28,808 nt of DNA, from IMG/VR virus record IMGVR_UViG_3300032731_000303, positions 1 through 28,808 of that record; one strand, written 5' to 3'. Under the pieces are notes generated by a model that saw nothing but the letters and a program-made list of their open reading frames with translations, searched no databases and was not told where the DNA came from. Made by a program: the position numbers and the translations under genes. Positions 1 to 28,808 of this stretch are shown in pieces. Origin of the DNA: a virus. The first letter of the stretch is position 1; the number at the start of each line of letters is the position of its first letter.

Positions 1-857
1 GTCCGGGCGGCCATTGTCCAGAGTATCTCGCACTGAATCGGGGAAGTGTCTTGTGCCTCGTCGACCACCAGCACGTCGAACCGGCCCGCGACCTTTTCCC
101 TGACCCGGCTGGATTGCCGCAGGAGCTGGACCAGATTGGCCTGCATCATGTTGAAATCGAGCGCCTGGTGTCGCTTGCAGAACGCGCGGTATCTCTTGTA
201 CAGCTCTGCGAGCTTCGGGGCGTCCCATACCGGCCCACCCCTGACCGCGAGCTGGTCCGCAAACCATTGCTCAGCGTCGTGCGGCTCGACTAGGCTATTG
301 ATCGCGGCCCCGAACCACCACTGCACAGATTTGTGGCTGACGTCCCAGTCCAATTCCTTCACGCCGTCCTTGACGAGCGCCTGGGCGTCCCACCAGAGCC
401 GGTTATGATTGCCATTGGGGGCCATGACTTTGAAATCGTAACCCAGCCACTTGAGTGATCGCAGGCTCAGTGCGTGGATCGTAGAGAAATGGTTCACGAT
501 CATCTCGCGAATCGGATCTTCCTTCACCCAGGCATCAACTTCGCTATCGGAGTGCCAGCCCTTCGCTTTTTTCAAGGCATCTTGGGCATTGGCATTCTTG
601 GGATTCTCGTAGAAGGCCAGCTCCTCATCGCTGGCGCTGGGGAAAAGCGCCGCCGCTATCCTGCGGCGCGACTCGCTGGCGGCTTTGTTCGAGAAGGTGA
701 CTACCAAGAGCTTGAGTGGATCCACCCCATTTTCCAGAAGCGCGGGGACCAACACCTCGGTGGTCTTTGTCTTGCCCGATCCAGGGCAGGCTTCCACGAC
801 CTGCGGGCCGCTGACAAGATTATCAATTACTGCTTGCTGCCATTTGTTTAATTTCAT
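1..857 (-). CDS. UvrD/Rep-like superfamily 1 DNA helicase, N-terminal part (runs off left edge)
   Basis: About 285 N-terminal residues of an ATP-dependent DNA helicase are visible; the frame is still open at base 1. A Walker A (motif I) ACPGSGKTK lies at residues 23-31, followed by a segment VVTFSNKAA like motif Ia of UvrD-type enzymes. Motif II, DEAQD followed by TSPIQ, is at residues 266-270. The DEAQD box and early Walker A are typical of the UvrD/PcrA/Rep family, which unwinds DNA in replication and repair. The start ATG is preceded by AGGAAGG and by a near-perfect promoter (914-942). Motifs III-VI lie outside the window, so a fusion such as a nuclease domain cannot be excluded. Confidence 0.9.
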   Translation of the reverse strand, partial: MKLNKWQQAVIDNLVSGPQVVEACPGSGKTKTTEVLVPALLENGVDPLKLLVVTFSNKAASESRRRIAAALFPSASDEELAFYENPKNANAQDALKKAKGWHSDSEVDAWVKEDPIREMIVNHFSTIHALSLRSLKWLGYDFKVMAPNGNHNRLWWDAQALVKDGVKELDWDVSHKSVQWWFGAAINSLVEPHDAEQWFADQLAVRGGPVWDAPKLAELYKRYRAFCKRHQALDFNMMQANLVQLLRQSSRVREKVAGRFDVLVVDEAQDTSPIQCEILWTMAAR

Positions 858-871
858 GTTTGCCTTCCTTT

Positions 872-903
872 CCTGAAGGTCTTCAGGTCGGGCATCTCCC
901 GAC
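872..903 (-). promoter_or_regulatory. Tandem hairpins in the helicase leader
   Basis: Two adjacent inverted repeats lie between the promoter and the helicase start. GTCGGG/CCCGAC (887-903) has a 5-base loop and CCTGAAG/CTTCAGG (872-887) has a 2-base gap. They end just before the Shine-Dalgarno AGGAAGG, so they could modulate translation or message stability. There is no U-tract, so this is not an obvious terminator. Confidence 0.45.
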
Positions 904-910
904 TCACAAT

Positions 911-976
911 TGAATTATAGCATACTTTCTGGCATTTGTCAAGCGTTTTTCACAAAGTCGCGAAAACTTTAACATT
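911..976. repeat. Promoter-region repeat, copy 1 (other copy 7471-7536)
   Basis: This 66-base segment matches 7471-7536 along its full length with scattered differences. Conserved blocks cover the -10, the -35 with the following GCGTTTT, and a farther upstream block containing the inverted repeat AAAGT-N7-ACTTT (954-970). The conserved block beyond the -35 suggests a shared operator or activator site for the two minus-strand promoters. Confidence 0.7.
914..942 (-). promoter_or_regulatory. Sigma70-type promoter for the helicase
   Basis: On the minus strand this reads TTGACA (942-937), a 17-base spacer, then TATAAT (919-914), an exact consensus match. The expected start point is near 907, giving a leader of about 50 bases to the helicase ATG. 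Confidence 0.85.
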
Positions 977-984
977 CAAACGCG

Positions 985-1012
985 AAAAAGCCCCGCCGTC
1001 ATTGGCGGGGCT
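985..1012 (-). terminator. Rho-independent terminator of the long minus-strand operon
   Basis: On the minus strand the sequence is AGCCCCGCC, a six-base loop, GGCGGGGCT (a perfect 9-bp stem), then a short T run. It begins five bases after the stop codon at 1017 and ends the operon that starts near 5730. Confidence 0.9.
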
Positions 1013-1016
1013 CGGT

Positions 1017-1802
1017 CTACAAGTCTGAGTAGAACTTCTCGACGATACGGCGGCTTTCATAGTTGGCCTGGTTGCCACGGTGGCGCTGCCACGCTCCGAT
1101 TGAGGGTGCCCAGCGGAAGCCTGCCCGCTTGAGGGCTGTGCGAATTTCGGTGGCGGGCTTGTCGGGGAAGAAGATTTGCAGGCGGTTGGCGTCCACATCA
1201 TCCACGATCCGGACGGGGCCGATCTCAATTTCGGTGGTTTCGTCATCAGCATGGGCGGCGATATGGGCGATGCGTTTCTTCATACGGCGGATGTTGGCGT
1301 TATTGTTTGTTAGCATGTAGCTGGGGAACCCGACCCTGCCGCAGAGGTCGGGTGTCAAGAGTCCGGTGATCACCGTTTCACTGAACCCCATTTCCGCGAG
1401 CTCGTCTCGGTCCTCTTTGCGGACTAGGCGATTGGCCTTTTTCATCATCTCCTGTCGTTGTTCCAAGCGAACAACCCTGGCCTCCAGCTTTTCAGTAGCG
1501 TCGGGGTCATCGGAGAAGATGGTCCTATTATTCTCGGCAGCGTCGGCACGGCGACGTAGATCAGTAGCTTTGCCCTGGGCATCCAGCCCCTTCCTTATAT
1601 TGGTCTGGATGCGTTCGCGGTAGCGGCGGTCCTTACCTTCGGAATGATGACCAACCAGGATTGGTTGACCGAATGGGATAGCTGACGCAGCCTTGTCAGC
1701 GGCATCTAAACGCGATCTCGATTCCCGGTCCGCATTGTCTGCGGCCCTACGTAGGCGCTTGATGCGCGCCTCTTTCTTGGCCTGGTATTCATCGCGGTTC
1801 AT
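1017..1802 (-). CDS. DUF3560-type protein
   Basis: A 261-residue protein. The N-terminus is a highly charged helical region (roughly residues 1-130) with the segment IPFGQPILVGHHSE near residue 45. That segment is characteristic of DUF3560 proteins of phages and plasmids. The C-terminal part contains a block beginning FFPDKPATEIRTALKRAGFRW, which is common in the same family. No catalytic function is established for the family. The ATG follows AAAGGAAAACC. It is the last gene of the operon, ten bases after the small gene upstream and just before the terminator. Confidence 0.75.
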   Translation of the reverse strand: MNRDEYQAKKEARIKRLRRAADNADRESRSRLDAADKAASAIPFGQPILVGHHSEGKDRRYRERIQTNIRKGLDAQGKATDLRRRADAAENNRTIFSDDPDATEKLEARVVRLEQRQEMMKKANRLVRKEDRDELAEMGFSETVITGLLTPDLCGRVGFPSYMLTNNNANIRRMKKRIAHIAAHADDETTEIEIGPVRIVDDVDANRLQIFFPDKPATEIRTALKRAGFRWAPSIGAWQRHRGNQANYESRRIVEKFYSDL

Positions 1803-1812
1803 GGTTTTCCTT

Positions 1813-1995
1813 TCATTTCACATTTTCGCTGTCGATGGCCTGGATCATGCTCTCGCCTTTCAGCACGGCTTCGAGCAGGGTCAGGCCGACTCTGCAGGCG
1901 GCGCTGGTGCCGGGTAGGTTGGAATTGGTCTTGATCCACCCGAGCTGATTCCGGGCATTCTGGTCGAGATAGACGGTCGTTCGTATGGGCGGCAT
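1813..1995 (-). CDS. Small ribbon-helix-helix-like protein
   Basis: A 60-residue protein. A short predicted strand, RTTVYLDQNA, is followed by two helices (about residues 14-25 and 31-46), which is the size and order of a ribbon-helix-helix DNA-binding protein. Such proteins usually bind operators as dimers, so it may regulate this operon; that is inference. The ATG lies one base after the TAA of the upstream gene (TAAGATG), so translation is probably coupled. I do not recognise a named family. Confidence 0.55.
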   Translation of the reverse strand: MPPIRTTVYLDQNARNQLGWIKTNSNLPGTSAACRVGLTLLEAVLKGESMIQAIDSENVK

Positions 1996-1996
1996 C

Positions 1997-2620
1997 TTAA
2001 TGATACCACGAACAGTAGTGCGGTGTCCCGTCCCATATCCCGCACCAGCCGTAGGATGCCATGCTGAGGTAAGGCTTGTCGCCGCTGAACTGGATCTTCT
2101 TCCTGATTTCGTCGCCGATGAATTCGTCCTTGACTGCTACCCGGTGATCTGACATGCTTCCATACCCACCGATGCTTCCGGGCATCCTCTTCGGAAGTCC
2201 AGAGCCGTCAGGGATGTTCTTTTGGGCAATCTCCCGGACATTGACGGTGTGGGCGGTAGAATTGACCACCTGGTAGAAGTTGAGGTTGGTCTGGTCATAG
2301 CCCCAGGTAAACAGGAAGATCGTTCCGTTTGGCAGGTCGTGGGGCTTGTTCCGCTGGGCTTTGTGTTCGGCCTTCCACTTCAGGTGCTCGGCCATGCTTT
2401 TGCGCCACTCGTTGACAGCTTTCAGCCGGGCCTCTGCAGTATGGTATTCAACGTGGGAGTCTGACTTGCCCTTAGTGCCACTATACATCACGGCACAAGG
2501 GTTGCCATTCCGTGCATCGTACAGGTATACTACAGCATTGATTTCGGGAGCTTGTAATTCCGTGCTCCCTTTTGGCACCCACCGGGACGCGACTCGTTTT
2601 TCTGCTGCATTCATTCTCAT
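1997..2620 (-). CDS. Phage protein, two-domain member of cassette family B (copy B2)
   Basis: About 207 residues. The first ~85 residues (NAAEKRVASRWVP... through ...EHK) match the whole conserved part of gene B1 at 2907-3233, with well over half the residues identical. The C-terminal ~115 residues, starting near PHDLPNGTIF and containing WGYDQTN, NFYQVV and a C-terminal WDG...SWYH, form a second domain I associate with phage hypothetical proteins of unknown function. Several ATGs are clustered. The second one (2620) is chosen because it has correct spacing to AAAGGA and matches the start of B1; the first, at 2626, is too close. Confidence 0.7.
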   Translation of the reverse strand: MRMNAAEKRVASRWVPKGSTELQAPEINAVVYLYDARNGNPCAVMYSGTKGKSDSHVEYHTAEARLKAVNEWRKSMAEHLKWKAEHKAQRNKPHDLPNGTIFLFTWGYDQTNLNFYQVVNSTAHTVNVREIAQKNIPDGSGLPKRMPGSIGGYGSMSDHRVAVKDEFIGDEIRKKIQFSGDKPYLSMASYGWCGIWDGTPHYCSWYH

Positions 2621-2648
2621 TTCCATTTTCCTTTCGTTCAGCCCGACG

Positions 2649-2680
2649 ACCTGGGACGGTGTAGAGATTCCATCCCAGGT
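2649..2680 (-). promoter_or_regulatory. Conserved intergenic RNA hairpin H, copy 2
   Basis: On the minus strand ACCTGGGATGG pairs over 11 bp with CCGTCCCAGGT across a 10-base loop ending CTCTACA; one pair is a U-G wobble. It starts nine bases after the stop of A2 and precedes B2. The equivalent hairpin at 3272-3303 lies between A1 and B1, with a different wobble position and the same loop ending. No U-tract follows. Confidence 0.6.
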
Positions 2681-2688
2681 TTCGGATG

Positions 2689-2907
2689 CTACTTGACTTT
2701 TCCTCCCCTCGCGTACCAGAATCCATCCCTGCTACCCAGGGCGACGATCTTGTAGTCGGGGTGTTTCTTCTGCGCGGCGTTGAGGAACCCATATTCAGTA
2801 AAATGTTCGTCCTCGGCAGAGATAACCAGCGTCCCATTCGGGTAGATGACAATGTCGAATGCTACTGCCGTTCCGCACTTTCCATCTGTCCAAAATGTGT
2901 GTTGCAT
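2689..2907 (-). CDS. Small protein, cassette family A (copy A2)
   Basis: A 72-residue protein with the family A core: a YPNGTLVISAEDEH block near the middle, then F..A...HPDY, and a C-terminal GFWYARGG. It is homologous to the genes at 3313-3540 and 7229-7453. The start at 2907 is chosen because its ATG overlaps the TAA of B1 by one base (TAATG) and follows GGAGGGG; a longer frame upstream would lie inside B1. The function is unknown. Shared motifs suggest a small compact fold with a conserved acidic A-E-D-E-H patch. Confidence 0.7.
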   Translation of the reverse strand: MQHTFWTDGKCGTAVAFDIVIYPNGTLVISAEDEHFTEYGFLNAAQKKHPDYKIVALGSRDGFWYARGGKVK

Positions 2908-3233
2908 TATCCCCTCCTCACCGGGACTCTCGCCCGGAGCTCGTTGCGCCAGTAGTACACGTCCCACAGGGTCTTGTGCTCAACCTTCCAGTTCAGGTGT
3001 TTCGCCATACTTGCCCGCCATTCATTGACGCACCTCAGACGGCTTTCTTCGCTGCGATAGGCATTGTTGAACTTATGCTTCCCTGCGGTTCCGCTGTAAG
3101 CCACGGCGCAAGCTCTGCCATCGGGCATGTCGTAGAGATAGACTACTGCGTCTATCTCAGGAGCTTGTAATTCCGTGCTCCCGTTCGGTATCCACCTGGA
3201 TGCGATTCGTTTTTCTGCTGCATTCATTCTCAT
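2907..3233 (-). CDS. Cassette family B protein, truncated copy (B1)
   Basis: A 108-residue protein whose first ~85 residues match the N-terminal domain of B2 (1997-2620). After EHK the sequences diverge completely. B1 ends in a short basic tail (about 23 residues) and lacks the WGYDQTN domain. This looks like a tandem duplication of an A-B pair in which the upstream B lost its second domain. The start ATG follows AAAGGAG, and the stop overlaps the start of A2. Confidence 0.65.
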   Translation of the reverse strand: MRMNAAEKRIASRWIPNGSTELQAPEIDAVVYLYDMPDGRACAVAYSGTAGKHKFNNAYRSEESRLRCVNEWRASMAKHLNWKVEHKTLWDVYYWRNELRARVPVRRG

Positions 3234-3271
3234 TACTGTTCTCCTTTGCGTGTGACTTGTTCAGCCTGATA

Positions 3272-3303
3272 ACCTGAGATGGTGTAGAGAAGCCATCCCA
3301 GGT
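3272..3303 (-). promoter_or_regulatory. Conserved intergenic RNA hairpin H, copy 1
   Basis: On the minus strand ACCTGGGATGG pairs with CCATCTCAGGT (11 bp, one G-U wobble) around a 10-base loop ending CTCTACA. The stem is kept relative to copy 2 (2649-2680) although the sequences differ, which supports a functional RNA structure between genes A and B. Confidence 0.6.
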
Positions 3304-3312
3304 TTCGGGCAT

Positions 3313-3540
3313 CTAGCAGATTTTGTTTCCTCCAGCACACCAGAACCCACTATCACGGTAGCAGTTCGTGATGTCAAAATCTGGATACTCCTTCCGCACG
3401 GCGCGGGTAAATTGTGACTTGTTCAAATGTTCGTCTTCCGCAGTGGCAAACAGATGTCCGTCATGGAATATGGTAACTGTGATCTGTACCAGTGACTCGT
3501 ACTGACCTTTCGCGGTCATCATCGTTGTTGTGCTCATCAT
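3313..3540 (-). CDS. Small protein, cassette family A (copy A1)
   Basis: A 75-residue protein with the family A pattern: FHDGHLFATAEDEHL, then F..AVRKEYPDF, and GFWCAGG near the end. Two consecutive ATGs follow GGAGGGAA and overlap the TGA of the upstream gene. The second (3537) has the better ribosome-site spacing, so the protein may be one residue shorter. Function unknown; see A2 and A3. Confidence 0.7.
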   Translation of the reverse strand: MMSTTTMMTAKGQYESLVQITVTIFHDGHLFATAEDEHLNKSQFTRAVRKEYPDFDITNCYRDSGFWCAGGNKIC

Positions 3541-3689
3541 TTCCCTCCAAGTCCTTCATACGGCGGCGACTCCGGCCCAGGCCGGAACTTCGGCAGGCAA
3601 TCCTCGCACAAGTTGGCGAACTCCAGGATCTCAACAATCCAGCAGCGGATCAGCCGCCTGGGAAACTTGCCGCAACCGAAGCATTTCAT
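3537..3689 (-). CDS. Small zinc-ribbon-like protein
   Basis: A 50-residue protein with two CxxC pairs, CFGC at residues 3-6 and CEDC near residues 28-31, consistent with one bound zinc. The frame is open farther upstream. The start at 3689 is chosen because its ATG overlaps the TGA of the preceding gene (ATGA) and follows GGAGG at good spacing. It is probably translationally coupled to both neighbours. Function unknown; candidates are an adaptor or a small nucleic-acid-binding protein. Confidence 0.65.
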   Translation of the reverse strand: MKCFGCGKFPRRLIRCWIVEILEFANLCEDCLPKFRPGPESPPYEGLGGK

Positions 3690-3850
3690 TTCGTCCTCCG
3701 ATACTTTGGCGGGACGGATAACCCTCGCTCCAGGCGGCTTTCTATAACCTTGGTGGTCATGCTCAATTCCCCACATCTGGGGCAGCTCCAGACGCCGGGT
3801 CCTATCTGCTCCTGTTCTGTATTCGGGTGCTCACTACAATTCGGTTTCAT
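3686..3850 (-). CDS. Small zinc-finger-like protein
   Basis: A 54-residue protein with an N-terminal CSEH and a CPRC pair about 17 residues later, a plausible C-x2-H ... CxxC zinc site. The start at 3850 is chosen by the AAGGAG upstream and by a conserved hairpin (3864-3884) immediately before it. It overlaps the next gene by four bases. Function unknown. Confidence 0.6.
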   Translation of the reverse strand: MKPNCSEHPNTEQEQIGPGVWSCPRCGELSMTTKVIESRLERGLSVPPKYRRTK

Positions 3851-3863
3851 CTCGTTTCTCCTT

Positions 3864-3890
3864 GCCGGTAACGAGGCCACCGACGGGGCG
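3864..3890 (-). promoter_or_regulatory. Pre-ribosome-site hairpin R, copy 2
   Basis: The minus strand reads CGCCCC, then stem GTCGGT/ACCGGC (6 bp with a U-G wobble) around loop GGCCTCGTT, followed directly by AAGGAG and a start ATG. The motif recurs at 4771-4797 with paired changes in the stem and an almost identical loop. Confidence 0.55.
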
Positions 3891-3900
3891 CGGTGAAGAT

Positions 3901-4101
3901 TTATGCCATATATCGTAGGTCTGGTTCTGGGCAGCGCAGGCAACGGCCATGCAAATTTCCGTGGTGGCACTTGGAATAATCTTGTGCGTCGGCAATAATC
4001 TCATGGAATACGGCATACATTAGCCTGGCCAATTCCTCTTGCGTGATGTCTTTGGCCTCACATTCATGCAGTAGGCCCTTTGCTTTTGCTAGATGATCCA
4101 T
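3901..4101 (-). CDS. Small protein with C-terminal zinc-finger motif
   Basis: A 66-residue protein. A helical N-terminal ~45 residues is followed by a compact C-x-H....H.xC..C cluster (KCHHGNLHGRCLRC), a likely single zinc site. The ATG has AAAGGAGAAGG upstream. It lies between the 58-residue gene and the zinc-finger gene at 3850, in the same operon. Function not recognised. Confidence 0.65.
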   Translation of the reverse strand: MDHLAKAKGLLHECEAKDITQEELARLMYAVFHEIIADAQDYSKCHHGNLHGRCLRCPEPDLRYMA

Positions 4102-4121
4102 TTTACCTTCTCCTTTCAGTT

Positions 4122-4298
4122 TTAGAGCTTGCTCACGAATTCGCCATTCTCATCGTAGACCTCGATGAAGGAGTAGCCGGTGCCCTTGGGATCATGTATT
4201 GGGCGATAGGTCCAATCATCAGTGGCATTCATTTCTTTGGCTATTTTTTCCGCCTGTTCTTTTGTGAATAGCTTGGAGGTTGTATCTAGTTTCTTCAT
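4122..4298 (-). CDS. Small protein, 58 residues
   Basis: A short but convincing gene. Its ATG follows AAAGGAGAGAG at ideal spacing, a hammerhead-like RNA ends just before that ribosome site (4313-4361), and the protein has balanced composition (MKKLDTTSKLF..., ending ENGEFVSKL). Predicted content is one helix (about residues 12-23) and a C-terminal strand pair around GTGYSFIEVYDENGEF. No known family. The ribosome site resembles that of the gene at 5282-5539, where the other hammerhead lies. Confidence 0.65.
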   Translation of the reverse strand: MKKLDTTSKLFTKEQAEKIAKEMNATDDWTYRPIHDPKGTGYSFIEVYDENGEFVSKL

Positions 4299-4312
4299 CG
4301 CTCTCTCCTTTC

Positions 4313-4361
4313 GCGGTTTCGCTCAAAGCACCTCAGCGTCGGACTTTTACCGACGAACCGC
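4313..4361 (-). ncRNA. Hammerhead-ribozyme-like RNA (type III, core A9 to U)
   Basis: On the minus strand: stem III GCGGT/ACCGC; unpaired U at the expected cleavage position (4356); stem I CGTCGG/CCGACG closed by a seven-base loop; core CUGAGGU; stem II GCT/AGC; then GAAA. All elements are in hammerhead order and spacing. The only clear departure is U where the invariant A9 of CUGANGA is expected. The fold ends right at the Shine-Dalgarno of the 58-residue gene, the same placement as the intact ribozyme at 5556-5604. Cleavage activity is uncertain because of the A9 change. Confidence 0.6.
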
Positions 4362-4362
4362 A

Positions 4363-4394
4363 GGGGAGAGGGCGATCCCAGAGCCCTCGTCCCC
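4363..4394 (-). promoter_or_regulatory. Long hairpin preceding the hammerhead-like RNA
   Basis: The minus strand reads GGGGA, bulged C, GAGGGC, a nine-base loop, GCCCTC, TCCCC: 11 pairs with one bulge. It lies one base 5' of stem III of the hammerhead-like element, within the 143-base gap between 4299 and 4441. It may be a transcript-stabilising or insulating structure; there is no U-tract. Confidence 0.5.
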
Positions 4395-4441
4395 AAACCC
4401 GCTGGGTCGGGTGGTCTATTCAGTTGTCGTTTTTCTGCGGA

Positions 4442-4756
4442 TCATCGTATTTCCTCTACCAGGTGGATCAGGAAATCCCGATCGGCAGCGATGAACCAGG
4501 GCGGGGTGTCGTTTGCAAGAGCAGCATCCACGAGTTCTGTCGCTGTCACGTTTTCGGCCAGATTGGCCGTGAGACGATTCGCCAACCGGTTGAGGCGCCT
4601 TACATTGTAGGGATCATCCTCGTCGGGAGAGAATCTTACGACGTCAGCATCAAGGCCGGTACAATCAGCCTCGTGCCACCTGCGGTACCAGTGTGCTGCG
4701 TTGTAGCCCTGGCACACGGCGCCGCATACGACGCAAGTGAAGTATTGGTCGGTCAT
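4442..4756 (-). CDS. Small zinc-finger-like protein with helical tail
   Basis: A 104-residue protein. The N-terminus has CVVCGAVC at residues 8-15 followed by H22, H28 and C32, consistent with a single zinc finger. The rest is predicted helical and acidic. The ATG lies after GAGGAG, which is preceded by hairpin R (4771-4791). It ends at a TGA, after which a 143-base structured non-coding stretch follows. Function not recognised. Confidence 0.65.
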   Translation of the reverse strand: MTDQYFTCVVCGAVCQGYNAAHWYRRWHEADCTGLDADVVRFSPDEDDPYNVRRLNRLANRLTANLAENVTATELVDAALANDTPPWFIAADRDFLIHLVEEIR

Positions 4757-4770
4757 GATGATTCTCCTCT

Positions 4771-4797
4771 GCCGATTACAAGGCCATCGGCGGGGCG
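4771..4797 (-). promoter_or_regulatory. Pre-ribosome-site hairpin R, copy 1
   Basis: The minus strand reads CGCCCC, then stem GCCGAT/ATCGGC (6 bp) with loop GGCCTTGTA, followed by AGAGGAG and the ATG of the 104-residue gene. Relative to copy 2 (3864-3890), one stem position changes from A-T to G-C and another from C-G to U-G, while the loop is nearly unchanged. Confidence 0.55.
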
Positions 4798-4806
4798 ATT
4801 CAATTG

Positions 4807-5106
4807 TTAGAGGCTCATCCTATCATAGCACTCCGGGCAGCAGGTTCCGTGTGAGCTGCTCATGATCATGCCCTCGGGGACTTCGTGGCCGCAATCTGCT
4901 ATGACGTAGGTTCGGGGCGCCGGTTTCGCCTTCGGCCGTGGGTAGTAGCTGTCGATGCTCCTCTGCGCCCAGGATACTGAGCAGAACGGCCCCTCAAATG
5001 CGCCGCTCGTGTGGCGGTATCCGACACCGCTGATTCCGTAGTCGTCTGTCGCCTCGAACAATTCTATTCCGTTGTAGGTTTCCACTGTCTCGCCCCTGGC
5101 AATCAT
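4807..5106 (-). CDS. Small protein with C-terminal zinc motif
   Basis: A 99-residue protein. The first ~65 residues are predicted beta-rich. The C-terminal ~30 residues (IADCGHEVP...GTCCPECYDRMSL) form a C-x-H...C-C-x2-C zinc site common in phage hypothetical proteins. The ATG has GAGGAGAGAG immediately upstream. Function unknown. Confidence 0.7.
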   Translation of the reverse strand: MIARGETVETYNGIELFEATDDYGISGVGYRHTSGAFEGPFCSVSWAQRSIDSYYPRPKAKPAPRTYVIADCGHEVPEGMIMSSSHGTCCPECYDRMSL

Positions 5107-5253
5107 CTCTCTCTCCTCTCATTCATTCTAGCACCGTTCGGCGCTGCCATCTGGAACCAGGGTTGTGCAGGCTCGTAGCGAGGGATACTTCAGGGGGATC
5201 CTCCCCGTCTTCGATCCCAAGCGTGGCCGAAGCCATTGCCCTAGTTCCAGGTG

Positions 5254-5271
5254 ACAAGGCCGAAGCCTTGT
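5254..5271 (-). promoter_or_regulatory. UUCG-tetraloop hairpin after the first gene of the operon
   Basis: The minus strand reads ACAAGGC-TTCG-GCCTTGT, a perfect 7-bp stem with a C(UUCG)G tetraloop, ten bases after the stop at 5282. There is no U-tract, so it is probably an mRNA stability or processing element. The rest of the 175-base gap 5107-5281 shows only a 37-codon frame without a good ribosome site. Confidence 0.45.
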
Positions 5272-5281
5272 GTGTTGCTAT

Positions 5282-5539
5282 TCAGCTTCTCAGAATCCAA
5301 GAGCTGGGATCTGCTGGCGGCGACTTGCTGAGGCTAATCTTGCCCATGCGGCAGGTTTTGTGCTTGCGATATCCGACGAAAATCGTGGACTCGCTGTCCT
5401 CGAATGTGATGGGCTTTTTGCAGATTGTGCATGTGTCGCCTGGGCAAGCGACGTGGGTAGTGCTACCGTAGGATTCTTTCCAGTTATGGAGTGCGTCGTC
5501 ATTTTCTGTGAATTCCTGTCCGCATTTGTCGCAATTCAT
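5282..5539 (-). CDS. Small double zinc-ribbon-like protein, first gene of the operon
   Basis: An 85-residue protein with CDKC at residues 3-6, a central C-x5-C-x2-C cluster (CPGDTCTIC) and a later HKTC. This is consistent with one or two zinc sites, resembling LIM-like or treble-clef fingers. The start at 5539 is chosen because of AAAGGAGAGAG directly upstream and because the hammerhead ribozyme ends just before that site. Function unknown. Confidence 0.7.
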   Translation of the reverse strand: MNCDKCGQEFTENDDALHNWKESYGSTTHVACPGDTCTICKKPITFEDSESTIFVGYRKHKTCRMGKISLSKSPPADPSSWILRS

Positions 5540-5555
5540 CGTCTCTCTCCTTTGT

Positions 5556-5604
5556 GGGTTTCGTCGTTTTCGACTCATCAGGACGGGCTATTACCCGCCG
5601 ACCC
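5556..5604 (-). ncRNA. Type III hammerhead ribozyme in the operon leader
   Basis: Minus-strand structure: stem III GGGU/ACCC (including the A15.1-U16.1 pair); C17 at 5600; stem I GGCGGG/CCCGUC (6 bp, one G-U) with loop UAAUAG; invariant CUGAUGA (5581-5575); stem II GUCG/CGAC with loop AAAA; invariant GAAA (5562-5559). Every conserved core position of the hammerhead consensus is present. Predicted self-cleavage is between 5600 and 5599, removing about 130 bases of leader. The 3' arm of stem III lies a few bases before the Shine-Dalgarno AAAGGAG of the first gene. Stem III is short, so in-cell activity may depend on loop-loop contacts. Confidence 0.9.
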
Positions 5605-5736
5605 TCTTATCAGCTTCTGCCTTCTGGTTGTGGTGGGCCTTGTCCTCGGGTTCTCTCCCCTTGGGTGCCAGCCCCCCTGTTTCTAGTTTGGCTTCTGCTC
5701 TTTGGTTGTTAAGTCTTTCTTTTGCTTTCTGACCCC

Positions 5737-5765
5737 ATTATACCACAAAAGTAGGACATATCTTG
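5737..5765 (-). promoter_or_regulatory. Extended -10 promoter of the long minus-strand operon
   Basis: The minus strand reads TGGTATAAT (extended -10; TATAAT at 5742-5737). There is no good TTGACA 17 bases upstream (CAAGAT), fitting an extended -10 or activator-dependent promoter. The start would be near 5730, giving a leader of about 190 bases that contains the hammerhead. Confidence 0.65.
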
Positions 5766-5810
5766 ACGGGAAGTTGACATGAATCTGACAAAAGACCCCC
5801 TAATCCTGAC
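5763..5810. promoter_or_regulatory. Phased YTGAC direct repeats upstream of the operon promoter
   Basis: On the plus strand, YTGAC occurs at 5763, 5774 and 5785, exactly 11 bases apart, and again at 5806, two turns on. They overlap and extend upstream from the weak -35 of the minus-strand promoter. One-turn phasing is typical of operator or activator sites. The bound protein is not known. Confidence 0.4.
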
Positions 5811-5815
5811 GGGCC

Positions 5816-6148
5816 TTAGTGGCGGTATTTGGACACGAACGGCACGAAGACCCGCCACAAGGCCAGCACTGGTTCAGTCGGTTCCAGTTCGTCGCCCAGG
5901 ATAGTGACCCGGACTTGGTACCGGCATTCTCCCTGGCAATCATCCAAATAAGTGAAGTCGCCCGTGCCCTCGAATTCCGCGACCGGTTTCCTGTTCCGCA
6001 GTAGGCGACAGGAGTCGATGACCTCGAACTCGGTCACGTGCCAGGATATGGCCACGGTGTCGCCTTGGCGGTATGCCTGCAAATCGTCGACGAATAGCCA
6101 CGATCCTGACGGGGCAAGCAGCAATAGCGCGAGCAGCATTTTCAACAT
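5816..6148 (-). CDS. Small exported beta-rich protein
   Basis: A 110-residue protein with a short hydrophobic N-terminal signal or anchor (LKMLLALLLLAPSGSWLF) followed by a domain of alternating predicted strands. It has cysteines near residues 47, 70 and 75 (DSCRLL and DDCQGECRY), suggestive of an Ig- or fibronectin-like exported domain. Its ATG overlaps the end of the BKACE gene by seven bases, so they are probably co-translated. It is the last gene of its unit; no clear terminator follows before the next promoter. Function unknown. Confidence 0.6.
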   Translation of the reverse strand: MLKMLLALLLLAPSGSWLFVDDLQAYRQGDTVAISWHVTEFEVIDSCRLLRNRKPVAEFEGTGDFTYLDDCQGECRYQVRVTILGDELEPTEPVLALWRVFVPFVSKYRH

Positions 6149-7023
6149 CTTCGGCCTCCGGTCAAAGTTGCAATATTTGCAACTTTGACCTCCTGCGGAA
6201 TGCCAAGCAGGAATCGGAGCTGGCTCGGGCGCATGACGTCCCTATTGACGGTCTCTGCCAGCTTATGGACCCGGCGCACCAGGTCGGCATTCCGGGCGAG
6301 TTTGGTCCGTCCCTGGTCGTACCAAATGTTATCTTCTAGCCCGACCCTGACCCCTCCGCCCATCGCTATCGCCACGGCGTTCATCGGAAGCTGGCTGTCC
6401 CCGACCCCGCCCATGCTCCAATACGAATCCGGCGGCAGTTCCCGGACCATCAGGCCTGTGTGCAGCAGGTCGGCTTGGGCGCACGCGACATTTCCAAGAA
6501 TGAGGTTGAAGTAATGCGGTCCCCGGATCAGTCCTTTCCTGGCGAGGTATTTGGCATAATTTATCATCCCGACGTCGAATGCCTCCAGCTCCGGCAGGAT
6601 TCCGCGTTTCTGCATCTCCGCCGCCAGCGCCTTGATCATGCCCGGTGAGTTGACGCTGGCTTCCTGATTGAAGTTCACCGACGACAAGGTGAGGCTGCCC
6701 AGGTCGGGCTTCACGCCGCCGTCCAGTTGGAGTGGTGCGGCCCGCTGGTGGAATTCGTGGAATGTACGTCCGCTCAGCGAGACGCAGATTACAAGACTCT
6801 TTGAGAACTGGCGGATGCCTGCGATGATTTGCTCGTAGAGAGCAGGCAGATAAGTGGAGCGACCATCCTCGGTTCTGGCGTGGAGGTGGACCATCGTGAT
6901 CCCGATCCCCCATGCCTCGTGGACGTCCTCGATGATCTCCTGCGGGGAGATGGGCACGTGCGGTGTCATTTCCTTTGTCGGGATCATGCCGGTCGGCGTA
7001 AAGTTGACAATCAGATCATTCAC
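6142..7023 (-). CDS. Beta-keto acid cleavage enzyme (BKACE, DUF849 / Kce family)
   Basis: A 293-residue TIM-barrel protein of full family length. Family features seen are an N-terminal NFTPTGMIPTKEMTPHVPI, the zinc-binding HLH at H46 and H48, S82 in CVSLSG, and the C-terminal block GGGVRVGLEDN with R226, E230 and D231. Characterised relatives use acetyl-CoA and a zinc ion to cleave beta-keto acids such as 3-keto-5-aminohexanoate; the substrate here is unknown. The start is a GTG overlapping the previous stop (GTGA); the nearby ATG is out of frame. A phage-encoded BKACE is unusual and could be an auxiliary metabolic gene. Confidence 0.88.
   Translation of the reverse strand: MNDLIVNFTPTGMIPTKEMTPHVPISPQEIIEDVHEAWGIGITMVHLHARTEDGRSTYLPALYEQIIAGIRQFSKSLVICVSLSGRTFHEFHQRAAPLQLDGGVKPDLGSLTLSSVNFNQEASVNSPGMIKALAAEMQKRGILPELEAFDVGMINYAKYLARKGLIRGPHYFNLILGNVACAQADLLHTGLMVRELPPDSYWSMGGVGDSQLPMNAVAIAMGGGVRVGLEDNIWYDQGRTKLARNADLVRRVHKLAETVNRDVMRPSQLRFLLGIPQEVKVANIATLTGGRRC
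6160..6190. repeat. Perfect 31-base palindrome at the BKACE 3' end
   Basis: Arms GGTCAAAGTTGCAA and TTGCAACTTTGACC (14 bp, perfect) flank TAT. It codes for the last residues of BKACE (VKVANIATLTG) and ends just before the GGAGG ribosome site of the next gene. The central 15-mer TTGCAAATATTGCAA also occurs at the 3' end of the portal gene. Confidence 0.75.
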
Positions 7024-7232
7024 GGTTTTCTTCTTTTATTTAATCGCGCTTGACGCTTCTGCAATTTGTGCAGAAGCCGTTTGCGGCATGTCCGGCAGCG
7101 ATCGGTCCAGACCGGACGGCCACAGCCCAGGCACGGCGCCCGGTGACTCTTGCCGAGTCGGTGGATATAGTTTGGATCTTTGACCAGTTTATCAATCAAA
7201 GTCATCCCCTTGCGTCGTAATTTCTTCATCAT
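7020..7232 (-). CDS. Small basic zinc-finger protein
   Basis: A 70-residue, strongly basic protein with CLGC and a CRTC pair about nine residues later, a likely zinc site, and a C-terminal K/R-rich helix. Nucleic-acid binding is plausible. The start at 7232 overlaps the stop of the upstream A3 gene (ATGA) and follows GGGGAG; a second ATG follows immediately. Its stop overlaps the GTG start of the BKACE gene. Confidence 0.65.
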   Translation of the reverse strand: MMKKLRRKGMTLIDKLVKDPNYIHRLGKSHRAPCLGCGRPVWTDRCRTCRKRLLHKLQKRQARLNKRRKP

Positions 7233-7453
7233 CTTACTCCCCTGGCCTGCCAAATCCTGCCGTCGTGGCCTTCGGATACCACTTCATAGTCGGGATAAGC
7301 ATCGCATACGGCATTGCAAAATTGCAACTCTGTCAGGTGTTCGTCTTCCGCCGTGGTAACAAGTGAACCGTCAGGATAGGTGAGTACGGTCACGCCCACC
7401 GGGGTGCCGTATTTCCCCTTTGTGAATAGGACTGTATGTTTTTCAACCATCAT
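7229..7453 (-). CDS. Small protein, cassette family A (copy A3), first gene of the BKACE unit
   Basis: A 74-residue protein homologous to A1 and A2: TYPDGSLVTTAEDEHLTE, then F.NAVCDAYPDY and a terminal IWQARG. Two adjacent ATGs (7453 and 7450) follow GGAGGGA, and the second has better spacing. Unlike A1 and A2 it has no B partner. It leads the unit driven by the promoter at 7474-7502. Function unknown. Confidence 0.7.
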   Translation of the reverse strand: MMVEKHTVLFTKGKYGTPVGVTVLTYPDGSLVTTAEDEHLTELQFCNAVCDAYPDYEVVSEGHDGRIWQARGVR

Positions 7454-7470
7454 TCCCTCCTCTTCATGGC

Positions 7471-7536
7471 TGAATTATACCATACTATTTCCGAAATGTC
7501 AAGCGTTTTCGGGAAAGTCGCAAAAACTTTAACATT
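7471..7536. repeat. Promoter-region repeat, copy 2 (other copy 911-976)
   Basis: This segment matches 911-976 base for base over most of its length, including the block AAACTTTAACATT and the inverted repeat AAAGT-N7-ACTTT at 7514-7530. It lies between the divergent promoters at 7474-7502 (minus) and 7568-7596 (plus), so a protein bound here could control both directions. Confidence 0.7.
7474..7502 (-). promoter_or_regulatory. Sigma70-type promoter of the BKACE unit
   Basis: On the minus strand TTGACA (7502-7497), 17-base spacer, TATAAT (7479-7474): an exact consensus. The start would be near 7467, 14 bases before the first ATG of A3. Confidence 0.85.
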
Positions 7537-7567
7537 GGCTGATGTCGGATTCCGCGATCTTCGCGAT

Positions 7568-7596
7568 TTGACAGGCGGTTCCGTATGTGATAGGAT
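7568..7596 (+). promoter_or_regulatory. Plus-strand promoter for the rightward genes
   Basis: TTGACA (7568-7573), 17-base spacer, TAGGAT (7591-7596). The start would be near 7603, about 30 bases before the first rightward ATG at 7634. It probably drives the phosphoesterase cluster and perhaps the head genes. Confidence 0.65.
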
Positions 7597-7633
7597 GCAT
7601 TCGGCGCGGCGCATCGCCTTTCAGGGAGGTACT

Positions 7634-7957
7634 ATGGAAGGCGAGATCGTTGCTGTAGTTGTTGCGGGGACCCTCATCTTCGCAATTTTCCTCGCGGTCG
7701 TCAATGAACGGCTCATAGAGCTGTTTGTCAACCCGCCCTTTGAGAAATTCAGCATTGACACGATGTGGCTCCGCTATGTGGCGTTGCTCACAGGATTGGT
7801 GATCACGTCTCTCGGGCAGATTAACTTGTTCGAGCTGTTCCCCGGCTGGCTGCCTGGCTGGCCCGGCATCATCCTGTCAGGTTTCCTGGTTGGCGGCGGA
7901 TCGAACCTGATCCATACGATTTTCAACCGCGCCGAAAAAAGCAGCAAGGAGCTGTAA
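7634..7957 (+). CDS. Small membrane protein (holin-like candidate)
   Basis: A 107-residue protein with predicted membrane segments at about residues 5-24, 48-68 and 78-96 and a charged C-terminus (NRAEKSSKEL). The ATG follows GGGAGGT. Size and topology fit a holin or another small phage membrane protein. The neighbouring gene, a membrane-anchored coiled coil, also fits a lysis role, but no endolysin is visible in the window. The holin role is inference. Confidence 0.55.
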   Translation: MEGEIVAVVVAGTLIFAIFLAVVNERLIELFVNPPFEKFSIDTMWLRYVALLTGLVITSLGQINLFELFPGWLPGWPGIILSGFLVGGGSNLIHTIFNRAEKSSKEL

Positions 7958-7960
7958 GCC

Positions 7961-8350
7961 ATGGATATTGCCAGCATAGCATCTCTCATCGTAGCGTTGG
8001 GCGGCCTGGCCGCCGCTGGCGTATCGTTGTATCGGGCAAGCATTGCCCGTCGGGAAGCGGACGTGGCGAAGATTGCGGCCCGGACAGCGGCCAGCTCGGC
8101 GCAAGTGTCCGCACTGGCGGTCACGATCGTGGCGCTGCAGGATGAGAATGGGCGGCTGCGCAAACGACAGACCGCGGTGGAGCACGAGCAGGAGAAGGAT
8201 CGAGTGACCATTGAAGAACTTCGCTGCCAGGTGGACAAGCTGCAGGCGGAGAACCGGCAACTGCGCCGACGGGTGACGGAACTGGAGCGGGAAAAAGAGG
8301 AGCTGGAAGCGCGGATCATCGAGGACGGGGCGCTATGCCAAGATTCTTGA
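7961..8350 (+). CDS. Membrane-anchored coiled-coil protein
   Basis: A 129-residue protein. One N-terminal membrane helix (about residues 4-24, ASLIVALGGLAAAGVSLY) is followed by a long heptad-rich helix (about residues 60-120). This arrangement is seen in phage spanin-like and other membrane-linked proteins. A ribosome site AAGGAG lies in the end of the previous gene, three bases separate the two genes, and its 3' end overlaps the phosphoesterase start by 16 bases. Function not certain. Confidence 0.6.
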   Translation: MDIASIASLIVALGGLAAAGVSLYRASIARREADVAKIAARTAASSAQVSALAVTIVALQDENGRLRKRQTAVEHEQEKDRVTIEELRCQVDKLQAENRQLRRRVTELEREKEELEARIIEDGALCQDS

Positions 8351-9204
8351 AACGATCGAGGGCGGTGGTCAATCTCGCTGATCTCCACTCCGGTCACCGG
8401 CTTGGCCTCCTGAATCCTGACACGAAACTGCTGCGAATGGGCGATGACGGTGAAGACGAGTGGTGGACGCACGAGCTGGGTCCGACGCAGGAGGACCTGT
8501 GGGCGCTGTACCGGCGCCACGTGAAGGAGATCGGGAAGATCACGAAGGGCATGAGGCTGGACGTGCTGATCGGCGGCGATCTCGGCCACGGGGATCAGCA
8601 CGTCCGGAATTGCTTTGCGACGACGATCATGAATCAGGCCCGGTGCGCCGCGGCGGCATTGGAGCCACTGCTTTCATTGTCCAATGTCAGGAAGATCAGG
8701 ATGCTCCAGGGCACCCCGGCCCACACTGCAGGCGGAACCATCGAGATTGAGACGGCGAAGCTCCTGCGGGAGACGACGGGAAAGGACATCGCGATCTGCT
8801 GGCACGCCAGGCTTTTGGCGGGTGTGTGGTTTGACGTCGCGCACAAAGGACCGAGCAGGGGGATAAGGGATTGGACCGAGGGCAACGCGGCGCGGCTGTA
8901 CCTGAGATCGAGAATGATGTCGGACCTACGGAACGGCGTCGACCCTGCGCGGGTATATGCGAGGCACCATTTCCACGTGCATACGAAGGAGACGTTCTCC
9001 ATGCGCTGGCAAGGGATAGACTACGAATCGGACATCGTCCTGGTCCCGGCCCAGTGCGGCATGACAGCCTACGCCCGGAATGTGACCGGATCGGAGGCGT
9101 TCGTGGACAATGGCATGGTAGTCTACATAATGGAGGGGGACCGATTAGTAGAGATCATACCGCTGGTGGAGCGTACGGATCTCAGGCTGGAGGAAGAGCT
9201 ATGA
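8335..9204 (+). CDS. Calcineurin-like metallophosphoesterase
   Basis: A 289-residue protein with the metallophosphoesterase motif series: DLH (D16, H18), GGDLGHGD (D82), GTPAH in place of GNHE (H130), VAHKG (H170) and HHFHVH (H212/H214). These bind a two-metal centre in the superfamily, which includes Mre11/SbcD-like nucleases and phosphatases. The substrate here is unknown. GNHE is replaced by GTPAH, so the usual Asn is missing. The start overlaps the previous gene and has only a weak ribosome site, suggesting coupling. Confidence 0.8.
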   Translation: MPRFLKRSRAVVNLADLHSGHRLGLLNPDTKLLRMGDDGEDEWWTHELGPTQEDLWALYRRHVKEIGKITKGMRLDVLIGGDLGHGDQHVRNCFATTIMNQARCAAAALEPLLSLSNVRKIRMLQGTPAHTAGGTIEIETAKLLRETTGKDIAICWHARLLAGVWFDVAHKGPSRGIRDWTEGNAARLYLRSRMMSDLRNGVDPARVYARHHFHVHTKETFSMRWQGIDYESDIVLVPAQCGMTAYARNVTGSEAFVDNGMVVYIMEGDRLVEIIPLVERTDLRLEEEL

Positions 9205-9443
9205 GGCCGGACGCGATAGCCGAGATACTGGAACTGACCTCGCCGCCAGCGCTTCAGCGTGACGATGAGTTTACAATACAGGAATGGATCACGTGGATGA
9301 GTGCCGACGGCCAGGAAGTGAAATTGTCCACAGCGCGGCGGTACCTCATGCTGGCGGTTGAACGCGGTGAACTGGCCACCAGGCAGGCCCGTTATAGCAA
9401 AGGGTATATCAGAGTGTTTTCGAAGGTGATAGATGGCGGCTGA
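9201..9443 (+). CDS. Small helix-turn-helix-like protein
   Basis: An 80-residue protein. IQEWITWMSADGQEVKLSTARRYLMLAVERGELATR, followed by strand-like GYIRVFS, resembles a winged helix. The start ATG overlaps the previous TGA (ATGA) after GAGGAAGAG. It overlaps the ParB-N gene by 11 bases. It may act with the ParB-N protein or as a regulator; this is inference from fold-like features only. Confidence 0.55.
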   Translation: MRPDAIAEILELTSPPALQRDDEFTIQEWITWMSADGQEVKLSTARRYLMLAVERGELATRQARYSKGYIRVFSKVIDGG

Positions 9444-9996
9444 TATTGAATGGCATACTGAGCAGCGCAAATTGTCTGACCTGGCTGAATGGCCCAAGAA
9501 TCCGCGCCAGTTATCGGACCATGATGCTGAGGAGATAAAGCGCAGCATCGCCCGGTTTGGACTGGCTGATCCATTGGTGGTCAATGCCAACGACCAGATA
9601 ATCGGTGGCCACCAGCGTAAGCGCATCATGCTATTGATGGAATGCTATGGGCATGATGCGCTGGTCGATGTGCGGATTCCTTCACGAGAGTTGACGGAGA
9701 AGGAAGCGGAAGAGCTCGGAATCAGACTCAACCGGAATTTAGGAGAATTTGACTTTGACGTGTTGGCCAATGAATTTGACTTGGATGACCTGCTGGACTG
9801 GGGATTTGAGGAAGATGAGCTGCTCGGTCTGGATTACGAGAATCCGCGGCTCCGCGAAACGGTTGTACCATTAGAATCACGAGAAATGATGCGCATTTTG
9901 GTGTCTATTCCCTTGGATGAAGCTATTAATGCGCGATCGTTGTGCGAGGTATTGGCGGCAATTCCAGGTTCTGAGGTTGACTATGGGAGTAACTAA
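9433..9996 (+). CDS. ParB N-terminal (ParB/Srx) domain protein
   Basis: A 187-residue protein. The first ~110 residues carry the ParB-N fold signature: L..LAEWPKNPRQLSDHD, a helix, FGLADPLVVN, and the nucleotide-binding IIGGHQRKR near residue 60. A C-terminal extension of ~75 residues is acidic then variable. In phages this domain usually accompanies DNA methyltransferases near the terminase rather than acting in partition, and here a methyltransferase-like gene follows with a 14-base overlap. Confidence 0.82.
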   Translation: MAADIEWHTEQRKLSDLAEWPKNPRQLSDHDAEEIKRSIARFGLADPLVVNANDQIIGGHQRKRIMLLMECYGHDALVDVRIPSRELTEKEAEELGIRLNRNLGEFDFDVLANEFDLDDLLDWGFEEDELLGLDYENPRLRETVVPLESREMMRILVSIPLDEAINARSLCEVLAAIPGSEVDYGSN

Positions 9997-10537
9997 GGTA
10001 GCCAGCACTTACTTGGCTGATAAGGTTGCTCTTCGGGCAAATCATCTTCCAGAACAGTCGCCGTTATCTGTATTGGATGCTTATGCTGGCCAGGGCATTG
10101 TTTGGAATGCCGTCAAGAAGATCAGCGGTAGGGAAATCCGGGTTCTACCTGTGGACATGGATCTCGGTACGGTTTTCGGGCTTTGGGGTGACAACTGTGT
10201 TTATTTGGAGTCACTGGATTTAGAACGGTTTGATATTATCGACCTGGATGCTTATGGAATGCCTTATGAACAATTAGCCATTTTGTTTAGGAGACATTAT
10301 TGTGGTTATGTGTTTGTGACATTTATCCAGTCGGACTATAATCCGTATGGTGGAACACCGCGAGGGTTACTGTGTGGCGTTGGCTTTACACAGAAGATGA
10401 TTGAAAAGTCACCGGTGCTTTATGGGCGTAGGGCGTATCAATATCTTCTTGAGTGGCTAGCCATTCAGGGGGTAAAGAAAGTCTGGCATCGGGGGTACAT
10501 ACGCAAACACTATTTAGGATTTGAGATGCAAGGCTAG
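9983..10537 (+). CDS. SAM-dependent methyltransferase-like protein
   Basis: A 184-residue protein. SVLDAYAGQGIVW (about residues 28-40) resembles the glycine-rich SAM-binding motif I, PVDMD (about 57-61) fits the acidic motif II, and IDLDAYGMP (about 85-93) sits where a motif IV-like loop would be. The start follows GAGGTTGACT. Its partner is probably the ParB-N protein. The base composition looks more A/T-rich than the genes before it. The substrate is unknown and a catalytic role is not proven. Its 3' end overlaps the convergent radical SAM gene by 24 bases. Confidence 0.6.
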   Translation: MGVTKVASTYLADKVALRANHLPEQSPLSVLDAYAGQGIVWNAVKKISGREIRVLPVDMDLGTVFGLWGDNCVYLESLDLERFDIIDLDAYGMPYEQLAILFRRHYCGYVFVTFIQSDYNPYGGTPRGLLCGVGFTQKMIEKSPVLYGRRAYQYLLEWLAIQGVKKVWHRGYIRKHYLGFEMQG

Positions 10538-11326
10538 ATCACGTTTCATGTAGAAATCGCCGCTTTGCAAGGTATCAGGATTGATGTTGCGGTGATAGCC
10601 GATGGACGTTAACAACTGTACAGCGTCATGGGCAAAACGAGGCCAGTCAATGGTTTGGGCGTGTTTGTGATAATTGAGGGTTCCAACCTTGAATACGTCT
10701 ACAAAATCATGGGTCTGGCGAATAATATCCAAAGTGCTTTTCGTGTAGAGCACTGGTTCAAGACTGACCCAGGTCGGGATGCCAGCAGCGTGAAATTGAC
10801 GAATTGTATCAATGCGATCTTGTGGTGTGGCGGCATTAGGTTCCCAGTGAAGGGACTTGGCATCAGTGAGTGTAGTTAACGTGGTAGCGAAGGCATCTTG
10901 GCTGGTAAATAGATCTAGATCTCGCAAGGCGCGGCTACCGCCCTTGGTGAGTATTTCGATATGCAGGTCATAGTGATGTAGCATAATGATGGTTTCGCGG
11001 GTGACTTGGTGAATGACGTCAAGGTGCTGATAAGGATCACAGGTAAAGCAAAGCAGGATTCTCTTTGCGGCGCCTTGATATTGCTGGCAATCTCGTGACA
11101 GCTTGTGAAGAAAGTCAGTGCGAACCTTGGAATTGTCAAAGTCAGTTTTTGTTTTGCGGAGAGCATTGGGTGCAAAACAATAGGTGCAACCATGATCGCA
11201 ACCGGTGTATATGTTGCAGGCGAGGGAAGCATATTCTCGGGCGCGTCCCTTCGGTTCATAGATAACTGTTCCGCGAGGCTTTTTGGACGGTGGTTGTTGC
11301 TTGAACATTGATAATTGAGTGTGCAT
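10514..11326 (-). CDS. Radical SAM protein, SplB-like
   Basis: A 270-residue protein with the 4Fe-4S ligand motif CxxxCxxC at C43, C47 and C50 (GCDHGCTYCFAPN), typical of the spore photoproduct lyase-like radical SAM group seen in phages. Later segments such as LLCFTCDPYQ and IEILTKGG fit a radical SAM barrel. The reaction is not known for the phage members. It runs against the flanking late genes from its own consensus promoter (11359-11387), with AAAGGAG before the ATG: a moron-type insertion. Its base composition looks lower in G+C than the flanking terminase genes. Confidence 0.85.
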   Translation of the reverse strand: MHTQLSMFKQQPPSKKPRGTVIYEPKGRAREYASLACNIYTGCDHGCTYCFAPNALRKTKTDFDNSKVRTDFLHKLSRDCQQYQGAAKRILLCFTCDPYQHLDVIHQVTRETIIMLHHYDLHIEILTKGGSRALRDLDLFTSQDAFATTLTTLTDAKSLHWEPNAATPQDRIDTIRQFHAAGIPTWVSLEPVLYTKSTLDIIRQTHDFVDVFKVGTLNYHKHAQTIDWPRFAHDAVQLLTSIGYHRNINPDTLQSGDFYMKRDLALHLKS

Positions 11327-11358
11327 CAGCTTACTCCTTTTGTATATGGCTTTATTGA

Positions 11359-11387
11359 ATTATACACTACTTTAGCTTGTTTGTCAA
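11359..11387 (-). promoter_or_regulatory. Sigma70-type promoter of the radical SAM gene
   Basis: On the minus strand TTGACA (11387-11382), 17-base spacer, TATAAT (11364-11359): an exact consensus, about 26 bases from the expected start point to the ATG at 11326. Confidence 0.85.
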
Positions 11388-11449
11388 GGGGCAATTGGAG
11401 CAATCAATGATGGCGCGGAGTAATCGACCCATACCAGAGGGATCAACTT

Positions 11450-12220
11450 ATGCCAGCTAAGGACCCGAGATATCGAACTGGCCAGGTGAACGATGGTGGC
11501 AAGATGATCTGTGGGGCCAAGAACCGTCAGGCTGAGCCGTGCGGTCAGACTATTATCTGCACCAATGGGCGGTGCCGGATGCACAATGGGAAGGCGGCTA
11601 GTGGGATCGCGAACGCAAACTATAGGCATGGACGGTATGCCAAGCACTTGCCCAAAAGGCTGTTGGCAGAATATCAGGTGTCCAGGACTGACCCGCGTGT
11701 TTTGGAGTTGGGCGAACAGATCGCTGTCATCGACACCCGGATCGTGGATGTGATGAAGCGGGTAGACACTGGGGAAAGTGGTCGTGTTTGGCGTGACCTT
11801 CAGGATTTAGTGATCGCGGCGGATGAGGCGCGACGTAGACAACGTAGTGCGGTGGCCAAAGGAGATGAGCAGGGAGATATGAATGCCAGGCGGGAGGGTT
11901 CTGACTTGGTGGGCCAAATATTCCGCACCATACGCGAAGAGCACACTGACTACGCTGCCTGGGACGAGGTGACCAACCTGATCCTCAAGCGGATGCGGCT
12001 GGTCGAGTCGGAGCGCAGGCGCTACAAGGAGCTGCACCAGATGATCACCGCTGAGAGGGCGCTAATCATCTTTGACCGGATGGCTGACAGCGTGAGGGAG
12101 CACGTACTTGGACACGTGGACGGTGACGTCGGAAGGGCGATCCTCTCCGGGATTCAACGAGACCTTGGAGGAATCCTTGGTTCGGCGAATGCAGGAGCGG
12201 TTGCTACCGCCGGAGATTGA
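11450..12220 (+). CDS. Putative terminase small subunit
   Basis: A 256-residue protein directly upstream of the large terminase. The N-terminus has a cysteine- and histidine-rich module (CGAKNR....PCG, CRMHNGKAASG, NYRHGRYAKHLPKRL), seen in proteins encoded just before phage terminases. The rest is predicted helical. Small terminase subunits bind packaging sites and regulate the motor. The assignment rests mainly on position and this module. AGAGGG lies eight bases before the ATG. The gene overlaps the terminase large subunit. Confidence 0.65.
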   Translation: MPAKDPRYRTGQVNDGGKMICGAKNRQAEPCGQTIICTNGRCRMHNGKAASGIANANYRHGRYAKHLPKRLLAEYQVSRTDPRVLELGEQIAVIDTRIVDVMKRVDTGESGRVWRDLQDLVIAADEARRRQRSAVAKGDEQGDMNARREGSDLVGQIFRTIREEHTDYAAWDEVTNLILKRMRLVESERRRYKELHQMITAERALIIFDRMADSVREHVLGHVDGDVGRAILSGIQRDLGGILGSANAGAVATAGD

Positions 12221-13544
12221 ATGGCCGAGCGAATACGTCAACTCAAGGACCGGCAAGACCTATCACTCGCACAACGACGACGAGCGGTCGTTCGTCTATT
12301 CGGACGAGCCGAAGCATGCGCTGCTCAAGGGCGGCTGGGGTGCGGGAAAGTCGGCTGCGGGCTACGTCAAGACGCTCGGCAGGCTCCGGCGTGGCATGGA
12401 CTGCATCGCCGTCAGCCCGGATTTCGAGCATTTCCGGAAGTCACTATGGCCGGTAATACGGGAGTGGACGCCGTGGGACTGCGTAGTCGACAAGCACAAA
12501 TACAAGAGCGAACTGGAGTTCGAGCCCAGGTCTGCGGATCGACTGGTGTTCACGTCGGGGGCGTTGCTGTATTACGGCGGCATCAAGGCAGCATCGAGCT
12601 GGTTTGGCGGGAATGTCCACTTCGTCCTGTTCGACGAGGCCGCGAGCTACCCGGACGCATCGGCGCTCAAGTCGCTGACGTCCAGGGCCAGGCTGATGGG
12701 GCCGGATGGGGAGCCGCCCCAGGTGGCCATCACAACGACCCCGGAAAAGAATTGGCTGCACGACTATTTTGGGCCTGCGCGCGGCGAGGACGACGAATTC
12801 GCCCGATTCAAGTCGGAGGCATTCGTCGGGACCGTGTTGACCAGCGAGAACTTGGAGAACCTGGACCCGGACTATGCCGACGCGGTAAGAAGCACGTTGA
12901 CGGAGACGGAAGCACGGCAATACCTGGAAGCGGGCTGGGAAGACGTTTCCAAAGTCGACAAATTCGTCAACATCGTCTGGTGGGACCAGTGCCGGGCCGA
13001 CATTCCCCCGCTGACGGGAACGGAGACGATGGTGATCGCATTGGACGCGGCGAAGGGCGGTGCGACGAATGTCCCGGACGCGTTCGCAGTGATCGCCGTG
13101 ACCAGGGCGCCGGGCGACAAGGCGCGAGTAGCGGTACGATACGCAGGCATCTGGCTGCCGCCGGAAGGTGGGCTATTAGACTTCGACCCGATCAAGGCGG
13201 AGGTGCTGAGACTGTGTCGGGACTTTGCGGTCATCGAAGTGGCCTACGATCCGTACCAATTGCACGATTTCGGCACCCAGCTCCGCAAACAAGGATTCAA
13301 CGCCAAGGAGTTCGGGCAGGGAAAGGACAGACTGATCGCGGACAAGCTCTTGCAGGACAGGATCACATCGCGCGGGATAATCCACGACGGCAATCCGCTG
13401 CTGAGGAGGCACGTGGACAACGCGGACATCAAGAAAAGTTCGGTCGGGATCAGGTTGGTCAAGCGGTCCGAATCCAAGAAGATCGACGCGGCGGTAGCGC
13501 TCTCAATGGCTTGTGCCAGGCTGCTGTACTTCAATCCGGTTTGA
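12177..13544 (+). CDS. terL: Terminase large subunit
   Basis: The ATP-driven DNA packaging motor with a nuclease domain. Numbering from the chosen start: Walker A GGWGAGKS at about 52-59, Walker B VLFDEA at about 150-155, coupling motif TTTP near 187, and RNase H-like nuclease acids D290 (ALDAAKGG), D358 (YDPYQ) and D437 (KKIDAAVAL). The start is uncertain. A TTG at 12177 has GGAGG five bases upstream, whereas the ATG at 12189 is too far from it and an ATG at 12108 lies deep in the preceding gene. The resulting 455 residues is normal for the family. Confidence 0.92.
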   Translation: MVRRMQERLLPPEIEWPSEYVNSRTGKTYHSHNDDERSFVYSDEPKHALLKGGWGAGKSAAGYVKTLGRLRRGMDCIAVSPDFEHFRKSLWPVIREWTPWDCVVDKHKYKSELEFEPRSADRLVFTSGALLYYGGIKAASSWFGGNVHFVLFDEAASYPDASALKSLTSRARLMGPDGEPPQVAITTTPEKNWLHDYFGPARGEDDEFARFKSEAFVGTVLTSENLENLDPDYADAVRSTLTETEARQYLEAGWEDVSKVDKFVNIVWWDQCRADIPPLTGTETMVIALDAAKGGATNVPDAFAVIAVTRAPGDKARVAVRYAGIWLPPEGGLLDFDPIKAEVLRLCRDFAVIEVAYDPYQLHDFGTQLRKQGFNAKEFGQGKDRLIADKLLQDRITSRGIIHDGNPLLRRHVDNADIKKSSVGIRLVKRSESKKIDAAVALSMACARLLYFNPV

Positions 13545-13580
13545 CGGTAGTTCGTGATCCATGATATACTTGGAGACGGA

Positions 13581-16145
13581 ATGAACAAAGACGAACGGCC
13601 CACGTTGGCAGAGACGGCGGATCTGCGGGTGATGGTTGCGGAGAAGGCTGCGGAGGATCTCGCTGAACTCTCGATCCAGGAAAGGACCACGCCTCGCCCG
13701 ACCGGCGGGGCGACGACCATGTGGTTCGTGCGCAGGGCCGACGAAGGCGACATCGCGCCGTGGTGGAGCAAGCAGCGTGACTCGGATCTCCGGATTTTCT
13801 GGCGGCAGCCGGGCAACGACATCCTCCAGGGCGCGGTGTCCTCGATGGTCAAGAAATTCAAGAGCATGAACTGGGTGATCGAGGCCCCTGAGCGCGTCGC
13901 GAAACGGTGCCAGGACGTGCTGGCCAATTCCGAGTTTGAGAAGGGCTGGGGCGAACTATTGTCGCCGACGGTTGAGGATTACCTCTGCCTTTATGGGCCA
14001 TCCAAGGTATCACTTGGTGGGGATAGGCGTGGGAAGACAAAGGCGATTCGTTATATCGTGAGGGATAAAGATCCTGGCCCTGTAATCAGCTTTGACCCTG
14101 AGACGCATCGATTTACGGAGAGGGAAATTACCAGTTGGGAAAAGACGCCGTTGGGAAATCGGCGATGGTGGTGGATTTCTCTAGAGTCGTCAGGGCATGG
14201 TGGGAACAAACGTGGTGGCTTATACTTGACGGAAGATCATCCGGTTCTGACTAATAGGGGATGGTTGCCTGCCTGTGAAGTCGTGCCGGGAATGTTGGTG
14301 GCAACGGGCGATCCCTCGCCTTCATACCAACAGGAAGAGATGCTTGTCGGAACCATATTGGGGGATGGCTGTATCGGGTTCGCGGGCAAGCGATCACGGA
14401 TACGATTCACTCACTGTAAGAAGCAAAAGCCCTGGCTAGAGCAAAAAAAGTCTGCTTTGGCTGAATTCGGTTGGACGCCCATTCAGAGAAATATATCCGA
14501 TGAAGGGCATGAAACGTTATCAGCCAATTCCCATGTATCGGCGGCCTTGAATGGATTACGGGAAACTTTTTATCCCAAGGGGAAAAAGGTAGTTCCAAAG
14601 GGTGTAATAGCAGAATATTTCGGACCGCGCATGATGGCAACTTGGTATTGTGATGATGGGTCGATACATCATCCGAAGACGAAGGCGGGTGTTCCGACAA
14701 GGCAAACGGCGTCGCTATGTACCCATGGGTTCACCAAGATGGATACGGAATGGCTGTGCGGATTCTTGACGGCGAAGGGATTTCCGTGTCGGGTGCAGAA
14801 GGTCAATGGAAAAAAGAAGGCATACCATTATCTCCGCTTCAATGTCGATGGGGCAGAGGCGCTGTTCAAATATATCGCGCCGTTTGTACCGCCGTTCATG
14901 CGATATAAGCTACCAAGCGATTCACCAGAGTTTGAGCCTGAATTGTGGGATTTGGGCATCGCTCATCCACATTTATCAGCAGTGGTTGAGAGCAGGGAAA
15001 GGGACCCGGCGGCCAAATACGGTGGATGCAAAACCACTTACCATATCGGTGTGGATGGGACCCGCAATTTTATAGCAGCGGGAATGGTGGTACACAATAC
15101 TCAGGATCAAGGCGCTCACATCGAGGTGCTTGGCAAGGGTGATCCCCTTGGTCCCATTGAGGGTCCCGTTCTCGGGCTGGCGCACATGGACGCTGGCCGG
15201 TGTACGTTGACCGGCGACTTGACCTACCCTGTCCTGTTTTCCAACACCAAGACGGGCAAACCGCACAGGATGCATGCGTCCAGGGTGATCCATTTGGTCG
15301 ACATGCCGTCGCCGAACGAGGCGATGAATGGAATTGGATTTTCCAGCGTCAGTCGTGTGATCGCATCCTCCCAGGTGCTCCTGAAGCTGGCGCGGTACAA
15401 GAATGAAAAGCTGTCTGATTTGCCAGAGGCGGGATTGCTGATCCTGAACAATATTGTGCCGACCCAGTGGGAGGACGCCAGGGCGCAGCACCAGAAAGAG
15501 AAACGGCGTTTGGGCCACGAGATATGGTCCAACGTAATGACCCTGTTTTCCGTGGACCCAGCGCAGGCAGCGTCCGCTGAACTGGTCAGCTTCGCGAACC
15601 TGCCAGACGCGTTCGACGAGCGGAGCACGACGGAGACGTACATCAACATCGTTGCGCTGGCGTTTGGGGTAGACGTGCGTGAGTTCTGGCCCATGTCAGC
15701 GGGCCCCCTCGGCACGGCGCAGGAGACGCAGATCCAGCACCAGAAGGCGAAGGGGAAGGGCATCGGGGACTTGATCACCGCTATCGAGCGGGCGATCAAT
15801 TGGAAGGTCTTGCCCGAGAGCGCCACGTTCCGGTTTGACTTCACTGACGACGAGGAGGACCTGTCGAAGGCCCAGATAGACGATGCGCGCACCCAGACCA
15901 TCATGTCCATGTGGAAGCCAGACCCCACGACCGGAAGTCCCGTCACCCAGGCCGAGATCAGGCAGATGCTCGCTGACAATGTGACGTACTTCCCAGAGGA
16001 GTTCCTGGACACCGACGTCACCGACGAGGAGCAGGCGACGGACATTGACCAGAAGATGCTGGCGGAGTACGGGCCGATTGTGGAGATATGCGCCAAGGGG
16101 AAAGTCAGGAAACTTGCAAATATTGCAAACTTGGAAGGGCCATGA
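13581..16145 (+). CDS. Portal protein interrupted by an intein
   Basis: An 854-codon frame encoding a portal protein of about 483 residues split by a 371-residue intein. The exteins join as ...VEDYL and TQDQGAHIEV..., a typical portal segment. The C-terminal part has LAFGVDVREFWP and a helix-rich tail. The portal forms the dodecameric ring through which DNA is packaged and to which the tail joins. The start at 13581 follows GGAGACGGA. The end carries the sequence shared with the BKACE palindrome, and the stop overlaps the next start (ATGA). Confidence 0.88.
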   Translation: MNKDERPTLAETADLRVMVAEKAAEDLAELSIQERTTPRPTGGATTMWFVRRADEGDIAPWWSKQRDSDLRIFWRQPGNDILQGAVSSMVKKFKSMNWVIEAPERVAKRCQDVLANSEFEKGWGELLSPTVEDYLCLYGPSKVSLGGDRRGKTKAIRYIVRDKDPGPVISFDPETHRFTEREITSWEKTPLGNRRWWWISLESSGHGGNKRGGLYLTEDHPVLTNRGWLPACEVVPGMLVATGDPSPSYQQEEMLVGTILGDGCIGFAGKRSRIRFTHCKKQKPWLEQKKSALAEFGWTPIQRNISDEGHETLSANSHVSAALNGLRETFYPKGKKVVPKGVIAEYFGPRMMATWYCDDGSIHHPKTKAGVPTRQTASLCTHGFTKMDTEWLCGFLTAKGFPCRVQKVNGKKKAYHYLRFNVDGAEALFKYIAPFVPPFMRYKLPSDSPEFEPELWDLGIAHPHLSAVVESRERDPAAKYGGCKTTYHIGVDGTRNFIAAGMVVHNTQDQGAHIEVLGKGDPLGPIEGPVLGLAHMDAGRCTLTGDLTYPVLFSNTKTGKPHRMHASRVIHLVDMPSPNEAMNGIGFSSVSRVIASSQVLLKLARYKNEKLSDLPEAGLLILNNIVPTQWEDARAQHQKEKRRLGHEIWSNVMTLFSVDPAQAASAELVSFANLPDAFDERSTTETYINIVALAFGVDVREFWPMSAGPLGTAQETQIQHQKAKGKGIGDLITAIERAINWKVLPESATFRFDFTDDEEDLSKAQIDDARTQTIMSMWKPDPTTGSPVTQAEIRQMLADNVTYFPEEFLDTDVTDEEQATDIDQKMLAEYGPIVEICAKGKVRKLANIANLEGP
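13986..15098 (+). mobile_element. Intein with LAGLIDADG endonuclease in the portal gene
   Basis: Intein residues 1-371 run from Cys (codon 13986) to Asn (codon 15096). Block A is CLYGPSKVSLG, block B is TEDHPVLT (residues 82-89), and the two LAGLIDADG motifs are LVGTILGDG (120-128) and MATWYCDDG (about 217-225). Block F/G is YHIGVDGTRNFIAAG then MVVHN, with terminal HN and a following Thr as the +1 nucleophile. All splicing residues are present, so it should splice. Its DNA looks more A/T-rich than the flanking exteins, consistent with transfer. Confidence 0.92.
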
Positions 16146-16387
16146 CCGAGGAGCAGATCGCCGCCGCCCTGGAGCGCATCCTGGAGCCCAAGCCTTCTGA
16201 CGATGATTCATGGATCGTCGAGCGGATCAAGGGCGAGAAGCAGGTCGAAAAGCTCACCCCGCCCGGACGGCCCTTGAAGCCGTGGGGTGACGAGCCCGTG
16301 CCGATCACTGAAGAGGACATTGATCTGGCCATCGCAGAATGGAACGAGCGGGTGCCCGAAGCCGCTGGACTGTTGGAGGCCGAGTGA
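16142..16387 (+). CDS. Small acidic phage protein
   Basis: An 81-residue protein between portal and minor head protein. It has an N-terminal helix (TEEQIAAALERI), a proline-rich middle and a C-terminal helix EEDIDLAIAEWNERVPEA. Its ATG overlaps the portal TGA after GGAAGGG. It probably belongs to the head module, but I do not recognise it. Confidence 0.65.
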   Translation: MTEEQIAAALERILEPKPSDDDSWIVERIKGEKQVEKLTPPGRPLKPWGDEPVPITEEDIDLAIAEWNERVPEAAGLLEAE

Positions 16388-17052
16388 GCTTCAAATGGGT
16401 GGCAAAGGCCGCGCGGTTCAGGGACAACAAGACGGGCCGGTGGGTCGCCAATACCGTCATCAGGACCTGGAGCCAGCAGAGCATCGACGCGTCATCGGCC
16501 TTCGACTTGGCGGGTCGGCTGGCGGAGGGGATGAGCGTCGGCGACTGGCAATCCGCGATGCGCGAGGGCATCAAGAGGGAATACATCAAGCAGTACCTTG
16601 CCGGTCGCGGTGGCAGGGCGAGGATGACGCAAGTCGACCACGGGTCCATAGGTGGGAGCCTCAAAGAACAATATTCCTGGCTCCAAAAGTTCTCCCAGGA
16701 GATCGCGGACGGCAAATTGAGTGAGGGCCAGATACGGACCCGGAGCCAGATGTACTTTCAGTCGGCTACTGAGGCCAGGGAGAGGGGCAAGAAACGGGCG
16801 GAGGAGCAGGCGGGGAAGACGATGGTGAGATGGGTCAGGACGCCCGCTGAATCTTGTACGGATTGCATAGGGTTGTCTGGTTTGGGTTGGCAGAATGCGG
16901 AACCGTGGCCGTTCAAGGTGGGGCGGTATAATGCGATATGTGGATCAGGGGCAACTTTATGCAAAGTCAACTGTCGGTGCTTTTTGGAGTGGCGACGGCC
17001 GCAAGAGACAAAGGGATCCATATTCAACTTTGAGGTGGCAACTACGGCATAG
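16384..17052 (+). CDS. Minor head protein (Mu F / SPP1 gp7-like)
   Basis: A 222-residue protein. Its C-terminal part has the cysteine pattern of phage head morphogenesis proteins, CTDCIGLSGLGW... then CGSGATLCKVNCRCFLEW, ending in the diagnostic CRC. Relatives bind the portal and few copies enter the procapsid. The start is GTG (16384) overlapping the previous stop and following GGAGG. The last ~30 codons are antisense to the 3' end of the HNH gene. The tail after CRC may be remodelled by that insertion. Confidence 0.75.
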   Translation: MSFKWVAKAARFRDNKTGRWVANTVIRTWSQQSIDASSAFDLAGRLAEGMSVGDWQSAMREGIKREYIKQYLAGRGGRARMTQVDHGSIGGSLKEQYSWLQKFSQEIADGKLSEGQIRTRSQMYFQSATEARERGKKRAEEQAGKTMVRWVRTPAESCTDCIGLSGLGWQNAEPWPFKVGRYNAICGSGATLCKVNCRCFLEWRRPQETKGSIFNFEVATTA

Positions 17053-17661
17053 GGTTATGAGATTATCAAATTGGTTAGCAGATTCCCAGTCGCCATCAAA
17101 ATCACGGATAGGTTTGATGTGATGAACGTCAAGTCCTCTACGTCCGACATTGCAGGATCGGCAACGATGGCCGTCACGATTCCTCACCTTGCATTTCTGG
17201 CTGCCCCAGTTTGGGCCATAATCGCTGGAGCCACCGCCTTTATAGTTGGGGTTGGCAGGACCGCGCATTTGGAGACTCTTGGCAGCGGCTTGGCATTCAC
17301 GGGAGCAATAACGGCTCCCGCGATGTTCAACTTGACCTTTGGTAGTTTGATATTCATCGCCGCATGTTTGGCAAACGAGAGTAATAATAGTACCATCTTT
17401 ACATTGATGAGCAGATTTGCAGTCATGATTACAGAAATGATTTCGTCCATCTACTCGGCATCGGGGCTTGAGCAGAAAAGCACCGCAATAAGAGCAGTAA
17501 ACCCAGGCTTTTTTCCAGGCGTTACCACGATTAAGGCTGTGAAGTTGGCTTGCGCATTTCTTGGAACATGTCTTGTTCCCGCCGTGATGGCGATGGGTCT
17601 TAAATATTTCCTTACAGATCGGACACATCTTGATGAGTTGGTTCTTGGGCGATTTGTCCAT
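16957..17661 (-). CDS. HNH homing endonuclease with multiple zinc knuckles
   Basis: A 234-residue protein. About three Cys-rich zinc modules precede the nuclease (CPIC...CSKKC near 13-36, CSYC...CNHDC near 56-81, CQTC...CSREC near 97-123). The C-terminal HNH domain has CRSC (167-170), DVHHIKPI (H180, H181), N200 and CRSCH (205-209). Such proteins make site-specific cuts that spread their own gene. The start at 17661 follows GAGGGTAGTA. It opposes all surrounding genes, has its own promoter, and its 3' end overlaps the minor head gene by 96 bases. Confidence 0.85.
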   Translation of the reverse strand: MDKSPKNQLIKMCPICKEIFKTHRHHGGNKTCSKKCASQLHSLNRGNAWKKAWVYCSYCGAFLLKPRCRVDGRNHFCNHDCKSAHQCKDGTIITLVCQTCGDEYQTTKGQVEHRGSRYCSRECQAAAKSLQMRGPANPNYKGGGSSDYGPNWGSQKCKVRNRDGHRCRSCNVGRRGLDVHHIKPIRDFDGDWESANQFDNLITLCRSCHLKVEYGSLCLLRPSPLQKAPTVDFA

Positions 17662-17679
17662 TACTACCCTCAAAAAGAA

Positions 17680-17774
17680 CGTTCCGCTAGTCAAGGCTAT
17701 CGTTGTTGTCTAGGCAACGTGCTGGCCAGCGGAACGCGGAGCGGTCTGTATGATAACTTTCACGCTGCCTAGAC
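17680..17774 (-). promoter_or_regulatory. Pseudoknot-like leader RNA of the HNH gene
   Basis: Two crossing inverted repeats fill the leader. One pairs 17763-17774 with 17708-17719 (12 pairs including one G-U); the other pairs 17728-17736 with 17680-17688 (9 perfect pairs). A 10-base palindrome GCTGGCCAGC (17721-17730) lies between. The arms interleave, giving either an H-type pseudoknot or two alternative folds. The first arm begins about where the transcript should start, and the last arm ends about ten bases before the ribosome site. Confidence 0.5.
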
Positions 17775-17780
17775 GAGGAT

Positions 17781-17809
17781 ATTATACATGACCTTGGCGG
17801 GAAAGTCAA
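17781..17809 (-). promoter_or_regulatory. Sigma70-type promoter of the HNH gene
   Basis: On the minus strand TTGACT (17809-17804), 17-base spacer, TATAAT (17786-17781). The start is expected near 17774, leaving a structured leader of about 110 bases. Confidence 0.8.
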
Positions 17810-17846
17810 AACTTGAGATAGCAGGATTATCATAGCGAGGATTTCC

Positions 17847-18272
17847 TTGTGGTTGAAGCATGAATTGATCCGTTTCCTGGACTGGCTGATTGCCTTGCTC
17901 GGAGGCTGGAGGGCGCGTCTCAGGCCGAAGATTGAGGAAGAGATTGGGGAAGAGATTGAGGAGCTGGAAGTTGAACCCGAAGTTGAACCGCAGGCCCAAC
18001 CAAGCCCGAAGGTGGTCACGTATCCTGACGGAGCGCCGCCGCCTATGGTAGCATTCAAGCCGCCGCCCGCGTATCCGGAGCCTGACGTCGTGCCAGACGG
18101 CTGCGTGCGGGCGCGGTACAATGAGGGCGGATCTGTGATCATCAAGGACTGGCGTGGCTGGTCCGTGCAGATCAAGGCCGGGGAAGATTTGATCGTGACC
18201 GAGCAGACCTGGAAGAACCTGAATGATCCCGACCTGATGCAGACCAGGCCGGGCACGTGGAAGAGGCTATGA
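17847..18272 (+). CDS. Phage structural-region protein, Glu/Pro-rich
   Basis: A 141-residue protein with an N-terminal amphipathic or hydrophobic helix (LIRFLDWLIALLGGW), a Glu-rich repeat region (EIGEEIEELEVEPEVEP), a Pro-rich linker, and a C-terminal domain of about 55 residues. The likely start is a TTG (17847) with GAGG seven bases upstream; the ATG at 17860 is out of frame. It sits among virion genes but I do not recognise a family. Confidence 0.6.
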   Translation: MWLKHELIRFLDWLIALLGGWRARLRPKIEEEIGEEIEELEVEPEVEPQAQPSPKVVTYPDGAPPPMVAFKPPPAYPEPDVVPDGCVRARYNEGGSVIIKDWRGWSVQIKAGEDLIVTEQTWKNLNDPDLMQTRPGTWKRL

Positions 18273-18273
18273 A

Positions 18274-19236
18274 GTGCCGCTGAACAGTACGCGCAAGACG
18301 CATTTTGAGCAGGTCGCCAAGCCCACATGGGTGCTGGGTGCAGATGGCGAGCCTGCGGGCGTTGCGTTCAACCCGTTCCAGACGCAGCTCGTGGACGCGA
18401 GCGGAAATCCTTATGGTGCGGAGATCAATCCGCTTCAGGCAGATCTCGTTAGCGGTGTCCAGCTCGTAGACGAAAACGGCCTTTCTTATGGCGTCAAGCA
18501 CATCGATAATAAACCGCGCGTGTCGTCCATGGATTACCTCTATGACATTGCGGAAGGGAATGTTCCAGACCACGTTGCCATACATCATTTTGGGCATAAC
18601 ACGAGCGTGGCGGTGGCGATAGAGACGATCTATCACGTCAGCAATCTCAGAACCTACTTGACGGCAGCGGAGAGATTGCAGATTGCATCGACGGCTGGTG
18701 CTGATGATTCTGGAGGAACTGGAGCCAGGACGCTTATAGTAAACGGGCTGGACGCCAACTATGATATTTTGGTTGAAACAATCACCATGAACGGCGGAGC
18801 CAACGTTTTGACAGACGCATCGTTCTTGCGAGTGGCTGATATCACAGTGGCAACCGCTGGCGCGACGGGATACAATGAAGGGATTATAACTATAAGCGAT
18901 AACGCTGATGCCATTATTCTGGACCAAATAGAGATCAGGGAGAACAAAAGCCATTGCGCTTGCTACACGACTCCGAATGGTCATACGACCCATATCGTGA
19001 ATGCATTCGCGACCGAGAGTAGCTCCAAGGGCTGCTTACTGTCTCTTTGGGTTCGGCAATTTGGCGGTTTGTGGACTATGGAGAGGGGGGTCCAGCTGCT
19101 GGACAGCACTATAGTCATAGTCTTTCCGATGCCTTTGACAATACCACAAAAAGCAGACATGGAGATTCGGGGCGAAGCTATCTTGGCGGGCGCGAACGTG
19201 ACCGCTGGCTTTGATGGCTGGGTTGAGGTTAATTGA
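18274..19236 (+). CDS. Virion structural protein
   Basis: A 320-residue protein starting with GTG after AAGAGG. The N-terminal motif PTWVLGADGEPAGVAFNPFQ is shared in pattern with the gene at 19396. The middle part (TYLTAAERL.IASTAGADDSGGTGARTLIVNGLD, a strand-rich segment and FLRVADITVATAG) resembles a module common in virion proteins of environmental phages. It probably decorates the head or forms part of the tail tip; the exact role is not known. Confidence 0.65.
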   Translation: MPLNSTRKTHFEQVAKPTWVLGADGEPAGVAFNPFQTQLVDASGNPYGAEINPLQADLVSGVQLVDENGLSYGVKHIDNKPRVSSMDYLYDIAEGNVPDHVAIHHFGHNTSVAVAIETIYHVSNLRTYLTAAERLQIASTAGADDSGGTGARTLIVNGLDANYDILVETITMNGGANVLTDASFLRVADITVATAGATGYNEGIITISDNADAIILDQIEIRENKSHCACYTTPNGHTTHIVNAFATESSSKGCLLSLWVRQFGGLWTMERGVQLLDSTIVIVFPMPLTIPQKADMEIRGEAILAGANVTAGFDGWVEVN

Positions 19237-19394
19237 TGGAAACTTTGCTAGTGGTCATTATTGTAATTCTAGCGCTTAATCTGTTAGTCAATGTATCAAT
19301 GTGGTCGAGGAAGAACGCATTATACAATCGGTTCACATTTTGGATTTGCAACCATTTGCGTTGGAATAGCTGGCGAGTGAAAAGGAGGGATTGA
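19236..19394 (+). CDS. Small single-span membrane protein
   Basis: A 52-residue protein. An N-terminal hydrophobic helix (LLVVIIVILALNLLVNV) is followed by a basic, Trp-rich tail. The ATG overlaps the previous TGA (TGATG) after GAGG, and the next gene starts two bases after its stop. Spacing on both sides supports a real gene. Function unknown. Confidence 0.55.
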   Translation: METLLVVIIVILALNLLVNVSMWSRKNALYNRFTFWICNHLRWNSWRVKRRD

Positions 19395-19395
19395 A

Positions 19396-19878
19396 ATGCC
19401 GAGACGATTGACAGCACTTGAGATCGTAGCAGAGCCCCGCTGGATTCTGGACGATCAGGGGAACATCACGGGAGTGGAGGACAACCCGTTCCAAGTGGTA
19501 GCGGCAGCTGCGCCCGGAGTCATTGTAGGCACGGTTCGCATCGATCAAAGCGCGCCGGGCGTGACGAATAAGGTCGTGTCTGATGTGCCGACCGCCACGC
19601 CGACGGCCTACAATGTCACTCTGACCTTGGCCAATACCGAGTATAGCCAGGCGCTGCCCGTGAATTGCCGGAGCTTTGAGTTTCAGGCACGAACAGAGGC
19701 TATTCTGCGATTCGCGTTCGTGACGAGTAAGGTAGCGGGATCGGTGGCCCCCTTTTTGACTTTGAAGGCGGCCGACTACTACTACTCACCTCCGCTGAAC
19801 CAGGCAACGAGTCCGAGCACACTTTTTGTAGCATCGCCGACAGCCGGAACGGTCGTGGAGATTCTGGCGTGGACGTGA
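19396..19878 (+). CDS. Virion structural protein, small
   Basis: A 160-residue, strand-rich protein. Its N-terminus (EPRWILDDQGNITGVEDNPFQ) has the same pattern as the N-terminus of the protein at 18274: P-x-W-x-L, a Gly-containing turn, and NPFQ. The rest looks like a small beta-sandwich decoration or tail protein. AAGGAGG precedes the ATG. Role inferred from location and composition. Confidence 0.6.
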   Translation: MPRRLTALEIVAEPRWILDDQGNITGVEDNPFQVVAAAAPGVIVGTVRIDQSAPGVTNKVVSDVPTATPTAYNVTLTLANTEYSQALPVNCRSFEFQARTEAILRFAFVTSKVAGSVAPFLTLKAADYYYSPPLNQATSPSTLFVASPTAGTVVEILAWT

Positions 19879-19897
19879 TCTTAGGGAGAGAATAGAC

Positions 19898-20707
19898 ATG
19901 CCATTGCGTATGCCGCGTAGAGCGGGGCTACTTTTGCAAACGGGTCAAGTTACCCAATATAATTCTGAATTAGATGATGGCTTCTATGAGATAGGCTTGG
20001 GCAAACGTTATGAAATCCTCACCCTGGGCCAGTTCGCGGGCACAAGCGATATTGACCTTGTTCACAAGACTGCCGCCACTATCAGCTTCGCCGCCACCAC
20101 GCCTGGAACCATAGCAGATTCAGGGAACGACCTGGCGATGTTCAAAACAGGCGAGACCATCGTCATCAGCGGGTCAGGGCTGAACGATGGTGTCTATTCA
20201 ATCTCAACCGGCAACGTAGCTGGGACCATCCGCACCACAGAGGCCACGCTGCTTGAGGCCGCAGGCGCAACCGTGTCTATTGCCAAGCGAGAGGCGCACG
20301 ACAATGCGTGCGTACTGGACCAGAATACCGGGTTGATGTGGAGCCGATATACCAGCGCACAGTACGCGACGATGGGCAGCGCGGGACTGGGTACGATGGA
20401 GTGGACAGGGTTTCTGTACGACATCTTCCAGTACGCAGCGGCGGCGAACACGGCGAGCCTGGGCGGGCACGACGACTGGCGGGTGCCGAATATGTTTGAA
20501 TTGTTGTTTTTGATGAATTTAGAGGTTGCGAATTCTCTGCCTGACGCAATTGCTTTTCCCTCATGGCCTGGAAATTACATGTGGACAGCAACCACGACAA
20601 CAGTTGGAATAAACAATGCACAGCGGATAGACTTCGCAAATGGCTACGTTGACAGCTTCGCTAAGACTTCTGTCTATTTCTGCGCCCTAGTCCGAGGGGG
20701 AGTCTGA
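19898..20707 (+). CDS. DUF1566 (Lcl C-terminal) domain protein, probable receptor-binding or fibre protein
   Basis: A 269-residue protein. The N-terminal ~130 residues are strand-rich. The C-terminal domain has DUF1566 landmarks: VLDQNTGLMWSRY, GHDDWRVPNMFEL, WTATT, a G-Y...K segment and a terminal CALVRGG. This C-type-lectin-like fold is used for binding in phage and bacterial surface proteins. A host-recognition role is inference from fold and position. ATG after AGGGAGAG. Confidence 0.75.
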   Translation: MPLRMPRRAGLLLQTGQVTQYNSELDDGFYEIGLGKRYEILTLGQFAGTSDIDLVHKTAATISFAATTPGTIADSGNDLAMFKTGETIVISGSGLNDGVYSISTGNVAGTIRTTEATLLEAAGATVSIAKREAHDNACVLDQNTGLMWSRYTSAQYATMGSAGLGTMEWTGFLYDIFQYAAAANTASLGGHDDWRVPNMFELLFLMNLEVANSLPDAIAFPSWPGNYMWTATTTTVGINNAQRIDFANGYVDSFAKTSVYFCALVRGGV

Positions 20708-21102
20708 TGAAAACAACCCTGACACTGAACGAACTCAGAGCCGCCACCGTCGCGCAGATTCTCACAGACATAGCCGCGAACAACACCAAGCGCGAAATCG
20801 TCACCGAACTCCTGGGCCAGGACCGCATCACTGACCGCCCCGTCATCACCCGCGACGACCAGGGCCGCATCGTCAAGCGCGTCGAGGTGGAGCGCGACCT
20901 GCTGACCGGCGACGTGCTGGAAAGCAGGGAGACGACGCACTCGTACTTCAAGACGGGCGAAATCAAGGACATCGTTGTCAGTGAGCGGGATGCAAAGGAC
21001 AAGGAGACGGGGAGGCGTACCATTCATCACTTCACGAATGGGCGGGAACCGGTGATGCAGGCGCACGTCGTCGAGCCGGAGCCGAAGCCGGTGGAGCGAT
21101 GA
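20707..21102 (+). CDS. Small phage protein
   Basis: A 131-residue, highly charged protein: helical N-terminus (LNELRAATVAQILTDIAANN), a central strand region with TRDDQGRIVKRVEVERD, and a charged tail. The ATG overlaps the stop of the DUF1566 gene (TGATG), so it is probably co-translated with it and may be a chaperone or assembly partner. Function not recognised. Confidence 0.6.
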   Translation: MKTTLTLNELRAATVAQILTDIAANNTKREIVTELLGQDRITDRPVITRDDQGRIVKRVEVERDLLTGDVLESRETTHSYFKTGEIKDIVVSERDAKDKETGRRTIHHFTNGREPVMQAHVVEPEPKPVER

Positions 21103-21110
21103 GCCAGCCG

Positions 21111-21401
21111 CTAACCTGACGGCAGGGTCGGCTGAGGAGCTTGGTGGGATGGAGTGGTAGATGACTTGGGATGTCGGCAAGCCCAGAAACCCCAGCGATA
21201 GTTATCCAGCACCTGCTTCATATGCGCTGGAACATGATGCCATGAACTGCGGGGGGGTGGTTTTTCCATTGGCACCCACTGCAAATATCCGTGGGTGGGG
21301 CAATCTGGGCAATCGCGACCTACGCAGCGGGGAGGATGCTGTTCAGTGAATAAGTTTGGCTCCCATTCAAAACAGAATATATGTTCCATTTCGTTGTTCA
21401 T
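21111..21401 (-). CDS. Small Cys/His/Pro-rich protein on the opposite strand
   Basis: A 96-residue protein with C-x4-C-x2-C spacing (CVGRDCPDC), several His and a Pro-rich tail, so possibly zinc-binding. The start at 21401 is chosen by AAAGGAGGA four bases upstream and by a consensus-like promoter at 21420-21448. It is a second moron-like gene opposing the late operon. Function unknown. Confidence 0.65.
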   Translation of the reverse strand: MNNEMEHIFCFEWEPNLFTEQHPPRCVGRDCPDCPTHGYLQWVPMEKPPPRSSWHHVPAHMKQVLDNYRWGFWACRHPKSSTTPSHQAPQPTLPSG

Positions 21402-21419
21402 TCGATCCTCCTTTGTAAC

Positions 21420-21448
21420 AGTATACCACACTTTTGGGTTTTTGTCAA
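21420..21448 (-). promoter_or_regulatory. Sigma70-type promoter of the small Cys-rich gene
   Basis: On the minus strand TTGACA (21448-21443), 17-base spacer, TATACT (21425-21420); start expected near 21413, a very short leader. Confidence 0.75.
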
Positions 21449-21458
21449 GTGGGGAATT

Positions 21459-22349
21459 ATGAACAAGTCTCTGACCCGACGACAAGGGCGATGCCTAGTG
21501 CTTTATTCATCGCTGCTGTGGATTGCGATGATAGTTCTGGCGATACGAGTAGAGGCCCAGGGCACCGCTAAGGGAGTTGCGGGGTGCGGCCCCTTGGAAG
21601 AAGTCGGGGCGAATTGGTGCCATCACTGGAGCCCGTGCCGAGAATGGGATGACGATTCTTGCGTAGATCACGTGAAGGCAAGATGGACACTGGAGATAGG
21701 CGACGACTTCTATGGCGACATCAATCGAGTGATAGATCGTCTTGAAGCCTGCGAATCGGGCTGGTTCATGTTCGGGGACGAATGGGTTTATCAGGACGGC
21801 TGGATGGACTGGTCGATGCCGAATCAGATAGACGAACTAAAATGGTTCGTTGATCTAAGAGACGCCCACAATCCAGATTGCAAGATCGCATTTGGGGGAA
21901 TCTTGGCCTATCATCCAAGTATGGGGCTGAGTGGGCCACCATGGGTGCATGAGTTTGCGGCAGCATATCAAGCTAAGTATGGGGGGTTGCCACCCGTCCA
22001 TGCGATTATAATGGATACCTACGATTGGCCTTTTTATGGACGAGATTACTATGCAGACACCAAGGCGATGGTAGATGCAATCCGGGAGGTATATGGCTCA
22101 GGTGTGGAGGTATGGGCTAGGGAGGTCGGCTGCCTGATGTCGCATCAATGCGCATTGGACAGCATTCCGAAGGTCTGGCGCATCTCACTACTCTTGGATC
22201 GCCATGCATTCTTCGTATCCCATGATCCGGCCTGGAGCTACACGAGTTTGTGGGACAGCAATTGGCAATTGACTGACTTGGGCGAAGCGTACCGAGATAT
22301 GCCAGAACTGCATTATTTCTATCTGCCGTTATACAGGATAAGTGAATGA
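21459..22349 (+). CDS. Secreted glycoside hydrolase-like protein
   Basis: A 296-residue protein. A Sec signal peptide (basic start, hydrophobic segment residues 12-30, VEAQ cleavage region) precedes a domain with the layout of clan A TIM-barrel glycosidases: FMFGDEW (E108, acid/base candidate), a middle barrel region with the segment IIMDTYDWP, and VWAREVG (E222, nucleophile candidate). The start at 21459 has only a GGGG ribosome site. Its stop overlaps the next start. Family and substrate are not certain; exopolysaccharide or cell-wall glycan cleavage is plausible. Confidence 0.6.
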   Translation: MNKSLTRRQGRCLVLYSSLLWIAMIVLAIRVEAQGTAKGVAGCGPLEEVGANWCHHWSPCREWDDDSCVDHVKARWTLEIGDDFYGDINRVIDRLEACESGWFMFGDEWVYQDGWMDWSMPNQIDELKWFVDLRDAHNPDCKIAFGGILAYHPSMGLSGPPWVHEFAAAYQAKYGGLPPVHAIIMDTYDWPFYGRDYYADTKAMVDAIREVYGSGVEVWAREVGCLMSHQCALDSIPKVWRISLLLDRHAFFVSHDPAWSYTSLWDSNWQLTDLGEAYRDMPELHYFYLPLYRISE

Positions 22350-25183
22350 TCCGCGTTGAGAAACCGCATGGATTCTTAATCTGGAAGGGCAAGCAGACCG
22401 CCATCGGATCTGACGTGCAACTGCCCGTCGGGGAGAAGGTCGTCGTCATTTCTGGTGACGAAGCGTACGGCCACGCGGTATTGGGGCCCGCAGTCAAGAT
22501 GCTGTCGTGCGAGTTCGACCGTAAGGAATATCACGAGAGGCATCGGATCTTCCCGGAGGAGCGGGAGCACTTGTGGCCCGGCGTGGACGAGTTGTTCGTC
22601 TATCCCATTGACGAGTGGGAGCGGTTTGACGACCAGGTGCTAGTCCGAAATGGAAAGTTGGTGCAGGAGTCAGCGGCGGAGAAGCGGCTGCGAGACCAGA
22701 GCCTGCGGCTGCCCAAGACCATTGTTCTTGATGACCGCGCGGTTTGCGCCGAGTTTCCAATGCGTGATATAATGAAAGTGGAAGGAATGCCGGACGAGGC
22801 CCGGGAAGAGTTTGACCGGGCAGCGAAAGCCGCGTTCGGGACGGAAGTGGAGCACGGCCCGCGCGAACCTGGTGAGAAGTTGGCGCTCTACCAATTGTCA
22901 CTGGTCAGGCTGCCGAGGGTCCGGGTCGAGAGCTCGGACCGCAGATCGGAGAAGGCCCCCGGCTACACAGAGGGCGACGACACCTGCACCGACTGTTTGT
23001 TCAGCAGGGACGGCGGGTTCTGTGAGAGGTTCGATTTCGTGACGGATGAGGCCATGAAGTGCGACGAGTGGAGGCCAAAGAGCGTGGATTGGCGGGGCGA
23101 AGAAGAGAAAACTTACGGGGAGTTAATGGAAGAAATGACAACGGCGACTCCCGGTTTTGAAGACTGGAGGGCGTCCAGCAGCGCGGCAGGGGACGCGCAA
23201 GCGGATTTGGACGTTGGACATAAGGAGGGTGACATGCCGTACAAGAAGGTGGAGCGCGATGGCGAATGGTGCGTTGTAGTGGAGGGCGGCAAGGACGTCC
23301 AGTGCTACGACAATGAGTCCAAGGCGGACGACTTGCTGGCCGCGCTGAACATAAATGTGGAAGAGAAATCCGTGGATCTGGAAGAGCAGCCGATGAGAGT
23401 GCGGGGCGCATTCTCACGCGTCTATGGTGGCTATGAAGTAGAGCAGCGGCCCTGGGTGATGAATCTCTACGATGATTATGTAATCGTGGAAAAGGGGAAC
23501 GAATTGTTCAAAGTCGCTTATGAGGAAGCTGGGGGGACTTTCGAGTTTGCCCCGGTGAACGAGTGGGTCCCGGTGGAGCATGACTACCGGGTCAAGGCGA
23601 AGAAACAGGAAGAAGAAGAGACACCGGAAACTTGTCCCGAATGCGGGAAGGAAGTGACGGAGGGCGAGACTGAGTGCCCGTCTTGCGGCCATGATCTAAC
23701 CGAGGGCGAGAAGCAGCCGGAGGTGTGCCGTGAATGCGCGATGGAGAAGGCATGGGATGGTTCCGCCGCCAGGTGGGACACCGCCGAAGCGTACTGCGGG
23801 GACTGCCTGATCGACGTCAGCGGCGACGAGAAGCGCAAATCTCACTGCCTGCTGCCGTACCGCGATCCCGGTTCCAAGGAGCCGAACAAGGATGCCCTGG
23901 GGGCCATTGCTGGTGGGCGCGGGATCACCCGGGTCAAGAGGCCGGAGGATGTTGCCGACGATGACTGGCAGGCTGCCATCAAGTCCGCTGCCGTCAAGCT
24001 GAAGGGTTGGTGGCCGGATGCCTTCGACAAGGAGGCCCCGGATTCCATCCTGGAACTAGCGAAGGAAAAATCAGCGGAGGAGAAGGCGGGTCGCAGGATC
24101 AAGAAGACGATGCGCGACCGGCTGAAAGAGGCGGTGAACACGCTCAAGGAGATGCTGGACTTTGCTGACTATGAGGACGAAAAAAAGCCTGCACTGTCCC
24201 AGATGTTCAAGGACGGTGACAGCGGATTTACCGTCAAGGACGTGGACGGCAAGCCGTGGATGGTCTTGTGGTCCACCAACGCGTTTTTGGATCGTGATGA
24301 CGAGCTATTCAGCACGAAGGGCTTGGAAGAGTACGTCGAGAGATCGGAGCAGAACGAGAACCGGGGCACCATCAACTTCTGGCACATCCCCGATTCTGAC
24401 ATAGTGGAGAAGCAGTGGCAGGGCGTGGCGGGGCGGTTCCTGGTTGAGGCGGGGCCGTTCCTGGACGATGAGAAGGGCCGCGCCGCAGCCGCGTTTTTCA
24501 AGGAGTTCGCGGGCGGGCACCCCGATATTGCGCCGGAGGGCTGGGGGGCATCGCCCGAGTTTCGCTATCTGCCGGAAGAAAAAGGGAATGGGGTATTTGA
24601 GACGTTCTGGATCACCAGGACGTCCGTGCTGCCGCGCATGGACGCCGCAAACGTCTGGAACCCAGGTTTGGAGGTAAGGGACATGAACGAGAAACAGAGG
24701 GTGGCGGCCTCTAAGGTATTCGGCGAGGAGTGGGTGGAGAAGCTGGAAGCCGAAGCCGAGGAGAAGACCACCGAATTGGAACGGGAGGGCATAGCACACA
24801 AGGAATCTGCAGAAGAGAAGCCTGCGGAGGAAACTCCCGCGGTAGAGCAGGAGACCGATGTCCTTGCTGCGCAGGTGGCGCTCGCCATGAAGGAGGCGTA
24901 CTTCGAGCCGATGGTAGCGGGAATGAACCGGCTGTCGGATGAGATCGCATCGGTCAAGGGCGACGTCGAGGAGCTGCGGGGCGAGGTTGACGAGCAGAAG
25001 GTCGTGGAGGAACTGAAAAGCAGAGTAGAGATGCCACGCTTTCAGCTGAAGCTCGTCGAGAGCGCGAAAGACGCTGAGGAAACCATAGTGGACGAGAGCG
25101 ATCCGCTGTTGGAGATGAAGCCGAAGGAAACGAAGAAGGCGGTGGGAGATTCAGCCGCCGATAGCTTCTTCGGTCCGAAGTAG
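22346..25183 (+). CDS. Capsid maturation protease / scaffold-like fusion protein
   Basis: A 945-residue multidomain protein directly before the capsid gene. Visible parts are an N-terminal ~200-residue region, a Cys cluster near 215-240, two zinc-ribbon pairs near 430-490 (CPEC...CPSC and CREC...CGDC), and a segment SHCLLPYRDPGS. A protease-like domain spans roughly 625-770, with INFWHIPD (H) and GWGASPEF (S) as candidate catalytic residues. An acidic coiled-coil tail of ~150 residues resembles a scaffold. The order protease-scaffold-capsid is classical. The catalytic assignment is tentative. Confidence 0.65.
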   Translation: MIRVEKPHGFLIWKGKQTAIGSDVQLPVGEKVVVISGDEAYGHAVLGPAVKMLSCEFDRKEYHERHRIFPEEREHLWPGVDELFVYPIDEWERFDDQVLVRNGKLVQESAAEKRLRDQSLRLPKTIVLDDRAVCAEFPMRDIMKVEGMPDEAREEFDRAAKAAFGTEVEHGPREPGEKLALYQLSLVRLPRVRVESSDRRSEKAPGYTEGDDTCTDCLFSRDGGFCERFDFVTDEAMKCDEWRPKSVDWRGEEEKTYGELMEEMTTATPGFEDWRASSSAAGDAQADLDVGHKEGDMPYKKVERDGEWCVVVEGGKDVQCYDNESKADDLLAALNINVEEKSVDLEEQPMRVRGAFSRVYGGYEVEQRPWVMNLYDDYVIVEKGNELFKVAYEEAGGTFEFAPVNEWVPVEHDYRVKAKKQEEEETPETCPECGKEVTEGETECPSCGHDLTEGEKQPEVCRECAMEKAWDGSAARWDTAEAYCGDCLIDVSGDEKRKSHCLLPYRDPGSKEPNKDALGAIAGGRGITRVKRPEDVADDDWQAAIKSAAVKLKGWWPDAFDKEAPDSILELAKEKSAEEKAGRRIKKTMRDRLKEAVNTLKEMLDFADYEDEKKPALSQMFKDGDSGFTVKDVDGKPWMVLWSTNAFLDRDDELFSTKGLEEYVERSEQNENRGTINFWHIPDSDIVEKQWQGVAGRFLVEAGPFLDDEKGRAAAAFFKEFAGGHPDIAPEGWGASPEFRYLPEEKGNGVFETFWITRTSVLPRMDAANVWNPGLEVRDMNEKQRVAASKVFGEEWVEKLEAEAEEKTTELEREGIAHKESAEEKPAEETPAVEQETDVLAAQVALAMKEAYFEPMVAGMNRLSDEIASVKGDVEELRGEVDEQKVVEELKSRVEMPRFQLKLVESAKDAEETIVDESDPLLEMKPKETKKAVGDSAADSFFGPK

Positions 25184-25206
25184 GACCAACGAGCGGGAGG
25201 TTTGAA

Positions 25207-26613
25207 ATGAAAGACAGTGAATTCCTGTCGGCATTGGCTCGCGCCATCTCGCCGCACCTGGAAGGAACGAAGGCGGCTGGCACACCGAGCCAGACTGCGT
25301 ATCTGTACGAGACCGGGGGTCTGTTCGGGCGCTGCGACGGCCCGTCGACCCTGATCAACGCGATGGTCGGCCCAATCGGGTACGAAGGGATGCTCACCTG
25401 GGTGGGGACCGACACCGAGAAAGAGTTCGTCGACGCGCTCAAGGCGATCGAGGAGACCGGCTCCGAGCAGTCCACCGCGTGCGGGGATTGCGTCAGGGTC
25501 AGCTTGAAGGCGTGCGCGCAGTTCTACTGCTTTGGGCGCTTCTGCCGCCAGACTGAGGAGCTCCAGTTCGACCGGCTCGGCGTCAGGCAGCATGAGAACG
25601 TGCCCGTCAGGGCACTGTTCGGATCCGTCACCGATGCCGCGGGCAATGTCTTGCTGAACAATGGCGAGCAGATCACCGATGCATTCATGCTGCAGACGAG
25701 GGCCGTGGGCTATGCCCTGCGCCACGCGAATTCCACGCTTCTGTGGAGCGGAAACCCGGCAAACAACTCTGGAAATTCCTATATGGAGTATATGGGATTT
25801 GCCCTGATCGTCAATACGGGCAAATACGATGCGTACACACAGTTGGACTGCGACTCCATCGACTCCTTCCTGATGAACTTCGCCTTCAACAACCCGCAGG
25901 CCACCGGCACCTATGCGATGGCCAACTGGGCGAGGCGCATGGTCAACCAATTCAGGCGTCGCGCCGGGGGTGCGGGCTTTGACTGGAACACCGCTGTCAT
26001 GGATCTCGTGATGACCCCGAACATGTGGGACTGCTTCGCGCGGGCATACGCTTGCTCCGGGCTGGACCTATGCGCCGGGGCCTCCGCGTCACGGCCCGTC
26101 ACGGCTTCCGCAGACCAGGCCCGTGATCGGTTCGAGGAGTACAGCGAGACCATGCAGGTCCCGATCTACGGGCGCCAGTACAACGTGGTCCTGGATAGCC
26201 AGATCAGTGAGACCACGGGCCAGGCCAACGGCATCTGCTCCGACATCTACTTCATCACCAGGGAGATCAACGGCGAGGCCATCACCTACGGCCAGTATCA
26301 GGACTTCAACAAGACCTACGGGTCCGTGAGGCAGGAGCTCGTGAGCCTGTTCGGGTCCGACGACATCGCCATCACCGACAACGGTCGCTACGCGCTGGTG
26401 CGGGACAACTCGCGCGGCTGCTTTGACGTCCAGGCATACACCAAACCGAGGATCGTCTCGGTGGCCCCGTGGCTTTCGGGCCGCATCCAGAACGTGTGCT
26501 GCGACGTGCTGCAGGAGCCGCTGCCTGACACCACCCTGAGCGGACGGACCTACGAGAAGGACGGCGGGCGGAGCATAACGCCTCCACCGACGCTCTATGG
26601 TGCATGTATATAA
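25207..26613 (+). CDS. Major capsid protein
   Basis: A 468-residue protein after a strong site GGGAGG. It follows the protease/scaffold gene and ends the structural cluster, the standard position of the capsid gene. The composition is typical (balanced, Asn/Gly/Thr-rich), with VPIYGRQYNVVLDSQISE and YFITREINGEAITYGQY resembling the P-domain region of HK97-fold capsids. The high cysteine count (about 15) is unusual and could allow disulfide reinforcement. Confidence 0.75.
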   Translation: MKDSEFLSALARAISPHLEGTKAAGTPSQTAYLYETGGLFGRCDGPSTLINAMVGPIGYEGMLTWVGTDTEKEFVDALKAIEETGSEQSTACGDCVRVSLKACAQFYCFGRFCRQTEELQFDRLGVRQHENVPVRALFGSVTDAAGNVLLNNGEQITDAFMLQTRAVGYALRHANSTLLWSGNPANNSGNSYMEYMGFALIVNTGKYDAYTQLDCDSIDSFLMNFAFNNPQATGTYAMANWARRMVNQFRRRAGGAGFDWNTAVMDLVMTPNMWDCFARAYACSGLDLCAGASASRPVTASADQARDRFEEYSETMQVPIYGRQYNVVLDSQISETTGQANGICSDIYFITREINGEAITYGQYQDFNKTYGSVRQELVSLFGSDDIAITDNGRYALVRDNSRGCFDVQAYTKPRIVSVAPWLSGRIQNVCCDVLQEPLPDTTLSGRTYEKDGGRSITPPPTLYGACI

Positions 26614-26630
26614 TGTTCTAACACCCACAA

Positions 26631-26656
26631 GGGGAGGGGGAATCGTCCCCCTCCCT
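26631..26656 (+). terminator. Hairpin after the capsid gene (copy 1 of a pair)
   Basis: GGGGAGGGGGA pairs with TCCCCCTCCCT around loop ATCG (11 pairs, one G-U), 18 bases after the capsid stop. No U-tract follows, so termination is uncertain. A related hairpin lies at 26728-26753. Confidence 0.5.
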
Positions 26657-26671
26657 ATGACTCTTCCAGTT

Positions 26672-26701
26672 TTGACAGGCTTACATGGTTCAAGGTATAA
26701 T
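26672..26701 (+). promoter_or_regulatory. Promoter for the glycosyltransferase gene
   Basis: TTGACA (26672-26677), 18-base spacer, TATAAT (26696-26701), located between the two hairpins. The start is expected near 26708, about 70 bases before the glycosyltransferase ATG. Confidence 0.7.
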
Positions 26702-26727
26702 TGTCCTGAAATTGTGATTGTCCGCAA

Positions 26728-26753
26728 GGGAAGGGGGGATCGTCTCCCTTTCC
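26728..26753 (+). promoter_or_regulatory. Hairpin in the glycosyltransferase leader (copy 2 of a pair)
   Basis: GGGAAGGGGGG pairs with TCTCCCTTTCC around the same loop ATCG; all 11 positions pair if three G-U pairs are allowed in plus-strand RNA. Related to 26631-26656, with changes on both arms that keep pairing. Confidence 0.5.
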
Positions 26754-26775
26754 GCCCCAGGGGAGGGAATGTGTC

Positions 26776-27507
26776 ATGCGGGTAAGCGGCCTTACTATTT
26801 TGCACTACGGCGCAGATTATGTAAGCTACGCCATCCGGTCGGTTTATGACCACGTTGATGTGCATCATGTAGTTTATACCCCCACCCCATCGCATGGCCA
26901 CCAGACCATCGCGACCTGTCCCGAGACCAAGGAGCAGTTGCTCGCACAAGTTCTGGCCCATGACCCGCAGCACAAAATACGCTGGCACGAAGTGGATGCA
27001 TTCCGCTGGGAGGGCCAGCACCGCGACTACGCCCTGAGCCTTTGTCAGGGCGATCTCGCGTTGGTCGTGGACTGCGACGAGGTGTGGGATGGGGAAGTCC
27101 TGGACCAAGCACTGAAGACTGCATGGGACGGAGAGGCGCGAGATTTATTGGTGAGCTGTCTCACGCTCTGGCGCAGCTTCAACTGGATTTGCCGTGATGA
27201 CATGCAGCCGGTACGCGTCATCAAACCATCGGGCCATGGGATTGCAACTTTTCCTTTGGATGAAGGACGTTTTTGGCATTTCGGTTATGCAGTGACGGAT
27301 GTAATTGCGCATTACAAATGGCTTGTGCATGGACATTTGACCGAACTACGGCCCGATTGGTTCGCAGAGAAGTGGGACCCATGGCCTCCTGTCCAAGATG
27401 TGCATCCGACTGGTTGTGGCCCATGGAACCCAGAAAGATTTGACAAGGAGAAACTACCAAAGCTCATGAGAACACATCCTTTCTATGATCTGGATATTAT
27501 TCGATGA
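26776..27507 (+). CDS. Glycosyltransferase, GT-A like
   Basis: A 243-residue protein. The start (LTILHYGADYVSYAIRSVYDHVD) and VVDCDEVWDGE, with the DxD metal motif D99-x-D101, fit GT-A glycosyltransferases that transfer sugars from nucleotide donors. The ~45 C-terminal residues from KWDPWPP have a second, diverged copy downstream at 28639-28776. DNA before about 27230 is GC-rich, while the 3' end is A/T-rich like the following endonuclease gene. The stop overlaps that gene (ATGA). The acceptor is unknown; capsid or host-surface glycans are possible. Confidence 0.75.
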   Translation: MRVSGLTILHYGADYVSYAIRSVYDHVDVHHVVYTPTPSHGHQTIATCPETKEQLLAQVLAHDPQHKIRWHEVDAFRWEGQHRDYALSLCQGDLALVVDCDEVWDGEVLDQALKTAWDGEARDLLVSCLTLWRSFNWICRDDMQPVRVIKPSGHGIATFPLDEGRFWHFGYAVTDVIAHYKWLVHGHLTELRPDWFAEKWDPWPPVQDVHPTGCGPWNPERFDKEKLPKLMRTHPFYDLDIIR

Positions 27508-28616
27508 AAGAACATGTGTTTATCTACGAGCTTATAGACCCTCGGAGTTTGGAACCGCGCTATGTCGGCAAAGCAGCAGATCCTACGGTGCGTCTAAGGG
27601 AACACTGTCGTGATGCTCGCAACGGCAAGCATTATAAACGTTCGGCCTGGATAAGGGAATTGTTTGAACTTGGCAATATGCCTATTTGCAGAACGGTCAT
27701 GAAAGTTCCCGGTGACAGGTGGGTCAAGTTTGAAAGGAAATTGATTGCTGGTTATCGCGCAGCAGGAATAGAATTGCTTAATGAACATAAAGGTGGTCAA
27801 GGAGCAGAAAAGATAAAGCCAGAGACAAGAGCGAAATTATCCAAAGCAGCTAAAGAGCGTTGGGCCAATCCTGAATGGCGGGAAAAGATGCTTGCGGCAT
27901 TGAAGGTTGGAAGGTCAGCGCCAGAAGTCAGAAAGCGACTATCTAAGAATGCAACGGAAAGAAATTTGCGTCCAGCTTTCCGGGAGGCATCAAGACAACG
28001 ATTAGTTGAGCGTTGGGAGAACGAAGACTATCGAGAGCAAATGACTCAGGCGGCCCACGACAGGGCTGATGATCCAGAATGGTGTGCTAAATGCTCACAA
28101 TCAGCAACGTTATCGTGGACGGCACAAAGGAGAGAGGCGCAATCCAAGCGGTCACGTGAAATGTGGTCAGATGACAAGCATAGAGAATATATGTCTGAAG
28201 TTCTCAAGTCTAAGTGGAAGGAACCAGGATATCGAGAACAACGAAGCGAGCAACGTAGAATTTGGTGGGAAGATACTGCAAACCGAAATACTGCTATTGA
28301 TGCTATGACTGAGCAAAGACAATCAGAAGAATACAGGGAAATGCAGAGTGAACGATGCAAGGCCAGGTGGCAAGATCCAGAATATCATCAGCACATGGTT
28401 GATGTTATGCTGGAACAATGGCAGGACCCAGAGATGAGAGAATTACGTCTCGGACCATTACAGGAGTGCTGGGCCGATCCCGAGTTTCGAGAACGACAGA
28501 GAGAAGCTGTAAAAGCATGTTGGGAAGACCCAGAATTTCGGAAACGCCAGAGGGACGGAACGATAGCCTATCAAGATAGAAAAAGAGAGGCGAAGAAGAA
28601 GGATGCTCAAGAATAG
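27504..28616 (+). CDS. GIY-YIG homing endonuclease with NUMOD-like repeats
   Basis: A 370-residue protein. The N-terminal nuclease (about residues 5-95) has YELIDP in the GIY position, RYVGKA in the YIG position, R30 (RLREH) and a later E in the glycine-rich end. Residues ~105-355 contain about ten degenerate repeats of the type W-x-(D/N/E)-P-E-(Y/F/W)-R, resembling NUMOD3 DNA-binding modules. It starts at the glycosyltransferase stop (ATGA overlap). Its DNA is A/T-rich compared with the phage. Confidence 0.85.
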   Translation: MKEHVFIYELIDPRSLEPRYVGKAADPTVRLREHCRDARNGKHYKRSAWIRELFELGNMPICRTVMKVPGDRWVKFERKLIAGYRAAGIELLNEHKGGQGAEKIKPETRAKLSKAAKERWANPEWREKMLAALKVGRSAPEVRKRLSKNATERNLRPAFREASRQRLVERWENEDYREQMTQAAHDRADDPEWCAKCSQSATLSWTAQRREAQSKRSREMWSDDKHREYMSEVLKSKWKEPGYREQRSEQRRIWWEDTANRNTAIDAMTEQRQSEEYREMQSERCKARWQDPEYHQHMVDVMLEQWQDPEMRELRLGPLQECWADPEFRERQREAVKACWEDPEFRKRQRDGTIAYQDRKREAKKKDAQE

Positions 28617-28638
28617 GGGAGTTGGAAGTACAAAGGAC

Positions 28639-28776
28639 AAGTGGTCGGCGTGGCCTCCGCCCAAGGACTGCCACCCGACCTGCTTGGACACGTGGTATCC
28701 GACACCTTTTCACCGAGATCGATTGCCGAAGATTATGAGGACGCATTCGTTTTATGGAATCGGTATGATTGATTGA
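28639..28776 (+). pseudogene. Displaced 3' end of the glycosyltransferase gene
   Basis: The plus frame reads KWSAWPPPKDCHPT...LPKIMRTHSFYGIGMID and stops at 28776. It aligns with the last 45 residues of the glycosyltransferase (KWDPWPPVQDVHPT...LPKLMRTHPFYDLDIIR). There is no start codon or ribosome site, and the DNA is GC-rich like the 5' part of that gene. It is best read as the original tail left behind when the endonuclease gene and a recoded tail were inserted. The last 32 bases of the window hold GGAGGTGGG, probably the ribosome site of the next gene. Confidence 0.7.
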
Positions 28777-28808
28777 CCCGAAATAGATTATCCTATGGAG
28801 GTGGGAAA

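Follow-up and report, generated by a model that had tools for sequence, protein, structure and literature searches.

The closest described systems are published phage hammerheads, above all that of halovirus HF2 (PMC3088659). In HF1 and HF2, 11 to 13 nt separate the ribozyme (HHphage) from the first reading frame of the early, polycistronic transcript, a transcript 5′ end has been mapped no more than 3 nt from where the ribozyme cleaves, and the ribozyme is thought to set the 5′ end of the mRNA (PMC3088659). The HF2 record places it at 10292 to 10359 and the helicase ATG at 10371. The element analyzed here, HHR1, likewise immediately precedes the first start codon of a polycistronic message; however, the HF2 ribozyme is annotated as type II, has core insertions, and belongs to a virus with a halophilic archaeal host, whereas HHR1 belongs to type III and has the consensus core sequence. 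The HF2 record (L227) also carries an annotated tRNA splicing ligase at 37516 to 38880. RtcB-type ligases join 2′,3′-cyclic phosphate and 5′-OH ends, which are the ends that ribozyme cleavage produces. In Clostridium scindens, Azorhizobium, and the Agrobacterium ardA locus, hammerheads lie between phage operon genes, with more than one per operon, as they do here (PMC3088659); in contrast to these clustered prophage copies, only one of the two copies in the present operon matches the consensus, the other having a substituted core residue. Among consensus hammerheads tested previously, 14 of 18 were active, and the hammerhead triple of an A. tumefaciens prophage was active in E. coli (PMC3088659). 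The glmS ribozyme resembles HHR1, whose cleavage is predicted, as a self-cleaving 5′ leader element that leaves a 5′-OH mRNA, but it has an unrelated fold, depends on a ligand, and is longer. A 2017 review linked prokaryotic hammerheads to phages and regarded their role as unsettled (PMC6155905); in phages, this is a question that HHR1 could help to test.

The DNA analyzed (the window) is a 28,808-base virus record from IMG/VR. This record, genes for ParB-like, DUF3560, and homing endonuclease proteins, and a weak portal match together point to viral origin, and we take the source to be a virus of bacteria or archaea. Recognizable genes encode a UvrD-type helicase and DUF3560, ParB-like, LAGLIDADG, GIY-YIG, and BKACE proteins. 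On the minus strand, a promoter, HHR1, a ribosome site, and the first start codon of a small-protein operon all fall within 210 bases, making a clean test case in which one core mutation in HHR1 would separate processing from sequence. The features of the operon are as follows.

5737 to 5745, minus strand: extended −10 promoter box TGGTATAAT, implying a transcription start near 5730
5600 to 5730, minus strand: A/G-rich leader 5′ of the cleavage site, about 131 nt, from the sequence; predicted to carry a 2′,3′-cyclic phosphate on release
5556 to 5604, minus strand: HHR1, canonical type III hammerhead ribozyme (RF00008, model R1, shuffles, fold)
5582 to 5599, minus strand: stem-loop I, which would be the 5′-end hairpin of the downstream mRNA once cleaved (fold of the predicted product)
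5543 to 5553, minus strand: ribosome-binding site AAAGGAGAGAG, with exact copies at 4311 to 4301 (minus) and 28126 to 28136 (plus); 0.01 expected in the window
5282 to 5539, minus strand: operon ORF 1, 85 aa, with two CxxC motifs (CDKC and CTIC), a putative zinc-binding small protein of no family
4807 to 5106, minus strand: operon ORF 2, 99 aa, of no family
4442 to 4756, minus strand: operon ORF 3, 104 aa, of no family
4312 to 4362, minus strand: HHR2, variant or degenerate hammerhead-like element (model R1, descriptor, shuffles), which would cleave between 4356 and 4355
4301 to 4311, minus strand: ribosome-binding site AAAGGAGAGAG directly 3′ of HHR2
4122 to 4298, minus strand: 58-aa ORF directly 3′ of HHR2

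By sequence, HHR1 has all the parts of a type III hammerhead. Its minus-strand sequence, running from 5604 down to 5556, consists of GGGU and C, followed after the predicted cleavage point by GGCGGGU, AAUA, GCCCGUC, CUGAUGA, GUCG, AAAA, CGAC, GAA, and ACCC. Stem III (GGGU/ACCC) has 4 bp including U16.1-A15.1, stem I (GGCGGG/CCCGUC) has 6 bp and a terminal U.G pair, and stem II (GUCG/CGAC) has 4 bp. No base of the core (CUGAUGA and GAAA) deviates from the consensus; inspection of the sequence and a descriptor scan both found C3U4G5A6N7G8A9, G12A13A14, A15.1-U16.1, and H17. When the isolated element was folded, the minimum-energy structure was exactly the hammerhead, with stems I and II closed by loops and stem III open around the core (−19.3 kcal/mol; 8 of 200 shuffles as good). 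The earlier note had named a covariance-model search as a check on its call. In an Rfam search of the whole window with 4,227 families, RF00008 (Hammerhead_3), whose open stem III, core bases, and stem order HHR1 shares, matched at HHR1 (41.0 bits; E = 7.9 × 10−6) and was the sole match with E ≤ 1, although its score lies below the gathering score of 48.5, as do those of most phage type III copies scored. Model R1, built from 38 viral type III hammerheads including HHR1 but not HHR2, gave HHR1 62.4 bits, a score to which HHR1 contributes as one of the training sequences. When the window was shuffled 4,942 times (first order), just one perfect-core hammerhead, counting all types, reached a stem score of 15 or more. 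A descriptor scan of the whole window (types I, II, and III; up to one core mismatch) returned two elements only, HHR1 and HHR2; the compact version of the descriptor was used because a loose one, with loops of up to 60 nt, gives many chance matches. Sequence, RF00008, fold, and shuffles thus confirm the coordinates and stem lengths with which the earlier note had described an intact type III ribozyme, and C17 falls at 5600, matching the cleavage position of 5600/5599 that it had predicted. We consider it very likely that a transcript bearing HHR1 would cleave itself there. In common with other IMG/VR phage type III hammerheads (e.g., L054, L103, and L107), HHR1 is intergenic and has a 4-bp stem II, an A-rich tetraloop, and a stem I in the range of 6 to 7 bp. 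Compared with these copies, its loop II (AAAA) is typical and its loop I (UAAUAG) atypical; fast, tertiary-assisted cleavage should not be assumed, since loop I departs from the common UGNGUG.

HHR1 is flanked by a promoter box on its 5′ side and by the ribosome site of the first operon ORF on its 3′ side. The extended −10 box at 5745 to 5737 has no good −35 hexamer. Exact copies of TGNTATAAT number four in the window, compared to 0.22 expected (0 of 100 shuffles reached four), and three of the four, all minus-strand, precede genes. A start near 5730 agrees with the removal of about 130 bases that had been proposed from the sequence. Downstream, the 3′ edge of HHR1 (5556) is 16 nt before the ATG of the 85-aa ORF (5539), with AAAGGAGAGAG at 5553 to 5543 and its Shine-Dalgarno GGAG at 5550 to 5547. 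The predicted 3′ product (5599 to 5540) folds with a 7-bp hairpin from nucleotide 1 and leaves the Shine-Dalgarno sequence largely free. The part of the earlier reading that placed an intact type III hammerhead in the operon leader, just upstream of the first ribosome site, therefore holds on the sequence, the covariance models, and the shuffles. Further small minus-strand ORFs with ribosome sites come after the 85-aa ORF.

One of these ORFs, of 58 aa, is preceded by the second element. HHR2, previously unreported and missed by both the earlier note and Rfam (no match at E ≤ 1), lies in the same operon, 1.24 kb downstream of HHR1 and 13 nt before the ORF. On the minus strand it reads UGCGGUU, then, after the would-be cleavage point, CGUCGG, UAAAAGU, CCGACG, CUGAGGU, GCU, UUG, AGC, GAA, and ACCGCG. 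Stems III (UGCGGU/ACCGCG), I (CGUCGG/CCGACG), and II (GCU/AGC) have 6, 6, and 3 bp, H17 is U, and GAAA is kept. In the core (CUGAGGU), A9 is changed to U, while every other invariant base is present. Model R1 ranked HHR2 second after HHR1 (26.1 bits; E = 9.2 × 10−6), taking stem II as a local gap, and the next match in the window had an E value of 1.1. Across the 4,942 shuffled windows, 15 elements, whatever their type, combined a stem score of 13 or more with no more than one core mismatch. Among the matches listed, HHR2 was the sole one-mismatch element that the compact descriptor found in 1.22 Mb of hammerhead-bearing viral DNA. The isolated element prefers another fold (minimum free energy of −18.4 compared to −15.7 kcal/mol for the hammerhead, tertiary contacts being left out of the calculation). 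A pattern scan for relatives with the A9-to-U core gave nine contigs, none with hammerhead stems, and a search of a literature collection turned up no paper with an A9U hammerhead. Hammerheads generally lose much of their activity when the core is altered, although certain natural core variants are functional (PMC3088659). With U at position 9, HHR2 is counted here as hammerhead-like only, and it may be a weak, decayed, or dead hammerhead. A 21-nt repeat at HHR2, spanning CGAAACC..AAAGGAGAGAG, is 86% identical to its counterpart after HHR1. The 58-aa ORF and the 85-aa first ORF have no similarity by eye; since the downstream proteins look unrelated, any copied cassette would consist of ribozyme and ribosome site.

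To place HHR1 among other viral hammerheads, we surveyed viral contigs with a pattern of core plus stem II (at least 120 stretches) and added loci from a narrower pattern; both patterns restrict stem II. The survey yielded at least 190 type I and at least 41 type III hammerheads in about 130 viral loci. Among the matches listed, 86% of type I and 65% of type III copies were intergenic, compared to 24% and 19% of random places, and both flanking ORFs were on the ribozyme strand for 64% and 50%, compared to 9% and 7%; at the same places, both flanking ORFs were on the opposite strand in 0 to 1%. These figures are approximate because ORFs were called by a simple script. In many of the type I copies listed, the stop codon that ends the upstream ORF lies within the ribozyme or immediately before it, and up to ten hammerheads were listed per locus. 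Intergenic placement on the gene strand fits RNA processing at gene junctions for both types. Hammerheads at phage gene junctions are thus common, and HHR1 adds another example to a known kind; what the survey adds is their coding-strand, gene-junction placement in many viral contigs. Covariation in the viral alignment was strong but was set aside as evidence, the sequences having been picked for paired stems. When Rfam was run on five phage loci, six of seven RF00008 matches fell under the gathering cutoff of 48.5 bits, so that the cutoff hides most of the type III phage copies checked and leads to under-annotation. Matches were scored in L103, L054, L005, and L121, the last being type I by the descriptor. 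Six contigs (L121:1340-6900, L005, L009, L013, L058, and L122) carry 5 to 10 hammerheads each, mostly type I, between consecutive genes, often with the upstream stop codon inside or beside the ribozyme. In two further contigs (L044:1538-1898, minus strand, and L081:5998-6046), type III hammerheads end right at an ATG and contain AAGGA or AAGG within stem II; these motifs resemble Shine-Dalgarno sequences, and folding and translation initiation may therefore compete.

After cleavage of a type III hammerhead, stems I and II stay with the downstream product. Because the catalytic hairpins are retained there, the element probably serves to provide mRNA of one uniform kind, structured at its 5′ end. 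We hold with moderate confidence that the operon mRNA owes its 5′ end to HHR1 cleavage; the fuller reading, that this end is uniform, structured, decay resistant, and translatable, is the one we favor as probable, if well short of assured. Cleavage between 5600 and 5599 would trim some 130 nt of leader and convert transcripts from the local promoter, together with any read-through from upstream genes, into one species beginning HO-GGCGGG..., in which stem I would form a 5′-terminal hairpin about 50 nt ahead of an unobstructed Shine-Dalgarno sequence. Carrying neither triphosphate nor monophosphate, such an end may resist 5′-end-dependent decay and remain open to translation. HHR2 would then be either a decayed copy or a weak second processing site that separates genes one to three from those downstream. 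Counted against this reading are the atypical loop I and the partial formation of stem III when the leader is present: in the predicted ensemble, stem III of HHR1 formed at 0.33 with the full leader and at 0.84 to 0.87 without it. Also weighing against stabilization, by analogy with glmS and RNase J1, is that 5′-OH ends can be attacked. In B. subtilis, the 5′-OH RNA that glmS self-cleavage leaves is degraded by RNase J1 (PMC3328962, PMC11780869), and HHR1 might likewise act as a destabilizer, yielding a 5′-OH mRNA that is removed by a 5′-3′ exonuclease (e.g., RNase J) and limiting operon expression. However, the product here is predicted to start with a hairpin at nucleotide 1, and constitutive loss of a virus's own message is hard to favor without a ligand, so we regard this role as unlikely.

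The main task of HHR1 could instead be the cutting of long read-through transcripts at the borders of operons or gene blocks, with HHR2 as a second cut that gives three-gene and downstream messages and with a minor role for the local promoter. Clustered prophage hammerheads flank genes or short blocks (PMC3088659), many of the viral loci listed have 2 to 10 intergenic copies, HHR2 lies in the same operon, and no terminator was found between 5816 and 5745; nevertheless, HHR2 has its A9-to-U change and, on its own, reaches minimum energy in a fold other than the hammerhead, and we think this role improbable too. A graded variant, in which fast, consensus HHR1 and slow HHR2 form two processing sites and ribozyme rate tunes the ratio of three-gene to full message, is a more speculative idea to which we give little weight. 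We give much less to regulation by the leader, in which the 130 nt would pair with or uncover HHR1 and make cleavage responsive to a signal. Some truncated leaders (from 5680 or 5660) are predicted to favor pairings that break stem I or III, but leader plus ribozyme are no more structured than shuffles (z = −0.98), and Rfam gave no riboswitch match. Moreover, shuffled leaders lowered stem III formation to a mean of 0.11, further than did the native leader; because they disturb HHR1 more, nothing points to an antagonist built into the leader. Finally, the motif is simple and its RF00008 score is under the gathering cutoff, as might be expected if HHR1 were a chance resemblance or an inactive relic. 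Against this stand the single comparable event among the shuffled windows, the position of HHR1 directly before a ribosome site, the second element in the same operon, and the fact that genuine-looking phage copies score below the cutoff too; we consider such an origin highly improbable.

Searches for relatives of the virus gave few matches. There was no match by DNA in phages, and a 447-aa protein had no tblastn match in phages or viral contigs. The DUF3560 protein had distant matches only and no relative among viral contigs. One contig (L002), found via the first ORF of the operon as a candidate relative, shared 12 residues only and had no hammerhead, and it was dismissed as a chance match. 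Upstream of the operon, an intact-looking gene for a BKACE (beta-keto acid cleavage enzyme) protein lies at 6142 to 7023 on the minus strand; its best genome matches are about 70% identical, several of them in Dehalococcoidia. Following up the idea of a Dehalococcoidia host that this gene suggested, one late-region protein was compared to 294 genomes and gave one weak match. An 863-aa protein (13554 to 16145, plus strand) has a LAGLIDADG domain, a weak intein C-terminal signal, and then a weak portal match, and it is probably an intein in a portal-like protein. The UvrD-type helicase gene has a leader at 860 to 945 (minus strand) with a consensus promoter (TTGACA-17-TATAAT), hairpins GUCGGG..CCCGAC and CCUGAAG..CUUCAGG, and then a ribosome site. 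Positions 909 to 860 had been matched by model R1 (E = 1.8) but lack GAAA and were rejected as a hammerhead, being this hairpin leader. Related hairpin sequences (GAAACCUGGGAUGG..) occur at 3313 to 3234 and 2700 to 2627 on the minus strand, before paralogous genes at 2907 to 3233 and 1997 to 2626, representing a duplicated gene plus leader.
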